A DNA stretch of 64,000 nucleotides from an uncultured Saprospiraceae bacterium (GTDB lineage: Bacteria; Bacteroidota; Bacteroidia; Chitinophagales; Saprospiraceae), in assembly GCA_937981555.1 (NCBI GenBank), contig CALJOK010000001.1, positions 124,001-188,000 on the forward strand, given 5' to 3'. The first letter of the stretch is position 1; each line of letters starts with the position of its first letter. Positions 1 to 64,000 of this stretch are shown here, one piece after another. Both the position numbers and the translations under genes were made by a program. The notes under the pieces are model-generated. The model was not told the DNA's origin. It worked only from the letters and a program-made list of their open reading frames with translations, and did not search any database.

Positions 1-1
1 A

Positions 2-70
2 AATGTGCCTGAAGAGAAAAAGAAGGTTTTGATAAAATTGTCTAATGAATTGATGGGGCGCGAAGTGTAA
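2..70 (+). CDS. 3' end of an unidentified gene (partial)
   Basis: An open frame enters from the left edge and ends with TAA at 68-70, giving 22 residues ending in NELMGREV. The segment is lysine- and glutamate-rich and too short to assign to a family. A hairpin follows 14 bases after the stop, which supports this being a genuine gene end. Confidence 0.55.
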   Translation, partial: NVPEEKKKVLIKLSNELMGREV

Positions 71-83
71 GATAAAATAGGTG

Positions 84-121
84 AAAAAAAAAAAGAGGCA
101 ACCAACTTGATTGGTTACCCC
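84..121 (+). terminator. A-tract hairpin after the first gene
   Basis: A run of about eleven A residues precedes a stem in which ACCAA pairs with TTGGT, extended by GAGG/CCTC, around a short loop. On the plus strand no T-run follows. Read on the minus strand it is hairpin plus T-run, a textbook intrinsic terminator that could also stop transcripts from the GNAT gene about 400 bases away. Its direction of action is undecided. Confidence 0.55.
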
Positions 122-521
122 TCACACTATGAAACACTATTTCTTGATTTGTGTAGTTTATCTATAATTTCAAATTATTTTTATATTAACAAAGCTAAAT
201 AAACTTATACAGTTTAATATAAAATATAATTAGTAGGTAATAATCTGTTTGAACAATCTACTTTATTATTTTTAATAAAGTTTAGAAGTCATGGAAGGAT
301 AATTTGGAATAGGTATAGATATTAAATCTTCCGCTAATATAAAGCTAAGAGTTCAATAAATCCAAAAAAAGCTTTAAAAAAAGAATTCATTAAAATTTTA
401 TTAAACTGGTTAAATGCATAAAGTTTATACTTAAGTAGTAGTAGTATAAATAAAAAAGCGTTGATAGATAGTTGTTTACAAAGATGATAAATGTATATAT
501 GTAATTAATTTCAGAGGAAGT
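122..521. other. AT-rich intergenic region without a recognisable gene
   Basis: About 400 bases between the hairpin and the minus-strand GNAT gene. The only open frame noticed is a 12-codon ATG frame at 129-167 (MKHYFLICVVYL), too short to defend. There is no tRNA-like fold and no good promoter match. Confidence 0.5.
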
Positions 522-968
522 TTACTTGAAAATTATTTTTACGTTCCACCATTCCTTTTCAATAATTGCTTGATTTTTTTCATAAAATCGAATTGCTGGT
601 TCATTCCAGTCCAAAACTTGCCATTTTACCATAGTCGCATTCATTTCTTTTGCTTCAACTAAAAATTGGTCAAATAGCAACTGTCCTACACCTTGTTTAC
701 GATAAGCTTCTGTTACTACAAAATCTTCCAAGTATACCATTCTACCTTTCCAGGTACTCCATGTTATATAATAGATACAAGTTCCGATAACCTTTCCATT
801 ATGTTCTGCAACTATAGTTTGGAAAACCTGTGCATTAAAGTTTTTTTCATAATCTGCTAAAGTAGCTGTTACTGCATTAGGTTCATTTTCATAGACTGCA
901 AGCTCGACTACTAAATCATAAATAGCTTTTAAATCATTAGTATCGGCCTTTCTTATTGTATAATTCAT
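522..968 (-). CDS. GNAT family N-acetyltransferase (diamine/thialysine acetyltransferase-like)
   Basis: A 148-residue protein that should transfer an acetyl group from acetyl-CoA to a small amine in the cytoplasm. The N-terminus (MNYTIRKADTNDLKAIYDLV) is the usual first strand and helix of the fold. The acetyl-CoA loop is RKQGVGQLLFDQ near residue 93, followed by WNEPAIRFYEKN near residue 124, a block typical of spermidine/thialysine acetyltransferases. I chose the ATG at 968; a longer frame to 1037 would add an atypical 23-residue leader beginning with GTG or a similar codon. The gene stands alone, divergent from the ribosomal block. The substrate is inferred only from family resemblance. 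Confidence 0.85.
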   Translation of the reverse strand: MNYTIRKADTNDLKAIYDLVVELAVYENEPNAVTATLADYEKNFNAQVFQTIVAEHNGKVIGTCIYYITWSTWKGRMVYLEDFVVTEAYRKQGVGQLLFDQFLVEAKEMNATMVKWQVLDWNEPAIRFYEKNQAIIEKEWWNVKIIFK

Positions 969-1104
969 GCGTTTAGTTTTGAAAATTGAACAATGTAAAG
1001 AATTTAAAATTGCTTTCAAATTAGGGGTGATAACCAATTAATATAGGCGTAAAGATTAAAAAGAAAAGAAAACTCAAAAACCTTTAATTATTTTGTCATA
1101 AACT

Positions 1105-1135
1105 TTTGATAAAAAGAGAAATAAATATATCTTTG
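1105..1135 (+). promoter_or_regulatory. Bacteroidota-type promoter of the str operon
   Basis: TTTG at 1105-1108 and TATCTTTG at 1128-1135 are separated by exactly 19 bases. This matches the Bacteroidota primary sigma factor consensus (-33 TTTG, -7 TAnnTTTG). Transcription would begin about 1140, leaving a leader of roughly 100 bases before rpsL. Confidence 0.85.
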
Positions 1136-1139
1136 CACT

Positions 1140-1198
1140 CGCTTTAAGAAACGCTAGAATAAAAGCGTAAAAAAACCTTTGAAAACAAGGGTTTTTTT
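1140..1198 (+). promoter_or_regulatory. rpsL leader with two hairpins
   Basis: Right after the predicted start of transcription, CGCTTT (1140-1145) can pair with AAAGCG (1162-1167). A second hairpin pairs AAAAAACC (1169 on) with GGTTTTTT and ends in a T-run. The second resembles an attenuator. The leader may control the str operon, but which protein binds it, if any, is unknown. Confidence 0.4.
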
Positions 1199-1244
1199 AA
1201 ACGAGATTAGAAGATTTTTAATAAAAATATAAAAATACGTATTT

Positions 1245-1619
1245 ATGCCTACTATTAATCAGCTTGTTCGGAAAGGCAGAAAGCAGATCATTGTTAAGAG
1301 TAAAACTCGTGCATTAGAAGCGTGTCCACAGAAACGTGGAGTATGTACTCGTGTATACACAACTACTCCTAAGAAGCCAAATTCAGCTTTGCGTAAAGTT
1401 GCTAAGGTTCGATTGACTAATGGTCATGAAGTGATTTGTTATATTCCAGGAGAGGGTCACAATTTGCAAGAGCACTCAATCGTGTTGATTAGAGGAGGTC
1501 GTGTAAAAGATTTACCTGGGGTTCGATATACAATCGTTCGTGGTGCTTTGGATACAGCAGGTGTAACTGATCGGTTACAAAGTCGATCTAAGTACGGAAC
1601 TAAACGACCTAAGAAATAG
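1245..1619 (+). CDS. rpsL: 30S ribosomal protein S12 (uS12)
   Basis: A 124-residue small-subunit protein that lines the decoding centre and is the usual site of streptomycin-resistance mutations. The diagnostic KPNSA loop lies at residues 44-48 and PGVRY at 91-95; the tail ends [10 protein letters not shown] as in other bacteria, and the length is the bacterial norm. It is the first gene of the str operon, followed by rpsG and fusA, and sits about 105 bases after a strong promoter. The lysine of the TPKKPNSA segment is present, so nothing suggests a streptomycin-resistance allele. Confidence 0.98.
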
Positions 1620-1711
1620 GGTTTTAATTAAATTAATTTAATAAGGATTTGATTACGAGGAATTCATAAAATTAAAGGAATCGTAATCTTCAATCAACAA
1701 TTCATAATAAG

Positions 1712-2185
1712 ATGCGTAAAAGAAAGCCAAAATTAAGAGTCATTGCTCCAGATCCAAGATATAATGATCCAATGGTGACTCAGTTCGTGAATATGTTAAT
1801 GTATAGTGGTAAAAAATCTACAGCATTATCAGTATTCTATGATGCAATGGATTTGATCAAAGATCGAACGAAAGAAAATGAGCATGGCATCTGGAAAAAA
1901 GCGATTAATAACGCAATGCCACAAGTTGAGGTACGAAGTAAAAGAATTGGTGGTGCGACTTTTCAAATTCCAACTGAGATTCGAGCGAAGAGGAAATTGT
2001 CAATCGGAGTTAAATGGTTGATTAAGTTTTCAAGAGAAAGAAGTGGAAAAGGTTATGCTGAAAAATTAGCAGCAGAGTTGATCGCAGCAAGCAAAGGCGA
2101 AGGTGCAGCGGTTAAAAGAAAAGAAGATACTCATAGAATGGCAGAGGCTAATAGAGCATTTGCACATTTCAAAAGTAGAAGATAG
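1712..2185 (+). CDS. rpsG: 30S ribosomal protein S7 (uS7)
   Basis: A 157-residue protein that starts assembly of the 30S head and contacts the E-site tRNA. The N-terminal block ([19 protein letters not shown]) and the later [16 protein letters not shown] and [14 protein letters not shown] segments are typical uS7. It lies between rpsL and fusA in the standard str order. The 92-base spacer after rpsL contains a possible weak pairing of GATTACGA with its complement (TCGTAATC); S7 is the autoregulator of this operon in E. coli, but I cannot show an S7 site here. Confidence 0.98.
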
Positions 2186-2243
2186 TAGATAACATAACCT
2201 GTTCTCAAATCAACAAATTAATTAATCACATTATCTTATTATC

Positions 2244-4379
2244 ATGGCAAGAGATTTAAAATTAACCAGAAATATCGGAATTGCGGCTCATATTGATGCT
2301 GGTAAAACTACCACTACTGAGCGTATTCTTTATTATACCGGTTTAAGTCATAAGATCGGTGAGGTGCACGATGGTGCAGCTACAATGGATTGGATGGAGC
2401 AAGAGCAGGAGCGTGGAATTACTATTACATCAGCAGCAACTAAGACTAGTTGGGACTGGCAAGATCAAGAATATACAGTAAATATTATTGATACTCCGGG
2501 ACACGTTGATTTTACAGTTGAGGTTGAACGTTCATTAAGAGTATTAGATGGTACTGTTGCATTGTTTTGTGCAGTATCAGGTGTAGAGCCACAGTCTGAA
2601 ACAGTTTGGAGACAAGCTAACAGATATAAAGTGCCTCGTATCGGTTTTGTAAATAAAATGGATAGAACTGGAGCTGATTTTTTACATGTTGTAAATGACG
2701 TTCGAAATAAATTAGGTGCAAACGCAATTCCTCTTCAATTACCAATCGGTGCTGAAGAAACATTTAAAGGAGTTGTTGATTTGATGACTGGTGAGGCGAT
2801 CGTATGGAATGAAGAAGATAGAGGGATGACTTATGAAGTTATTCCAGTACCAGAAGATATGGTTGAGTTAGTAGCGGAATACCGTGAAAAGTTAGTTGAA
2901 GCTGTAGCGGAATATGATGACACTTTGATGGAGAAATTCTTCGAAGATCCAGATTCAATTACAATTGAAGAGATGAGAGATGCGATCAGAAAGGCTACTA
3001 TCGATATGACGATTTGCCCAATGATGTGTGGTTCTGCTTTTAAGAACAAAGGAGTTCAGGCATTATTAGATGCAGTTTGTACTTTCTTACCTTCTCCAAT
3101 GGATATTGAAGCTATTGAAGGAATCAATCCTGATACAGATGAGCCTATTACTAGACAACCAGATGTAAATGAACCATTTGCTGCATTAGCATTCAAGATT
3201 GCAACAGATCCTTTTGTAGGTCGATTAGCATTCTTTAGAGTTTACTCTGGAGCATTAGATGCAGGTTCATATATTTTGAATACTCGTTCAGGTAAGAAAG
3301 AACGTATTTCAAGGATTTACCAAATGCACTCTAATAAACAAAATCCAATTGATAGAGTAGAAGCAGGTGATATTGCGGCGGGTGTTGGATTCAAAGATTT
3401 GAGAACTGGTGATACGATTTGTGATGAAAAGCATCCAATTGTATTAGAAAGTATGACTTTTCCTGATCCAGTAATTGGAGTAGCTGTTGAACCAAAAACT
3501 CAAAAAGATTTGGATAAATTAGGAATGGCTTTAGCAAAATTAGCTGAAGAAGATCCTACATTTAAAGTTAAATACGACGAGGACACTAACCAAACCATAA
3601 TTAGTGGAATGGGTGAGTTACATTTAGAAATCATCGTTGATCGTCTTAGACGTGAATTCGGGGTAGAATGTAATCAAGGTGCACCTCAGGTAAATTATAG
3701 AGAAGCATTACGTGCTTCAACTTCTCACCGAGAGCGTTTGAAAAAACAATCAGGTGGATCTGGGTTATTCGCAGACATGGAATTTGAATTAGGCCCAGCC
3801 GATGAAGAATTTTTGGAAAGCGAAGATTTCAAAAATGGAAAAGTCAAACTTCAATTCGAATGGGGTATCGTTGGTGGATCTATTGATAAGAATTATCAAA
3901 AGCCAATTCGCGATGGTTTCGTTTCAATGATGGATAATGGTATCCTTGCAGGATACAGTATCAATGCAATGAAAGTAAGAGTTTATGATGGTTCTATGCA
4001 CGCGGTGGATTCTAAACCAATTGCATTCGAATTATGTGCTAAAGAAGGTTTCAAAGCAGCAGCTAAGAAATGTAAACCAACACTTTTGGAACCAATCATG
4101 AAATTAGAAGTAACTACTCCTGAAGATTATGTAGGTTCTGTAATTGGTGATTTGAATAGACGAAGAGGTTTGCCGAAAGGTCAAGAAGCAAGGACAGGTG
4201 GAGCCGTAGCAGTTCAAGCAGATGTGCCTTTATCTGAGATGTTTGGATATGTAACTTCACTTAGAACTATTACTTCAGGTCGAGCAAGTTCTACAATGGA
4301 ATTTTCACATTATGCTCCTCCTCCGAAAAGTATTGCAGAAGAAGTAATCGCTAAAGCAAAAGGCGAAATTAACGTATAA
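2244..4379 (+). CDS. fusA: Translation elongation factor G
   Basis: A 711-residue GTPase that drives ribosomal translocation. The G domain has AHIDAGKTT (15-23), the switch II DTPGH (83-87) and NKMD (137-140), followed by EF-G domains II to [17 protein letters not shown] near the C-terminus is typical of domain V. Length and motifs are those of the classical translational EF-G rather than a recycling-only EF-G2 paralogue, which agrees with its str operon position. A strong hairpin lies 8 bases after the stop. Confidence 0.98.
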
Positions 4380-4387
4380 AAAATGAG

Positions 4388-4415
4388 CCGAGCCATGGTT
4401 CAACTCATGGCTCGG
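4388..4415 (+). terminator. Strong hairpin between fusA and rpsJ
   Basis: CCGAGCCATG (4388-4397) is a perfect 10-bp match to CATGGCTCGG (4406-4415) around an 8-base loop. A short A-run precedes it and no T-run follows on the plus strand; the T-run is on the minus strand. It lies exactly where the str operon would end and the S10 operon begin, so it may terminate, process or stabilise the fusA message. Confidence 0.5.
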
Positions 4416-4461
4416 ATTATTGAAAGATAAATAATTAATAATTTAACCATACCAACAGGTT

Positions 4462-4770
4462 ATGAATCAGAAAATCAGAATCAAACTCCGTTCTTACGAT
4501 CACAATTTAGTGGATAAGTCAACGGAGAAAATTGTAAAGACCGTCAAGAACTCTGGCGCTGTCGTTACTGGTCCGATTCCGCTGCCTACTGAAAAGAAGA
4601 TTTTCACCGTGCTACGATCTCCGCACGTGAATAAAAAATCTCGAGAACAATTTCAGTTGCGGACTCACAAAAGATTAATCGAAATCTATACTCCTACACA
4701 GAAAACTGTAGATGCACTTTCTAAATTGGAATTGCCATCAGGAGTAGATATTCAAGTAAAATTGACTTAA
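4462..4770 (+). CDS. rpsJ: 30S ribosomal protein S10 (uS10)
   Basis: A 102-residue protein of the 30S head, also known as the transcription antitermination factor NusE. It starts [20 protein letters not shown] and contains [28 protein letters not shown], the universal uS10 core. It opens the S10 operon. Unusually long spacers lie on both sides: 82 bases with a hairpin before it and 169 bases with a structured region after it, so its expression may be set separately from rplC onward. Confidence 0.98.
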
Positions 4771-4819
4771 TAATTTAGGTCGAGAAGTCTTTTGTAATTT
4801 TTTTTGTAAAAAAAGAATT

Positions 4820-4922
4820 CCTGAATAGCTCAGGAAATACAGTCCATAACTGGAAGTGTGAAATCTCGAATTTCCCACCTTCCCGTTCCGCCCTGCGCGC
4901 TGATATTTCTAATCCATTCAGG
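4820..4922 (+). promoter_or_regulatory. Candidate structured leader RNA upstream of rplC
   Basis: The spacer folds by eye into a closed structure. An outer stem pairs CCTGAAT (4820-4826) with ATTCAGG (4916-4922); an inner stem pairs GAAATA (4834-4839) with TATTTC (4904-4909). A central hairpin runs from 4852 to 4883 with about 12 pairs, one mismatch, one bulge and a CTCGA loop. A GC-rich single-stranded stretch (4884-4900) stands out against the AT-rich spacers. It ends 17 bases before the rplC ATG. By analogy with L4 control of the S10 operon in other bacteria it may bind a ribosomal protein; that is inference. Confidence 0.5.
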
Positions 4923-4939
4923 ATGTCAAATAAATCAAT

Positions 4940-5611
4940 ATGAACGGTTTAATAGGTAAAAAACTCGGAATGACCAGCATATTTAATGAAGCTGGAAAAA
5001 ACATTGCTTGTACTGTCATTGAAGCTGGACCTTGTGTAATTACACAAGTGAAGACGGAAGAATCTGATGGTTATGAAGCATTGCAACTTGGTTTCGCAGA
5101 AGCAAAAGAGAAGAATACTCCTAATCCAATGATGGGACACTTCAAAAATGCTGAGACGACTCCAAAACGAAAAGTTGTCGAATTTCGAAATTTTGATTTG
5201 GATAGTTTAGTTCCTCAAACTGACGAAAATGGAGAAGCTCTTGAAGTTACCGAAAAAAGCTTAGGAAGCGTTTTAGGAATAACTGAAGTTTTTTCAGAAG
5301 GTGATATTGTAAATGTAGTTGGAACTTCGAAAGGTAAAGGTTTTCAAGGGGTTGTAAAACGTCACGGCTTTAAAGGTGTGAATGATGCAACTCACGGTCA
5401 GCATAATAGACAAAGAGCTCCTGGATCTATTGGGGCTGCATCTTATCCGGCGAAAGTATTTAAAGGAATGAGGATGGCAGGACGAATGGGGGGAGATAGA
5501 ATCAAAACTAGAAACTTAGAGATCCTTAAAATGTTCCCTGAGAAAAATTTAATCCTAGTTAAAGGAGCAGTTCCTGGACATAAAGGAGCTTATGTAGTTA
5601 TTGAAAAATAA
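4940..5611 (+). CDS. rplC: 50S ribosomal protein L3 (uL3)
   Basis: A 223-residue early-assembly protein reaching the peptidyl-transferase centre. [20 protein letters not shown] is the family N-terminus. The loop that contacts 23S rRNA is visible as [21 protein letters not shown], including the glutamine normally methylated by PrmB, and [12 protein letters not shown] follows. It is slightly longer than the 205-215 typical length because of an insert around residues 70-95. It follows the candidate leader RNA and precedes rplD. Confidence 0.98.
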
Positions 5612-5671
5612 CTTTTTCGATAAACCTTATTGCGAAGTATCAAACTTGTAAAAAGATAAAAACATCACATC

Positions 5672-6301
5672 ATGAAATTAGATGTAAAAAGTATAGATGG
5701 CAAAGATTGTGGTAGATCAGTAGATTTGCCAGACGATATCTTCGGTATCGAGCCAAACGAACATGCAGTTTATCTTGCAGTTAAACAATATTTGGCTAAT
5801 CAACGTCAAGGAACTCACTCTGCAAAAGAAAGAAATGCAGTTGCAGGTTCTACTAAAAAGATTAAACGTCAGAAGGGTACGGGTACAGCTCGTGCAGGTG
5901 ATATTAAATCTCCTATTTTTAGAGGTGGAGGTCGAGTTTTTGGACCAAGACCAAGAACTTATGGAATTAAATTGAATAAAAAAGTAGCTCGTTTAGCTCG
6001 TAAGTCAGCATTGACTTCAAAAGCACAGGCAGGTTCTATTATTGTTATCGAAGATATCAAGTGGGATGCTCCAAAAACGAAAAACTTTACTGGAGTAATA
6101 AACAGTTTGGAATTAGCAGGGAAAAAATCAATTTTCGTAATTGCTGAAGACAATCAGAATGTTTACTTATCTAGCAGAAATGTTCAAAAAACTAAAGTAT
6201 TGCGTGCACAAGATTTAAGCACATATGATGTGATGAACTCTGGTACTTTAGTTATTTCTGAAGGAGCTATTGAAAAGATTAAAGCAACTTTTGCAAATTA
6301 A
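5672..6301 (+). CDS. rplD: 50S ribosomal protein L4 (uL4)
   Basis: A 209-residue protein whose extended loop lines the peptide exit tunnel. The basic loop is clear: KKIKRQKGTGTARAGD, then FRGGGRVFGPRPRTY. In E. coli L4 represses its own S10 operon by binding the leader; here the only comparable structured leader is upstream of rplC. Gene order rplC-rplD-rplW is standard. Confidence 0.98.
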   Translation: MKLDVKSIDGKDCGRSVDLPDDIFGIEPNEHAVYLAVKQYLANQRQGTHSAKERNAVAGSTKKIKRQKGTGTARAGDIKSPIFRGGGRVFGPRPRTYGIKLNKKVARLARKSALTSKAQAGSIIVIEDIKWDAPKTKNFTGVINSLELAGKKSIFVIAEDNQNVYLSSRNVQKTKVLRAQDLSTYDVMNSGTLVISEGAIEKIKATFAN

Positions 6302-6366
6302 TTAGTTGATTATTTGACATCTGGGTTTTCAAAATAGATGACAAACAACGAATAACAATATTCAAA

Positions 6367-6663
6367 ATGGCAAAGAACATTATTATCAAACCAATTATTA
6401 CAGAAAAAGCAGAGGCTTTATCTGAAAACTTGGGACAGTACAGCTTTATTGTTGACAAAAGGTCAAATAAAGTTCAGATCAGAAAGGCTGTTGAGAAGCA
6501 ATTCAACGTATCAGTTGATTCTGTCAACACGATTAATATGCCTAAGAAATCTAAATCTAGAAATACACGTTCTGGGGTTGTTAAAGGAGCCGTTTCTGGC
6601 TACAAAAAAGCAATCATTACCCTTTCAGAAGGGGAGAACATTGATTTCTTTGGAGATATATAA
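6367..6663 (+). CDS. rplW: 50S ribosomal protein L23 (uL23)
   Basis: A 98-residue protein at the mouth of the exit tunnel, docking site for trigger factor and SRP. IIKPIITEKAEALSENLGQYSF and DKRSNKVQIRKAVEKQFNV are the family core, and the basic SRNTRSGVVKGAVSGYKKA loop is the tunnel-facing extension. Length is normal and the order between rplD and rplB is standard. No unusual feature. Confidence 0.97.
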   Translation: MAKNIIIKPIITEKAEALSENLGQYSFIVDKRSNKVQIRKAVEKQFNVSVDSVNTINMPKKSKSRNTRSGVVKGAVSGYKKAIITLSEGENIDFFGDI

Positions 6664-6710
6664 TTAGTTATTTGTAATACAAATAACCAACAATAAAAAC
6701 TTTTTAGAAG

Positions 6711-7538
6711 ATGCCAGTTAAAAAATATAATCCAATTACTCCAGGTCTTCGTCACCGTGTAGGTAATGATTACTCTATCTTAACGACAGATAAACCTGAA
6801 AAAAGTTTGATTACTCCTATTAAAAGAACAGGAGGAAGAAACAATTCAGGTAAAATGACCATGCGGAACAGAGGTGGAGGACACAAACGTCGCTACCGTG
6901 TCATCGATTTCAAAAGAAATAAAGATGAAATGTCAGCAACGGTTAAAACTATCGAGTACGATCCAAATAGAACTGCATTCATTGCATTAGTAGAATACCA
7001 AGATGGTGAGAAAAGATACATTCTTGCCCCAAATGGTTTGCAAGTAGGTGCTGAAATCAAATCTGGGAAAGGCGCTACTCCTGATATAGGAAATACACTT
7101 TTTTTAAGTGAAATTCCATTAGGATCTACTATTCATGCTATTGAAATGCAACCTGGAAAAGGTGCTGCATTATCTAGAAGTGCAGGAACTTATGGTACAC
7201 TTTCAAGTCGTGAAGGAAAATATGCGATTATCAAATTGCCTTCAGGTGAGGTTCGGAGAATCTTATTGACTTGTAGAGCAACTATGGGCGTAACTTCTAA
7301 CCCTGATCATGGTCTTCAAGTTTTAGGAAAAGCTGGAAGAAAGAGATGGTTAGGAAGAAGACCACGAGTTAGAGGGGTTGCGATGAATCCAGTTGATCAC
7401 CCAATGGGTGGTGGTGAAGGTAAATCTTCAGGTGGACATCCACGATCTAGAACTGGTATTATGGCAAAAGGTCAAAAAACTAGAAATAGAAAGAAACACT
7501 CTGAGAAATTAATTATCTCTAAGAGAAAAAGTAAATAA
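6711..7538 (+). CDS. rplB: 50S ribosomal protein L2 (uL2)
   Basis: A 275-residue protein needed for subunit joining and peptidyl transfer. Features are [20 protein letters not shown] near residue 40 and the highly conserved [18 protein letters not shown] near residue 225, which holds the histidine close to the catalytic centre. The C-terminal basic tail is complete. Located in standard order before rpsS. Confidence 0.98.
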
Positions 7539-7607
7539 TAATTAATATTATTAATTGTAAATTCTTGGTAATCAGGTTTTTATAATTAAAATTAACCATA
7601 ATTCAAA

Positions 7608-7871
7608 ATGGCTAGATCACTTAGAAAAGGACCGTACGTTTTTCACAAACTCTTGGTCAAATTAGCGAAAGCAAAGGACACCAAAAAGAAGACTGTTATC
7701 AAAACATGGTCACGTTCTTCTATGATTATCCCTACTATGGTAGGTGAGACCATCGCAGTTCATAATGGGAAAACTTTTGTTCCTGTTTTTGTAACAGAAA
7801 ACATGGTAGGTCATAAATTAGGTGAATTTTCTCCAACACGTAACTTCCGAGGTCACGCAGGTAGGAAATAA
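7608..7871 (+). CDS. rpsS: 30S ribosomal protein S19 (uS19)
   Basis: An 87-residue protein of the 30S head that works with S13 near the A-site t[19 protein letters not shown], the [21 protein letters not shown] core and [17 protein letters not shown] are diagnostic. Standard position between rplB and rplV. Confidence 0.98.
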
Positions 7872-7921
7872 AAGAAATAAGCATTTTTAATTCTGAATAT
7901 GAACGCTGAATTTTGAAAAAA

Positions 7922-7950
7922 TCAAGATTCAAGATTCAAGATTCAAAATC
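7922..7950 (+). repeat. Three tandem 7-bp repeats before rplV
   Basis: AAGATTC occurs three times in succession (7924-7944), flanked by similar partial copies, in the 88-base spacer between rpsS and rplV. It resembles simple AT-rich intergenic repeats and has no evident function. Copy-number variation would change the rpsS-rplV spacing. Confidence 0.6.
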
Positions 7951-7959
7951 ATTATAATA

Positions 7960-8361
7960 ATGGAAGCAGTAGCTAAACTTAAAAATTGTCCAATGTCTCC
8001 TCGCAAAATGCGATTAGTGGTGGATAACATTCGTGGTAAAAATGTGGAAGATGCTTTAAATATTTTAAAGTTCACCAAAAAAGAAGCTGCCACTTGGTTG
8101 GAGAAAGTAGTCGTATCTGCTATCTCTAATTGGGAAAACAAACATGATGGTGCTGCTGATGCAGATGACCACAAATTGTTTATCAAAACAGCATTTGTTG
8201 ATGGCGGAACTATGTTAAAGCGTTTTCGACCAGCTCCTCATGGACGAGCTCATAGAATTCGTAAAAGAACAAACCACGTTACAATTATTGTTGAAAACCG
8301 TATACCTACAGCTAAAGATCAAGAAGCTGCAACAACTACGGCTAACGACGAAGAAGAATAA
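7960..8361 (+). CDS. rplV: 50S ribosomal protein L22 (uL22)
   Basis: A 133-residue protein whose beta-hairpin reaches into the exit tunnel near the macrolide site. MSPRKMRLVVDNIRGKNVEDAL is the family start and FRPAPHGRAHRIRKRTNHVTIIVE is the tunnel hairpin and last strand. A short polar tail (AKDQEAATTTANDEEE) extends past the usual end. Standard position before rpsC. Confidence 0.97.
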   Translation: MEAVAKLKNCPMSPRKMRLVVDNIRGKNVEDALNILKFTKKEAATWLEKVVVSAISNWENKHDGAADADDHKLFIKTAFVDGGTMLKRFRPAPHGRAHRIRKRTNHVTIIVENRIPTAKDQEAATTTANDEEE

Positions 8362-8420
8362 AATTTTTAAACGATGAATGACGAATGGTTTCATTTTTCT
8401 TTCATCACTAATTTCTAAAT

Positions 8421-9218
8421 ATGGGTCAAAAGACAAATCCAATAGGTAATCGTTTAGGAATCATCAAAGGATGGGAATCTAGCTGGTATGGTGGGAAGAA
8501 CTTTGGTGAAAAAGTAGTTGAAGATGAAAAAATCAGAAACTACCTTAACGCACGTATCAGAAAAGGCGGAATCGCTAAAATCGTTATTGAGCGATCTCTA
8601 AAACGAATTAGTGTAACAATTCACACTTCACGTCCTGGTATCGTAATCGGAAAAGGTGGTCAAGAAGTTGATCGAGTGAGAGAAGAGTTGAAAAAATTGA
8701 CGTCTAAAGATGTTCAAATCAACATTATCGAAATTCGTCGACCAGAAATTAATGCTGCTGTTGTTGCTGAAAGTATTGCTAAACAATTAGAAGCTCGGAT
8801 TAATTATCGAAGAGCATCTAAAATGTCTATCCAAGCAGCAATGCGTGGTGGAGCACAAGGTATCAAAATTAGAGTTTCTGGAAGGTTGAATGGAGCAGAG
8901 ATGGCACGTTCAGAAGAGTTTAAACAAGGACGAACTCCTTTACATACCTTCAGAGCAGACATTGATTATTCTTTGAAAGAAGCTTTGACTGTATATGGTA
9001 AAATTGGTGTAAAAGTGTGGATTTGTAAAGGAGAGATCCTTGGAAAGCCAGACTTGTCTCCAAATGCAGGAGCAAGTAATGAGAAAGGTGGTCGAGGTGG
9101 AGATCGAAGAAGAGGCGGCGGTGGTCGAGGTGGAGATCGAAGAGGTGGCGGCGGCGGTCGAGGTGGAGATCGAAGAGGTGGCGGCGGCGGTCGTGGAAGA
9201 GGTAACGACAATAGGTAA
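8421..9218 (+). CDS. rpsC: 30S ribosomal protein S3 with an RGG-repeat C-terminal tail
   Basis: A 265-residue S3 at the mRNA entry channel. [14 protein letters not shown] is the family start; the KH domain shows the GKGG loop ([17 protein letters not shown]) near residue 78, and the C-terminal S3 domain ([20 protein letters not shown]-like) follows. The core ends near residue 220 (PDLSPNAG). An extra tail of about 40 residues is made of 11-residue repeats reading [11 protein letters not shown], encoded by near-identical 33-bp DNA repeats. RGG tracts in other proteins bind RNA; here that is inference. The last gene before an internal hairpin/promoter region. Confidence 0.97.
9090..9188 (+). 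repeat. Three tandem 33-bp repeats encoding the S3 RGG tail
   Basis: Units at 9090-9122, 9123-9155 and 9156-9188. The second and third appear identical and the first differs only near its end, so the array is recent or being homogenised. The unit length is a multiple of three, so gain or loss of copies keeps frame. The GC content is much higher than in the surrounding DNA. Confidence 0.9.
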
Positions 9219-9225
9219 TAATTTC

Positions 9226-9296
9226 TTTAGAAAACCAAGTTTCATAACCTGGTTTTCTAAATGTTTCATAAAAAAGATATTTTTTTTAAAATATCT
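9226..9296 (+). terminator. Two consecutive hairpins after rpsC
   Basis: The first is a perfect 12-bp stem (9226-9237 with 9250-9261). The second pairs AGATATTTT (9275-9283) with AAAATATCT (9288-9296). Together they form a plausible termination or processing zone inside the S10 operon, just before a promoter-like sequence. Neither ends in a long plus-strand T-run, so termination strength is uncertain. Confidence 0.5.
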
Positions 9297-9338
9297 AAAT
9301 TTCATTTTCCTTTTAGTAGGAAAAAAGGAAAAATCTTG

Positions 9339-9346
9339 TACCTTTG
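9339..9346 (+). promoter_or_regulatory. Internal promoter-like element before rplP
   Basis: TACCTTTG matches the Bacteroidota -7 consensus TAnnTTTG and is followed by GCAC as in the str promoter. No convincing TTTG lies 19 bases upstream, so the -33 part is weak. The position, after two hairpins and about 90 bases before rplP, suggests that rplP and later genes have their own start. Confidence 0.5.
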
Positions 9347-9437
9347 CACAGCTTTTCAAAAAGCAGTATCAAAATGACAGATTTTTAGACCATTTAGCCA
9401 CATATTGTGGTGGTTTTAGCAAAAAAATGTATTCACA

Positions 9438-9857
9438 ATGTTACAACCGAAAAGAACAAAATATAGAAAGCAACAAAAGGGAAGAAATAAAGGACTTGCT
9501 TATAGAGGAAGTACTATTTCATTTGGAACTTTTGCTTTAAAGTCACTTGACGCTGGTCGTCTTACCAATCGTCAAATAGAATCTGCTCGTATCGCTATGA
9601 CTCGTCATATGAAAAGAGAGGGGAATGTGTGGATTCGTGTTTTTCCAGATAAGCCGATTACATCTAAACCTGCTGAGGTTCGGATGGGTAAAGGAAAAGG
9701 AGCACTAGATCATTATGTGGCTCAAGTACAACCTGGCCGGATTATGTTTGAATTAGATGGGGTTACTGAAGAGACAGCTAATGAAGCATTAAGATTAGCA
9801 GCTCAGAAATTACCTGTAATGACTAAAATAGTCAAGCGTAGAGATTACGTTGGATAA
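9438..9857 (+). CDS. rplP: 50S ribosomal protein L16 (uL16)
   Basis: A 139-residue protein that positions A-site tRNA in the large subunit. [39 protein letters not shown] and the end [15 protein letters not shown] are diagnostic. Its upstream spacer (219 bases) is the longest inside the S10 group and carries hairpins and a -7-like element, so it may begin its own transcript. Confidence 0.98.
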
Positions 9858-9883
9858 ATTTTAATAAAAAAAATTGCTCGATA

Positions 9884-10144
9884 ATGGCAACTAAGAAGTA
9901 TCAAGAATTGCAGGAAATTAATGACAACGATTTGAAAGAGACGTTGACAGAAACAGAAACTGCTTATCAAAAATTAACGTTTGATCATGCGATCAGAGGA
10001 TTAGATAATCCTTTAGAGTTAAGAGACTTACGAAGAGATGTAGCTCGGTTAAAAACCGAGATAAGAAGAAGGGAAGTAGCTGTAATGACTCCTGAGCAAT
10101 TAGCAAAAAGATCAAAAATTCGTGCAAGAAGAAAGAATAAATAA
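9884..10144 (+). CDS. rpmC: 50S ribosomal protein L29 (uL29)
   Basis: An 86-residue, mostly helical protein near the tunnel exit. The conserved helical hairpin is [21 protein letters not shown] followed by [23 protein letters not shown]. About 10-20 residues longer than the commonest bacterial form, with a short basic C-terminal extension ([16 protein letters not shown]). It is followed by rpsQ after 4 bases, so the two are translationally close. Confidence 0.95.
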
Positions 10145-10148
10145 TATC

Positions 10149-10415
10149 ATGACTGAAATTGCAAAAAAACCATCCAAAAAGACACGAATAGGTGTTGTGT
10201 CTAGTAATAAAATGGAGAAAACCATTACAGTTCAAGTTGAGCGTCGATTACGTCACCCAATCTATGGGAAGTACGTAAAGAAGACTAAGAAGTTTATGGC
10301 ACACGACGAAAAAAACGATTGTAACATTGGAGATACTGTAAAGATTATGGAATCTCGTCCATTGAGTGCAAAAAAAAGATGGAGATTGGTTGAGGTTATT
10401 GAAAGAGCTAAGTAA
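10149..10415 (+). CDS. rpsQ: 30S ribosomal protein S17 (uS17)
   Basis: An 88-residue primary 16S rRNA-binding protein. [35 protein letters not shown] and [24 protein letters not shown] are the OB-fold core of S17. I chose the ATG at 10149, four bases after the rpmC stop; an earlier in-frame ATG at 10122 would overlap rpmC and lacks homologous sequence. Confidence 0.97.
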
Positions 10416-10515
10416 GATTCAAAACTCCATCTATTTGGAGTAATTCTTTTAAAAGATGAAATATGGAGATTATTTTTAATCGCTATTCCATTTTTTAGCA
10501 AAAATATTAGAATAA

Positions 10516-10535
10516 TACCGAATTCAAATTCGGTA
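10516..10535 (+). promoter_or_regulatory. Hairpin in the rpsQ-rplN spacer
   Basis: TACCGAAT (10516-10523) pairs perfectly with ATTCGGTA (10528-10535) around a TCAA tetraloop, 19 bases before rplN. A weaker CTCCA/TGGAG hairpin lies near 10427-10441. This 139-base spacer marks the usual S10/spc operon boundary. In E. coli, S8 controls the spc operon at a site downstream of rplN; no such site is claimed here. Confidence 0.4.
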
Positions 10536-10554
10536 GAACTTAAATAATAGTAAA

Positions 10555-10920
10555 ATGATTCAACAAGAGTCTAGATTAAAAGTGGCTGACAATAGTGGTG
10601 CAAAAGAAGTTTTGTGTATCCGAGTATTGGGTGGATCTGGTCGTCGCTACGCATCTATTGGAGACAAAATCGTTGTTACGGTTAAAGATGCTTCTCCAGG
10701 TGGTGTAAAAAAAGGTACTGTTTCTACGGCAGTTGTAGTTCGTACCAGAAAAGAAATTCGTCGTAAAGATGGTTCTTACATTCGATTTGATGACAATGCA
10801 GTTGTTTTATTGAATCCAAGTGATGAACCAAGAGGTACACGTATTTTTGGCCCTGTTGCACGTGAATTACGTGACAAGGATTATATGAGAATCATTTCAT
10901 TGGCTCCTGAGGTTTTATAG
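10555..10920 (+). CDS. rplN: 50S ribosomal protein L14 (uL14)
   Basis: A 121-residue protein at the subunit interface. [33 protein letters not shown] and the end [23 protein letters not shown] are diagnostic; length is standard. First gene of the spc group. Confidence 0.98.
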
Positions 10921-10942
10921 GATTTAAAAATTAGTTGCAATC

Positions 10943-11293
10943 ATGGCAAATAACAAAGCAAATCAAAAGCGTTTCGCTCCTAAAATTCATATTAAGAAAG
11001 GTGACAAGGTAATTGTTATCTCTGGAGCAAGCAAAGGTGATACGGTACGCGAAGTAATGGAAGTTCTTCCAAAAAAATACCGTGCAATTGTAGATGGAGT
11101 TAATATCGCTAAAAAGCATAATAAACCCACTCAAGATAATCCTGGAGGAATTCAGGAAAAACCAATGCCTATTCATATTTCAAACTTGATGTTAGTTGAC
11201 CCTAAGACAGGAGACGCTACTCGAATTGGAAGAAAAGAGGTAGATGGTAAATTGGTAAGATATTCTAAAAAATCTGGAGAAATAATTAAGTAA
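10943..11293 (+). CDS. rplX: 50S ribosomal protein L24 (uL24)
   Basis: A 116-residue assembly-initiator protein. The KOW motif is [28 protein letters not shown] near residue 17, followed by [21 protein letters not shown]. Its TAA overlaps the ATG of rplE by one base (TAATG), a typical translational-coupling arrangement. Confidence 0.97.
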
Positions 11294-11850
11294 TGAGCTA
11301 CAGTCCAAGACTTAAAGATAAATATCGGAACGAAATCGTATCTGCATTAATGGAGAAATTCCAATACAGCACGATTATGCAAGTACCTAAAATTGTAAAG
11401 GTATGTTTGAATCAAGGTGTCGGAATGGCATCTCAAGATAAAAAATTGGTTGACAATGCATTGACAGAAATGACAATGATTGCTGGTCAAAAAGCAGTTC
11501 CAACAAAGGCAAGGAAATCAATTTCGAACTTTAAATTGAGAGATGGTATGGTGATTGGTTCAAGAGTTACTCTTCGAAACGATCAAATGTTTGAATTTTT
11601 AGATCGATTGATTACTGTTGCTCTTCCACGTGTACGAGATTTCCGGGGGATTAATGATAAGAGCTTTGATGGAAGAGGAAATTATACAATGGGTGTTACT
11701 GAACAAATCATTTTTCCGGAAATTGATTTAGATAAAGTAAGTAAGATTACAGGGATGGATATCACGATTGTAACAACTGCTAAAACTGATGCAGAAGCAT
11801 TGGAATTATTGAAGTTGATCGGTATGCCTTTTAAAAATCAAAGAAATTAA
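11293..11850 (+). CDS. rplE: 50S ribosomal protein L5 (uL5)
   Basis: A 185-residue 5S-rRNA-binding protein of the central protuberance. It begins [25 protein letters not shown] and contains [28 protein letters not shown] and [13 protein letters not shown], all family signatures. One-base overlap with rplX. Confidence 0.98.
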
Positions 11851-11926
11851 TTAATAGAAAATTAAAAGAGACTTTGGGTAATAATAAATCTAAGTCTTTT
11901 TTTTGACTCTAAAAATCTCAATAATA

Positions 11927-12196
11927 ATGGCTAGAAAATCATTAATTGCAAGAGAAAGAAAAAGAGAGCGTCTTGTAGCTAAGTATGCAGATTTGCGAGC
12001 TCAATTGAAGAAGGAAGGGAATTGGGAAGAGCTCGACAAATTGCCACGTAATAGTGCAAAAGTAAGATTGCACAACCGGTGTAAATTAACTGGTCGTCCG
12101 AAAGGATATATGCGTATGTTTGGAATTAATCGTGTAACATTTAGAAAGATGGCACTTGAGGGTAAAATCCCAGGTATCACTAAAGCTAGTTGGTAA
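11927..12196 (+). CDS. rpsN: 30S ribosomal protein S14 (uS14), zinc-independent form
   Basis: An 89-residue S14 required for assembly of the 30S head. The end is [48 protein letters not shown]. Only one cysteine of the CxxC-type zinc knuckle remains, and 89 residues matches the long, zinc-independent class. I chose the ATG at 11927 ([10 protein letters not shown]); an upstream in-frame ATG at 11903 would add eight atypical residues. Confidence 0.97.
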
Positions 12197-12217
12197 TAAT
12201 TTTTTAAAATTTATATA

Positions 12218-12622
12218 ATGGCTGTAACAGATCCAATAGCAGATTACTTAACTCGTATCCGTAATGCTCAACAAGCAGGACATCGGGTAGTAGAGATTCC
12301 TTCTTCAAGAATGAAGAAGAGTATTACTGAAATCCTCTACGACCAAGGATATATCCTCAAATATAAATTTGATGATGCTGCAGGTAAGCAAGGTATTATT
12401 AGTATCGCATTAAAATACGATCCTATTTCTAAGCAACCTGTAATCCGGAAGTTGGGAAGAATCAGTAAGTCAGGTTTGCGTCAATACGCAAAAGCAACTG
12501 AAATTCCTCGTATCATCAATGGCTTGGGAATCGCAATTGTCTCTACTTCTAGAGGAGTAATGACAAATAAAAAAGCGAAGACAGAGAATGTAGGAGGTGA
12601 GTTAATCTGTTATGTTTACTAA
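12218..12622 (+). CDS. rpsH: 30S ribosomal protein S8 (uS8)
   Basis: A 134-residue primary 16S rRNA-binding protein. MAVTDPIADYLTRIRNAQQAGH, then RISKSGLRQYAKATEIPRIINGLGIAIVSTSRGVMTNKKA are family signatures. The C-terminus VGGELICYVY is the usual one. S8 is the spc operon autoregulator in E. coli. Confidence 0.98.
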   Translation: MAVTDPIADYLTRIRNAQQAGHRVVEIPSSRMKKSITEILYDQGYILKYKFDDAAGKQGIISIALKYDPISKQPVIRKLGRISKSGLRQYAKATEIPRIINGLGIAIVSTSRGVMTNKKAKTENVGGELICYVY

Positions 12623-12641
12623 TTGAAAAAACATTTAAGTA

Positions 12642-13196
12642 ATGTCTAGAATAGGAAAAGCACCAATTTCACTTCCTGCAAAGGTTGAGGTTTCTGTGAA
12701 TAACAGTAACGTGGTTAGCGTAAGCGGACCTCTTGGGAAATTGACGCAACAAATTGACCCGGACTTGAAGTTAGCGATTGAGGATGGAACCTTAACTCTT
12801 TCTCGTCCAACTGACCAAAAACGTCATAGATCTGTACATGGTTTATATCGTTCTTTAATCGCAAACATGGTAGATGGAGTTTCTACCGGATGGACTAAAG
12901 AAATGGAATTGATAGGAGTTGGGTACCGTGCTGACAACCAAGGTCAATTATTGACTCTGAGTTTAGGTTATTCTCACCCAGTTATTTTTGCAATTCCTGA
13001 GGAGGTAAAAATCGAAACTGTGTCTGAGAAAGGTAAACCACCAACGATTAAATTATCAAGCGCTGATAAGCAATTATTAGGACAAGTTGCTGCTAAAATC
13101 AGGGCTTTCAGAAGACCAGAACCTTATAAAGGAAAAGGTATTCGATTTAAAGGTGAAGAGATTAGACGAAAAGCAGGTAAAACTGCTGCGAAGTAA
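12642..13196 (+). CDS. rplF: 50S ribosomal protein L6 (uL6)
   Basis: A 184-residue protein near the factor-binding region of 23S rRNA. MSRIGKAPISLPAKVEVSV opens the first of two similar domains; the C-terminal signature RRPEPYKGKGIRFKGEEIRRKAGKTAAK is complete. Normal length. Confidence 0.98.
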   Translation: MSRIGKAPISLPAKVEVSVNNSNVVSVSGPLGKLTQQIDPDLKLAIEDGTLTLSRPTDQKRHRSVHGLYRSLIANMVDGVSTGWTKEMELIGVGYRADNQGQLLTLSLGYSHPVIFAIPEEVKIETVSEKGKPPTIKLSSADKQLLGQVAAKIRAFRRPEPYKGKGIRFKGEEIRRKAGKTAAK

Positions 13197-13273
13197 TTAT
13201 TATTTTAATAAGAAAATTCGATTCATGGCAGGTCTATTTTTTAGATACCATGAGTTCAAAATAAATTTTCAAC

Positions 13274-13621
13274 ATGGCTTTAACTAAAGAACAAAGTAGA
13301 AAAAGAATTCACCAGAGAATTCGTAAAAAAATTAACGGGACAGCTGAGAAACCAAGATTGGCAATTTACAGAAGTAACAAAGCTATCTATGCTCAATTGA
13401 TTAATGATGTAACGGCAACTACAATTGCTGCTGCTTCATCTAAAGAATGTGGAGCAACTGGTGCAAAAGTAGAACAAGCAAAAGCTGTTGGGAAATTAAT
13501 CGCTGAAAAAGCAAGCTCTAATAATATTAGTGCTGTAGTTTTTGATAGAGGAGGATATTTATATCACGGACGTGTGAAAGCTTTAGCTGAAGGAGCACGT
13601 GAAGCTGGATTGGCATTTTAA
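13274..13621 (+). CDS. rplR: 50S ribosomal protein L18 (uL18)
   Basis: A 115-residue 5S-rRNA-binding protein. [35 protein letters not shown] and the end [27 protein letters not shown] are diagnostic. Standard order before rpsE. Confidence 0.98.
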
Positions 13622-13692
13622 TTTTTATATAAAAAAATAAAAATCAGGTAGACGATTTTATATGAAATCAAAACCTAAAATCACTCATTATA

Positions 13693-14211
13693 ATGGCAAG
13701 AAATAACGATAAAAGAATCAAGCCTGCTGACTCAGAATTAAAAGAAAAGTTAGTTAATCTTAACCGTGTAGCAAAAGTTACTAAAGGTGGACGAACTTTC
13801 AGCTTCGCGGCTATCGTAGTTGTAGGTGATGGAAAAGGTACAGTTGGACACGGATTGGGAAAAGCACGTGATGTATCTGAGTCTATTGCAAAAGCAGTTG
13901 ATGATGCCAAGAAAAATTTGATTAAAGTGCCAATTTACAAAGGAACCATTCCTCACGAACAAAAGGGAAAATATGGTGCTGGTAAGGTTTTAATCAAACC
14001 AGCTTCTGATGGTACAGGGGTAATTGCAGGTGGAGCAATGCGTGCAGTTTTAGAAATTGCAGGTGTTCACAATGTGTTAGCTAAGTCGCAAGGATCTTCA
14101 AATCCTCACAATGTTGTAAAAGCAACTATCGATGCTTTAGCTAAATTAAGAAGCCCGATGACTGTAGCAAAGACTCGTAATATTAGTATGGAAAAATTAT
14201 TTAACGGATAG
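13693..14211 (+). CDS. rpsE: 30S ribosomal protein S5 (uS5)
   Basis: A 172-residue decoding-accuracy protein. [39 protein letters not shown] is the S5 N-terminal domain, and [37 protein letters not shown] is the C-terminal domain. Normal length and position before rpmD. Confidence 0.98.
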
Positions 14212-14291
14212 TTGGAATAATTTTAAGTGATGAATTTCGAATGAAAAAAAATATTCAAAATTTATCATTCAAAATTTAAAATTTAGATAAA

Positions 14292-14471
14292 ATGGCAAAG
14301 ATTAAAGTTACTCAAGTAAAAAGTGTCATAGATCGAAGCAAGCGTCAGAAAGCAACAATGGTAGCATTGGGACTTAAAAAGATGAATCGATCTGTTGTAC
14401 ATGAAGCTACCCCTCAGATTTTAGGGATGGTTGCCAAAATTAACCACTTGGTTAAAGTGGAACAAATGTAA
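14292..14471 (+). CDS. rpmD: 50S ribosomal protein L30 (uL30)
   Basis: A 59-residue ORF, short enough to be missed by length cut-offs, reading MAKIKVTQVKSVIDRSKRQ and continuing ATMVALGLKKMNRSVVHEATP with the end VAKINHLVKVEQM. These are the standard L30 core and its short beta-alpha-beta fold. It sits between rpsE and rplO as in other spc operons. Confidence 0.97.
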   Translation: MAKIKVTQVKSVIDRSKRQKATMVALGLKKMNRSVVHEATPQILGMVAKINHLVKVEQM

Positions 14472-14541
14472 ATTATTAACGTAATTATTTCTTGTAAAAA
14501 GTATTGAATTCTTTTAGAATTTAATGTCAAAAATAAAAATC

Positions 14542-14988
14542 ATGGAATTACACAACCTCAAACCCGCTGCTGGTTCAGTTAAAAAAGGAAAGAGAATAGC
14601 TCGTGGACAAGGGTCAGGTCATGGTGGTACAAGTACACGTGGACATAAAGGTGCAAAATCTCGTTCAGGTTACAAAAGTAAGCGTAACTTTGAAGGTGGC
14701 CAAATGCCTTTACAAATGCGTCTTCCAAAGAGAGGATTTAAGAATCCTAATCGAGTAGAATTTGTGCCATTAAACTTAAGCCGATTACAAGCTATTTCTG
14801 AAAAACACAACTTGACAACAATAGATATGGAAACATTAGTTGCAAGTGGTATTGTCCGAAAAACTGACAAAGTTAAAATTTTAGGCAGGGGGGAATTGAA
14901 AGCTAGTCTTTCTATTAATGTACATGCCATTTCTGACGCTGCAAAAACTGCAATTGAAGGAGCTGGTGGAAGTGTTAATCTTGTTTAA
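14542..14988 (+). CDS. rplO: 50S ribosomal protein L15 (uL15)
   Basis: A 148-residue late-assembly protein. MELHNLKPAAGSVKKGKRIARG, then GQGSGHGGTSTRGHKGAKSRSG, is the family start, with EGGQMPLQMRLPKRGFKN next. I chose the ATG at 14542 because homologues start at MELHNLKP; an upstream in-frame ATG at 14524 would add MSKIKI. It ends 9 bases before secY. Confidence 0.97.
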   Translation: MELHNLKPAAGSVKKGKRIARGQGSGHGGTSTRGHKGAKSRSGYKSKRNFEGGQMPLQMRLPKRGFKNPNRVEFVPLNLSRLQAISEKHNLTTIDMETLVASGIVRKTDKVKILGRGELKASLSINVHAISDAAKTAIEGAGGSVNLV

Positions 14989-14997
14989 AAAAATTTA

Positions 14998-16365
14998 ATG
15001 AAAAAATTAATTACTACTCTACAGAACATTTGGAAAATTAAAGATTTAAGGGATCGAATTTTATTCACCCTATTAATTTTAGCTGTATATCGATTTGGCT
15101 GCTTCGTAGTATTGCCAGGTGTTGATGCAGGGAAATTAGCAGCAGCTACCCAATCAGGTGGCGGCGGTCTTTTAGACTTAATCAATGCTTTTTCAGGTGG
15201 TGCCTTTTTAGGTGCGGCTGTTTTTGCATTAGGGATCATGCCTTATATTACGGCATCGATTATTATTCAATTGTTAGGATTTGCTGTTCCTTATTTCCAA
15301 AGATTGCAACAACGAGAAGGGGAAGCTGGAAGAAAGAAAATTACACAGATAACTCGTTGGTTAACTGTTGCTATTTGTTTAGTTCAAGGTAGTGGTTATT
15401 TAACATATTTAGATTCCCAAGGTGCTATTGCTACTGCCATGGAAAATCAAAAGACATTATTCTATTTTGCTAACTTAATCATTTTGACTACAGGTACTGT
15501 ATTCGCAATGTGGTTAGGAGAAAAGATAACAGATAAAGGAATTGGAAATGGTATATCACTTTTGATTACCATCGGAATTATAGCAACACTTCCAGGTGCT
15601 TTAGCTTTTGAAATTACAAGTCAATTTAACAACAACAGGATTGTGATGTTGATTTTAGAATTCGCAGCATTATTTGGAGTTGTTGTAGCTACAGTTTTAA
15701 TTGTGCAAGGAGTTAGAAGAATTCCTATTCAGTTTGCAAAACGTATGGTTGGAAGAAGTTCTAATGCAATGCCTGCAACTGGAAATAGGGATTACATTCC
15801 ATTGAAAGTAAATGCAGCGGGAGTAATGCCAATCATTTTTGCTCAAGCATTAATGTTCTTACCAGCAGCTCTTGGTAACTATGCTTCACCAGAAGGAGGA
15901 GGGTCAAGCTTCTTAAGTAGCTTATCTGACTTTACGTCATGGTCGTACAATATTATCTACTTCTTTTTAGTAGTTATTTTCACATATGTTTATACTGCAT
16001 TATTAGTAAATCCTACTCAATATGCAGAATACTTGAAAAGACAAAATGCATTTATTCCAGGTATCAAACCAGGTAAAAATACAGCTGATTTTATTGACTC
16101 AGTAACATCGAGAATTACTTTACCTGGATCTATTTTCTTAGGTTTGATCTCAATTCTTCCAGCAGTTGCTGCTAACGTTTTAGGAATTAACATTGGTTTT
16201 GCTATGTTCTTTGGTGGGACATCATTATTGATTTTGGTTGCAGTTGTTTTAGATACATTACAACAAATCGATAGCCACTTGTTGATGCGTAAATATGACG
16301 GATTAGTGAAATCTGGAAGAGGTCAGGGAAGAAGTAGAATTCAAGGAATTGGAGCAAGTATGTAG
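14998..16365 (+). CDS. secY: Preprotein translocase subunit SecY
   Basis: A 455-residue inner-membrane channel with ten expected hydrophobic segments. PGVDAGKL, the LLDLINAFSGGAF plug region, GIMPYITASIIIQLL near residue 80 and the cytoplasmic loops (RLQQREGEAGRKKITQ; MVGRSSNAMPATGNRDYIPLKVN) are diagnostic. It exports the many signal-peptide proteins seen later in the window. Only 9 bases separate it from rplO. Confidence 0.98.
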   Translation: MKKLITTLQNIWKIKDLRDRILFTLLILAVYRFGCFVVLPGVDAGKLAAATQSGGGGLLDLINAFSGGAFLGAAVFALGIMPYITASIIIQLLGFAVPYFQRLQQREGEAGRKKITQITRWLTVAICLVQGSGYLTYLDSQGAIATAMENQKTLFYFANLIILTTGTVFAMWLGEKITDKGIGNGISLLITIGIIATLPGALAFEITSQFNNNRIVMLILEFAALFGVVVATVLIVQGVRRIPIQFAKRMVGRSSNAMPATGNRDYIPLKVNAAGVMPIIFAQALMFLPAALGNYASPEGGGSSFLSSLSDFTSWSYNIIYFFLVVIFTYVYTALLVNPTQYAEYLKRQNAFIPGIKPGKNTADFIDSVTSRITLPGSIFLGLISILPAVAANVLGINIGFAMFFGGTSLLILVAVVLDTLQQIDSHLLMRKYDGLVKSGRGQGRSRIQGIGASM

Positions 16366-16443
16366 ATTTTCAAAAAGTAGGAATTCAATCTTATTCTCCT
16401 TTTTGATTGATTTAATAAAAACGGTAAATACGAATTTTACATT

Positions 16444-17265
16444 TTGAAAAAGAAGCCAATATATAAAACTGACGAAGAAGTAGAGTTAATTAGAGAAAGT
16501 TGTTTGTTAGTTTGTAAAGCTTTAGCTCATGTTGCCAGCGTCATTAGACCAGGTGTAAAAGGAGCTAAAATTGATCGAGAAGCAGAAGAGCTTATTCGTG
16601 ATTATGGTGCAATTCCCGGATTTAAAGGCCTTTATGGTTTTCCTGCAACACTTTGCATATCAATAAATGAAGGTGTTGTACATGGTGTACCTTCAGCTGA
16701 CTATGAATTCAAAGATGGAGACATCGTTTCTGTTGATTGTGGAACATATATGAATGAATTTTATGGGGATGCAGCTTATACATTTGCACTTGGAGATGTA
16801 AAAGAAGAAACCATGGAATTACTTCGGGTAACTAAAACAGCTTTGTACAAAGGTATTGAGCAAGCAGTTGTCGGAAAGAGAATTGGAGATATTGGTTACG
16901 CAATTCAAAATTATTGTGAAAAACCTTATAAGTATGGAGTTGTTAGAGAATTAGTGGGGCATGGATTGGGAAAACAATTGCATGAAGAACCTCAAGTCCC
17001 TAATTTCGGAAAAAGGGGAAGAGGAGTAGTTTTAAGGAATGGACTAGTAATAGCTATTGAACCAATGATTAATTTAGGAAAAAAAGAAGTTCGGCAATCA
17101 CCTGATGGACATACCATAATTACTAAAGATGGAACTCCTTCAGCACATTATGAACATACAATAGTAGTTAGAAAGGAAAAAGCAGATATTTTATCGAATC
17201 ATAACAAAGTGGAAGAGAATATTAAAAATAACCCAGAAGTTAGGGAAATCTCGATAAAAAGTTAG
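16444..17265 (+). CDS. map: Methionine aminopeptidase, type I
   Basis: A 273-residue metalloprotease that removes initiator methionine from nascent proteins. All five metal ligands are visible: D98, D109, H173, E206 and E237, in the contexts [32 protein letters not shown] and YEHTIVV. The start is TTG at 16444; no in-frame ATG lies nearby upstream. It sits between secY and infA, a common Bacteroidota arrangement. Confidence 0.96.
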
Positions 17266-17290
17266 ATATTTGCACTCCGAAAATTTAAAC

Positions 17291-17509
17291 ATGGCAAAAC
17301 AGGATTTAATAAAACAAGATGGTATCATTGAAGAAGCATTGTCAAACGCAATGTTTCGAGTACGTTTGGAGAATGACCATCAAATTGTAGCAACTATTTC
17401 AGGGAAAATGAGAATGAATTATATTCGAATTTTGCCAGGTGATAAAGTTGCCGTAGAAATGTCTCCATACGATTTATCAAGAGGTAGAATAACTTACCGA
17501 TACAAATAA
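17291..17509 (+). CDS. infA: Translation initiation factor IF-1
   Basis: A 72-residue OB-fold protein that blocks the A site during initiation. It starts [30 protein letters not shown] and ends [11 protein letters not shown], both diagnostic. The ATG at 17291 gives the canonical length; an earlier in-frame ATG (17270) would add MHSENLN, which homologues lack. Confidence 0.97.
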
Positions 17510-17551
17510 TAACATTGTTATTCTCTAAAAATAACAACTAAAATAAATATC

Positions 17552-17668
17552 ATGAAAGTAAGAGCTTCCATAAAAAAACGATCAGTAGATTGTAAGATCG
17601 TTCGACGAAAAGGAAAATTGTACGTAATTAACAAGAAGAATCCTAGGTTCAAGCAACGTCAAGGATAA
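17552..17668 (+). CDS. rpmJ: 50S ribosomal protein L36 (bL36)
   Basis: A 38-residue protein from the ATG at 17552, [20 protein letters not shown] then [18 protein letters not shown]. Only one cysteine is present, so the zinc ribbon of the C+ form is lost; zinc-free variants of this kind are common in Bacteroidota. Between infA and rpsM as usual. Confidence 0.96.
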
Positions 17669-17720
17669 TTTTTAAGTAAATAATTTAGCCCCTAGGGGAC
17701 GAATACATAATCAAAATAAT

Positions 17721-18098
17721 ATGGCTCGTATTGCAGGTAATGATTTACCACGTAACAAAAGAGGAATTATCGGTTTGACCTACGTCTATGGCATCGGATC
17801 GACTTTAGCAAAAGAAATTTTGGATAGAGTAGGTGTTGATGAGCATACTAAGATTGGTGATTGGACTGATGATAATATCCGTGAAATTTCGAAACTTATC
17901 CAAGACGAATATAAAGTAGAAGGTCAATTAAGATCTGAAGTTCAAACTAACATCAAGCGATTGATGGATATTGGATGCTACAGAGGATTACGTCACAGAA
18001 AGGGATTGCCATTGAGAGGTCAACGTACGCAAACTAATGCACGTACTCGAAAAGGTAAGAAGAAAACTGTTGCAGGTAAGAAAAAGGTTACTAAATAA
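17721..18098 (+). CDS. rpsM: 30S ribosomal protein S13 (uS13)
   Basis: A 125-residue subunit-interface protein. [57 protein letters not shown] are diagnostic. First gene of the alpha group, followed by rpsK. Confidence 0.98.
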
Positions 18099-18170
18099 TA
18101 TATTGATCATGGTTGCCAGTTGTTGGTTTTATAAAATCTACAACTTCTCAACTAACAACGACATTTCAAA

Positions 18171-18560
18171 ATGGCGAAAGGTAAAAAATTAGCAAAAAAA
18201 AGGAAAGTTAGAGTTGAAGCTGAAGGCCAAGTGCACATTCAAGCTACTTTCAACAACATCATTATTTCTTTGACAAATAAGGCTGGACAGGTTATTTCTT
18301 GGGGATCTGCTGGTAAAGCAGGCTTTAGAGGTTCTAAGAAAAATACACCTTATGCTGCGCAAGTAGCTGCAACTGATGCTGCAAAAGTAGCATATGAAGC
18401 AGGAATGCGTCATGCAATTGTGTATGTAAAAGGACCTGGTTCTGGAAGAGAATCTGCCATCCGTGCAGTTGATAATGTTGGAATCAAAGTATCTAAAATA
18501 AAAGATATGACTCCAATTCCTCACAACGGTTGTCGTCCACCTAAGCGTAGAAGAGTTTAA
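18171..18560 (+). CDS. rpsK: 30S ribosomal protein S11 (uS11)
   Basis: A 129-residue protein at the platform near the E site. [46 protein letters not shown] and the end [14 protein letters not shown] are diagnostic. A GTTGTTGGTT/AACTAACAAC inverted repeat lies in the spacer just before it. Confidence 0.98.
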
Positions 18561-18623
18561 TCCCTTTTGGGACTAATTTATTCCAATAGGAAATTAAATA
18601 TCCATAGAAAATCATAATTAGAA

Positions 18624-19238
18624 ATGGCAAGATATACTGGACCCACTTCAAAAAAAGCTAGAGCATTAGGAGAACCTATTTTTGGTTTTGACAAAGCTTT
18701 TGAAAAAAAGAAATATGCTCCGGGACAGCACGGTAACTCTCGAAAGAGAAAACAAAAGTCGGACTATGCTAACCAATTAATGGAAAAGCAAAAAGCTAAA
18801 TACACTTATGGTGTATTAGAGCGACAATTCCGAAACTTGTTTGAGAAATCAACTCGTAAAAAAGGTGTTACTGGTGAAGTTTTACTTCAATTCTTAGAAG
18901 CTCGTTTAGACAATGTTGTTTTCAGAATGGGAATAGCACCTACTCGAAGAGCAGCTCGTCAGTTAGTTTCTCACAAGCACATTGTTATTAATGGTATTGT
19001 TAATAATATTCCTTCTACTCAACTACATCCTGGAGATGTAATTTCAGTAAGAGGAAAATCTCAAGGATTGCTTGTAGTTGAAGAAAGCATTAATGCAAAT
19101 AAAAATGAATCTAAGAAATTCGGTTGGATTGAGTTTACTCCATCTAAAATGACTGGAAAATTCTTAGAATACCCAGAAAGAGAAAATATTCCGGAAAACA
19201 TCAACGAACAGTTGATCGTCGAATTATACTCTAAATAA
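18624..19238 (+). CDS. rpsD: 30S ribosomal protein S4 (uS4)
   Basis: A 204-residue assembly-initiating protein. [37 protein letters not shown] starts the fold, and the S4 RNA-binding domain is [34 protein letters not shown] near residue 95. The N-terminal zinc-knuckle cysteines are absent. In E. coli S4 is the alpha operon autoregulator. Confidence 0.98.
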
Positions 19239-19248
19239 AAATAAACTT

Positions 19249-19281
19249 CAGCAACAATTGATACTTCATCAGTTGTTGCTG
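19249..19281 (+). terminator. Hairpin between rpsD and rpoA
   Basis: CAGCAACAA (19249-19257) pairs with TTGTTGCTG (19273-19281), then ATTGTTTTC follows, only partly T-rich. A CAACTTTG element at 19337-19344 resembles the -7 consensus with one mismatch, so rpoA may have its own weak promoter after this hairpin. Confidence 0.5.
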
Positions 19282-19419
19282 ATTGTTTTCATACTACAGA
19301 TATTACTGCACAGTATTTTCAAAAAAAATTAAAACTCAACTTTGCAAAAGTAAATTTTTCTATATTTACTTATAGCGTTTTAATTATTTATTTTTCTTCA
19401 AATAATACCTCCAATAAAT

Positions 19420-20418
19420 ATGAGCATTTTAAATTTCCAGAAGCCTGACAAGATTTTGATGCAGAAAGCCAACGACTTCGAAGGTACTTTCGACTTCAAA
19501 CCACTTGAGCCAGGATTCGGTCAAACAGTAGGGAACTCATTAAGAAGAGTTTTACTTTCCTCTTTGGAAGGTTTCGCTATTTCTGCAGTACGTATTGCTG
19601 GTGTGGAGCATGAATTTGCTACCATCAGAGGAGTAGTGGAAGATGTAGTTGATATTATTTTGAATTTGAAACAAATCAGAATCAAGCAATTAATTGCTGA
19701 TGAAGATATTTCTTCTGAAAAAATATACTTAACAATTAGTGGAAAAGAAGAGTTTAGAGCAGGTGACATAGAGGAGCACACTAATGTTTTTAAAATAATG
19801 AATCCGGATTTGCTAGTTTGTAACATGGAGCCATTTGTAAACCTTGAGATGGAATTAACGATCACTAAAGGTCGTGGATATGTTCCTGCAGATGAGAATT
19901 TGCCAAAAGATGCTGCAATTGGAGTTATTCCAATCGATGCAATCTACACACCTATCAAGAATGTTGCATACAAAGTATCTAACACTCGTGTAGGTCAAAG
20001 AACGGATTATGAAAAGTTGACTATCGATGTGAAAACTGATGGTACAATTCATCCGGAAGAAGCAATCAAAGATGCTTCTCGAATCTTAATCCAACACTTG
20101 ATGTTAATTACGGACGAAAATATCACTTTCGAAGATGGTGGTAGCCGTGAAGACAACATTGTAGATGAGCATATCTTACACATGCGTAAGTTGTTGAAAA
20201 CATCTTTAGAAGATTTAGATCTTTCAGTACGTGCTTATAACTGTTTGAAAGCTGCTAAGATTAATTCTTTGGCTGAGATGGTAAAGTATGACACTCATGA
20301 ATTATTGAAATTTAGAAACTTTGGTAAGAAATCTTTGGTTGAGATCGAAGAGTTACTTCAAGACAAAGGTTTAACTTTTGGAATGGACTTATCAAAATAT
20401 AAATTAGACGAAGAGTAA
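19420..20418 (+). CDS. rpoA: DNA-directed RNA polymerase subunit alpha
   Basis: A 332-residue subunit that scaffolds RNA polymerase assembly. The N-terminal dimerisation domain includes EPGFGQTVGNSLRRVLLSSLEGFA. The C-terminal domain, which contacts promoter DNA and activators, contains SLEDLDLSVRAYNCLKAAKINSLAEM, FRNFGKKSLVEIEELL and DKGLTFGMDL. Length is normal. The last 5' gene of the alpha group before a hairpin-bearing spacer and rplQ. Confidence 0.98.
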   Translation: MSILNFQKPDKILMQKANDFEGTFDFKPLEPGFGQTVGNSLRRVLLSSLEGFAISAVRIAGVEHEFATIRGVVEDVVDIILNLKQIRIKQLIADEDISSEKIYLTISGKEEFRAGDIEEHTNVFKIMNPDLLVCNMEPFVNLEMELTITKGRGYVPADENLPKDAAIGVIPIDAIYTPIKNVAYKVSNTRVGQRTDYEKLTIDVKTDGTIHPEEAIKDASRILIQHLMLITDENITFEDGGSREDNIVDEHILHMRKLLKTSLEDLDLSVRAYNCLKAAKINSLAEMVKYDTHELLKFRNFGKKSLVEIEELLQDKGLTFGMDLSKYKLDEE

Positions 20419-20423
20419 AAATT

Positions 20424-20459
20424 AATTAGAGATTGGTAATTCGTTATCAATCTCTAATT
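20424..20459 (+). terminator. Perfect 12-bp hairpin after rpoA
   Basis: AATTAGAGATTG (20424-20435) pairs perfectly with CAATCTCTAATT (20448-20459), followed by T and AT bases. It begins six bases after the rpoA stop and could attenuate transcription into rplQ. Confidence 0.55.
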
Positions 20460-20468
20460 TTATATAAT

Positions 20469-20504
20469 GCAGTAACCGATGCGTCCAAAAGATTCCGGTG
20501 CTGC
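20469..20504 (+). promoter_or_regulatory. Candidate structured leader of rplQ
   Basis: A GC-richer hairpin in an AT-rich spacer: GCAG (20469-20472) pairs with CTGC (20501-20504) and ACCG (20475-20478) with CGGT (20496-20499), with an internal TA/G bulge and a 17-base loop. It lies 40 bases before the rplQ start. A ribosomal-protein binding site is a reasonable guess only. Confidence 0.35.
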
Positions 20505-20544
20505 GATGTTCTTTATTTTTTAATTAAAAATTAAATCAGTCAAA

Positions 20545-21129
20545 ATGAGACACGGTAAAAAGTTTAATCACTTAGGTCGAAAAAAAGGCCACAGAACAGC
20601 ATTGTTGAAAAACATGTCTAATTCATTAATTGAGCACAAAAGAATTAATACAACTTTGGCAAAAGCTAAAGCATTAAGACTTCACCTAGAGCCAATTATT
20701 ACAAAATGTAAAACAAATACCACTCACTCTCGACGGGTTGTTTTTAGTTATTTACAAAGTAAAGAATCTATTATTGAGTTGTTTGATAATGTTGCACCAA
20801 AAATTGCTGACAGACCTGGTGGATATTTAAGAATTATCAAAACTGGTTTCCGTAAAGGTGATGCTGCTGAATTGGCAATGATTGAATTTGTAGACTATAA
20901 CACAGTTTATACAAATGATAAACCTTCTGGAACAGGTAAGAAGAAAACTCGTAGAAGAAGAGGTGGTGCTAAAGTTGCTGCTGCAACCGCTACTGATGCA
21001 GTTGAAGAAGTAGTAAAAGGTGACGATCCAGAAATGGACATCTTGAAGAGTGGCACGGTTGAAGAGTCTGGAACAGTTGTAAATGAAGATACTCATACTA
21101 AAGATTCTGATTCATCTGGGGAAGAATAA
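20545..21129 (+). CDS. rplQ: 50S ribosomal protein L17 with extended acidic tail
   Basis: A 194-residue L17 located near the tunnel exit. The core spans about residues 1-125 ([34 protein letters not shown] to MIEFVDYN). Beyond it lies a basic stretch ([13 protein letters not shown]) and then an acidic, low-complexity tail ending [10 protein letters not shown]. coli L17 has about 127 residues; extended tails occur in Bacteroidota. It ends the ribosomal block at a strong terminator. Confidence 0.96.
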
Positions 21130-21155
21130 TTATTATGATTTCATTATAGTTTTGT

Positions 21156-21197
21156 AAAAAAGGCTGTTCTACTTTTAAAGTGAACAGCCTTTTTTTT
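21156..21197 (+). terminator. Intrinsic terminator after rplQ
   Basis: AAAAAAGGCTGTTC pairs with GAACAGCC and is followed by an eight-T run. A textbook hairpin and T-run that closes the alpha operon 27 bases past rplQ. Confidence 0.9.
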
Positions 21198-21340
21198 AGG
21201 AAAAAATAAACTTTTAGAGGCTTTACGCCTTATATATAAACTTACAGAAATTATTAAGTTCTTAATTTTAAAAGAATTGAGATTACTATTTGAAAGGACA
21301 ACTTTTAATCACATTTTTCAAATTATAATTGACTTTTATC

Positions 21341-22450
21341 ATGAAACAAGTACCTGCAGTTTTATTATTAGAAGATGGAACCGTTTTTCACGGAAAATCA
21401 GCTGGAGCGATTGGAACCACAACTGGTGAAATTTGCTTCAATACAGGAATGACTGGATATCAAGAAGTTTTTACTGATCCATCTTATTTTGGCCAATTAT
21501 TAGTTACGACTAATGCTCATATTGGAAATTACGGAACAAAAGATACTGATGCGGAATCAGATTCGATTAAGATTTCAGGATTAATCTGTAAGAATTTTAC
21601 TTGGCAATATTCTCGAAAAATGGCTGATGAGTCTATTCAAGATTATTTTGAAAAAGAAAACCTAGTTGGAATCTCAGATCTAGATACTCGTGCAATTGTT
21701 CGACATATTCGAACAAAGGGAGCAATGAATGGAATCATCTCGTCAGAAATTTCAGATTTAGAAGAGTTAAAGGAGCGTTTGAAAAAAGCGCCGAGTATGG
21801 CTGGTTTAGAATTAGCAAGTAAAGTGAGTACTGATAAACCATATTTTTATGGAGATCCAACTGCTAAATTTAAAGTAGCGGTAATGGATTTTGGAACGAA
21901 AATGAACATCCTACGCAACTTCACAAAACGGAATTGTTACCTCCAAGTTTTTCCAGCAAAAACACCTGCAGCAGATGTTATAGCTTGGAATCCTGATGGA
22001 TATTTTCTTTCGAATGGTCCTGGCGATCCAGAACCAATGGATTATGCAGTTGTTACTGCGAAGGAATTTTTAAAAGTTGATAAACCACTTTTTGGAATTT
22101 GTCTTGGTCATCAAATTTTAGCTTTGGCAAATGATATTCCTACTTACAAAATGCACCACGGACATCGAGGAATCAATCATCCCGTGAAAAATCTAATAAC
22201 AGGAAAATGTGAAATTACTAGTCAAAACCATGGTTTTGGAGTAAGTCCAGATGCGATCAAAGCAAGCGATAAAGTGGAAATCACTCATGTAAACTTGAAT
22301 GATGAAACAATCGAAGGTATTAAGGTGAAAAACAAAAAAGCGTTTTCAGTTCAATATCACCCTGAAGCAGCTCCTGGGCCGCATGATGCGAGATACCTTT
22401 TTGACCAATTTTTAGAAATGTTAGAAGAGGATGCAAAAGTTGCGGTTTAG
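21341..22450 (+). CDS. carA: Carbamoyl-phosphate synthase small subunit
   Basis: A 369-residue glutamine amidotransferase subunit that feeds ammonia to CarB for pyrimidine and arginine synthesis. The N-terminal CPSase domain has GEICFNTGMTGYQEVFTDPSY; the C-terminal class I amidotransferase has the nucleophile in FGICLGHQ and the histidine in QYHPEAAPGP. I chose the ATG at 21341; the longer frame begins with a TTG at 21329. carB is not adjacent. Its transcript ends at a hairpin near 22487. Confidence 0.97.
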   Translation: MKQVPAVLLLEDGTVFHGKSAGAIGTTTGEICFNTGMTGYQEVFTDPSYFGQLLVTTNAHIGNYGTKDTDAESDSIKISGLICKNFTWQYSRKMADESIQDYFEKENLVGISDLDTRAIVRHIRTKGAMNGIISSEISDLEELKERLKKAPSMAGLELASKVSTDKPYFYGDPTAKFKVAVMDFGTKMNILRNFTKRNCYLQVFPAKTPAADVIAWNPDGYFLSNGPGDPEPMDYAVVTAKEFLKVDKPLFGICLGHQILALANDIPTYKMHHGHRGINHPVKNLITGKCEITSQNHGFGVSPDAIKASDKVEITHVNLNDETIEGIKVKNKKAFSVQYHPEAAPGPHDARYLFDQFLEMLEEDAKVAV

Positions 22451-22486
22451 TAAAATTAAATCAATTTTTGTTTAGAATAAAAATGG

Positions 22487-22518
22487 AAGCGGGTCTTAAA
22501 TTTAAGACTCGCTTTTGT
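22487..22518 (+). terminator. Terminator after carA
   Basis: GCGGGTCTTAAA pairs with TTTAAGACTCGC with one mismatch, followed by TTTTGTTATT. Confidence 0.8.
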
Positions 22519-22681
22519 TATTATAAAAAGATGAATTTGTTCTTTTTAAAATCTTCAATTCCCCCTAAATTTTTCGTTTCTTTGCACCTTCAAAACTACC
22601 CATTTTGAATGCACTACCAATCTTAATCAAAAAAAGATAACCTATTTTTTTCAAATCAATTCTGTTCCAAAACGGAGTTAA

Positions 22682-23980
<1,299 letters not shown>

Positions 23981-24070
23981 TGGTTAATGCTTAGCGGTGA
24001 ATGGTTAATATTCCCAGAACGGGTATTCATAAATGGTATTAACCATTTCCAGTTAACCGTTCACCGTTAA
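23981..24070. repeat. Nested inverted repeats between eno and divIC-like gene
   Basis: TGGTTAAT occurs twice on the left (23981 and 24002) and its complement ATTAACCA/TTAACC occurs twice on the right (24038-24046 and 24053-24058). GGTGAA (23997-24002) also matches TTCACC (24060-24065). The unit is therefore an inverted repeat made of shorter direct repeats. It lies immediately before the promoter of the next gene. Confidence 0.65.
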
Positions 24071-24080
24071 AAAAAATCCT

Positions 24081-24088
24081 TATATTTG
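24081..24088 (+). promoter_or_regulatory. Promoter -7 element of the divIC-like gene
   Basis: TATATTTG matches TAnnTTTG perfectly and lies 25 bases before the ATG at 24114, implying a very short leader. The -33 region 19 bases upstream (CGTT) is weak. Confidence 0.6.
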
Positions 24089-24113
24089 CCCTTGAAAAAA
24101 AAATGCCTTGACT

Positions 24114-24434
24114 ATGGCTGTGAGAAATAATCCATTTAAACCCATTACTCGAGCAATTCCAGCTCCGATAAGAAACAAGTATTTCTTAGTGCTTGCATTT
24201 TTTACTATGTGGATGGTTTTTTTTGATAAACACCAATTTTATGAAAATTGGGGATTAAGCCAGAAAGTTGAGCAGATGAAGTCAGATAGAGATTATTATA
24301 TTGAGAAAATCGAAGAAGTCAAAAAAGACGAAAAAGATTTACAACTCAATATCGAGAAGTACGGACGAGAGCATTATTTTATGAAAAAAGATAACGAAGA
24401 TGTTTTCATTTTCGAAGAAGAAACAGAAGAGTAA
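24114..24434 (+). CDS. Septum formation initiator family protein (FtsB/DivIC-like)
   Basis: A 106-residue bitopic membrane protein likely joining the cell-division complex. A cytoplasmic start (MAVRNNPFKPITRAIPAPI) is followed by one membrane segment near residues 23-41, a periplasmic coiled coil (SQKVEQMKSDRDYYIEKIEEVKKDEKDLQ) and the closing block YGREHYFMKKDNEDVFIFEE, which is characteristic of Bacteroidota members of this family. The ATG at 24114 fits better than a TTG at 24108. The gene follows eno, as in many Bacteroidota and Firmicutes. Confidence 0.88.
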   Translation: MAVRNNPFKPITRAIPAPIRNKYFLVLAFFTMWMVFFDKHQFYENWGLSQKVEQMKSDRDYYIEKIEEVKKDEKDLQLNIEKYGREHYFMKKDNEDVFIFEEETEE

Positions 24435-24489
24435 TTGACTTCTGATATGTTGAACTACAAATTTAATTTTAACTAATAAAAAAATAAAG

Positions 24490-25380
24490 ATGGCAGTTTT
24501 AGTAGGAAAAGATTCCAAAATTATCGTTCAAGGATTTACTGGAAAAGAAGGTACATTTCATGCTGGTCAAATGATCGAATATGGAACACCTGTAGTTGGT
24601 GGGGTGACTCCTGGAAAAGGAGGAATGACTCATCTGGATCGTCCAGTTTTTAATACAGTTGCTGAGGCAGTTGAAAAAGTAGGAGCAGATACTTCTATTA
24701 TTTTTGTACCGCCACCATTTGCTGCTGATGCGATTATGGAAGCTGCTGATGCTGGAATTAAAGTGATCATTTGCATTACGGAAGGAATTCCGGTTCAAGA
24801 TATGGTAAAAGTGAATGCATTTTTATCTGACAAAGATTGTCGAATGGTTGGACCAAACTGTCCAGGTGTGATGACTCCAGGTGAAGCGAAAGTTGGAATT
24901 ATGCCAGGGTTTATTCATAACCCAGGTCGTATTGGAATCGTTTCTCGATCAGGTACATTGACTTACGAAGCAGTTGATCAAATTACAAAAGCTGGATTAG
25001 GACAATCAACTTGTATTGGAATCGGTGGTGATCCAATTATTGGAACTACGACTCAACAAGCTGTTCAATTATTGATGGAAGATCCTGATACAGATGCTAT
25101 CGTGATGATCGGAGAGATTGGAGGAAGCATGGAGGCTGATGCTGCACATTGGATCAAAGCTCATGGAACAAAACCAGTTGTTGGTTTTATCGCAGGTCAA
25201 ACTGCTCCTGCAGGTAGAACGATGGGACATGCTGGTGCAATCGTTGGTGGTGCGGAAGATACTGCTGAAGCAAAAATGAAAATTATGGCTGAGTGTGGAA
25301 TTCATGTTGTGAATTCTCCTGCTCAAATTGGTGATACAATGTTGAAAGCTTTGGCTGAGGCTGGAGTTGTTGCTGGCTAA
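24490..25380 (+). CDS. sucD: Succinyl-CoA ligase subunit alpha
   Basis: A 296-residue subunit of the TCA-cycle enzyme that makes ATP or GTP from succinyl-CoA. CoA-binding start ([21 protein letters not shown]), [35 protein letters not shown] and the phospho-histidine motif [13 protein letters not shown] near residue 245 are present. sucC is not adjacent. It is followed by a perfect bidirectional terminator. Confidence 0.97.
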
Positions 25381-25402
25381 TTTCCATTTTAATAAAAATA
25401 TT

Positions 25403-25438
25403 AAACGCCTCATTTCGAGTAATCGAAATGAGGCGTTT
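25403..25438. terminator. Bidirectional terminator between sucD and a convergent gene
   Basis: AAACGCCTCATTTCGA pairs perfectly with TCGAAATGAGGCGTTT around a four-base loop. The A and T flanks let it act in both directions, ending sucD (plus) and the minus-strand gene that stops at 25463. Confidence 0.9.
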
Positions 25439-25462
25439 CTGTTTTGGAAAATGTTATTCCCT

Positions 25463-26041
25463 TTACTTATAAAAAAATGAATACGCCAACGTCCCCAAAA
25501 CCATAACCACCAATGCAATCAAGGCAGCCATATAAGTTGAATTATTTCGATATTGATTAAACAACAATTCCATTATATCTCTCCATTCCAATCCACGAAC
25601 AGCACCTTCACGAGCCAAAACAAAATATTTATTTCCTCCTTTTCGTTTTTGGTCGCCATGCTTCCTTAGGATAAAAAAATCTTTATTCAAAAAAGCTAAG
25701 TCGTAAAGTTCACTAGTAATGACCGAATCACCGACTACTTTTTCAATGATAAAAGTATTGGACTTACTTAAAATTTTCCAAATCCCAGAAGTGATATTTC
25801 CATCAATAGAAATTAAATATTCTCCTTCATCTCGAAAAATATGCAAGACCGATTCATGAAATTCATCATCATCTCGAACCTCTAACCATCGGGTATCCAA
25901 ATAATATTGTTGCTCGTAAAGATCTTCTCCCCAAGGTCGAACTTTAGGAATAATCTGATCCAATTGCTGATCCATCGTAGCTGCATCTGGCAAAGGCAAT
26001 TCAAAACTTCGGGTAATATTTTCAGTTAATTTATTTTCCAC
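25463..26041 (-). CDS. Unknown tail-anchored membrane protein
   Basis: A 192-residue protein I cannot assign. It starts with GTG at 26041 (MENKLTENITRSFELPLPDAATMD); an in-frame stop lies three codons upstream and no ATG is available, so the start is fixed. The first 165 residues look soluble, with many acidic residues. A single membrane segment at the very end (TYMAALIALVVMVLGTLAYSFFYK) suggests a C-terminal anchor with the bulk in the cytoplasm. It is convergent with sucD. Confidence 0.75.
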   Translation of the reverse strand: MENKLTENITRSFELPLPDAATMDQQLDQIIPKVRPWGEDLYEQQYYLDTRWLEVRDDDEFHESVLHIFRDEGEYLISIDGNITSGIWKILSKSNTFIIEKVVGDSVITSELYDLAFLNKDFFILRKHGDQKRKGGNKYFVLAREGAVRGLEWRDIMELLFNQYRNNSTYMAALIALVVMVLGTLAYSFFYK

Positions 26042-26153
26042 AAGCTGTTTTTAAATAAAAAATGATTTACGTCAAAAACGTCTAACTCCGTAAATTTAAT
26101 TAAAAAGAAACAATAGCGAAAGTACTTTAATAAAATAGCAAGAAGAATATTTT

Positions 26154-26834
26154 TTAAAATAGAATGCCCAATCGAACACCAGCCTTTCCTGCAAGACTAA
26201 TTCCTCTATTTGTTTTAAGAATTCCCTGATGGTAAATTGCTTCATTTTGTGGGAAGAATATTTTCCCATTACTTTCAAGGTTATCTCTTCCTAAGCCACC
26301 GGCTGCAAATAAATCCAAAATCAATACTTTCAAAACTGTGGTTTGTAATCCAAAATTGACTAAAACAACTTGGTAATTTATTTTTTGCTTAGCTGATGGA
26401 ATATCGGTAGGCAATCCGGAAGAGAAAGAAGTGGATGAAGATATATTTTTATTAGTAACACCTATGAGTAATTCTGGTTGAATATAAAACCCTTGAAGGA
26501 CGGGAACAGTCCATCCTCTTTTGATGGAGTGAACAGGTGAGATGAAAAACTTATATCCAAATCCTAAGTAAATTCCATCCAAAGATTCAGGGGAAATTTT
26601 GTTGGATTGGATAAATCCCATTTTTAGTTCAATGGTTTTTCGTGGATGAAAAGCATGCTCATAGGAAAAAGAAATATTGCCTAAAAGGGGAGAGGTTAAA
26701 TTGAATTTGACGATATCTTTTCTTTGATCTTCAAAATATTCTTTCATTGAAAAAGGAATACGGTCAAGTACTTGAGCATTGGGTTTTTGAAAAGAGAAAA
26801 AAGATATAAAGAGAATAATAATGATAGATTTCAT
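26154..26834 (-). CDS. Outer-membrane beta-barrel-like protein, paralogue 1
   Basis: A 226-residue exported protein. A signal peptide (MKSIIIILFISFFSFQKPNAQ) is cleaved near residue 21. The mature part has alternating hydrophobic strands and family blocks LTSPLLGNISFSYEHAFHP, YLGFGYKFFIS, FYIQPELLIGV and the C-terminal strand GKAGVRLGILF. The genes at 27724 and 28458 share these blocks, so three diverged copies lie in a row. Probably an outer-membrane barrel; no ligand can be named. Confidence 0.8.
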   Translation of the reverse strand: MKSIIIILFISFFSFQKPNAQVLDRIPFSMKEYFEDQRKDIVKFNLTSPLLGNISFSYEHAFHPRKTIELKMGFIQSNKISPESLDGIYLGFGYKFFISPVHSIKRGWTVPVLQGFYIQPELLIGVTNKNISSSTSFSSGLPTDIPSAKQKINYQVVLVNFGLQTTVLKVLILDLFAAGGLGRDNLESNGKIFFPQNEAIYHQGILKTNRGISLAGKAGVRLGILF

Positions 26835-26897
26835 GTTTTTCGTTTTTATAAAAACTTAATTTCCGGGATGGAATTGTATTTCATTTTTATATTTAAC

Positions 26898-26961
26898 AAA
26901 AAAAAGCTACCGAAACGAATTCTAGTAGCTTTGTCTATATTGAATCGCAAACTTATTTTTT
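26898..26961 (-). repeat. 3' element copy A (terminator module)
   Basis: About 64 bases: A-run, GCTACCGAAACGAATTC, a GTAGC arm, then TATATTGAATCGCAAACTTATTTTTT. Read on the minus strand it covers the end of the gene at 26953 (its TAA lies inside) and gives a GCTAC/GTAGC hairpin followed by a T-run. Copies B (27664) and C (28391) are highly similar. Confidence 0.85.
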
Positions 26962-27573
26962 GCCAAAATACCAATTGATAAAAGGTAAAGATCGTTTTTC
27001 ATTTTTATTCCATAAACCAAATTGGAATCCTCTTAATTTTTTGGAGGAATTAAATAATCCTACTTGGACTCCATTGCATTCTGTATCATGGTTTCCCATT
27101 ATACTTACAGTCAAACCGTTTATTTTGTGATGTTTGTTAATTATTAGAGAGCAAGTAATTCCATTTACTTTTGATTCAAAACTTCCAGATGCATTAATGT
27201 CTACCCCATTAATTAATGTCGGCTCCATGTTTAATAAACTAACTTGGATTCCATTAATTTTTTTATGGTGTTGAAATTTTATATTGTCTAATAATGGTTG
27301 ATGAAAATCTGGATCGATAGAATGAATTGCAACTAAAAATGGAAAAAAAATAGTTATAGGAGAAACACCCAATTCAATTCCATTTACTGTAGGGAAACTG
27401 GTGGAATCTGAATAATCTTTTGGAAAGACATTGATCATTAATCCATTCACCTTTGTTAGTTTAGAAAGATTAATTCCAATGACTGAACTTTTAGAAGGAG
27501 ATTGTCCTTTTACATTTTGAAGTGCAAAGAAAAATAGAGCGAAAATAATACTGGACGAAATTAATTTATTCAT
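26953..27573 (-). CDS. Exported protein with NG-hydrophobic repeats (LA_2272-like surface repeat)
   Basis: A 206-residue exported protein with a signal peptide (MNKLISSSIIFALFFFALQNVKG, then Q). The mature part consists of short repeats such as VNGLMINVF, INGIQVSLLN, INGVDINAS, VNGITCSLI, INGLTVSIM and CNGVQVGLFN, ending LRGFQFGLWNKNEKRSLPFINW. This repeat style is known from bacterial surface repeat proteins of the LA_2272 type and suggests a regular beta structure. It sits inside the cluster of barrel paralogues yet is not related to them, apart from sharing the same 3' element. Confidence 0.78.
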   Translation of the reverse strand: MNKLISSSIIFALFFFALQNVKGQSPSKSSVIGINLSKLTKVNGLMINVFPKDYSDSTSFPTVNGIELGVSPITIFFPFLVAIHSIDPDFHQPLLDNIKFQHHKKINGIQVSLLNMEPTLINGVDINASGSFESKVNGITCSLIINKHHKINGLTVSIMGNHDTECNGVQVGLFNSSKKLRGFQFGLWNKNEKRSLPFINWYFGKK

Positions 27574-27663
27574 GTTTTTATTTCAAAAATAAACTTCATT
27601 TGAGATGCTTTTGGATTAAACTTTAGTTCGGGTATATATTATTTAATCTAATGTTAGTTTTAT

Positions 27664-27725
27664 AAAAAAAGCTACCGAAACGAATTCCAGTAGCTTATCT
27701 ATATTAAATCGCAAACTTATTTTTT
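27664..27725 (-). repeat. 3' element copy B (terminator module)
   Basis: Differs from copy A at only a few positions. In minus orientation it starts directly after the stop of the gene at 27724 and ends as GCTAC/GTAGC hairpin plus T-run. Confidence 0.85.
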
Positions 27726-28332
27726 AAAAGGTAAACCCTAAATTTATTCCTGCTTTCATAGCAACACTTTTTGGTAATTCTGAAAACAACTTGACTGAAT
27801 AAGTCAAATTAGGTTTCTGTTCAACGATATCACCTTTTCTATAACCTACTCCAAAAAAATATTCAATAATAAAACTCCTTTTTAGTTTTTGTTGAAAACC
27901 GATATTGATTAAGGTTGCTTTTAATTTTCCTTCTGATTTTTCAAATGAAATAGAATTGGGTAGTCTTGTAATTTCGTATTTATGATGATTTCCAAAAAGA
28001 AATTCTGGTTTCACATACCAGCCGTCTAAGTCAGTTGAATTAAAATAATATTTATACCCAACTGAAAAAAAATAACCTTTTCTAGTTTTAGGTTTTGTAA
28101 CTGACTCGCCATTAGTTGTTATTTTTAAAGTTCCATCGTTAATAATACCCAGACCAATTGCTCTATATGTTAACTCAACACTATGACTTGGTGCAAAGGA
28201 ATATTCAAGACCAAAGTTAGAGTGTTGGAAAAAGATAGGCGATATTGGATCAATTTTTATGGCAATAATTTTTCTAGGATTTCTATTTTCCTGAGCAGAA
28301 ATTTTTTTGGAAAAAATAAACAAGAAAAACAT
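27724..28332 (-). CDS. Outer-membrane beta-barrel-like protein, paralogue 2 (disrupted start)
   Basis: About 202 residues related to its neighbours: LEYSFAPSHSVELTYRAIG, GYKYYFNS, WYVKPEFLFG and the C-terminal strand KAGINLGFTF. The in-frame ATG at 28332 would cut the signal peptide short (MFFLFIFSKKISAQ). A better ATG at 28361 is out of frame by one base. It is followed by a run of seven A (minus strand); eight A would give MKKNHLFISLMFFLFIFSKK and then ISAQ, an excellent signal peptide and a 212-residue product. So the start is either frameshifted, affected by slippage, or misread. Confidence 0.72.
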   Translation of the reverse strand: MFFLFIFSKKISAQENRNPRKIIAIKIDPISPIFFQHSNFGLEYSFAPSHSVELTYRAIGLGIINDGTLKITTNGESVTKPKTRKGYFFSVGYKYYFNSTDLDGWYVKPEFLFGNHHKYEITRLPNSISFEKSEGKLKATLINIGFQQKLKRSFIIEYFFGVGYRKGDIVEQKPNLTYSVKLFSELPKSVAMKAGINLGFTF

Positions 28333-28390
28333 CAATGAAATGAAGAGGTGATTTTTTTCATTTTATTTATTTTTTTGGAAGGTTCATTTT

Positions 28391-28454
28391 AAAAAAAGCT
28401 ACCGAAACGATCTTCGGTAGCTTCGCCAAAATTTAATCGCAAACTTATTTTTTT
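28391..28454 (-). repeat. 3' element copy C (terminator module)
   Basis: Third copy, with the loop changed so that the stem is longer: GCTACCGAA pairs perfectly with TTCGGTAGC. It follows the stop of the gene at 28458. Confidence 0.85.
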
Positions 28455-28457
28455 ATT

Positions 28458-29192
28458 CTAAAAAGCATAGCCTAATTTAATCGCACCATTTGTCGCAAGC
28501 GTGGTTCCTCCATTGGTTTTGTAAATTCCTCGATGAAATTCTCCAGCGTATAAAAATTTATCACTTGACGATTTCGTAACATTATCGTTTCCAACTCCAA
28601 CGCCAAATGAACAATCAATTAAAAAATGTTTTGATAAAACTCGTTGCCAACCAATTTTCAATAGCAATGCTTGGTAATTTATTTTTTTCTCAGAAATAGT
28701 ATAATCTGAAACCAAACCAGAATTAACCTCGACAATTTTTTCAAAGTCATTTTTCTCATAAGAACCAATTGTCAATTCAGGTTGTAAATAAAGTCCATTA
28801 AAAAAGCTAGTGGATACTCCACTTCTTTTTGAGACAGGATGATGGAAAAAATGTTTATAACCTGCTCTAAAAAATAATCCTTTTTTTACTACAGGAATTT
28901 TACGACTCCCTAATCTTTGGTCTTCAATAGTTAGCGTTTCATGTTTGAAATTTCCAAAACCGATTCGTCCCAAACTGAACTCTAAATTTCCTTGAGGATG
29001 TAAAACTCTTTCATATGATATTTCTAAATGCTCTAAAAGTGGAGATAGTAGACTGACTTTTAATGCATTCTTTTTGGTTTCCTTTGAAATGGCTAACTCA
29101 CTCTTTGAAGTATCTTTCCTTGATTGAGATTGAAGATTAACGGAATAAAAAGTAAAAGTTAGCAATGAAATAAAGAAAATAATTACTTTCAT
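28458..29192 (-). CDS. Outer-membrane beta-barrel-like protein, paralogue 3
   Basis: A 244-residue exported protein. Signal peptide MKVIIFFISLLTFTFYSVNL then QSQ. Family blocks: LLSPLLEHLEISYERVLHP, FFRAGYKHFFHHP, NGLYLQPELTIGSYE and the last strand NGAIKLGYAF. It is the longest of the three paralogues and the most upstream on the minus strand. A barrel is likely, the function unknown. Confidence 0.8.
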   Translation of the reverse strand: MKVIIFFISLLTFTFYSVNLQSQSRKDTSKSELAISKETKKNALKVSLLSPLLEHLEISYERVLHPQGNLEFSLGRIGFGNFKHETLTIEDQRLGSRKIPVVKKGLFFRAGYKHFFHHPVSKRSGVSTSFFNGLYLQPELTIGSYEKNDFEKIVEVNSGLVSDYTISEKKINYQALLLKIGWQRVLSKHFLIDCSFGVGVGNDNVTKSSSDKFLYAGEFHRGIYKTNGGTTLATNGAIKLGYAF

Positions 29193-29299
29193 AAAATTGT
29201 TTTAGAGTTAAATTATAATGTAAAACTATGGCGAGAGAGGTGAAGTATTGAATTGAAAATTAATTCAAATGTATTTTTTTTTATATAATATTAGTTCTT

Positions 29300-29340
29300 A
29301 AAAAAAGAAGAGGTGTTAGCGCTTTAAGCGCTAACACCTC
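29300..29340 (-). terminator. Terminator of the sensor kinase gene
   Basis: GAGGTGTTAGCGC and GCGCTAACACCTC form a perfect stem (29310-29340) and the minus-strand T-run corresponds to the A-run at 29300-29306. It lies 27 bases past the stop of the kinase gene. Confidence 0.9.
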
Positions 29341-29366
29341 TCTTTATATCGAGATTGGAAAAAAAA

Positions 29367-32300
29367 TTATACTTCCTCCATCGCTCGAATTTCAACAATC
29401 GGTAACTCCACAAAGAAATCAGTTCCTACATCTACAATTGATTCAAAGTGAATTTTTCCATCCACCGATTCAATAATATTTTTGGAAATGGCTAGTCCCA
29501 AACCTGTTCCAGAATTCTTGGTCGTGAAGTTGGGAACAAAAACTTTATTCCTTTGATCTTCAGAAATTCCAGTTCCATTATCTTTTACCTTGATGACTGC
29601 CGTTTGATCTCGCTGATGCAGAGAAACAATAATATTACCCCGACGATGATCTGGAATTGCTTGCGTTGCATTTTTTATCAAATTATTCAAAACTTGGATC
29701 AAGTGATTTTTATCTGCAAAAACAAAGATTTGATTTTCAGGTAATTCCAAATTTAAATCAATCATTTCCGAACCTTCATTGAAAAAATCAAAAACAGATT
29801 CAACCAAATCATTCACCACTAATTTTTGATTATCAGCACGAGGCATTTTGGCAAAATTGGAGAACTCAGAAGCAATCGAAGCCAAGTTATCAATCTGCTC
29901 AATCAAAGTTCCCGACACTCTTTTTAATAAAGGAGAAATGTCCTCTGGATTGGAGCGGTAAGCATGCAACAAATATTGAATACTTAGCTTCATCGGAGTC
30001 AATGGATTTTTAATCTCATGTGCCACTTGTTTTGCCATTTCACGCCAAGCACCTTCCCGCTCTTGATGCGCTAATTTTTCGGCACTCTCTTCCACTTTTT
30101 TTATCAATCGATTATACTCTTCAATCAAGTCACCTAATTCATCTTTACTTTCCCACACGAGTGGCTCATTTCTTTTTCCTAATTTAAACTCTTTCAATTT
30201 CTCTCCGATTCGTGCAATTGGTCGAGTAATCGAATTGGTAATTCCAATTGCCACCGCACCTGCAATCAATAAAAGAAAAACATATAAATTCAAAAGAGTT
30301 CCCATAAAAACGTTGACATCATCTCGCAGCTCTCGTTGTTTTGAGTAATAAGGGAGGCCCATGTAGGCAACCGTTTGCGTTTCAATTTCATTGTTTTTTA
30401 GAAGAGATAATTTTAGAGGAAGGTAAGCAGCTTTGTAAGTTAACGAACCTACTTTTTCTTCTTCTTGTGTATATTTTAATTTATTCATTCGAGACAAAGC
30501 ATTGAATGCCATGGCATCCATTGATCTTGAAACGATACCTTTATTGAAGACATCACTCTCGGAAGAACTAATCAGCATTCCACTTTTATCATAGATATTT
30601 ACATCCATTCGATGTACCGTAGAAATCCGTTTTAACATTCGATCATAATCAAAATCTTTATTTTCATTTCGACTATAATAATCTTCGAGCTCTAAATTAG
30701 TATCCATTAAAATCGCTTTCCCTTTTCTATCTAAACGACCTTCATGATAATTACCTCTTTCATCACTAAAATATCGAACGGTCACAAAACCAATGGAAAA
30801 GAAAAAGATAACAGTCAATGCAATTACCGCCATTTGAATTCGAGTACGGATACTCATCACTTTGTCGAAGGTGAAATTGAAGATGGAAGGAAGTGATTTA
30901 AAAATGGAATTAAAAAGCATCAAAAACAAAATCACGATTAATAATAAAACAAACAAAAATGCAAACAAGGTAATAATTCTCCTGGCAGTCGGTAACTCTT
31001 TGCTGATCACAACAATATTATCATTAGAAGCTCGATAAATTAAATGCGAGCGAACACCATCCTTGATTTCAATCGGATTTTCCGTTGGAGAAGGAATGGC
31101 ATCAAACTCATATTTGTCATCGTAAGATTCTCCTTCTTTGTAAATAAGAGATTCATTTTTATTGTAAATCGCGTATTCGTAATTTCCTAAATTATTGAGA
31201 TTTTTATATTGTTTTTCGATCAATAATTCCGTGAAAACTTTGGACTGATCTCTTCTATTTCTTTCTACTTCCAGCACTAAATTGATCGGTTCATTAGGAG
31301 AGCCTTCTGGGAAAAAATTGAAATTTAGTAAGTAAGTATTTTTATTATTTTTTTGAGTAAGAAATTTCAAATCGTTAGTTCCCGTAGATGTGGCATCATT
31401 TAATTTTATTTCTAATTGATCCTTCGCTGAAGGAAATGAGTCTAGGGCTGAACCAAATTGCGTATAGGCATGGAAGTCATATTGATAATTATTATGTAAA
31501 TAAATGTTATCTGTAAAGTGTTTGTTGATGATAGATAAGACTTTTTTTGGATCTGCTTTAAAAGGAAATGGTTTTAATAATCCCTTCAGTTCTCGATCAC
31601 TTTTAATATCTTTTTTTACGTTTTCTAAACTCTCTTCCGCTAGTCTATCTTTCAAATCAGATAATTCATCAGCATATTTCAGTCGTCTTCCAAAGTCCAT
31701 ATCATTATTATATTTAAATAATAAAATGGATGGAATCATAGCAAAGACCACTAACCAAATCACCAGCCAAATAAAACTAGGACGATTATTATCGACGTAA
31801 ATGTCAAAAATCAAATTGAACATGTATCCTATAATAATCATTTCTACAACAGGCAAATCTGAATTAGATTTTATGATAATAGGAATCGCCAATAAAGAAG
31901 CTAAACCTAACGCACCGAGTCGAACGAATTTTTTTAAACCTAACTTTAAAATGGTTTCCATAATTCGTTGACTAAAAAGGAATAAGGCCACCAACAAAAG
32001 CAACGAAGCCATGATGGCAATAAAACTATTCTTATCCAAGCTGAAAATATGATCAAAATCGAAAGTGATATCAGTATTAAAAACCAACTGTTGAAAAACG
32101 TTGGAGATCATTAAAATTCCAAGAATTATAGAAAAGTAATTTAAGGTTGTCAATCCAAAGCGATGAACGTCAGTCAATTTTTTAGTTGGACGAACTCTAA
32201 ATTCTGTATGGAAAAAAACCATTATCCAAAAAAGCAAAACGATATTGATGACCAGATCACCTAGCGAGTTTCCGAGATAAGAAGAGTGGAAATTTTGTTT

Positions 32301-33125
32301 GAAAAAAGAGAGTTCGGTGAACTTACTTGTGAAATTCATTTGCATGGTAATGAATCGAATTCCAAAAACAGTTACCACCAAGAATGCAAATCCCATCCAT
32401 GGTGGACGAGTCAATGAAATATTTTTTGCAAAAATATTAATCAAAATCCCAAGGAAAACAAAAGAAAAGGCGTACAACAAAAACAAAAATTGTTGCTTGA
32501 TCGGATCTTGAACTTGCGAAGTAGTTGCGGTTAAATAGGAAAGAATTTTACCTGATCTATTTTTAATTTCTACCGCAGATGGTTTTTCCGAAATGGAAAT
32601 TTGTTTTGGAATGTTTTTATCAGCTTTAAAAATATTTTCCAAATAGGAACTTTCTAATTCGTATTCATATTTAATTGGAATAAAACCGAAAACAGTATAT
32701 TTACCAAGTCCAGGTTGGATAAATGATTTTTTTAGAACTTCATAATGTCCATTGGAAAGTTTGAAATATCCAGAATACAGATTTGCATTTTCTCCTTTGA
32801 GTAGTAATCGATTTGGCGTAACATCATTGTTTGTCCAAAAGGCTAAAGAGTCTTCCAAATAAATGCAAAGGGTATAATCTTTTTTGTAAAGGCTTTCTAT
32901 TTTTGCAAAATCTTCTGGCGTACTTTGATTGGAAAGTTGGCGACCAATAAAATTTTTCTCTTCGAAAAAATTTTCGACTTCCTCCTCATTTTCATGGAGA
33001 TGCTTTTCGATAATGGAAGCATATTGCTGTGTTTCAACGGTTCGTTGATTATAAAAGTCAAAACCCAAAGCCAAAAATAGAAAAAGGAGGGTTAAGCCAA
33101 TGAGGTATAGTTGTTTCTTAGTCAT
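29367..33125 (-). CDS. Large multi-pass sensor histidine kinase
   Basis: A 1252-residue membrane kinase. An N-terminal membrane segment (residues 7-24) and a periplasmic part are followed by about seven hydrophobic segments between residues 210 and 470, a second soluble region, more membrane segments near 740, 780 and 950, then a HAMP linker (PIARIGEKLKEFKLG). The kinase core has the H-box AHEIKNPLTPMKLS near residue 1035, the N-box NLIKNATQAIP near 1148 and GTGLGLAISKNI near 1210, closest in style to NtrY-type kinases. No response regulator is adjacent. The ATG at 33125 gives a clear start (MTKKQLYLIGLTLLFLFLAL). Confidence 0.9.
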   Translation of the reverse strand: MTKKQLYLIGLTLLFLFLALGFDFYNQRTVETQQYASIIEKHLHENEEEVENFFEEKNFIGRQLSNQSTPEDFAKIESLYKKDYTLCIYLEDSLAFWTNNDVTPNRLLLKGENANLYSGYFKLSNGHYEVLKKSFIQPGLGKYTVFGFIPIKYEYELESSYLENIFKADKNIPKQISISEKPSAVEIKNRSGKILSYLTATTSQVQDPIKQQFLFLLYAFSFVFLGILINIFAKNISLTRPPWMGFAFLVVTVFGIRFITMQMNFTSKFTELSFFKQNFHSSYLGNSLGDLVINIVLLFWIMVFFHTEFRVRPTKKLTDVHRFGLTTLNYFSIILGILMISNVFQQLVFNTDITFDFDHIFSLDKNSFIAIMASLLLLVALFLFSQRIMETILKLGLKKFVRLGALGLASLLAIPIIIKSNSDLPVVEMIIIGYMFNLIFDIYVDNNRPSFIWLVIWLVVFAMIPSILLFKYNNDMDFGRRLKYADELSDLKDRLAEESLENVKKDIKSDRELKGLLKPFPFKADPKKVLSIINKHFTDNIYLHNNYQYDFHAYTQFGSALDSFPSAKDQLEIKLNDATSTGTNDLKFLTQKNNKNTYLLNFNFFPEGSPNEPINLVLEVERNRRDQSKVFTELLIEKQYKNLNNLGNYEYAIYNKNESLIYKEGESYDDKYEFDAIPSPTENPIEIKDGVRSHLIYRASNDNIVVISKELPTARRIITLFAFLFVLLLIVILFLMLFNSIFKSLPSIFNFTFDKVMSIRTRIQMAVIALTVIFFFSIGFVTVRYFSDERGNYHEGRLDRKGKAILMDTNLELEDYYSRNENKDFDYDRMLKRISTVHRMDVNIYDKSGMLISSSESDVFNKGIVSRSMDAMAFNALSRMNKLKYTQEEEKVGSLTYKAAYLPLKLSLLKNNEIETQTVAYMGLPYYSKQRELRDDVNVFMGTLLNLYVFLLLIAGAVAIGITNSITRPIARIGEKLKEFKLGKRNEPLVWESKDELGDLIEEYNRLIKKVEESAEKLAHQEREGAWREMAKQVAHEIKNPLTPMKLSIQYLLHAYRSNPEDISPLLKRVSGTLIEQIDNLASIASEFSNFAKMPRADNQKLVVNDLVESVFDFFNEGSEMIDLNLELPENQIFVFADKNHLIQVLNNLIKNATQAIPDHRRGNIIVSLHQRDQTAVIKVKDNGTGISEDQRNKVFVPNFTTKNSGTGLGLAISKNIIESVDGKIHFESIVDVGTDFFVELPIVEIRAMEEV

Positions 33126-33605
33126 AAGATATATTCAGGAAATAATATGGAGGAAATTGAAAATTAATCATTAGTAATTGATTAATTTCGCCTTCCCGAC
33201 TTTTGGAAATAGGTATTAAGAATGAATTTAAAAGAAGCAGCGAAGAACCTGAATCGATTAGAACTCATTCCTTAACAAATTACCACAAATTTTAATCCAA
33301 TTCCAATTTGGTTTTGGAAATGTAAAATTAAGAAAAAATTAAATACTTTAAGGCCTAATAGTTAGGTAGTTATGAAGTTTTTTTGATAATATTTGAAATT
33401 AATTATTTTATTAGTTTTGTGACAAATTAAGAGCTTGTTGGGGAATTAGATTTTGAGATAAAAATGTTCATTTTTTGATGAAACGATGCGAAAAAATAGG
33501 AACATAGTCTGGGCTATTTGACTTTTTTTTTAAAGAAGTGTCATCAAAAAAAGGGAAGCTTTTAGCCAAAATTTAATTCTCCAAGAAGCTCTAAGAAAAG
33601 AAAAT
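33126..33605. other. Divergent intergenic region between the kinase and rnpB
   Basis: About 480 bases with no convincing ORF. A TAGTTTTG at 33412-33419 fits the -7 consensus on the plus strand but has no -33 partner at 19 bases. It must hold the promoters of both divergent genes; I cannot place them firmly. Confidence 0.45.
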
Positions 33606-34031
33606 ACTGCAAACCGCTCTATCGTTTTGCTAAGTAATTAGCGAAAAGGAAAGTCCGGACAACGTAGAGTACCACACCATCTAACGGATGGGGTTTTTTC
33701 ATTGCTTCGGCAATAAAAAGATACAGAGAGTGTCGCAGAAAATTACCGCCCTGAGCAATCGGGGTAAGGGTGAAAACGTGCGGTAAGAGCGCACGACGTT
33801 CCCAAGCAATTGGGAAGGTGGATAAACCTTGTGGGTTGAAATGCCACGTACATTTCAGTTTTCCTTTTGGAAAGTGGAGTTGCTCGCTCCATTGTGTCGA
33901 TTTTTCGATGCAGCAGGAAGGGGTAGGCAGATTGGGTTCGTTGGTGACGACGAAACTAGATAAATGATAGAGGCTTCATTTCACTCTTGAGTGAAATTGA
34001 GGTTACAGAATTCGGCTTATAGGTTTGCAGT
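33606..34031 (+). ncRNA. rnpB: RNase P RNA
   Basis: The catalytic RNA of ribonuclease P, which removes 5' leaders from tRNA precursors. Both ends pair: ACTGCAAACC (33606-33615) with GGTTTGCAGT (34022-34031). Conserved blocks are visible: GGAAAGTCCGGAC (33648-33660), GGTAAGAGCGCAC near 33782 and ACAGAATTCGGCTTATAGG near 34005. A T-run follows immediately, so the terminal stem also acts as terminator. About 426 bases is normal for a type A RNA. Confidence 0.95.
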
Positions 34032-34100
34032 TTTTTTTCTTTTAATTTGAAATTAAAGTGACGTATTATTTTCATAACAATAATTTTACATTTTTTTAAA

Positions 34101-35348
34101 ATGAATAATTCCTTATTTTTAAGAATGACAAAATATTTTCTCTTAATTTTATTTGGACTCTTTTTTTCCATAAACACTTTACTTGCTCAACCTGGGTGTA
34201 CTGATCCACTAGCCAATAATTATTCTTCTTCCGCAACAATAAATGATGGCTCCTGCGAATATGCTACCACGAACTATTCTCTCCAACAGATTGCAATACT
34301 TCCTACTCAAATTTTAGAAACTTCTGGACTCGCTTTTTTTGATAATCAATTGTGGACCCATAATGATGCGGGTAATGAAGATAAGATTTACCAAATTGAT
34401 ACCACAGATGGTTCGATATTGAATACGGTGATTATTGCTAATTCTAATAATGAAGACTGGGAAGACTTAGCGGAGGATGATACGCATTTGTACATTGGTG
34501 ATTTTGGAAATAATGATGGCGATCGAATGGATTTGAAGATTTATAAAGTACTTAAATCTCAACTAGCTTCGGGTATAGCAACGGCTGAAGTAATTGAATT
34601 TTCATTTAGTGATCAGGTAGATTTTACTCCTTCGAATAATAATACAGATTATGATTGTGAGGCATTCTTTTTTCACAATGACAGCTTACATTTATTTTCA
34701 AAAAACTGGATAGATCAACAAACTAGACATTATGTAATGCCTTCAGAACCAGGGGATTATGTAGCCCAATTGCGAGAAACTATGAATGTTCAAGGTTTGA
34801 TAACTGGTGCAGATATTAGTGATGATGGAGTCGTGGGATTAATTGGGTATAATTTTTCGGGAGTTAATATTGCTTGGTTTTGTTTTGATTATCAGGGGAC
34901 GAATTTCTTCTCTGGGAATAAAAGGAAAATTTCATTAGGTTTAGCTTTGGCTAATAGTCAAACGGAAGCGATTACTTTTCGAGATGGCGGTTATGGGTAC
35001 GTTTCTTCTGAACAATTTGCGAGTTTAGATGCGAAACTTTTATCCTTTCATTCTGAGCAATGGACAAATGGAATGATAACTAGTTTGAATGAGATTGAAA
35101 AGAAAATGCCATTTAAAGTTTTCCCAAATCCATTTTTTGAAAATGTAAATATATTGTTAGAAAAAGAAGGTGAGTTTGAAATTTCGCTTTTTGATATGCA
35201 TGGAAAATTAATTAAACGGGGAAATCACTCGGGTAGGGGAGTTCTGAATTGGGATGTAAATGCATTGTTGTTAGAAAATGGATTTTACTTTTTGGAAGTT
35301 AGAAATGAGAGGAATATATGGAGGAAGAAATTAGTTTTCCAGAAGTAG
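34101..35348 (+). CDS. Secreted protein with T9SS type A sorting domain
   Basis: A 415-residue exported protein. A signal peptide ends near LLAQ (residue 29). Next comes a small cysteine-containing module (GCTDPLANNYSSSATINDGSCEY), as found in many Bacteroidota secreted proteins, then a region rich in blocks like LWTHNDAGNEDKIYQID, EDWEDLAEDDTHLYIGDFGNN and FHNDSLHLFSKNW, resembling propeller-type esterase or phytase-like folds. The end (FKVFPNPFFENVNILLE to FYFLEVRNERNIWRKKLVF) is a type A C-terminal sorting domain. ATG at 34101; an alternative ATG at 34125 also leaves a signal peptide. Start overlaps none of rnpB. Confidence 0.83.
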   Translation: MNNSLFLRMTKYFLLILFGLFFSINTLLAQPGCTDPLANNYSSSATINDGSCEYATTNYSLQQIAILPTQILETSGLAFFDNQLWTHNDAGNEDKIYQIDTTDGSILNTVIIANSNNEDWEDLAEDDTHLYIGDFGNNDGDRMDLKIYKVLKSQLASGIATAEVIEFSFSDQVDFTPSNNNTDYDCEAFFFHNDSLHLFSKNWIDQQTRHYVMPSEPGDYVAQLRETMNVQGLITGADISDDGVVGLIGYNFSGVNIAWFCFDYQGTNFFSGNKRKISLGLALANSQTEAITFRDGGYGYVSSEQFASLDAKLLSFHSEQWTNGMITSLNEIEKKMPFKVFPNPFFENVNILLEKEGEFEISLFDMHGKLIKRGNHSGRGVLNWDVNALLLENGFYFLEVRNERNIWRKKLVFQK

Positions 35349-35441
35349 GCTAACAAGAGTATGATATATATTTATTATGTTAAAATTTAATCTTTCCTTT
35401 TTTTTGTAAAACTGTTTGTGTATGTTTGATTGATAGGGGAG

Positions 35442-35490
35442 CTTTCCTTTCCTTTCCTTTCCTTTCCTTTCCTTTCCTTTCCTTTCCTTT
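35442..35490 (+). repeat. CTTTC pentanucleotide microsatellite
   Basis: About 9.8 tandem copies of a five-base unit (CTTTC) without visible interruption, 56 bases before the ATG of a small HTH gene. Polymerase slippage could change its length in five-base steps, altering promoter spacing or leader length. Confidence 0.95.
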
Positions 35491-35545
35491 GAAGGAAAAT
35501 AGTATAAAGTTAATTACATATTTTTTTTAATAAAAACGCTTGAAT

Positions 35546-35722
35546 ATGAAAACCAATCTTACCGCAATGACTAAGTCGCAAATTGCTAATTTTTATGGAA
35601 TACATCGAAAAACGTTAGTTTCTAGATGCAAAAGAGCTGGAATTATTTTAGGTCAAGGCTTAATAATGCCTAAAACTATCTTGATCATTTTCGATCAGTT
35701 TGGTGACCCAAGAATTCTATAA
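35546..35722 (+). CDS. Small helix-turn-helix protein
   Basis: A 58-residue protein: MKTNLTAMTKSQIANFYGIH, then RKTLVSRCKRAGIILGQG and the closing MPKTILIIFDQFGDPRIL. The segment MTKSQIANFYGIHRKTLVSR reads as a compact helix-turn-helix, and the form resembles short HTH proteins found in many copies in related genomes. DNA binding is inferred. The ATG at 35546 is preferred over a TTG at 35540. The gene lies between the microsatellite and the gene at 35855. Confidence 0.7.
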   Translation: MKTNLTAMTKSQIANFYGIHRKTLVSRCKRAGIILGQGLIMPKTILIIFDQFGDPRIL

Positions 35723-35854
35723 GAAAATTAAGGAGTTTCAAAATTTCCCTAATCTTCCATTCATTTCCGCTTTTTTCCTCTTTTCTACCATTGAAAAAAA
35801 TAAAGAGCGAGATAGATTTGAGGTGATCTTTTTTATCACCAAAATTCAACAAAA

Positions 35855-37294
35855 ATGAAGAAAATTAGAAAATCAAATTTCGTAAAATCAATTTGTATTT
35901 TATTGTCTTGTACAATTCTATACATACAATGTTCACCAGAAGCTATAGCTGTTTCTAATGGATGTACAAATGTACCAAATGATGCAATAAGTACTAGCTC
36001 AACTAACATTGTAAATACTTTCGAACATATGTTAGATTTGGGAAGAACATTACAGCATCAAGATAACCTTACAACCTTTGATGAATATTTTGATGCTATC
36101 CAATTATCAGAAAAAGAAGCATTAATTACTGAGATGAATGAAGAATATGGAAAATATGACCAGTTAGGACATCAAGGTTATATCAATTCCATCTCTCAAA
36201 TCTCTTCTGGATTAAAAAGTTATCTTATTTCATACTCTACTGATTTAGAATCTTTCATCTTAAATGAAACGCCTACATTGGAAGAGTATAAGTCCTTTAT
36301 TTCTAGTCAGAAAATTTTATTATCCAATTCCAGTTTATGTGAGGATGATAAAAGTGTTGTATCTTTATATTTAGACCTTAATCAAGGTTTTGCTCAACAT
36401 TATTACAAGCTTTATTATGATGGGAATGTTGGAGAATTGAATAATAATGGAGTTAGTATAAGAGATTGTAATAACTTTTGGCAAAAATTAGCTTGTGGAT
36501 CTTTAGCATTAATTGTTGGTACATTTGCAACAGTTGTTGGAGTAATGGCTGCCCTAGCAATAATAGTTAAATCTATACTTACTGTCACATTTACTGATTC
36601 TAATGGAAATACAGCCACAGTAACTTCAAATGATGGAGATTGGGCTGCAATCTTAGCTGGATTGTCATTAGGGTTTTATGCGGCTAAAAATACCTATCAA
36701 TTTTGTTGTGATTTATTTCCTGATGAAGACGAAGTAATAATACCTTGTTCTCCTCCTACCAATTCATTGGTAACTCCAGTAGATTGTGGAGTTTATAATT
36801 ATAGAGTATGGGGAGGTGGAATCTATACTACTACTGTATGGACTAATGGGAATACAGTACCCTCAATGATTACAACACCTCAACCAAGAATTGATGTAAC
36901 TATACCTGATCCAAGTACCTTGTCCACAATGGTTGCTACCTCAATTTTGTGTACAAGTGGAACTAATATCACTTTATATCCTTGGTTTGAAACTGTGAAC
37001 TATGGAAACCTGAGTCTTCCTGTTAATCTTATTTGGACATGGGAACCTCCTAATAGCTATGCTTTGGGAGCCACGTTTAATGTTGCCGTTGGAATTGAAG
37101 GAACAATGAATGCTGCTAATTTATCTGTAGAATGGTCTATTACAGATCCTCAAACTAATGAAATAACAGGCAACGGAACTTCTGCGGCTGTAAGAATTCA
37201 TACTTCCTATGGTGCATTAGTTACTGCAACCTTAATAGATTCTTGTACAGGACAACCTGTGTCAACTATATACGAATTTGTTTCTATTAACTAA
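35855..37294 (+). CDS. Exported protein of unknown function with two hydrophobic stretches
   Basis: A 479-residue protein I do not recognise. The N-terminus is signal-like (NFVKSICILLSCTILYIQC), with Cys26 in a poor lipobox. Residues 30-190 are polar and probably helical. Two hydrophobic stretches near 213-240 (LALIVGTFATVVGVMAALAIIV) and 268-282 follow, then paired cysteines (NTYQFCCDLFP). The C-terminal 170 residues look like beta-sandwich domains (e.g. FNVAVGIEGTMNAANLSVEWSI). No sorting domain is visible, so it may stay at the envelope. Confidence 0.7.
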   Translation: MKKIRKSNFVKSICILLSCTILYIQCSPEAIAVSNGCTNVPNDAISTSSTNIVNTFEHMLDLGRTLQHQDNLTTFDEYFDAIQLSEKEALITEMNEEYGKYDQLGHQGYINSISQISSGLKSYLISYSTDLESFILNETPTLEEYKSFISSQKILLSNSSLCEDDKSVVSLYLDLNQGFAQHYYKLYYDGNVGELNNNGVSIRDCNNFWQKLACGSLALIVGTFATVVGVMAALAIIVKSILTVTFTDSNGNTATVTSNDGDWAAILAGLSLGFYAAKNTYQFCCDLFPDEDEVIIPCSPPTNSLVTPVDCGVYNYRVWGGGIYTTTVWTNGNTVPSMITTPQPRIDVTIPDPSTLSTMVATSILCTSGTNITLYPWFETVNYGNLSLPVNLIWTWEPPNSYALGATFNVAVGIEGTMNAANLSVEWSITDPQTNEITGNGTSAAVRIHTSYGALVTATLIDSCTGQPVSTIYEFVSIN

Positions 37295-37372
37295 TTATAA
37301 TATGAATGGTGAATTAAGATATAGAATGAAGTCTTTTATTTTACTTCACCATTCATACAGTAAAAATTATTT

Positions 37373-38107
37373 ATGAAAAAATTAAATAGTATTTTCTTTT
37401 TGATCTTTATTATTTTTTTAGGTTGTAAAAAGAAAATTGAGGAGCCTTTTCAGGATCAATATTTACTAGAGACTTATCAAAGTTTTTTAGATGGGATGAT
37501 TCTAGATTGTCCAACTGATACAAGTGAATTTTATTTTAAGGCTAAAATTAACGGACAAGAGACTTGTTATTATGATGGAATTGATGGAAAAAATCTTTAT
37601 TTTAGTATTACTTCAAAATATACAACGGTTTCACCTAATACTAGTACTGCTAATCCTTCTTATCCAGTAAAATCGGCAACTTTAAGTATGTTAAATGAAC
37701 CGTTTGTACAGGCAGAAGATTTCATACATATTGGGTTTCCTGACTTTGCATTTGAAAGAGATACTGTCGAATACTTGGATTCTATTTTTGCTATCGAATA
37801 TCACCAGGTTAAGTCAGAATTAGAAGAACCTGATCGATTTGAGGTAGAACTTCGAATGATAGATTTAGTTAAAGAGAATGCCGGAGTGTATTTTCCAATA
37901 TCTACAAGATTTGGAAACCAAGATGATAGCTACATACGATTTAGGAATGTAGAACAGATTAGAGAATTTGGGCATGTATATTATTCTATAGAAATGGAAG
38001 TTGTCTGTAGTTTATATCATTGGCCTCAATATGGAAAAGAAGGATTATGGGGAAAGGTGGAAGATGGAATTTTTGTAGCTAAGTTTTTAGCAAAGTACAA
38101 AGAATAA
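37373..38107 (+). CDS. Lipoprotein of unknown function
   Basis: A 244-residue protein with a lipoprotein signal: MKKLNSIFFLIFIIFLGC, so Cys18 is the likely lipidation site, followed by lysines (KKKIEEP). The rest is a soluble, beta-rich, acidic domain with blocks such as EFYFKAKINGQETCYYDGIDG and FIHIGFPDFAFERDTVEYL. It lies 78 bases after the preceding gene on the same strand and could be co-transcribed. No family is recognised. Confidence 0.72.
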   Translation: MKKLNSIFFLIFIIFLGCKKKIEEPFQDQYLLETYQSFLDGMILDCPTDTSEFYFKAKINGQETCYYDGIDGKNLYFSITSKYTTVSPNTSTANPSYPVKSATLSMLNEPFVQAEDFIHIGFPDFAFERDTVEYLDSIFAIEYHQVKSELEEPDRFEVELRMIDLVKENAGVYFPISTRFGNQDDSYIRFRNVEQIREFGHVYYSIEMEVVCSLYHWPQYGKEGLWGKVEDGIFVAKFLAKYKE

Positions 38108-38298
38108 CTTTTGATTTAAGAAATGGAAAATGGAGAAATCTGTTTTCCATTTCTGTTTTGTAGTGAAAGGAGATGTCCTAATTATTCCTATTGTTTGTGG
38201 TTCTCTCCCCTTTTTTCCTTTTTTCTCCCATAGCAAATAGACGAGTAGAATATAACTTTGATTTGATATTTTTTTATAAAAACAAAAATTATTAAATT

Positions 38299-39984
38299 AT
38301 GAAAAGTTGTAATTATTTAAAGTCAAGATGGCTATTGAAATCATTATTTGTTTTTACTGTATTGAGCATTTCTTTGTTTAGTTGTAAAAAAGATTCAGTA
38401 AACATAGCAGAGTCTTCTACTGAAATTTCTAATACAAATAGTGAGATTTATAGTGTAGAGGAAATTAGAACTCTTTTTGACCAAAAGAAACCATTGGATT
38501 GGAAGACAGAGAATGATGCTAAATTTATTTATAGTGTTGGCATGCAAACAGATTCAATTTTTGCAGTAGGATACAAACCAGAAACGATGGGTGATGTAGA
38601 AGACAAATTACACCTTATAGATATCACAACTGAGGAATGGAGGACTGCAGAGGAAACAATTTTAAATATTATTGAAAAAGAAGAAAATAAGAAAAAGGAA
38701 AATTTTTATCTTAGAAACTTTGACCCTCTACCAATATTTTTATTAAAGGTTGAAAATTTATCTACGATAGAAAAGTTAATAGATAGAAAAGAAGTTAGAT
38801 TTATTGAGCCTTTAAATCCAACTCTTTTTGAATCTAGAAATTTAAGTGCTACTCAACGGGATGGTACAAATCTTTCATCAGAGTTTGATGCTATTGCGAG
38901 TGCTATTTGTTGGTGTGAAAATGATGTACCACTTAGTACTGTTGATTTTACTACTATATCGCCAAATGTAACCTACCCATGGAATTTTGGACTACATAAT
39001 ATTAATCAAGCAACTTGGGATATTTCTACTGGAAATGATATTGGAGTTGCAATTATTGATTCGGGAGTAGATCATCGTCAAGAGAACTTAGATGGTTTTC
39101 ATTCTTTCAATTCAGGTCAATCAATGGATAGAATTGAAAAAAGGTATAATTTCTTAACAACTGTTTTAGAAAAAATTCAACAATATCAAAATCAAGAAGA
39201 AGGCACTTTTCCTCTTCTTGTAGAATCTCAAGGCCCAGAAACAAATGATCGTTGTGGACATGGAACTAGAATGGCTGGTTTGGTTGCGGCTCCTAGAGGA
39301 GGCGACGGGAATGCAGTAGGCGTAGCATATAATTGTGATTTGTATAATATGAGAGCTGCTCATGATCCTCTAATTAATAAAGTATCTGAAATACTTGCCG
39401 TTGCAGATGCATTTACAAATGCAGCAGGTAATAGTAATATTAAGATAATTAGTATGTCTATGGGAATGGGACCAAACATTAGTTCATCAATAATTACAAA
39501 TGCTATTTCTCTTGCATATGGAAATGATAAATTAATATTATGTGCTGCAGGTACAACATTTGATAATAACTGGTTAAATAATGGAGTTCTTTTTCCTGCT
39601 AGCCTTTCTACAACAATTGCAGTTACAGGAATAAAAGAACCGCCATCATATCCTGGACCATTGGATTCAAATACTGAAGCGGGGACAGCTTGTCACTATG
39701 GAGCGGGAGTAGATTTTGCAGTAATTATGGAAAGAGTTAATAATTCTGCTAGAACAGCAATAGCATTAACTTGTGATGGAGATGTACCTGTATATAATGC
39801 TGGTTCCTCATGTGCCACAGCTACAATGGCAGGAATAGCTGCATTGGTATGGGCTGATCAAGGACTTAGTGCATCAAGAGATATAATTGAAGGTATATTA
39901 ATTCAAAGTGGAAGTAATTATTTATCTCCACATTCTGATTTTGGGTTCGGGTGGGTTGATGTTGATGTAGCTTTACAATTTTAA
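38299..39984 (+). CDS. S8 (subtilisin-like) serine protease lipoprotein
   Basis: A 561-residue lipoprotein protease. The lipobox LFSC puts the lipidated Cys at 29. A propeptide-like region fills residues 30-230. The catalytic triad is visible: Asp in VAIIDSGVDH near 252, His in CGHGTRMAGLVAA near 320, and Ser in GSSCATATMAGIAAL near 503. The position of the oxyanion-hole Asn (AAGN in most members) reads CAAGTTFDNN near 417, i.e. Thr instead of Asn. It lies in a run of co-directional exported proteins and is followed after 8 bases by a small membrane protein. Confidence 0.9.
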   Translation: MKSCNYLKSRWLLKSLFVFTVLSISLFSCKKDSVNIAESSTEISNTNSEIYSVEEIRTLFDQKKPLDWKTENDAKFIYSVGMQTDSIFAVGYKPETMGDVEDKLHLIDITTEEWRTAEETILNIIEKEENKKKENFYLRNFDPLPIFLLKVENLSTIEKLIDRKEVRFIEPLNPTLFESRNLSATQRDGTNLSSEFDAIASAICWCENDVPLSTVDFTTISPNVTYPWNFGLHNINQATWDISTGNDIGVAIIDSGVDHRQENLDGFHSFNSGQSMDRIEKRYNFLTTVLEKIQQYQNQEEGTFPLLVESQGPETNDRCGHGTRMAGLVAAPRGGDGNAVGVAYNCDLYNMRAAHDPLINKVSEILAVADAFTNAAGNSNIKIISMSMGMGPNISSSIITNAISLAYGNDKLILCAAGTTFDNNWLNNGVLFPASLSTTIAVTGIKEPPSYPGPLDSNTEAGTACHYGAGVDFAVIMERVNNSARTAIALTCDGDVPVYNAGSSCATATMAGIAALVWADQGLSASRDIIEGILIQSGSNYLSPHSDFGFGWVDVDVALQF

Positions 39985-39992
39985 TTGAAAAT

Positions 39993-40394
39993 ATGTGGAA
40001 TAAAAATTTTGTATGGTGGTATACTGTATTTTTACTTTTGTCAACTATTCTGTTTGATTTAACTATTAAAACAGAATCCTTTGCTCCAGTAAGTATGGTT
40101 ACAGCATTCTTTGCTATAATCTTATTAATAATGGGAGGAATTTACTATAAATTAATTGAAGATGAGATAAGTAAAATATGTGTAAAGTTTTGCATTGTGT
40201 ATTCTATTGGATACCCTACATTATTTATTTTGGAAGTAATTAGACAAGTTCGATTTAGGCAATATTTAGAAGAAGGATTATTAAAGGAGTTAATCCATTA
40301 TTGGGGATTTATAATTTTTATTATAGTCCAAGTTTTAGCAACGATAATTCTCATATATAATAAAATGAATAAATCTAACTACTATTCAAAATAG
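39993..40394 (+). CDS. Small membrane protein with four predicted helices
   Basis: A 133-residue hydrophobic protein starting MWNKNFVWWYTVFLLLSTIL. Four membrane segments are visible near residues 8-22, 34-52, 64-80 and 104-123. It starts 8 bases after the protease stop, so the two are probably one transcript. A role as a partner or protector of the protease is possible, with nothing else to support it. Confidence 0.65.
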   Translation: MWNKNFVWWYTVFLLLSTILFDLTIKTESFAPVSMVTAFFAIILLIMGGIYYKLIEDEISKICVKFCIVYSIGYPTLFILEVIRQVRFRQYLEEGLLKELIHYWGFIIFIIVQVLATIILIYNKMNKSNYYSK

Positions 40395-40508
40395 TATTTC
40401 TCTAATTGAAAATTAGAGAAAATGTTTAAAATGAAAAATTGAATAAATTTTTAACTAATAACTCCTTCAAGAATAAAACCAAGAGGGAGTTATTTTTTAT
40501 CTCAAAGA

Positions 40509-42707
40509 ATGCGAAAATCCATTTTCATAATTTTTATGACTATAATTTTATTTCAGATAAAACTTTCCGCAACACATCTAGTAGGAGGGGAAATTTCATA
40601 TGAATTTGCTGGTATTGGAATTAATCAAAATTTCCAGAGGTATAAAATTACGTTAAAATTATATAAAGATATATGCACTACTACTGTCGTAGATGAAGAA
40701 CAAATTCTTATATATTTAAGTGATACTATTTTTGCGCAAAAAAATTTAGAATTAGATGCGTTTAGTTTTATTACAAATCCAGACTATGAATGCCTAATAA
40801 TTCCTTCTGGAATTTGTGTTATGGAATCAATCTATATAGGAGAAATAGAACTACCCATAAATAATGAAAGCTATCATCTAGTTTTCCAAACCTGTTGTAG
40901 ATCAGAAAGTTTGTCTAATATTTTGAATCCTGAATTAACTGGAATGACTTATAGTGTTGAAATTACTTCATTAGCACAGGTACTAAAAAATAGTTCACCT
41001 ATTTCTTTTGAATTACCACCAACTATTATATGTGTAAATGAGTATATGGATATTAACATACTTGCTACAGATTTTGATGGAGATTTATTAATTTATAAAT
41101 TATGTTCACCTAGCCAATTAGCAGAACCAGGAACAATTTTTCAAACATTTCCACCACCACCACCACCATATCCTTTTGTTACATTTATTGCACCAGAGTT
41201 TACTTTGCAAGAGCCATTAGGAGTAAATGCAGGACTTGTTATTAATCAAAATACAGGATTATTAACAGGTATTCCTAATCTAATAGGAACATTTGTAGTT
41301 GGTATATGCATAGAAGAATATCGTAATGGACAATTATTAAGTAGTATCATTAGAGATTTCCAATTCAATGTTAATTTTTGTTCTCCAAAAATAAGCGCCT
41401 TAATCGATTCAGATGAAATAATTGAAAATACTTATGTTTATAATATTTGTGAGACATCGGAACTCACCATCCAAAACCAAAGCACCGACACCAATTACAT
41501 CAACAACTTCTTTTGGACATTTGATATAGACAACCAAATCGATACTTTTTATGAATGGAATCCAACTATCACTTTTCCTCACAGCGGAACATTTACCGGT
41601 CAACTCCTGCTCAATCCAGACGAAGAATGTGGAGATACAGCCCATATTATTGTCAATGTCAGCGAATCTTTACAAGCCGATTTTGCAATAGATTATGATA
41701 CTTGTGTCGGCGGAGCAGTTGATTTTATAGATCAATCCATCGGGCAAGGAATTCTCATTGAGGATTGGTTTTGGGATTTTGGAGATAGTACATGGAGCGA
41801 ATTGCCCTCTCCCCAACATCAATATTTACAAGCAGGTACTCAAACGACTACACTAATTATTACAGATGAAAATGGTTGCCAAGATACTTTGATTAAAAAT
41901 TTTGCTTGGTTGCCTGCTCCTCCAATTATTGTCGTCGCACCGAGTGCATCTGCAGGCTGCTCGCCATTGGATGTTTTTTTTGAAAATCTATCATCTCCTG
42001 TGGACAGTACATATGGAGTATTGTGGGATTTTGGAAATGGAAATATGAGTACAGAAATTAGTCCATCATATGTTTATCCAAGCGAAGGAGTTTATGATAT
42101 TTCGGTAGCGATAACTTCGCCTATCGGTTGTCAAATTGATACCACTTTTTATGATTTGATAAAAGTGACTCCAGTACCTCATGCCAGTTTTGATTGGCTG
42201 GAAGAGATGATTTCTAATTTGCAGTCAACAGTACATTTTCAAGATTTATCTTCCCAAGAAGTTATTGCTTGGGAGTGGAGAACTAATCAACATATTTTTT
42301 CTACTGAACAAAATTCTGTTTTTATTTTTCAAGATACGGGGTATCAGCAAGTTACGCTAACCGTTTTTGATAAATATAATTGTGTAGATAGTTTGACGCT
42401 ACTCCTTGATGTGGTTCCTGAATCTACTTATTTTTTACCCAATGCATTTTCTCCAAATGGTGATGGAGTGAATGATATTTTTTTTGGAAAAGGAATTTTG
42501 GAAAATATACAGTTTTTCGAAATGGTCATTTATAATCGTTGGGGCGAAGTTGTTTTTCAAACTGAAAATCCGACACAAGGATGGAATGGAATAAATATTA
42601 AGTCAGGAAAAATGGCGAATCAAGGTGTTTATAATTGCGTCATAAATTATCGAACCAAAAGGAATATATCTCGACAGTTTCAGCAATCAATTGTTTTAAT
42701 AAAATAA
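40509..42707 (+). CDS. Large cell-surface protein with PKD-like domains and a type B sorting domain
   Basis: A 732-residue exported protein. A signal peptide (MRKSIFIIFMTIILFQIKLSA) is followed by THLVGGEISYEFAG, a start common in Bacteroidota surface proteins. Domains around residues 300-620 contain PKD-like blocks (DWFWDFGDSTWSELPSPQHQYLQAG; LWDFGNGNMSTEISPSYVYPSEG). The C-terminal 95 residues (YFLPNAFSPNGDGVNDIFF, then IYNRWGEVVFQTENPTQGW) are the gliding-motility-associated C-terminal domain, a T9SS type B signal. Base and codon use change sharply near 41455. A polyproline run (FPPPPPPYPF) lies near residue 218. Confidence 0.9.
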   Translation: MRKSIFIIFMTIILFQIKLSATHLVGGEISYEFAGIGINQNFQRYKITLKLYKDICTTTVVDEEQILIYLSDTIFAQKNLELDAFSFITNPDYECLIIPSGICVMESIYIGEIELPINNESYHLVFQTCCRSESLSNILNPELTGMTYSVEITSLAQVLKNSSPISFELPPTIICVNEYMDINILATDFDGDLLIYKLCSPSQLAEPGTIFQTFPPPPPPYPFVTFIAPEFTLQEPLGVNAGLVINQNTGLLTGIPNLIGTFVVGICIEEYRNGQLLSSIIRDFQFNVNFCSPKISALIDSDEIIENTYVYNICETSELTIQNQSTDTNYINNFFWTFDIDNQIDTFYEWNPTITFPHSGTFTGQLLLNPDEECGDTAHIIVNVSESLQADFAIDYDTCVGGAVDFIDQSIGQGILIEDWFWDFGDSTWSELPSPQHQYLQAGTQTTTLIITDENGCQDTLIKNFAWLPAPPIIVVAPSASAGCSPLDVFFENLSSPVDSTYGVLWDFGNGNMSTEISPSYVYPSEGVYDISVAITSPIGCQIDTTFYDLIKVTPVPHASFDWLEEMISNLQSTVHFQDLSSQEVIAWEWRTNQHIFSTEQNSVFIFQDTGYQQVTLTVFDKYNCVDSLTLLLDVVPESTYFLPNAFSPNGDGVNDIFFGKGILENIQFFEMVIYNRWGEVVFQTENPTQGWNGINIKSGKMANQGVYNCVINYRTKRNISRQFQQSIVLIK

Positions 42708-42740
42708 AGATAGATTTTAAAGTAAATGCAATTTTTCTAT

Positions 42741-42771
42741 TTCGTAGCAAATAAAAAATCACTTATATTTG
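42741..42771 (+). promoter_or_regulatory. Promoter of the carbonic anhydrase gene
   Basis: TATATTTG at 42764-42771 matches TAnnTTTG, and TTCG (one mismatch to TTTG) lies 19 bases upstream at 42741-42744. The ATG follows 42 bases later. Confidence 0.65.
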
Positions 42772-42813
42772 TATTTATTTTAATTTTTAAAAACTAAAAA
42801 CTTTAAAAGCATT

Positions 42814-43401
42814 ATGAGTAAAGTAAAAAACCTTCCAGCTGAAAAAGCACTTGAGAAACTAAAAGCAGGAAACAAAAATTTTGTAGCGGATAAATTAGAA
42901 GGAAATCTTCAAGATGCTGCAAGAAGAAAATCATTGACAAAAGGACAAAATCCATATGCAATTATTTTAAGTTGTGCAGATAGTCGAGTAGTGCCAGAAT
43001 TAGCCTTTGATTCAGGATTAGGAGAACTTTTTGTTATTCGAGTTGCAGGAAATGTAGCGAATACAAGTACAACTGCAAGTATTGAGTATGCGGTAGCTCA
43101 CTTAGGTGTTAAATTAATTGTAGTGTTGGGTCACGAAAGTTGTGGAGCCGTAACTGCAGCAATTGGTGGTGGCGACAATGGTTATAACTTGAATCATTTG
43201 TTAGCACATATTTCACCTGCAATTGCAGCTTCTCGAAAGAAAGATGTGAATTCAGTTGTAAAGAAAAATGCAAAAATGACTTGCAACGATTTAGTGGATC
43301 GTTCTGATATCATTAAAAAAGCAACAGAGAAGAAAATAGGAGAATTACATATCGTTCCAGCATATTATAACTTAGGAACAGGGAAAGTTAATTTTTTATA
43401 A
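42814..43401 (+). CDS. Beta-class carbonic anhydrase
   Basis: A 195-residue zinc enzyme interconverting CO2 and bicarbonate. The zinc ligands and catalytic dyad are visible: Cys54, Asp56 and Arg58 in CADSRVVPE, His107 and Cys110 in GHESCGAV. The length is right for a small cytoplasmic beta carbonic anhydrase, without a signal peptide. It stands alone between a promoter and a strong bidirectional terminator, convergent with rplT. Confidence 0.95.
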   Translation: MSKVKNLPAEKALEKLKAGNKNFVADKLEGNLQDAARRKSLTKGQNPYAIILSCADSRVVPELAFDSGLGELFVIRVAGNVANTSTTASIEYAVAHLGVKLIVVLGHESCGAVTAAIGGGDNGYNLNHLLAHISPAIAASRKKDVNSVVKKNAKMTCNDLVDRSDIIKKATEKKIGELHIVPAYYNLGTGKVNFL

Positions 43402-43426
43402 GAAAAATTACTTTTAGTTTTCCATT

Positions 43427-43465
43427 AAAAAAGGGTTGTTCAAAATTAATTGAACAACCCTTTTT
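43427..43465. terminator. Bidirectional terminator between carbonic anhydrase and rplT
   Basis: AAAAGGGTTGTTCA pairs perfectly with TGAACAACCCTTTT around an eight-base loop, with A-run and T-run on either side. It ends both the plus-strand carbonic anhydrase and the minus-strand rplT. Confidence 0.9.
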
Positions 43466-43483
43466 ATTTAGCATGAATGCTAT

Positions 43484-43831
43484 TTATTTTTTTGCAGAAT
43501 CAAGCACAGTTTTGAAAGTGTCAGGATGATTCATTGCTAAGTCAGCTAAGACTTTACGATTCAAACCTACTCCATTTTGTGATAATCCGTGCATCAATCT
43601 AGAGTAAGACGTTCCATGTTGTCTAGCACCTGCATTGATACGAGCGATCCATAATCTACGGAAAGCACGTTTTTTATTTTTACGATCTCGGTACGCGTAC
43701 ACAAGTCCTTTTTCTACAGCATTTTTCGCTACTGTATAAACTTTAGATCTTGCACCAAAGTAACCTTTCGCTAATTTTAGAATCTTTTTTCTTCTGGCTC
43801 TTGAAGCTACAGAATTTACTGATCTAGGCAT
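43484..43831 (-). CDS. rplT: 50S ribosomal protein L20 (bL20)
   Basis: A 115-residue essential assembly protein. [30 protein letters not shown] and [33 protein letters not shown] are diagnostic. It follows rpmI on the minus strand, with a hairpin between them. In Gram-negatives L20 represses the infC-rpmI-rplT unit. Confidence 0.97.
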
Positions 43832-43893
43832 TTTAAAATTTTTTAGTTGTGAAGCAGGATTGGTAATCCGTTTTTCTTTGCTCCACCGTCGTT

Positions 43894-43923
43894 AAAAAAA
43901 AGTAGTGATTTTCAGAAATCACT
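43894..43923 (-). terminator. Possible attenuator between rpmI and rplT
   Basis: On the minus strand AGTGATTT pairs with AAATCACT (43904-43923) around a four-base loop and is followed by ACTTTTTTTT. The hairpin overlaps the rpmI stop codon. It looks like an intrinsic terminator in the only spacer before rplT, so it may be conditional. Confidence 0.6.
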
Positions 43924-44119
43924 ATTTCATACAAAGCAATTTTTTGATTCGGTTCTCATCTCCTTTTTTAAGGATACTTCCGTGTCTCAAACGTAACTTT
44001 GCTTTTTTACTTTTGTTTCTCATCATGTGAGAAGTAAAAGCACTAAATTTTTTGATTTTCCCAGAGCCAGTTACCTTGAATCTCTTCTTAGTACCCGAGT
44101 GGGTCTTCATTTTAGGCAT
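43922..44119 (-). CDS. rpmI: 50S ribosomal protein L35 (bL35)
   Basis: A 65-residue protein, MPKMKTHSGTKKRFKVTGSGKIKKFSAFTSHMMRNKSKKAKLRLRHGS and a short end, typical L35. First gene of a two-gene unit with rplT; its own consensus promoter lies 60-90 bases upstream. Confidence 0.96.
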   Translation of the reverse strand: MPKMKTHSGTKKRFKVTGSGKIKKFSAFTSHMMRNKSKKAKLRLRHGSILKKGDENRIKKLLCMK

Positions 44120-44180
44120 AATTAAATAATTTTATTGATGGAAATTAAAAAATAATCCATCTGATATTTCAAAAGAGGTG

Positions 44181-44211
44181 CAAAGATAAGGAAATAGGTA
44201 GAAAAGACAAA
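44181..44211 (-). promoter_or_regulatory. Consensus promoter of rpmI-rplT
   Basis: On the minus strand TTTG (44211-44208) and TATCTTTG (44188-44181) are separated by exactly 19 bases. This is the same arrangement, with the same -7 octamer, as the str promoter at 1105-1135. Confidence 0.88.
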
Positions 44212-44303
44212 GATTAAAGGAAAAGATATAAAGGTTTTCTAGCTTTTTCGCAATTACATTTGACGGAAAGCATTGGGATCAATCTGAGATCTAACTCCAA
44301 AAC

Positions 44304-44342
44304 AAAAAAAGGCTACAACTCAATGAGGTGTAGCCTTTTTTT
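44304..44342. terminator. Terminator after infC
   Basis: AAAAAAAGGCTACA and TGTAGCCTTTTTTT form a stem with T-runs on both strands, 25 bases past the infC stop. It separates infC from rpmI-rplT, which many bacteria transcribe together. Confidence 0.85.
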
Positions 44343-44366
44343 ATATTTTAGAATAAAGTTGAGGGT

Positions 44367-45065
44367 CTATTCCTCCTCTTCATTTAATTTCTTTTGTAAT
44401 TCAATTTCAGCGGCAACGGCGGCAGCTTTATCTTCTTCTTCTTTCCTTCTTTCGTGCTTGTTCTTTTTCTTTACTGGTTTTTTCAAAGCACTTTTCTTAG
44501 GAGCGATTACCACAATCATTCTACGTCCTTCCATCTTTGGCATGGCTTCCGGTGCACCGTACTCAGCTAATTCTTTGATAAAACGAAGTAAAACTAATTC
44601 ACCACGATCTCTAAAAACGATTGTTCGTCCACGGAAATGAACATAAGATTTAACTTTAGAACCTTCTTTTAAGAAATTGATCGCATGCTTTAATTTAAAA
44701 TCAAAATCATGTTCGCTGATATTTGGACCAAAGCGAATTTCTTTCACTACAGTTTTTACCGCATTAGATTTGATTTCTTTTTCCTTCTTCTTCCTCATAT
44801 AGAGGAATTTTTTGTAGTCAATGATTTGACATACAGGAGGTTTAGCTTTCGGAGAGATTTCGACCAAGTCGAGTTCCATTCTGTCTGCCCACTCTAAAAC
44901 TCTACGAGTTGGATAAATGCCAGCTTCAATATTTTGTCCAATAGTTTCACTTAATTCTTTAAGATTGTCACCCACCAATCGAATGTCTGGAATACGGATT
45001 TGATCATTCACTCTAAATCTGAGTGTATTTTTTCTAATGGGTTGCTTTTTTTGTCTTTTAGCCAA
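44367..45065 (-). CDS. infC: Translation initiation factor IF-3 (non-AUG start)
   Basis: A 232-residue factor that keeps subunits apart and checks the start codon. N-domain: RFRVNDQIRIPDIRLVGDN; C-domain: PVCQIIDYKKFLYMRKKKEKEIKS, then KEIRFGPNISEHDFDFKLKHA and HFRGRTIVF. A lysine/glutamate-rich tail extends past the normal 180 residues (KKKNKHERRKEEEDKAA). No in-frame ATG exists at the start: the codon at 45065 is TTG (then AKRQKKQPIRKN), and ATT lies in frame at 45071. IF-3 autoregulates through a non-AUG start in E. coli. Confidence 0.93.
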   Translation of the reverse strand: MAKRQKKQPIRKNTLRFRVNDQIRIPDIRLVGDNLKELSETIGQNIEAGIYPTRRVLEWADRMELDLVEISPKAKPPVCQIIDYKKFLYMRKKKEKEIKSNAVKTVVKEIRFGPNISEHDFDFKLKHAINFLKEGSKVKSYVHFRGRTIVFRDRGELVLLRFIKELAEYGAPEAMPKMEGRRMIVVIAPKKSALKKPVKKKNKHERRKEEEDKAAAVAAEIELQKKLNEEEE

Positions 45066-45240
45066 ATGAATTTAGTTTTAATAAAAAAATAAAATATAAA
45101 AATTACTATAAAATAATTTTCACGTAAAAATAACAGGATATTTTATATTCTGTTTAATAATTGGAAAAAAACTCAATAAATAGTACTATTATTTAACTTT
45201 CCTACGTAAGCTTTTTGGATTTAGTTCCAATTGTGAAATA

Positions 45241-45272
45241 AAAAAACACCTGCCGAGTCAAATCAGCAGGTG
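45241..45272 (-). terminator. Terminator after clpC
   Basis: On the minus strand a CACCTGC/GCAGGTG stem is followed by a run of Ts (TTTTTT). It lies about 60 bases past the clpC stop. Confidence 0.8.
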
Positions 45273-45330
45273 CATTATCTTGGATGTACAAATGAATACT
45301 GAAATTCATCGATACATTTTTATTTGAAAA

Positions 45331-47895
45331 TTACTTCTTCGACTCCGATTTTGCTTCTTTTTCTAGGTCAATAATCAAACCTTCTCCGTCTTTTTTCATA
45401 ACCGCTTTGAAAGCGCTTCCTTCTGGTGGATTTTGTCCTAAAATAAATTCAGCTAATGGATCTTCGAGATACTTTTGAATAGCTCGATGCAACGGTCTTG
45501 CTCCAAATTGAGGATCATAACCTTTCTCCGCAACGAATTTTTTCGCACCATCAGTCAATCTGAGTTTGTAACCCATACCTTCTAATCGTTTGTACAAATC
45601 TTTCAAAGTAATATCGATGATTTTGAAGATATCGTTTTGGTCTAAGCTATTGAAGATTACAACATCATCAATTCTATTCAAGAATTCAGGAGAGAAAGTT
45701 CGCTTCAAGGCAGTTTGAATAACTGCTTTGCTATTTTCCTCTGATGCTTCTTGTCTAGCTTTAGTATTGAAACCAACACCTGACCCGAAGTCTTTTAATT
45801 GACGAACTCCAATATTAGAAGTCATGATAATTAAGGTATTCTTGAAATCAACTTTTCTACCTAATCCATCTGTCAATTGTCCATCATCCAAAACTTGTAA
45901 TAAGATGTTGTACACATCTGGGTGTGCTTTTTCAATCTCATCCAAAAGAATAACTGAATATGGTTTTCTTCTAACTCGCTCCGTCAATTGTCCACCTTCT
46001 TCGTAACCAACATATCCTGGAGGCGCTCCAATTAATCGACTTACGCTGAATTTTTCCATGTACTCAGACATGTCAATTCTAATTAAAGCATCTTCCGAAT
46101 CGAATATATATCGAGCTAAAGCCTTCGCTAATTCCGTTTTACCAACACCTGTAGGTCCTAAGAAAATAAATGACCCAATCGGTTTGGAAGGATCTTTCAA
46201 TCCTACTCGATTACGTTGAATCGCTTTGGTAATTTTTATGATTGCCTCATCTTGTCCAATGATTGCTGATTGAATATCAGAACTCATTTTTACAAGTTTC
46301 TTACTTTCATTTTGAGCAACCCGTTGAACAGGAATTCCTGTCATCATAGATACTACTTCTGCAATATCTTCTTCGTTAACTGGGTAACGCTTTGTTTTTG
46401 ACTCTTCTTCCCATTCTACTTTTGCAAAATCTAATTGGCGAACCAACTTTGATTCATTATCCCTTAAATCAGCTGCTTTTTCATATTGCTGATTTTTAAC
46501 AGCAGAATTTTTTTGTTCTTTGAGTTCTTCAATTTTCTTTTCCAAATCTTCAATATGCTTAGGCACATGAATATTTTTCAAGTGAACTCTTGCACCTACT
46601 TCATCCATTACGTCAATCGCTTTGTCCGGAAGGAATCGATCACTTACGTACCGATCACTAAATTTAACACAAGCTTTGATTGCATCGTCAGAGTAAATTA
46701 CATTGTGAAATTCTTCATATTTTTCCTTGATGTTCTGTAAAATATGAACAGCTTCTTCTGGTGAAGGTGGATCAACCACTACTTTTTGGAATCGACGATC
46801 CAATGCACCATCTTTTTCAATATGCTGACGGTATTCATCTAAAGTTGATGCTCCGATGCATTGCAATTCACCTCTTGCCAAAGCTGGTTTGAAAATATTC
46901 GATGCATCTAATGATCCAGTTGCACCACCTGCTCCAACAATTGTATGGATCTCATCGATGAACAAAATCACATCTCGTGATTTTTCCAATTCAGTCATGA
47001 TCGCTTTCATTCTTTCTTCGAATTGTCCACGATATTTAGTTCCAGCAACTAAAGCTGCTAAGTCTAACATCACAATTCTTTTCCCAAACAAAGTTCGAGA
47101 AACTTTCTTCTGTTGAATTCTTAAAGCAAGACCTTCAACGATAGCAGTTTTACCCACACCTGGCTCACCAATCAAAATTGGATTATTCTTTTTACGACGA
47201 CTCAAAATTTGAGACACTCGTTCGATTTCAGTTTCACGACCGATGATCGGATCTAATTTTCCTTCATCTGCTAATTTGGTAATATCTCTACCAAAATTAT
47301 CCAACACAGGAGTACGTGATTTTGAAGCACCTTTACCACCTCTTTGTTGGTACCGACCAGCTCCGCCAGTTCCTTCATCTTCAAATGGCTCATCTCCTTC
47401 ATCATCAGGGCCATTAAAAATATCAGGACGACCAACATCACCCATGTCAGTTTCTTGATTAACATAATCTAATTCAGCTTTAAAAACTTCATAGTTTACA
47501 TCAAATTCATTTAAAATCCGAGAAGCCAAATTCTCTTCATGCTTCAAAATTGAAAGCATCAAGTGCTCTGTGCTAATCTCATCATTTTTCAAAATCTTAG
47601 CTTCTAGGAAAGTAACTTTCAATACCTTCTCAGCATGCTTATTCAATGGGATACTTCCCACTTCTAAAGATGCTTTTGGGCTGCTACTTTTCCGAACAGA
47701 TCTTTCGATGGTTTTTGCAAGTTCCTTTACATTCACTTCCAATGAGTCCAACACTCTTACTGCAAGGCCATTTCGCTCTTGCATGATACCCAACAACAAA
47801 TGCTCAGTACCGATAAAGTCTTGTCCCAAGCGAATCGCTTCGTCGCGACTTCTTGAGATGACTTTTTTGACTTTTGGAGAAAATCTCTTGTTCAT
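45331..47895 (-). CDS. clpC: AAA+ chaperone ClpC
   Basis: An 854-residue unfoldase that feeds proteins into ClpP. The N-terminal Clp domain is a double repeat ([29 protein letters not shown]). The first ATPase has [15 protein letters not shown] and the Walker [14 protein letters not shown]; a UVR-like coiled coil ([19 protein letters not shown]) near residue 440 and the second ATPase ([15 protein letters not shown]) follow. The ClpP-binding loop is visible as FGSGVGFN. The UVR segment and loop distinguish it from ClpB. clpP is not nearby. Confidence 0.95.
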
Positions 47896-48605
47896 GATAT
47901 ATTTTTTTCTTCGGTGATTCTTTGAGATGAAATAAAAGCAAAATCAAGGTTTTATTTTTATTTCATCCCTTAATTTTGGAATGTTGATTTGGGTTGTTTT
48001 ACTAAGCAATGATAAGGTTAATATTTTGAGATTACAACTAATAAATATTGAAAATTTGTATAAAAATTAGCTGCTCATAATATTCCACCATTTCTTTGGG
48101 CTCCCCCCATTTTATTTTTTATCAAAATCCAAAATATCGAAATAATGATTTGTATATTATTAGAAAAAATAATGCCATAGCCTTTTTTATGGAACGTTTG
48201 TCAGGTCTATTTTATGATAATACAAATTGTCGGCAAGTTTTAATATTGAGTTAAACTTTTTACTAATACTTAAATCAACAATTTATTCCTGAAAAAAATC
48301 CCCAATTGCCCTTTTATTTTTTTTAATAAAATAGACTTTTTTTTAGTTAAAAATAGCTATTTTGAAAATAGAAATAGCCGTTTTTTTAACCTTAATATGT
48401 TATTTATAGATCAAGTTAGAAACGGATAAATTCTAAAAAAGTTGAATATAGAACTCTAAATTATCCTATAATGTGTTTAAATCATTGATTCTAACTAGTT
48501 TTCCAAAACGGAAGGGAAACTTTGTTCTTAAAATCAAATAATAATTTCCTTATTATTAATACATTTGTGGGATTTAATTTTTTAAATAATAATTAGAATA
48601 AACTT
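47896..48605. other. Long divergent intergenic region between clpC and a STAS gene
   Basis: About 700 very AT-rich bases with no ORF I would defend. An AT-only hairpin (CTATTTT-g-AAAATAG, 48357-48371) followed by a T-run (48381-48387) resembles a terminator. A TACATTTG at 48560-48567 may be the -7 element of the STAS gene, without a -33 partner. No clear clpC promoter was found. Confidence 0.45.
48560..48567 (+). promoter_or_regulatory. Promoter -7-like element of the STAS gene
   Basis: TACATTTG matches TAnnTTTG 39 bases before the ATG at 48606. The bases 19 upstream (AATA) do not match TTTG. Confidence 0.4.
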
Positions 48606-48992
48606 ATGAAGTACTCGGTAGACAAACAGGAAAAGTATGCGGTTTTTTCATTAGAAGATGAAAACCTCAATTCCTTAATTGCACCAGATTTGAAGTCCGA
48701 ATTCTTGATGATGAGGAATAGTGGAGTGAGTAATTTGATTCTTGATTTAGGGGCTGTCAAATTTGTAGATTCTTCTGGACTTAGCGCCATATTGACAGGA
48801 AATAGACTATGGTCAGCTGATGGTACTTTTATTCTCACAGGTGTCAATAGTGAAAATATTAAGAAATTAATTACCATTTCGAAGTTGGATAGTATCCTAA
48901 ATATTATTCCTACGGTTGCAGAATCTGTAGATTATGTCTTTATGGAAGATATTGAAAGAGAGTTGAAAGGTGAGGCTGACTCTGATGCATAG
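48606..48992 (+). CDS. STAS-domain protein (anti-sigma factor antagonist-like)
   Basis: A 128-residue single STAS domain. The conserved loop VDSSGLSAIL near residue 57 holds the serine that is phosphorylated in SpoIIAA/RsbV-type proteins, preceded by the strand NLILDLGAVKF. No anti-sigma kinase or sigma factor is adjacent, so its partner is unknown. A polar tail ends GEADSDA. It lies 93 bases upstream of RNase Z. Confidence 0.88.
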   Translation: MKYSVDKQEKYAVFSLEDENLNSLIAPDLKSEFLMMRNSGVSNLILDLGAVKFVDSSGLSAILTGNRLWSADGTFILTGVNSENIKKLITISKLDSILNIIPTVAESVDYVFMEDIERELKGEADSDA

Positions 48993-49013
48993 AAAAACAA
49001 GATATTGAGATTC

Positions 49014-49062
49014 TTGGTATTGAGTATTGAGGCACGATACCATTCGCAATACCCAATACCAA
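49014..49062. repeat. Inverted repeat before the RNase Z gene
   Basis: TTGGTATTGAGTATTG (49014-49029) and CAATACCCAATACCAA (49047-49062) are complementary at 15 of 16 positions around a 17-base loop. Each arm itself contains a direct repeat of TATTG/CAATAC. The RNase Z ATG lies 23 bases after. Confidence 0.8.
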
Positions 49063-49085
49063 CTAATCACAATGCCCAAAAAAAT

Positions 49086-50024
49086 ATGAAGTTTGAATTG
49101 ACTATCCTTGGTTGCAATTCAGCAATCCCCGCTAATAATCGTTTCCCAACAGCTCAAGTCTTAAATGTACGTGGACATCTTTATCTCATAGATTGTGGTG
49201 AAGGAACTCAAATCCGATTGCGTGATAATCGAATTAAGCGATCAAGAATTAACCAGATTTTTATTAGTCATTTGCATGGTGACCATATTTTTGGTTTGAT
49301 TGGAGTGTTATCTTCCTATGGATTGAATGGTCGAAAAGAGCCTTTGCACATTTATTGCCCCCCTCATTTGGATGAGATTATTAATCTTCAATTAAAATAT
49401 ACTGGTCATCCACTTCCATATTCTATCGAATTCCACATAACGGATCCTGAAAAAAATCAATTAATTTTTGAGGATAAGGTTGTAGAAGTTTATACTATTC
49501 CTTTGACACATCGAATTCCCACACAAGGTTTTTTATTTAGAGAAAAACAACAACCTGATTCGATGATTCCCGAAAGAATTAAAAAGTACGAGATTCCTTT
49601 TCAAGATATTCAAAATATCAAAGATGGAAATGATTGGATTAATTCCAATGGTGACATCATTACTCATGCTGAGTTGACTACTCCTGCTCCTGCTCCTAGG
49701 TCATATGCTTTTTGTTCGGATACCGCTTATAATGAATCGATTGTTCCAATTATCGAGGGCGTTGATTTATTGTATCATGAATCTACTTTTTTACATTCCG
49801 AAATTGAATTTGCAGAACGTACTAAACATTCCACTACGATCCAAGCTGCAACGATTGCTGAAAAAGCAAAGGTTGGAAAATTAATATTGGGGCACTACTC
49901 TTCTCGGTATGTTGAATTGGATGAATTACAAGATGAAGCTAAAAGTGTTTTTCCAAATACTGAATTAGGTTTGGAAGGGAAAAGGTTTGAAGTACGAATG
50001 AAAAAAGAAGCTCGGAATAGTTAA
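49086..50024 (+). CDS. rnz: Ribonuclease Z (tRNA 3'-processing)
   Basis: A 312-residue metallo-beta-lactamase-fold nuclease that cleaves tRNA 3' trailers. MKFELTILGCNSAIPANNRFP starts the fold; the metal site SHLHGDH is at 61-67, with further ligands in YCPPHLD, SYAFCSDTAY and LILGHYSSRY. I chose the ATG at 49086, since the longer frame contains the inverted-repeat sequence. The gene shares the RNA-processing theme with rnpB in this window, although it lies 15 kb away. Confidence 0.93.
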   Translation: MKFELTILGCNSAIPANNRFPTAQVLNVRGHLYLIDCGEGTQIRLRDNRIKRSRINQIFISHLHGDHIFGLIGVLSSYGLNGRKEPLHIYCPPHLDEIINLQLKYTGHPLPYSIEFHITDPEKNQLIFEDKVVEVYTIPLTHRIPTQGFLFREKQQPDSMIPERIKKYEIPFQDIQNIKDGNDWINSNGDIITHAELTTPAPAPRSYAFCSDTAYNESIVPIIEGVDLLYHESTFLHSEIEFAERTKHSTTIQAATIAEKAKVGKLILGHYSSRYVELDELQDEAKSVFPNTELGLEGKRFEVRMKKEARNS

Positions 50025-50026
50025 AA

Positions 50027-50059
50027 AAAGAGGGCAGAAAAGTAAACTTTTCTACCCTT
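50027..50059 (+). terminator. A-tract hairpin after rnz
   Basis: An A-run directly after the stop precedes GGGCAGAAAAGT, which pairs with ACTTTTCTACCC around AA with one mismatch. No T-run follows on the plus strand. Confidence 0.55.
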
Positions 50060-50305
50060 GATAACTAACACACGCCCTTAATTTTTAATTTCCTTTCTTG
50101 TTATATTTTAGTTAACTAACTAATTCTTTCTTGTTTTATTGATAATACAAATTTGGGGCAAAATGAGGCTATATCCAACTAAATGGGGGTAACAGAAAGA
50201 TAACAATCAAGAAAAATAGAAGAAACAGGTAAACAAAAAGATAACATATTAGTATTTTTAGGTTCTTTTCTATTTAAATTAATTTCTATATTTTATTTTT
50301 ATATC

Positions 50306-52027
50306 ATCAAAACAACATTTTTTACACCTTTTATTTTTTTCATCTTCTTAGCTCCAAATTTTTTACAAGCTCAAAGTAATAATTTAGAGAATCAACAACT
50401 AAGAGTCCTATACGATAGTATTGTTAACTATCGTAATACTGATGTTAATTTATATCATAAGAATGTTCATAGCCTTATAGATATTTCTACCGAACAGAAA
50501 AATGATCATTATAAATCTATTGGATTAAGAGAGTTAGGCTTTTATTATATTATTAAAGCTAATTATGATAGTGCAATGTTGTATTTAGATTTAGCGGAGG
50601 AGATTGTACCTGATATTGATGAGAGAAGTTTATTGTTATTAGAAATTAATACTTTTAAGGGACTAGTATATTTAGAAACATTTGATTATTTCTCTGCAAT
50701 AGGAGTTTATAATAGTGGAATTGAATTAGCTAGAACGCTAAAAAGAAAAGAGGATATACTGGGAGGAAATCACATGATAGGAGAGATCTATAAGAGGTGT
50801 AAAGAATACGATAGATCTTTAGAGTATTTTGAATTAGCAGCCCCACCCATTTATGAGAACGATACCATTGTAGAAAGACATGGTTGGTGGAATTTGAATG
50901 TAGGGGAGGTTTATCTTAAATTAGGGAAATATAACCAAGCAGTAAATTATTATAATAGAGCTTTAGAGATATGGAACAAAATAGATATGACTAGAGGGAA
51001 GGGGTATACTTATAATAGTTTTGGTGAATTATACTTTGAAATGGGAAATGAAAAATGCGTCTCAAGTTTCCAAAAAGCGATTGAGAATAACACGTTGATG
51101 AATAACAAGGGGCAAATTATCACTTCTTATATTGGACTTGGTAAATACTATGATAAATATCAACTGAACAAAGTTACTGCGGCTGAAATGTATAGCTATG
51201 CGATCAATGAGGGGATTAAAGATAACCTTGAATTTATGCTTGTTCCCGCATTAGATTTTTTCATTGAAAGACCAGAGCATAGGAATATATTAAATATACC
51301 TATTAATGAATTATTAGAGATTAGAAATAATGCATTTGAAAAACATCTAAGAAAATCTTCTAATCAAGATATAAAGATCATTGAGGCAATGGAGAAGGTT
51401 AGGGATGCTGAGCAAAAAGAAGTTTTTGCAAAAGAGAAAGCTTCTTTGTATCAAAAAATGGTTTTATTATTTTTTGGGATGATCATATCCATTATTTCTT
51501 TGTTTTGGGTTGTTTTTAATAAAAATAAAAAATTAAATCAAAACCAAAATAAAGTTAAAAATCAAATTCAATTAACTAGAAACCAAACAGAAGAGTTGGA
51601 TTTGGTTAATGAAAAATTAACTAAAAACAATATTATTTTAAAAGAGGATATCTCAGTTAAAAACAATGAATTAACTCGGTCCAAAGAAATTATAGAAAAC
51701 ATTAAAGATGCTTCTAAAGAAAGTAGAAACAAAAGAATTAATTCCATCATCCGATCTGAATTAGATGAGTCATATTGGGTTGAATTGAAATCTATTAATA
51801 ATTATCGGGATCAAGATTTTGTCAGAAAAATGTCGGAATTAAATGCAGACCTTAGTTTTAACGAAATTACAATCTGCTGCATGATAAAAGAGAACTTGTC
51901 TACAAAAGATATAGCTAAGTTAAAGCAAAGCACGCCAGAAAGTATCAAGGTTGCTCGATCAAGAATAAGAAAGAAAATCAAATTACACAGAGATAGAAAA
52001 TTGGCCGATTTTCTTGTTGAATTATAG
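50306..52027 (+). CDS. Transmembrane TPR-LuxR regulator, copy 1 (ATC start inferred)
   Basis: About 573 residues. A signal-peptide-like start ends PNFLQAQS near residue 22. TPR-like helical repeats fill residues 30-340 (YIIKANYDSAMLYLDLAEEI; GGNHMIGEIYKRCKEYDRSLEYF; LNVGEVYLKLGKYNQAVNYYNRA). One membrane segment (VLLFFGMIISIISLFWVVF, about 387-405) is followed by a coiled coil and a C-terminal LuxR-type HTH (FNEITICCMIKENLSTKDIAKL, then SIKVARSRIRKKIKL). The TPRs are therefore extracytoplasmic and the HTH cytoplasmic. The first ATG is only at 50576, but coding homology with copy 2 continues upstream; no ATG, GTG or TTG exists in frame, and ATC at 50306 aligns with ATC of copy 2. Confidence 0.82.
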   Translation: MKTTFFTPFIFFIFLAPNFLQAQSNNLENQQLRVLYDSIVNYRNTDVNLYHKNVHSLIDISTEQKNDHYKSIGLRELGFYYIIKANYDSAMLYLDLAEEIVPDIDERSLLLLEINTFKGLVYLETFDYFSAIGVYNSGIELARTLKRKEDILGGNHMIGEIYKRCKEYDRSLEYFELAAPPIYENDTIVERHGWWNLNVGEVYLKLGKYNQAVNYYNRALEIWNKIDMTRGKGYTYNSFGELYFEMGNEKCVSSFQKAIENNTLMNNKGQIITSYIGLGKYYDKYQLNKVTAAEMYSYAINEGIKDNLEFMLVPALDFFIERPEHRNILNIPINELLEIRNNAFEKHLRKSSNQDIKIIEAMEKVRDAEQKEVFAKEKASLYQKMVLLFFGMIISIISLFWVVFNKNKKLNQNQNKVKNQIQLTRNQTEELDLVNEKLTKNNIILKEDISVKNNELTRSKEIIENIKDASKESRNKRINSIIRSELDESYWVELKSINNYRDQDFVRKMSELNADLSFNEITICCMIKENLSTKDIAKLKQSTPESIKVARSRIRKKIKLHRDRKLADFLVEL

Positions 52028-52077
52028 AATATTCCAAACGTAACTATTAACACATTTCTAAATAAAACACCTTTGCT

Positions 52078-53802
52078 ATCCAAAACTATAAACACCTTTT
52101 ACTAGTTTTCTTAATTTTCATTTCCCCAAATTTTCTGAATGCCCAATTTGATAATTTGGACGACGACGAAATGAAAGTTTTTTTCGATACGATTATGATG
52201 TATCGGAATACTAATATTTTGCAGTATAACCAATCCGTAAAAAAAATACTAGAGATAAGCTCTAACCAAAACAATCAATATTATTACAGTAAAGGGCTTC
52301 GAGAATTAGGATTCTATCATATTATTAAAGCAGAATATGATAGTGCATTATTATTCCTTAATCAATCTCAAAAAATAGTAGAACAGTTAGAAGATGATTC
52401 ATTAATGGTGGAGCTTTTAAATTTTAAGGGGTTAGTTTATCTGGAAACATTTGATTATTTCACAGCAATTCAATTGTATCAAAACATTAATTCAATTGCA
52501 AAAAAGATAGAAGGATCTACGGATGAATTGTCTGCCAACCAAATGATTGGAGATATCTATAGAAGATGTAAAGAATATGATAAATCCTTAGAGTATTTTA
52601 AACTATCAGAACCTTCAACCTATAAAAAAGATACCGTTGTTGAAAGACATGGTTGGTGGAATTTGAATATAGGGCAGGTCTATTTTAAACTAGGAAAATA
52701 TGAGGAAGCAGTAAATCATTATAATAAATCTTTAGAAATATGGGACAAAATGGATATGACTCGAGGGAAAGGTTATACTTATAATAGCATTGGAGATCTG
52801 TATCTAGAAATCAAATCAAAGAACTGTTTTGAGAATTATTATCAAGCGATTGGAAATAATAAATTAATAAATAATAACACAGAATTTGTAAGATCTTATG
52901 TCGGCTTAGGAAATTCCTATAAAATAGTAAATGGAAATCTGGATAGTGCTGCCTACTATTATCAAAAAGCAATTGATATTGGAATAGATAATAATTTGGA
53001 ATTTATGCTTATTCCTGCTTTGGATTTTTTTATTGAAAAACCTGAATATGGGAAAGTACTCAATTTGACCTATAAAGAATTATTAATTGTAAAAAATAAG
53101 GCCACAGAAGAATCCTTAAAAAGATCCTCTAATCAAGATCTTAAGATTCTAGCCTCAATGGAGAAGATCAAGGTTGCAGAAATAAATTATATCAATTCGT
53201 TGGATAAAACTAAGATGTATCAGAGGATTTTTCTACTCCTTTTGTTGCTTGCATTCTCAATTATTGTTTTTTTAATTACACTTTTTGTAAAGAATAAAAA
53301 ATTAAAAGAATCTCAAAGTCAAATAAAAAATCAATTTGAAGTGATTAGTGTACAAGCTATTAATTTAGAGAAAGCGAATAAAAAATTAGTTGAAAATAAT
53401 TTATTATTAAAGGAAGATCTTTCAATTAATAACTTGGAGTTGTTACATTCAAAAGGGATTCTAAAAAATATAAAAAAAGTATCAATAGAAGAGAAAAATA
53501 TTGAAATCAATTCGATTATCCAATCAAAAATAAGTCGCTTTGATTTGGATAAGGAACCGGGAAAGTCCCTTGAGTTTTATAAAGAAAAGGATTTAGTTAA
53601 AAAATTAGCTGATTTAAATTTGAAACTTAACGATAATGAAATAATGATATGTTGTATGATTAAAAAAGGATTGGCAACAAAGGAAATTGCAAATATTTCT
53701 CATCGTTCTCATGATAGTTTAAAAGTGACAAGATCCAGAATTAGAAAAAAATTAAAGTTAGATAGGGCAGAAAACCTTACCATTTATTTAAATAAATTAT
53801 AG
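52078..53802 (+). CDS. Transmembrane TPR-LuxR regulator, copy 2 (ATC start inferred)
   Basis: About 574 residues, collinear with copy 1. Signal-like start IQNYKHLLLVFLIFISPNFL, then NAQ. TPR helices match copy 1 closely (e.g. RELGFYHIIKAEYDSALLFL; VERHGWWNLNIGQVYFKLGKYEEAVNHYNKSLEIWDKMD). A membrane segment near 383-404 (RIFLLLLLLAFSIIVFLITLF), coiled coil and LuxR-type HTH (DNEIMICCMIKKGLATKEIANI) follow. Only TTG (52156) or an internal ATG offers a normal start, both after the signal peptide. ATC at 52078 directly follows ACACCTTTGC, which resembles a -7 element. Tandem duplication of copy 1, gap 50 bases. Confidence 0.82.
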   Translation: MQNYKHLLLVFLIFISPNFLNAQFDNLDDDEMKVFFDTIMMYRNTNILQYNQSVKKILEISSNQNNQYYYSKGLRELGFYHIIKAEYDSALLFLNQSQKIVEQLEDDSLMVELLNFKGLVYLETFDYFTAIQLYQNINSIAKKIEGSTDELSANQMIGDIYRRCKEYDKSLEYFKLSEPSTYKKDTVVERHGWWNLNIGQVYFKLGKYEEAVNHYNKSLEIWDKMDMTRGKGYTYNSIGDLYLEIKSKNCFENYYQAIGNNKLINNNTEFVRSYVGLGNSYKIVNGNLDSAAYYYQKAIDIGIDNNLEFMLIPALDFFIEKPEYGKVLNLTYKELLIVKNKATEESLKRSSNQDLKILASMEKIKVAEINYINSLDKTKMYQRIFLLLLLLAFSIIVFLITLFVKNKKLKESQSQIKNQFEVISVQAINLEKANKKLVENNLLLKEDLSINNLELLHSKGILKNIKKVSIEEKNIEINSIIQSKISRFDLDKEPGKSLEFYKEKDLVKKLADLNLKLNDNEIMICCMIKKGLATKEIANISHRSHDSLKVTRSRIRKKLKLDRAENLTIYLNKL

Positions 53803-53910
53803 AACAGGAAGAAATTGAAATATTTCTAAATATTTCGCGTTTTTTCAACATATTATCATTTATTCCCATCTTTCAACAGCATTCACGAAACTTGATTTTA
53901 TTTTATCGGT

Positions 53911-53947
53911 AAAATAAAAAAGCAGTTCAAACTAAAGTCTGAACTGC
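53911..53947 (+). terminator. A-tract hairpin after TPR-LuxR copy 2
   Basis: GCAGTTCA (53922-53929) pairs with TGAACTGC (53940-53947). An A-run precedes it and no plus-strand T-run follows. It lies about 110 bases after the stop. Confidence 0.55.
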
Positions 53948-54054
53948 AATTGTCTCGTTGAATATTTTTATTTGAACCCTATTTACTAATCTATTTTCAA
54001 CGAGTGAGTTTTATCTTATATCGTATTAAAATACGGAATCAAAATCTGAATATT

Positions 54055-54585
54055 ATGAACCAAAACGCTTCCAAATTAATAATGTTGTTGTTGCCTTTCT
54101 TTTTTTTTATGGCATCATGTTCTTCTACAAGTCGAACTAGTAATGATTCATCGAGGTCAAATACTACTCGAAAAAGTGCAGATCGAGACTCTAGAAAAGA
54201 ACTTCGAAAAGACATCGCAGAACATTCTAGACAATATAAAGGCATCAAATATAAGTATGCTGGAAAGACTCCCAAAACGGGGTTTGATTGTTCAGGCTTT
54301 ACAAGTTATGTGATGAAAAAATTCGATATTGAAATCTCTTCAGTTTCTAAAAGTCAAGCAAGAACAGGAAGGGAAATTCCTTTAAAAAGAGCTAAACCAG
54401 GTGATTTAATGTTTTTTGGAAAAGGGAGAAAAGTTACTCATGTAGCACTTGTCACTAAAAATACTAGGGATGGAATTTTTGTAATACATAGTACTTCGTC
54501 GAAAGGAATTATGGAACAAAATGTAAGTAAATCTAGTTATTGGAAACCGAAGATTTTGTTTGTTAGAGATGTGATTACGAGGTAG
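54055..54585 (+). CDS. NlpC/P60 cell-wall peptidase lipoprotein
   Basis: A 176-residue lipoprotein. The lipobox ASC places Cys22 as the anchor (LLLPFFFFMASCSSTS). The NlpC/P60 catalytic Cys79 is in TGFDCSGFTSYVM, His129 in RKVTHVALV and a second polar residue near IHSTSSKG at 145. A serine/arginine-rich linker precedes the domain. It likely cleaves peptidoglycan stem peptides at the outer-membrane inner face. I chose the ATG at 54055; the frame extends to 54004, where an added N-terminus would displace the signal peptide. Confidence 0.9.
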   Translation: MNQNASKLIMLLLPFFFFMASCSSTSRTSNDSSRSNTTRKSADRDSRKELRKDIAEHSRQYKGIKYKYAGKTPKTGFDCSGFTSYVMKKFDIEISSVSKSQARTGREIPLKRAKPGDLMFFGKGRKVTHVALVTKNTRDGIFVIHSTSSKGIMEQNVSKSSYWKPKILFVRDVITR

Positions 54586-54589
54586 TTTT

Positions 54590-55264
54590 TCAAGTTAAAC
54601 TTGCTTGCATAATGAAATAAATAAAACCTATCAAAAAAACAATAATTAGCAATACCATCAAGCAACCTTTAAATCTTTCTTTTTCAATGTCGTCATAAAC
54701 GAGTTCTGCCGCAGCAGCTTCCTCAGGAGTAAATAAATAATATTTTCTAAGTAACTCTATTTCTATTTTATCCATAGAAACCATTACTCGATGAGGATCA
54801 ATTCTCACTTGAGAACCATCTTTTTTGATAATGATTGGAAGATTATATTTAATTGTTTTTTTTCCATTTGTAGTACTTTTGACTAAGAACATAACACCTT
54901 TGACATTTTTATCAAGGACTGTTTTGTGGTTAAGAAAACTACCAATCGACAAGGAATTTTCGTCCACCCTAAATCGATAAAAAAGCACATTAAAAATGGT
55001 GGCAATTCCCATCACTAGAAATAGTATTATAATGAATAGTAGGAAAATAAAACCACCAATTTCATTCTTAGAAATTTGACCTTGAAAAATGTTAAATAAA
55101 GCAAACAAAGAGATCGCCGCCATGGCCAATCCAAATAATGACCAAAAAAATTGATAACTTTTGCTTGGACGAAACACAATCGTTTCACAGTTCACTTCAT
55201 CTACGATTTTGGAATTGTCAACGTTAATTGTCCCAAAATGATTGGTAAAATATTCACCATCCAA
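54590..55264 (-). CDS. C-terminal part of a frameshifted membrane protein
   Basis: About 224 residues from a TTG at 55264 with no suitable ATG. It contains DGEYFTNHFGTINVDNSKIV, two membrane segments (FFWSLFGLAMAAISLFALF; GGFIFLLFIIILFLVMGIATIFNVLFY), a soluble domain of the kind seen in bacterial PH-like proteins and a last membrane segment (MVLLIIVFLIGFIYFIM). It reads as the continuation of the gene at 55201-55668, whose frame is shifted by one base in a run of five A (minus strand). Joined, they give a 359-residue protein. Confidence 0.6.
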   Translation of the reverse strand: MDGEYFTNHFGTINVDNSKIVDEVNCETIVFRPSKSYQFFWSLFGLAMAAISLFALFNIFQGQISKNEIGGFIFLLFIIILFLVMGIATIFNVLFYRFRVDENSLSIGSFLNHKTVLDKNVKGVMFLVKSTTNGKKTIKYNLPIIIKKDGSQVRIDPHRVMVSMDKIEIELLRKYYLFTPEEAAAAELVYDDIEKERFKGCLMVLLIIVFLIGFIYFIMQASLT

Positions 55265-55668
55265 AGCAGGTTTTTATCAATAAAAACTCGATTGCCTTTT
55301 TGTACTCCAAATGGAAAAACGGTTTCGACTTTAAGATCTACCTTTTTTCTAGGATCTCGAAAGGAGACCATTCGAAGCCAATTCTTTAGAAATCCATCTT
55401 CAATATGTAAAACCCAACCACCGCTAGTTAAAGGGTAGTATCCATCTTGAATTCTATCGTTATTGAGGAAGCCGATGTCGCCAATGTTGGGACGAAGAGA
55501 AGAAGATTTTGAGCGGAAGGTGAGAATAGATTGATCAGCAGTTTTTACTTTGGTAAAATATTTATAATTGGACCAATCAATGTCAGTAGGAAAATCAGAA
55601 ATATTGAAATTTTCTTCTTCTTGGAAAAGACCATAATCAAGTATTTCATCAAAGTGAGATTTGGGCAT
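55201..55668 (-). CDS. N-terminal part of a frameshifted membrane protein
   Basis: A 155-residue frame from an ATG at 55668 (MPKSHFDEILDYGLFQEEEN). Blocks such as YFTKVKTADQSILTFRSKSS and VFPFGVQKGNRVFIDKN look like a folded domain. After IDKN the frame carries an unlikely tail (LLWMVNILPIILGQL), whereas one added base would continue as PALDGEYFTNHFGTI into the downstream frame. The family is unknown. The gap of one base fits either a sequencing indel, a true frameshift mutation, or -1 slippage at AAAAAC. Confidence 0.6.
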   Translation of the reverse strand: MPKSHFDEILDYGLFQEEENFNISDFPTDIDWSNYKYFTKVKTADQSILTFRSKSSSLRPNIGDIGFLNNDRIQDGYYPLTSGGWVLHIEDGFLKNWLRMVSFRDPRKKVDLKVETVFPFGVQKGNRVFIDKNLLWMVNILPIILGQLTLTIPKS

Positions 55669-55705
55669 TTAGTTTTCCCTATTTTTTCAAAAAATAATGA
55701 AGCGT

Positions 55706-56254
55706 TTATTCAAACGCTCGATGATTTCCAAATGTAGGCAGGATAGCATCCTTCTCCGAAAGTAGCAATTTTTCCAAATCAATTTTCCAATCAATTTTTA
55801 ACTTTGGATCATTGTACAAAAGTCCACCTTCGCTTTCTTTGGAATAAAAATTATCACATTTGTAAAAGAACTCTGCCGTCTCACTCAATACTAAAAATCC
55901 GTGAGCGAAACCTCGAGGAATAAATAACTGTTTTTTATTTTCTGCACTTAAAACAATACTAAACCATTCTCCATAAGTTTTGGAATCAGGTCGAATATCA
56001 ACTGCTACATCCAAAACTTCTCCTTCAATTACCCGCACTAATTTCGCTTGCGCAAATGGTGGAACTTGATAATGCAAACCTCTTAAAACGCCAAAAGTAG
56101 ATCTCGATTGATTATCTTGAACAAAGGAACAATTGATTCCTCCATCTTTGAAAGACTTATAATTATAGCTCTCAAAAAAGTATCCACGGTCGTCCCCAAA
56201 TACTCTTGGTTCAAATATTTTTAATCCCTCGATCGGTGTATCTACTATTGGCAT
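55706..56254 (-). CDS. rfbC: dTDP-4-dehydrorhamnose 3,5-epimerase
   Basis: A 182-residue cupin enzyme in dTDP-rhamnose synthesis for surface polysaccharide. Signatures: TPIEGLKIFEPRVFGDDRGYFFESYN, the catalytic-histidine block STFGVLRGLHYQ, KLVRVIEGEVLDVAVDIRPDS and FIPRGFAHGFLVLS. No rfbA, B or D is adjacent, so the pathway genes are scattered or elsewhere. A 50-base palindrome separates it from der. Confidence 0.95.
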   Translation of the reverse strand: MPIVDTPIEGLKIFEPRVFGDDRGYFFESYNYKSFKDGGINCSFVQDNQSRSTFGVLRGLHYQVPPFAQAKLVRVIEGEVLDVAVDIRPDSKTYGEWFSIVLSAENKKQLFIPRGFAHGFLVLSETAEFFYKCDNFYSKESEGGLLYNDPKLKIDWKIDLEKLLLSEKDAILPTFGNHRAFE

Positions 56255-56270
56255 TTTATTATGTTTTATA

Positions 56271-56320
56271 TTTTACGTTAAACGTTTTACGGTTCGAACC
56301 ATAAAACGTTCAACATAAAA
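56271..56320. repeat. 50-base near-palindrome between rfbC and der
   Basis: The sequence is symmetric about GGTTCGAACC: TTTTACGTTAAACGTTTTAC is answered by the complementary TAAAACGTTCAACATAAAA with few mismatches. Each arm is built from a repeated ACGTT unit. It can form a long hairpin in either strand's RNA. Confidence 0.85.
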
Positions 56321-56335
56321 GGGCTAACTTTTTAA

Positions 56336-57637
56336 TTATTTTTCTCTAAAAAATACACTAATTGGAACTCCTGTAAAATCAAAATTCTTTCTCAACTGAT
56401 TTTCCAAAAAGTTTTTATAACTCGGTTTGATGTACTTTGGATTATTGCAAAAGAAAGCAAAAGCAGGGTAGTACGTTGGTAACTGAGTAATGTATTTGAT
56501 TTTGATAAAAGCGCCTCGATGTGATGGAGGTGGATTTCTGGCAATCGCATCTTGCATGACATCATTGAGTTTAGAAGTAGTAATTCTTCTATTCCGATTT
56601 TCATAAACTTGAAGAGCTGCATCTAATGCTTGCGAAATTCTTTGTTTTTCCAAAACAGAAATAAATACAACCGGCACATCATTAAAAGGCGCCATTTTTT
56701 TCTTCAATTCTAATTCAAAATCTCGGGCAGTATTCGTTTCTTTTTCTAACAAATCCCACTTGTTGACCAGGACAACAACTCCTTTGTTTCGTTTCATGGC
56801 AAGTGTAAAAATGGACATGTCTTGAGCTTCCATTCCTGTCTGTGCATCAATCAAAAGTAAAGTTACATCAGCTTCTTCCATTGCTCTCAAAGCACGCATG
56901 ACTGAATAGAATTCTAGGTTTTCGTGTACTTTAGCTTTACGTCGTATTCCCGCAGTATCAATGAGTAAAAACTCTTTTCCAAACTTATTATACATTGTGT
57001 GGATTGAATCACGTGTCGTTCCAGCAATATCGGTTACGATATTTCGATCTTCTCCTAACAATGCATTTACAAATGAAGATTTTCCAACATTTGGCTGACC
57101 GATGATGGCAAATTTTGGAAATTCAGATTCGAGTGGCTCGCCCTCATCTAGTTGTTCTGCGATCGCATCTAGCAACTCTCCAGTTCCACTTCCTGAAAGC
57201 GAAGACAAGAAGTAAGTATTTTCAAAACCAAGACTCCAAAATTCATTGGCTTCCAATAGACGACCTTGATTGTCCACTTTGTTAACGACTAGAAAAACTG
57301 GTTTTTTAGTTCGTCGTAAAAGGTTGGCAACATCTTCATCCAGGTCCGTAATTCCAGTTGCCACATCCACCATGAAAACTAGGGCTGTAGCTTCTTCGAT
57401 GGCAATTTTGACTTGCGAACGAATCGCTGCTTCAAACACATCATCTGACCCTTGAACAAATCCACCTGTATCAATGACAGTAAAATTCTTTCCGTTCCAA
57501 TCACTCAATCCATATTTACGATCACGTGTGACACCACTTGTATCGTCAATAATGGCTTTACGCCCACCGATCAAGCGATTATATAAAGTGGATTTTCCAA
57601 CATTTGGTCGGCCTACAATGGCTATTATATTTCCCAT
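56336..57637 (-). CDS. der: Ribosome-associated GTPase Der (EngA)
   Basis: A 433-residue protein with two tandem G domains needed for 50S maturation. First domain: GRPNVGKSTLYNRLIGG, DTGGFV, NKVD; second: GQPNVGKSSFVNALLGE, DTAGIR, NKWDL. The C-terminal KH-like domain is visible near residue 375-430 (KIKYITQLPTYYPAFAFFCNNP). Full length. A member of the window's translation theme, but in a different transcription unit from the ribosomal block. Confidence 0.97.
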   Translation of the reverse strand: MGNIIAIVGRPNVGKSTLYNRLIGGRKAIIDDTSGVTRDRKYGLSDWNGKNFTVIDTGGFVQGSDDVFEAAIRSQVKIAIEEATALVFMVDVATGITDLDEDVANLLRRTKKPVFLVVNKVDNQGRLLEANEFWSLGFENTYFLSSLSGSGTGELLDAIAEQLDEGEPLESEFPKFAIIGQPNVGKSSFVNALLGEDRNIVTDIAGTTRDSIHTMYNKFGKEFLLIDTAGIRRKAKVHENLEFYSVMRALRAMEEADVTLLLIDAQTGMEAQDMSIFTLAMKRNKGVVVLVNKWDLLEKETNTARDFELELKKKMAPFNDVPVVFISVLEKQRISQALDAALQVYENRNRRITTSKLNDVMQDAIARNPPPSHRGAFIKIKYITQLPTYYPAFAFFCNNPKYIKPSYKNFLENQLRKNFDFTGVPISVFFREK

Positions 57638-57803
57638 AATTTATTTTAAAACTTTCCGCCACTTCATTGTGATGGTGAGCTTTGTAATTTTTTTGCAAAA
57701 GTAAGAAAATAATGGGTTCGAGGTGGGAAAAATTGAAGGAGATATATTATAAGGTGTTTTGATTTTATTTTGCAAAATTGAAAACATCAGTACAATTTTC
57801 TTA

Positions 57804-57842
57804 AAAAAAGTCCTTCCAGATTTTTAAAATCTGGAAGGACTA
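57804..57842 (-). terminator. Terminator after the gene at 57871
   Basis: AGTCCTTCCAGATTTT pairs perfectly with AAAATCTGGAAGGACT; the minus-strand T-run follows (A-run at 57804-57810). Confidence 0.9.
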
Positions 57843-57870
57843 AGATTTGACTGACTCAATTTAAAAAACT

Positions 57871-58506
57871 TTAGACAAACTCCCCTTCATCATTTTTAAA
57901 AATAACATCCACAAAATCCAAAACATCCTCGTACTCCTCCATAATTTCCCGAGCAGGAATTTGTTTGTATAAGAAATAAATTAACAGATAATCTCCATCA
58001 CCTTCTACCAACATATTTTTTTTATCCAAAATAAAATCAAGTGATTGTAAATTCAATTCTGTTTCCAAACCTTCAGAGTCATCAGTAATTATTTCATAAG
58101 TAGCATGAAAATCAGTCGCACCTGGAAAGACTTTATCTTTGCTTAAAACGAGTTCGCTCATTTTATTAAAAAGCCCTTTGGTTCTAATTTCAAATTTTGG
58201 AAAATCAAATTCCGCACATTTAAGTTCAAAGACAGTTGTTTTTCTTTTTTTGAAATCTCCAAAATACCAATAATCATACACTCGAAGATCAGCATTAAAT
58301 GCTAGTTCTTCTTTCATCATCACTCCTTTCAATCGCTTGTCTTTCTTCCCTTTAAAAATGGTAAACGATTTTAATAAATAGTCTTGATTGGCAAATCTCT
58401 CTCGATCCTTAAATCTAAAGTTGTTTGCACGAGCGATTTGTCGCATCTCTTCGACACGTCCATTCTTTTTAAAACTATCAATTAAATCGTCAAAAAATCC
58501 TTCCAT
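57871..58506 (-). CDS. Unknown cytoplasmic protein
   Basis: A 211-residue protein I cannot assign. It is soluble and acidic with no signal or membrane segment: MEGFFDDLIDSFKKNGRVEE, then a beta-rich body (YWYFGDFKKRKTTVFELKCAEFDFPKFEIR) and a helical C-terminus (REIMEEYEDVLDFVDVIFKND). It lies 12 bases after the gene at 58519, so both are probably one operon. Confidence 0.75.
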   Translation of the reverse strand: MEGFFDDLIDSFKKNGRVEEMRQIARANNFRFKDRERFANQDYLLKSFTIFKGKKDKRLKGVMMKEELAFNADLRVYDYWYFGDFKKRKTTVFELKCAEFDFPKFEIRTKGLFNKMSELVLSKDKVFPGATDFHATYEIITDDSEGLETELNLQSLDFILDKKNMLVEGDGDYLLIYFLYKQIPAREIMEEYEDVLDFVDVIFKNDEGEFV

Positions 58507-58518
58507 TTTTTTTACTTA

Positions 58519-59295
58519 TTATCGAGTTTCAAAAGCCGTCATCAACTTCCCTAAATATTGTGAAGAAGTTTCCTTCATATGAACACCAAATGAAATGACC
58601 GTTTTATCCAAAAAATTAAGCCCAAAAAATGAGTAGTCAAATTGATGATTTCGACCATCAGTCAAAGCCGCCCTTTTTTGAATGATCATCACCGACTCGG
58701 CTTCTGAAATATTATTGGTACCACCAGCATTGATATATTTTTTAATTCTTCGCTCCGTATCTTCCAATGCATTTTTTAAAATATCTAAATCGCTTGAAGC
58801 ATCTGCCAAAATTCTTCGTTGCAAATTAATGCCATCAATCGCCATTGATTTTTCTGACTTGACCGCATGATCTGTTTTTTCTATGGAAAAATAATTTTTG
58901 TCAATGTCTTGATTGAATTGTTGAATCGTTGCTAAATGCAACTTCGCTAATTCTCGCATTGGAGCAATAATTCTGTCAAATTTAGAAGATAATAATTCAT
59001 GATATTTTCTTTCTCCTCCAAGACTTCTTTGATCAAATTTATCATTGGTGACCAAAAAATATTTTAAAATATTCCCTTCCACTTTATGATCAATGGCTTT
59101 GGTCTGACTTAATAATTTTGAAAATGATTCCGCTTGTTGTTGGAAAGTTTTGATACTTTCAAGAATTTCATCGAGCGGTTCTTTTCCGTTCATATCAAAA
59201 TGATCGTCCGCGAATTCTTGGGGAGTGAATTCAGGTTCAGGAGATTTTTTTTTCTCTCCAGAATTATCGAAAATATCATCGTATGGGTTTGGCAT
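58519..59295 (-). CDS. Unknown cytoplasmic coiled-coil protein
   Basis: A 258-residue protein of unknown role. A polar start (MPNPYDDIFDNSGEKKKSPEP) is followed by long amphipathic helices (SIKTFQQQAESFSKLLSQTK; FDRIIAPMRELAKLHLATIQQFNQDIDKN; DLDILKNALEDTERRIKKYI) and a short C-terminal domain ending GVHMKETSSQYLGKLMTAFETR. It is upstream of and probably co-transcribed with the gene at 57871. Confidence 0.75.
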   Translation of the reverse strand: MPNPYDDIFDNSGEKKKSPEPEFTPQEFADDHFDMNGKEPLDEILESIKTFQQQAESFSKLLSQTKAIDHKVEGNILKYFLVTNDKFDQRSLGGERKYHELLSSKFDRIIAPMRELAKLHLATIQQFNQDIDKNYFSIEKTDHAVKSEKSMAIDGINLQRRILADASSDLDILKNALEDTERRIKKYINAGGTNNISEAESVMIIQKRAALTDGRNHQFDYSFFGLNFLDKTVISFGVHMKETSSQYLGKLMTAFETR

Positions 59296-59348
59296 AAATG
59301 TAAGTTAATGAAATTCAAAACTAATGTCAAAATTGGAAAAATAACAAT

Positions 59349-60584
59349 TTAAACGATTAATTTTTTTAATCCATCGACACATCGCTCTACTTCCTCCATT
59401 GAATTGTAGTGACTGAAACTTAACCTTAAAATTCCATCATTCAAATCATCAACTTTCATTGCTTGCATTAGTCTATAAGCATAAAAATGTCCCTGCTTAG
59501 AGGCAATATCAATTTTTCCTAAACCATCCATAATCGATTTGGAGGAAACATTATTTGCTTTAATTGAGATATTTGCTTCCCGGCCTTCCATCGTTTTTTT
59601 TCCAAAAAATCGCAAAGGTAAATCTTGAATATTTTCAAGAAGATAGGAACAAATTTTATTTTCATGGGCATTCATCAAATGAGAAATCTTCCTCGTTTTT
59701 TCATGCAAGGGTAAATTTTTATTGGAAAAATGATGATCGTAAGCTGCTTCAAAATAGTCTCCGATGCCGGCCAATGCCGCAATTGAGGCATGATTTGGAC
59801 CAGCGGAATCTAATCGTTTATATAAAATTGATCGATTAAAAAAATGACATTGTGGATCCAATTCTTCTAGAAAGTCAGGACGAACAATCATCACTCCTTG
59901 ATGTGTTCCATAAGTTTTATACGTGGAGAAAACGTAAGCATCATATTTTAATTCATCTAGATTGGGAAATTCATGTGGGGCAAAAGAAACGCCGTCGACC
60001 ACTAATCGGATACCCATGGGACGAATCAAATCAGCTATCTGATTGATTGGGTTTATCGTTCCAATAATATTGGAACTGTGAGTGACGCAAAGAATTTTTG
60101 TTTGAGGAGAAAGTAATTTTTCTAAATCTTCTAAAAGCAATTCACCAGACTCAGGTTGCACTTTCCATATTTTTAAAACAGCATCTTGTTGTTTACAAAG
60201 TCGTTCCCAACCTCCAATATTTGCTTCATGATCTTGCTCAGAAATAATGACCTCAGTACCTTTTGTAACAATAGAATTACATGCGATGGCAAGTGTATTT
60301 AAATTTTGAGTAGCTGATGCTCCGATGGTCATTTCGTCCTTAGAGACATTGAGTAATTTTGCCATGGTGTATTGACCGAGATCCATTGCGTCCCCTGCTT
60401 TCATTCCAAGTGCATTCGGCCCGTAGGGTTGGATTTTATAATTTTTATAAAAATCAGTTAAGCGATCAACAACTTGCATGGCAGGGAAACTTCCTCCAGC
60501 GTTGTCAAAAAATCCAATTTTTTGACCGAGTTCAGTTTGGAAAATTGGGAATTGGGAACGGATAAAATTGAGGTCTAGTTGCAT
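59349..60584 (-). CDS. Class V aminotransferase, cysteine desulfurase-like
   Basis: A 411-residue PLP enzyme. The PLP lysine is in YVFSTYKTYGTHQG near residue 222, and the cofactor-binding HEANIGGW, HSSNIIGTINP and VDGVSFAPHEFPN blocks are present. The region equivalent to the desulfurase active-site loop (RAGHHC in SufS) reads SKQGHFYAYRLM and lacks the cysteine. It fits the cysteine desulfurase-like subfamily around VC1184 better than SufS or IscS. The actual substrate is unknown, and no suf or isc genes are adjacent. Confidence 0.85.
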   Translation of the reverse strand: MQLDLNFIRSQFPIFQTELGQKIGFFDNAGGSFPAMQVVDRLTDFYKNYKIQPYGPNALGMKAGDAMDLGQYTMAKLLNVSKDEMTIGASATQNLNTLAIACNSIVTKGTEVIISEQDHEANIGGWERLCKQQDAVLKIWKVQPESGELLLEDLEKLLSPQTKILCVTHSSNIIGTINPINQIADLIRPMGIRLVVDGVSFAPHEFPNLDELKYDAYVFSTYKTYGTHQGVMIVRPDFLEELDPQCHFFNRSILYKRLDSAGPNHASIAALAGIGDYFEAAYDHHFSNKNLPLHEKTRKISHLMNAHENKICSYLLENIQDLPLRFFGKKTMEGREANISIKANNVSSKSIMDGLGKIDIASKQGHFYAYRLMQAMKVDDLNDGILRLSFSHYNSMEEVERCVDGLKKLIV

Positions 60585-60611
60585 TTGTATTTTTTTTATT
60601 AGAAGGTACTT

Positions 60612-61382
60612 CTATTTAGATATTGATTCGCTATTGGTAAGTAAATTTTGGAGTCCGTGCCATTGACAACTTCCATCATAAATTCTGAAGATTTCATTTC
60701 CTCTTTTTATTATATAGATCGAAGAACTTGTACAACGAACACCTTTATATTTTTCTTCAACATCACTTCCTTCAGAAATAAATTCTTTAAAATTTTCATC
60801 AAAATTAGAAATATCAATTAGCGTGTTTTTTTCACTTATCACTAAATTGTCTAGATTAAAATAAATATTGAATTTTCTGCGACTTCCACCAAAACACCCC
60901 ATAGTTGTATAATATAATTGGATGGTGTCCTTCTTTCCAAAATCACTTAAAATGGAATCATCGAATGTTGATTCTAAATAATAGTTGGTTAATTCTACAG
61001 GCACACTTATTTCTTTTTTAGAATCAACAAATATGTTCATTTGAAAACGATCTTGAAATTCTGATTTAAATTTAAATGTATATTCTTTGGTTTCCAGATT
61101 GTCAAATAATAAAATAGGAAGAGTATCATTTAAGTGATAAATGATTGATGGCATTTCTTTCTCTGAATCAAATAATCTTATTTGCCAATATCTTGTTGAA
61201 GAAAGGGGAATTTGAACAGATAGGTCTTTTGGAGTGTATGGAATAGGGTGACGTAATTCTCCATTTTCAGAATGATGAATATAATTGGTAGTCAAAATAT
61301 CTTTTTCTTGTCCACAGGCGAAAAGTAAAAGAGAAATTAAGATGATAGAAAAAGTAGTTTTGATATTGGAAGTTCTTTTCAT
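60612..61382 (-). CDS. Lipoprotein of unknown function
   Basis: A 256-residue protein with a lipoprotein signal (TFSIILISLLLFAC), lipidated at about Cys23. A soluble, beta-rich domain follows, with STRYWQIRLFDSEKEMPSIIYHLND and TMGCFGGSRRKFNIYFNLDNL. No family is recognised. It stands between the M43 protease and the aminotransferase, all on the minus strand. Confidence 0.72.
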   Translation of the reverse strand: MKRTSNIKTTFSIILISLLLFACGQEKDILTTNYIHHSENGELRHPIPYTPKDLSVQIPLSSTRYWQIRLFDSEKEMPSIIYHLNDTLPILLFDNLETKEYTFKFKSEFQDRFQMNIFVDSKKEISVPVELTNYYLESTFDDSILSDFGKKDTIQLYYTTMGCFGGSRRKFNIYFNLDNLVISEKNTLIDISNFDENFKEFISEGSDVEEKYKGVRCTSSSIYIIKRGNEIFRIYDGSCQWHGLQNLLTNSESISK

Positions 61383-61443
61383 TTTTTTTTCTAATTAAAA
61401 TTCGCTTAATATTTTAACTAAAGGTATTAAAAAAACTATTTCC

Positions 61444-61481
61444 AAAAAAAAGAACCTTTCCATCTTGCGATGAAAAGGTTC
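61444..61481 (-). terminator. Terminator after the M43 protease gene
   Basis: GAACCTTT (61452-61459) pairs with AAAGGTTC (61474-61481); on the minus strand a run of eight T follows (A-run at 61444-61451). It lies 30 bases past the stop. Confidence 0.88.
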
Positions 61482-61510
61482 AATCTATTTAAGGTCTCAA
61501 TTTATATCTC

Positions 61511-64000
61511 TTATTTCACGACCACAAAACGTTTTGTCAACAACTCATCTCCTTTTTCAATCACCAACATGTACGTTCCACTTTGCAATTGTGAAGTTTG
61601 AATTTCTCCTTTATTTTTCCCTTCCGTAACTGCCCATTTCGAAACGGCTACAGTCGACCCTAAAGTATTCAAAACTCTAACTTGAACATCACCACTCCAT
61701 TTCGAATGGAATTGAACATTCAATTGATCTTCAACTGGATTAGGGAAAAGTGCCATGTCCGCAACAAATAATTTTTCAGTAGTTTGAGGAGTAAAATCAA
61801 TTGCAGGATTAGCTTGACGAGTACCATTGTTTACACAGAAATTCGTTGCTTCGGATGCACCGAATGTTCCACCAGATGCTAAAGTATTTCCACTCGCATC
61901 AGTTACAGAATAAGAACCATTTCCATAGCTACAGCAAATTCCATCACCATAAACATCAGTAATATTAAAAGTGTAACATCCATCGTCCAAACAATTGGTT
62001 TCGGTAAAAGTTGAACCATCAGCAGCACTTGCATAAGTTCCTCCTGAAGCAACTGTATTTCCACTTGCATCAGTAATTGACCAAGCAGTTTCTTCTGGGT
62101 AATTATCAAATGTAATCGTAACAGTCACATCTGTACATCCTGGACCTGTGCTTCCAGAAGTTGATAATGAAATATCATCAATTGCCATATCGCCTTGCCA
62201 AGTCGTTCCAGTTGTTCCAACAAATCTTAATTCCATAGATGCTCCAGCATATGAAGCCAAATCAACATCTGCCGTTTGCCAACTATTTCCTTGGTTTCCT
62301 GAAACTGACCAAACTGATGCCCAAGCACCTCCATTAACACGAGCCTCCAAAGTTAAACTTCCCATCGCAGCAGCGCCATAATTATGATATTGAAAAGAGA
62401 AATCAGCTGATGACTCCGCTGTCAAATCAAAACATGGACTATTTAAGATCGTCGTCTTGTTACTATAGTTAGGGCTTGAAGATTCTACGAAAGCATAGTA
62501 AGTTCCTTCGATGGCACTTGATGGGCCAGTATTACTTGAAGGTGTTCCATTCGCATCTCGTGTCCAATCAAAATCATCTCCACTATCTTGCGTCCAAGCT
62601 CCTAATGAACTTTCGAATCCTTCAGTATATGGAAAAGAAGTAATTCCTCCAGTACATCCGCCGCCGCCAGTCGATCCACCAGCCGTCAAACTTAAATCAT
62701 CAATCGCCATATCTCCTTGCCAAGTTGTACCTGTAGTTCCAACATATCTTAATTGAACTACATCACCTGCATAACTTGATAAATCAACTGATGCATTGGC
62801 CCAAGCATTTCCTTGGTTACCAGATAATGACCAAACAGAAGCCCAAGAACCAGTTTCAGTTTTTGCTTCCAACACTAAACCTCCCATTGCTGCTGCTCCA
62901 TATAAATGATATTGGAAATCTAAAGTGGCACTTGTCTCTCCTGATAAATCAAAGCAAGGACTAGTTAGAATTGTCGTATTGTTATTATTGTTTGGACTAG
63001 AAGATTCTACATAAGCATAGAAAGATCCTGCTGCTGCACTTGATGGTCCAGTATTGCTTGAAGGAGTTCCACCTGAGTTTCTTGTCCAATCAAAATCATC
63101 AGCTGAGCTTTGTGTCCAAGCACCCAAAGAACTTTCAAATCCTTCAGTATATGGAAACGAAGAAATCGTAGTTGCACAAGTAGCAGGAGGTGTTCCACCA
63201 CCACAAGCAGTACTATTTGCTAAAGAACCTCGTCGAGGACTATTAGCCATCACGGTTTGGATTCTTGCTTTTTGATCTACGGTAAAAATATTCATACAAT
63301 CATCATCGGTGTAATCCATATAGTTTTCAACCATGTCAACACTACTACAAGAAGTATTATTTGGGCAACCATAATTTGCACCACCGGCTGTAGGAGTATC
63401 TCCACAAAAATCATCTACGCTACATCCACCGTCTCCCCAGATATGTCGAAGACCAAAAAAATGACCAACTTCATGAGTCGCAGTTCTACCTTTATTATAA
63501 GATCCCCCTGCAGGATTTGGATTAGTTGTGCTTCCTATTGAGGTTGCTAATAATACAACTCCATCTGTATTGGTTGCTCCACCGCTGGTGTTTAATCCAC
63601 CTAATCCTGATGAACTTGGAAATTGAGCATAACCCAAAATTCCACAACTAATATCCATCGACCATACATTAAAATAGTTGTCAGGATTCCATTGAGATTG
63701 AGGCTTAATCGTATTTTCGATATAAGCATCACCAAAGTTTCCATTTTGACAAGTTCCGTAAGGTGGAGCAGACCAACCAACTGTATTTCTGTTAATTCGA
63801 TTGATTCCAGGTTCAGCAAGAGTGTTACCACTTTCATCTAGAGTTGCTAAACAGAATTCTAATTCTGTATCAGCTCCAACTGGATTTGTGTTATAACCTG
63901 ATGTTCCAATAATTCGTCGGAAATCATTATTCAACTGATCCACTTGCGCTTGAATTAATGCTGCACTTACGTTATCACCTGATCCAACCGATTCTCCATT
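61511..64000 (-). CDS. T9SS-exported M43 (pappalysin-like) metalloprotease, 5' end outside window
   Basis: The open frame continues through the right edge, so the start and signal peptide are missing; 829 residues are visible. The zinc motif HEVGHFFGLRH is complete, with the Met-turn in ENYMDYTDDDCMN. Two MAM-like domains follow (each from SFPYTEGFESSLGAWTQ to GTTGTTWQGDMAIDD), then a cysteine-containing beta region (YTFNITDVYGDGICCSYGNG) and a type A sorting domain (ALFPNPVEDQLNVQF to TYMLVIEKGDELLTKRFVVVK). It is most probably cell-surface-attached or secreted through the T9SS. Confidence 0.93.
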   Translation of the reverse strand, partial: NGESVGSGDNVSAALIQAQVDQLNNDFRRIIGTSGYNTNPVGADTELEFCLATLDESGNTLAEPGINRINRNTVGWSAPPYGTCQNGNFGDAYIENTIKPQSQWNPDNYFNVWSMDISCGILGYAQFPSSSGLGGLNTSGGATNTDGVVLLATSIGSTTNPNPAGGSYNKGRTATHEVGHFFGLRHIWGDGGCSVDDFCGDTPTAGGANYGCPNNTSCSSVDMVENYMDYTDDDCMNIFTVDQKARIQTVMANSPRRGSLANSTACGGGTPPATCATTISSFPYTEGFESSLGAWTQSSADDFDWTRNSGGTPSSNTGPSSAAAGSFYAYVESSSPNNNNNTTILTSPCFDLSGETSATLDFQYHLYGAAAMGGLVLEAKTETGSWASVWSLSGNQGNAWANASVDLSSYAGDVVQLRYVGTTGTTWQGDMAIDDLSLTAGGSTGGGGCTGGITSFPYTEGFESSLGAWTQDSGDDFDWTRDANGTPSSNTGPSSAIEGTYYAFVESSSPNYSNKTTILNSPCFDLTAESSADFSFQYHNYGAAAMGSLTLEARVNGGAWASVWSVSGNQGNSWQTADVDLASYAGASMELRFVGTTGTTWQGDMAIDDISLSTSGSTGPGCTDVTVTITFDNYPEETAWSITDASGNTVASGGTYASAADGSTFTETNCLDDGCYTFNITDVYGDGICCSYGNGSYSVTDASGNTLASGGTFGASEATNFCVNNGTRQANPAIDFTPQTTEKLFVADMALFPNPVEDQLNVQFHSKWSGDVQVRVLNTLGSTVAVSKWAVTEGKNKGEIQTSQLQSGTYMLVIEKGDELLTKRFVVVK
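62155..63160 (-). repeat. Internal duplication of a MAM-like domain
   Basis: Two copies of a domain of roughly 160 codons (about 62696-63160 and 62155-62640) share long identical stretches at the protein level, including FPYTEGFESSLGAWTQ and GTTGTTWQGDMAIDD, and are similar in DNA too. This points to a fairly recent tandem duplication inside the protease gene. Confidence 0.8.

Follow-up and report, generated by a model that had tools for sequence, protein, structure and literature searches.

In an uncultured Saprospiraceae bacterium, both genes of a tandem pair are probably membrane-spanning sensor-regulators translated from AUC, at positions 50306 and 52078, with the codon read by the ordinary initiator tRNA (anticodon CAU). 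Initiation at AUC is the best supported reading of the sequence because coding constraint extends upstream of the first canonical start codon, the proteins then have a signal-peptide end as in homologues that start with ATG, and both ATC codons lie in a start-like context. The source DNA is forward-strand positions 124,001 to 188,000 of contig CALJOK010000001.1 (assembly GCA_937981555.1), and coordinates are numbered within this stretch of 64,000 nt, called the window.

The gene pair and its genomic setting

The two copies are TPR/membrane/LuxR-type HTH genes with proteins that are 50% identical. Copy 1 has a signal peptide, TPRs, one TM segment (judged by eye) and a C-terminal GerE/LuxR-like HTH, which scores below the Pfam cut-off. 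Both copies would be regulators, with an exported TPR domain, one TM helix and a cytoplasmic LuxR-type HTH.

50306..52027, + strand: copy 1, 573 codons counted from ATC
52078..53802, + strand: copy 2, 574 codons from ATC, architecture as in copy 1
50025..53836, no strand: pair-bearing stretch absent from genus mates (left end presumed; right end set by similarity to the mates, which resumes at about 53837)

The pair-bearing stretch, of about 3.8 kb, is flanked by an RNase Z-like gene and an NlpC/P60-like gene, which adjoin directly in three of four genus mates (G001, G002 and G003); in the fourth, G004, the contig ends at this junction. Since copy 2 begins 50 nt past the stop codon of copy 1, co-transcription of the two, which seems likely, is simpler than a leaderless start for copy 2 alone. 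The original prediction was that the copy 2 mRNA could be nearly leaderless, with CACCTTTG as a promoter element just before the ATC. The promoter consensus is TTG N16-24 TAnnTTTG. The element does not fit TAnnTTTG, being without the TA, no TTG lies 16-24 bases before CACCTTTG, and no site of the whole consensus begins within 51950-52080, so the idea was abandoned.

A coding 5' end without a canonical start codon

The features on which the reading of the start depends are as follows.

50183..50203, + strand: short ORF of six codons (ATG...TAA) sharing the frame of copy 1, considered as a readthrough start and not favoured
50306..50308, + strand: ATC, proposed start of copy 1 (gap-free alignment with 52078; start-context score)
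50306..50374, + strand: putative signal peptide of copy 1, IKTTFFTPFIFFIFLAPNFLQAQ (alignment; judged by eye)
50576..50578, + strand: earliest canonical codon in the copy 1 frame, an ATG taken to be internal from its start context and the coding signal 5' of it
52063..52065, + strand: in-frame TAA bounding the start of copy 2
52078..52080, + strand: ATC, proposed start of copy 2 (sole candidate codon; start-context score)
52078..52146, + strand: putative signal peptide of copy 2, IQNYKHLLLVFLIFISPNFLNAQ (alignment; judged by eye)
52156..52158, + strand: TTG, where the copy 2 frame has its first canonical codon, just past the signal peptide

Neither copy has ATG, GTG or TTG at its coding 5' end, as had been predicted, the first such codons being ATG 50576 and TTG 52156. 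The frame of copy 1 was said to hold none between the stop at 50201 and ATG 50576, and reading it bears this out: after TAA 50201-50203 come 124 codons without any of the three. No other of 901 non-overlapping ORFs, each with 200 codons or more and taken from 1,645,311 of the 7,254,626 bases of the genome (23%), has so long a gap; the runner-up has 57 codons. Nor does any of these triplets begin between 50184 and 50420 in any of the three forward frames, which leaves the suggestion that a spliced or slipped message might carry the start of copy 1 without support. The frame of copy 2 opens only 12 bases 5' of its ATC, reading AAC ACC TTT GCT ATC(52078) CAA AAC TAT AAA after TAA 52063-52065, and between that stop and the core of the signal peptide ATC 52078 is the only codon of the ATG, GTG, TTG, ATN or CTG kind.

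That the two copies share in-frame coding similarity for about 90 codons upstream of ATG 50576 was another part of the prediction, and it is upheld by the pattern of substitutions. Codons 1-90 differ at 41, 18 and 52 first, second and third positions, with Sd/S of 0.73 and Nd/N of 0.34. The ratio of Nd/N to Sd/S over these 90 codons before ATG 50576 is 0.46, whereas the two remaining frames give 0.77 and 2.79, and 43 of residues 1-90 of copy 1 are identical in copy 2. An initial codon-usage scan, which did not place copy 1 in the best 45 of 92 ORFs, lacked sensitivity and was replaced by the ORF-gap scan described above and a Markov scan. In the latter, the highest-scoring start-less coding suffix in copy 1 is 77 codons from 50345, with a score of 15.9. 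This coding score reaches back to 50345 only, short of ATC 50306, and the leader at 50204-50305 scores as non-coding (-4.0). The 26 codons of copy 2 before TTG 52156 score -4.8, no better than the copy 1 leader, and for copy 2 the absence of a canonical start is read from its similarity to copy 1 and its signal peptide, not from this score. In the same Markov scan prfB, a recoding gene, scores 16.2 over the equivalent stretch, about as strongly as the 77 codons of copy 1, and the third of 234 ORFs scores 6.8.

The two ATC codons

In a gap-free alignment of the two copies, the distance from ATC (50306 and 52078) to PNFL is precisely 16 codons in each, with the sequences PNFLQAQ and PNFLNAQ both present as predicted. 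The context of ATC 50306 falls at the 29th percentile of 571 starts and that of ATC 52078 at the 47th, scores reached by 4.2% and 1.3%, respectively, of 29,685 internal ATN codons, so that each is start-like; in copy 2, position -3 is G rather than A. The start regions of the genome are rich in A, G never exceeds 11% at any position between -25 and -1, and no Shine-Dalgarno signal can be seen. RNA folding is predicted to leave both ATCs unpaired, with a weak hairpin of -3.3 kcal/mol starting 2 nt past the ATC of copy 2. The two leaders share ATTTCTA, starting 24 bases before each ATC; the match is a weak one, as among random leader pairs a common run of 7 turns up in 2.1% and an equally alike 12-base window in 7.1%. 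ATC is paired with ATC at 3 of the 28 aligned Ile-Ile sites, the start site included, and its retention in both paralogues is therefore weak evidence.

Homologues that all started at the internal ATG without a signal peptide would have spoken for a shorter protein, and the opposite was found in the five distant homologues read, every one of which has ATG ahead of a signal peptide. ATC is thus seen only in the two copies. Pattern searches of genome contigs for close homologues gave 5 and 79 matches, none of them confirmed, and 59 relatives besides the window's own genome held no homologue at E 1e-20. Distant homologues were found in 1 of 397 genomes of the family (at 1e-25) and 4 of 395 of the order (at 1e-30), and none in 394 of the phylum (at 1e-35); a homologue may have escaped, since genomes recur between these sets and scoring was confined to a few top candidates in each genome. 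A plasmid search gave only TPR-type partial matches among the best 10 of 17 records. As no close homologue was found in the sets searched, the conservation of ATC rests on the two paralogues. Weak NCBIfam matches were obtained to the BT3442 family (NF053779; E 2e-4 and 5.5e-6, at 20.1 and 25.4 bits) and, for copy 2, to the TPR protein HaaT (NF041717; E 2.9e-7), and membership in either was rejected because scores of 20-29 bits are far under the cut-offs of 940 and 1125.

Alternative explanations

It is unlikely that another near-cognate codon serves copy 1, or both copies, as would be the case if ATA 50216 gave copy 1 a longer N-terminus. This codon lies where the frame is open and has the best context of the in-frame sites of copy 1 (score 7.7, 77th percentile), better than that of ATC 50306, but it would place the signal peptide 30 residues further in, and upstream of the ATC there is little likeness to copy 2 save one 12-base block, the frame of copy 2 being shut by TAA 52063. 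The non-coding score of 50204-50305 also argues against it, though the signal peptide of copy 2 scores likewise. Equally unlikely is a pair of start-less relics or silent genes, either decaying or awaiting recombination, a view that draws on the lack of a canonical start in both copies and on the absence of the pair from the locus in three of four genus mates. Against it stand two uninterrupted frames (573 and 574 codons), at 50% protein identity and under coding-type constraint, and the improbability of two independent losses at one codon. A silent cassette or shuffling was rejected as well, on a search with the leader DNA of copy 1, which turned up no more than four other short matches in the genome, none above 72 bases.

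The internal codons ATG 50576 and TTG 52156, which a mechanical ORF list gives as the starts and which would leave the proteins without a signal peptide, are improbable. The coding model is blind to the 26 codons of copy 2 before TTG 52156, which suits this view; however, the contexts are poor (1st and 11th percentile of the 571 starts), coding-type constraint lies upstream, homologues keep the signal peptide, and copy 1 would lose 90 residues, nearly half of them identical in copy 2. Recoding is very improbable, even with ATG 50183 in frame with copy 1 for readthrough past TAA 50201 and an out-of-frame TTG 52073, overlapping the start of copy 2, for a frameshift, as two mechanisms would be needed for paralogues aligned at ATC, the leader of copy 1 scores non-coding, and no prfB-like site was found by eye. 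The least probable explanation is that an assembly or sequencing error erased a true ATG. The original remark that a one-base error could not create an ATG is wrong for substitutions, since a single third-base change makes ATG of either ATC, but each of two genes only 50% identical would need such an error at the equivalent codon, and two independent errors of this kind are unlikely.

Probable initiation at AUC and its possible consequences

With AUC at 50306 and 52078 as near-cognate start codons for copies 1 and 2, decoding would fall to the ordinary initiator tRNA with its CAU anticodon. A search for the initiator-type anticodon-arm pattern gave one tRNA-Met (CAU) and one site where ARAGORN finds no tRNA; a special initiator tRNA reading AUC was set aside on this search, which unusual tRNAs would escape. 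A weak start codon together with an A-rich leader without a visible Shine-Dalgarno sequence would be expected to keep the yield of both proteins low, and might render them sensitive to IF3. Of the prediction that AUC initiates here with low expression, then, the start codon stands as the best supported reading, and the low yield, like the IF3 sensitivity, is a plausible consequence of it.

Scans of the 23% of the genome covered, which detect only long start-less stretches, gave no other likely ATC gene save one weak candidate, a membrane protein (G000:C26:23034-23882) with ATC ATC in good context and a homologue that aligns upstream of its first canonical codon. It is conceivable, if doubtful, that in a lineage without Shine-Dalgarno pairing the tandem pair, and perhaps this candidate too, begin at AUC by design, whether to keep the dose low or to place it under IF3 gating, and that the A-rich region suffices by itself to define the start.

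Gene callers are reported to depend on ATG, GTG and TTG (PMC5472188), and genes with near-cognate starts would for that reason be annotated as truncated, with the signal peptide lost. Canonical-only calling of copies 1 and 2 would file a membrane-anchored sensor as a soluble protein. If AUC does start these genes without Shine-Dalgarno help, the pair would be a natural test of start choice by the ribosomes of this lineage, and of near-cognate codons as setters of regulator dose, as with sigR and ccpN.

Comparison with known near-cognate starts

Among the literature matches listed (titles and abstract openings, one set of them mostly on mitochondrial genomes), none reported ATC or AUC starts in Bacteroidetes. 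Initiation from all 64 codons has reportedly been studied in E. coli. The infC gene for IF3 is described as starting with ATT in E. coli and ATC in Streptomyces (PMC5472188), and with AUA in S. aureus (PMC13009471). It resembles copies 1 and 2 in having a rare ATN start that limits initiation, but encodes an autoregulated translation factor, whereas they are proposed sensor-regulators; in the relatives of this genome, TTG is the first canonical codon of infC at 20 of 22 readable loci. A reporter in B. subtilis with an AUC start mutation had much lower expression (PMC10303841), and in a Neisseria gene a repeat element changed ATG to ATC, with a function given as unclear (PMC10210955). The inference for L12ae of Staphylothermus marinus is of the same kind as ours, an ATC start put forward through alignment for want of any valid start codon (PMC2678158), although that gene is an archaeal single-copy ribosomal gene without a duplicate or a signal peptide.

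The conserved near-cognate starts of S. aureus ccpN (AUA) and cvfC1 (AUU) give about 10% of the yield of an AUG reporter, up to 30% for ccpN (PMC13009471). Those genes have extended Shine-Dalgarno motifs, in contrast to the A-rich, G-poor start regions of the genome studied here. The proposed function is modelled on that of Streptomyces sigR, which starts with GTC and is repressed by IF3 (PMC5472188). By analogy, copies 1 and 2 would likewise be regulators kept scarce by a non-canonical start; sigR differs in its GTC codon, in encoding a sigma factor, in the presence of a ribosome-binding site and in having been proved by mutation, where the start of the pair is proposed from sequence.

A tandem pair without a canonical start codon

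Two genes of the TPR, membrane and LuxR-type HTH kind lie in tandem, as follows.

50306-52027, + strand: copy 1, 573 codons from its proposed ATC start
52078-53802, + strand: copy 2, 574 codons from its proposed ATC start

The proteins are 50% identical and both contain TPRs (Pfam), with a C-terminal GerE/LuxR HTH that is a sub-threshold Pfam match (17 bits vs a cut-off of 23.5). Judged by eye, each has an N-terminal signal peptide, with PNFLQAQ (copy 1) or PNFLNAQ (copy 2) as its last residues, and a single TM segment around residue 390. The copy 1 stop and the copy 2 start are 50 nt apart, and copy 2 is probably co-transcribed with copy 1.

The original prediction that both copies lack ATG, GTG and TTG at their true 5' end was confirmed. 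The copy 1 frame runs for 124 codons from TAA 50201 to ATG 50576 with none of these, and from 50184 to 50420 none begins in any of the forward frames. This was the longest stretch preceding a canonical codon in a scan of 901 ORFs, non-overlapping and 200 codons or longer (1,645,311 bases, 23% of the genome), the runner-up being 57. The copy 2 frame opens no earlier than 52066, and ATC 52078 is the sole ATG, GTG, TTG, ATN or CTG codon ahead of its signal-peptide core. ATC 50306 and ATC 52078 align without gaps, each 16 codons 5' of PNFL.

Coding character of the upstream region

Over 90 codons compared between the copies, mismatches fall 41/18/52 at codon positions 1/2/3, with Sd/S 0.73, Nd/N 0.34 and a ratio of 0.46 (0.77 and 2.79 in the remaining two frames); codons 1-24 by themselves give 13/7/15. 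In 234 ORFs the best suffix ahead of the first canonical codon was scored with a 3-periodic Markov model, and prfB (16.2) and copy 1 (15.9) stood far above the other 232, the third scoring 6.8.

G000:C42:18766-19794 (contig C42 of the same genome), - strand: prfB, used as the scan's positive control; it has what appears to be the standard programmed frameshift site

Its frame is presumably entered by programmed frameshift, as identified from the junction sequence and the known biology of prfB, which makes it a good control. The copy 1 suffix spans 77 codons and begins at 50345, within the signal peptide, and the score thus falls short of ATC 50306. The 26 codons of copy 2 ahead of its first canonical codon, TTG 52156, score -4.8, no better than the copy 1 leader (-4.0), and putative coding there is based on similarity to copy 1 and the signal peptide, not on this score.

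Choice of initiation codon

Start contexts were scored with a matrix from 571 unambiguous ATG starts of the genome, excluding the pair, against 29,685 internal ATN codons. ATC 50306 scores 1.8 (29th percentile of starts, reached by 4.2% of internal ATN codons) and ATC 52078 scores 3.5 (47th percentile, 1.3%), with ATG 50576 at the 1st percentile and TTG 52156 at the 11th. Copy 1 might instead start at another near-cognate codon such as ATA 50216, whose context (6.0, 77th percentile) is above that of its ATC, but copy 2 has no counterpart of this codon and such a start is improbable. AUC initiation at both copies is the best reading, and a reasonably probable one.

Start regions in this genome are A-rich with no G-rich motif, which together with the gene content points to Bacteroidota; the A at -3 reported as Kozak-like in Flavobacterium johnsoniae (PMC6847099) is found in copy 1 and not in copy 2. 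The RNA surrounding the copy 1 ATC is predicted to be unfolded, and that of copy 2 to leave the ATC unpaired, with a weak hairpin (-3.3 kcal/mol) from 2 nt downstream. The sequence ATTTCTA occurs at 50282-50288 and 52054-52060, beginning exactly 24 bases 5' of each proposed start; a run of 7 is common to 2.1% of random leader pairs.

Homologues and locus history

Outside its own genome, no close homologue of the pair was found among 59 relatives or in overlapping family, order and phylum sets (397, 395 and 394 genomes), the best few candidates per genome being scored. All five distant homologues examined, from four genera, have an ATG immediately 5' of a signal-peptide-like stretch. It is the first canonical codon in L021, L042 and L043; for L040 and L041, which carry in-frame TTGs further 5', the ATG is our choice of start. 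Since the profile matches start at query positions 68-154, the correspondence of these N-termini is one of position and type, the residues themselves not being well aligned. Of four genus mates, three have the flanking RNase Z-like and NlpC/P60-like genes side by side and the fourth has its contig end at this place, and the pair was therefore gained in this genome or lost in those relatives.

Other unusual starts

44367-45065, - strand: infC (IF3), first canonical codon TTG 45065
G000:C26:23034-23882 (L138:3034-3882), + strand: membrane-protein ORF, 57 codons without ATG, GTG or TTG

TTG is the first canonical codon of infC in 20 of 22 readable loci, this genome included, and ATG in the other two (26 fetched, 4 unreadable by the motif used); on sequence grounds, it is a conserved weak start for the IF3 gene in this group. 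Directly after the stop, two codons 5' of the TTG, this genome and two genus mates carry an ATT, so infC could also start there.

The membrane-protein ORF, a possible further ATC-start gene, has ATC ATC (contexts at the 47th and 65th percentile) and one homologue, L151, 22% identical and aligned from codon 14, upstream of the first canonical codon; it counts as a lead because its coding score is only 3.0. A ParB-like gene (G000:C17:290870-292090, - strand) has an in-frame TAG 55 codons past an upstream ATG and looks like a stop-interrupted gene.

Proposed mechanism and known parallels

The start-less coding region, signal peptide and start context were computed; initiation at AUC, its yield, the IF3 effect and the function of the pair are what we infer. 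AUC would be decoded by the ordinary initiator tRNA, giving weak initiation, the likely effect of which would be to keep a membrane sensor-regulator at low dosage. A B. subtilis reporter mutated to an AUC start had much reduced expression (PMC10303841). In vitro, initiation falls with rising IF3 where the third-base pair is weaker, for example AUU/CAU; the passages cited do not include AUC/CAU itself (PMC10158994). The interest of the pair is raised by its genome having no visible Shine-Dalgarno signal. Parallels for a weak start are sigR, with a GTC start repressed by IF3 and also a model for the proposed low dosage (PMC5472188), ccpN and cvfC1 (PMC13009471), and infC, and the pair would be a further case of the already known near-cognate-start genes.
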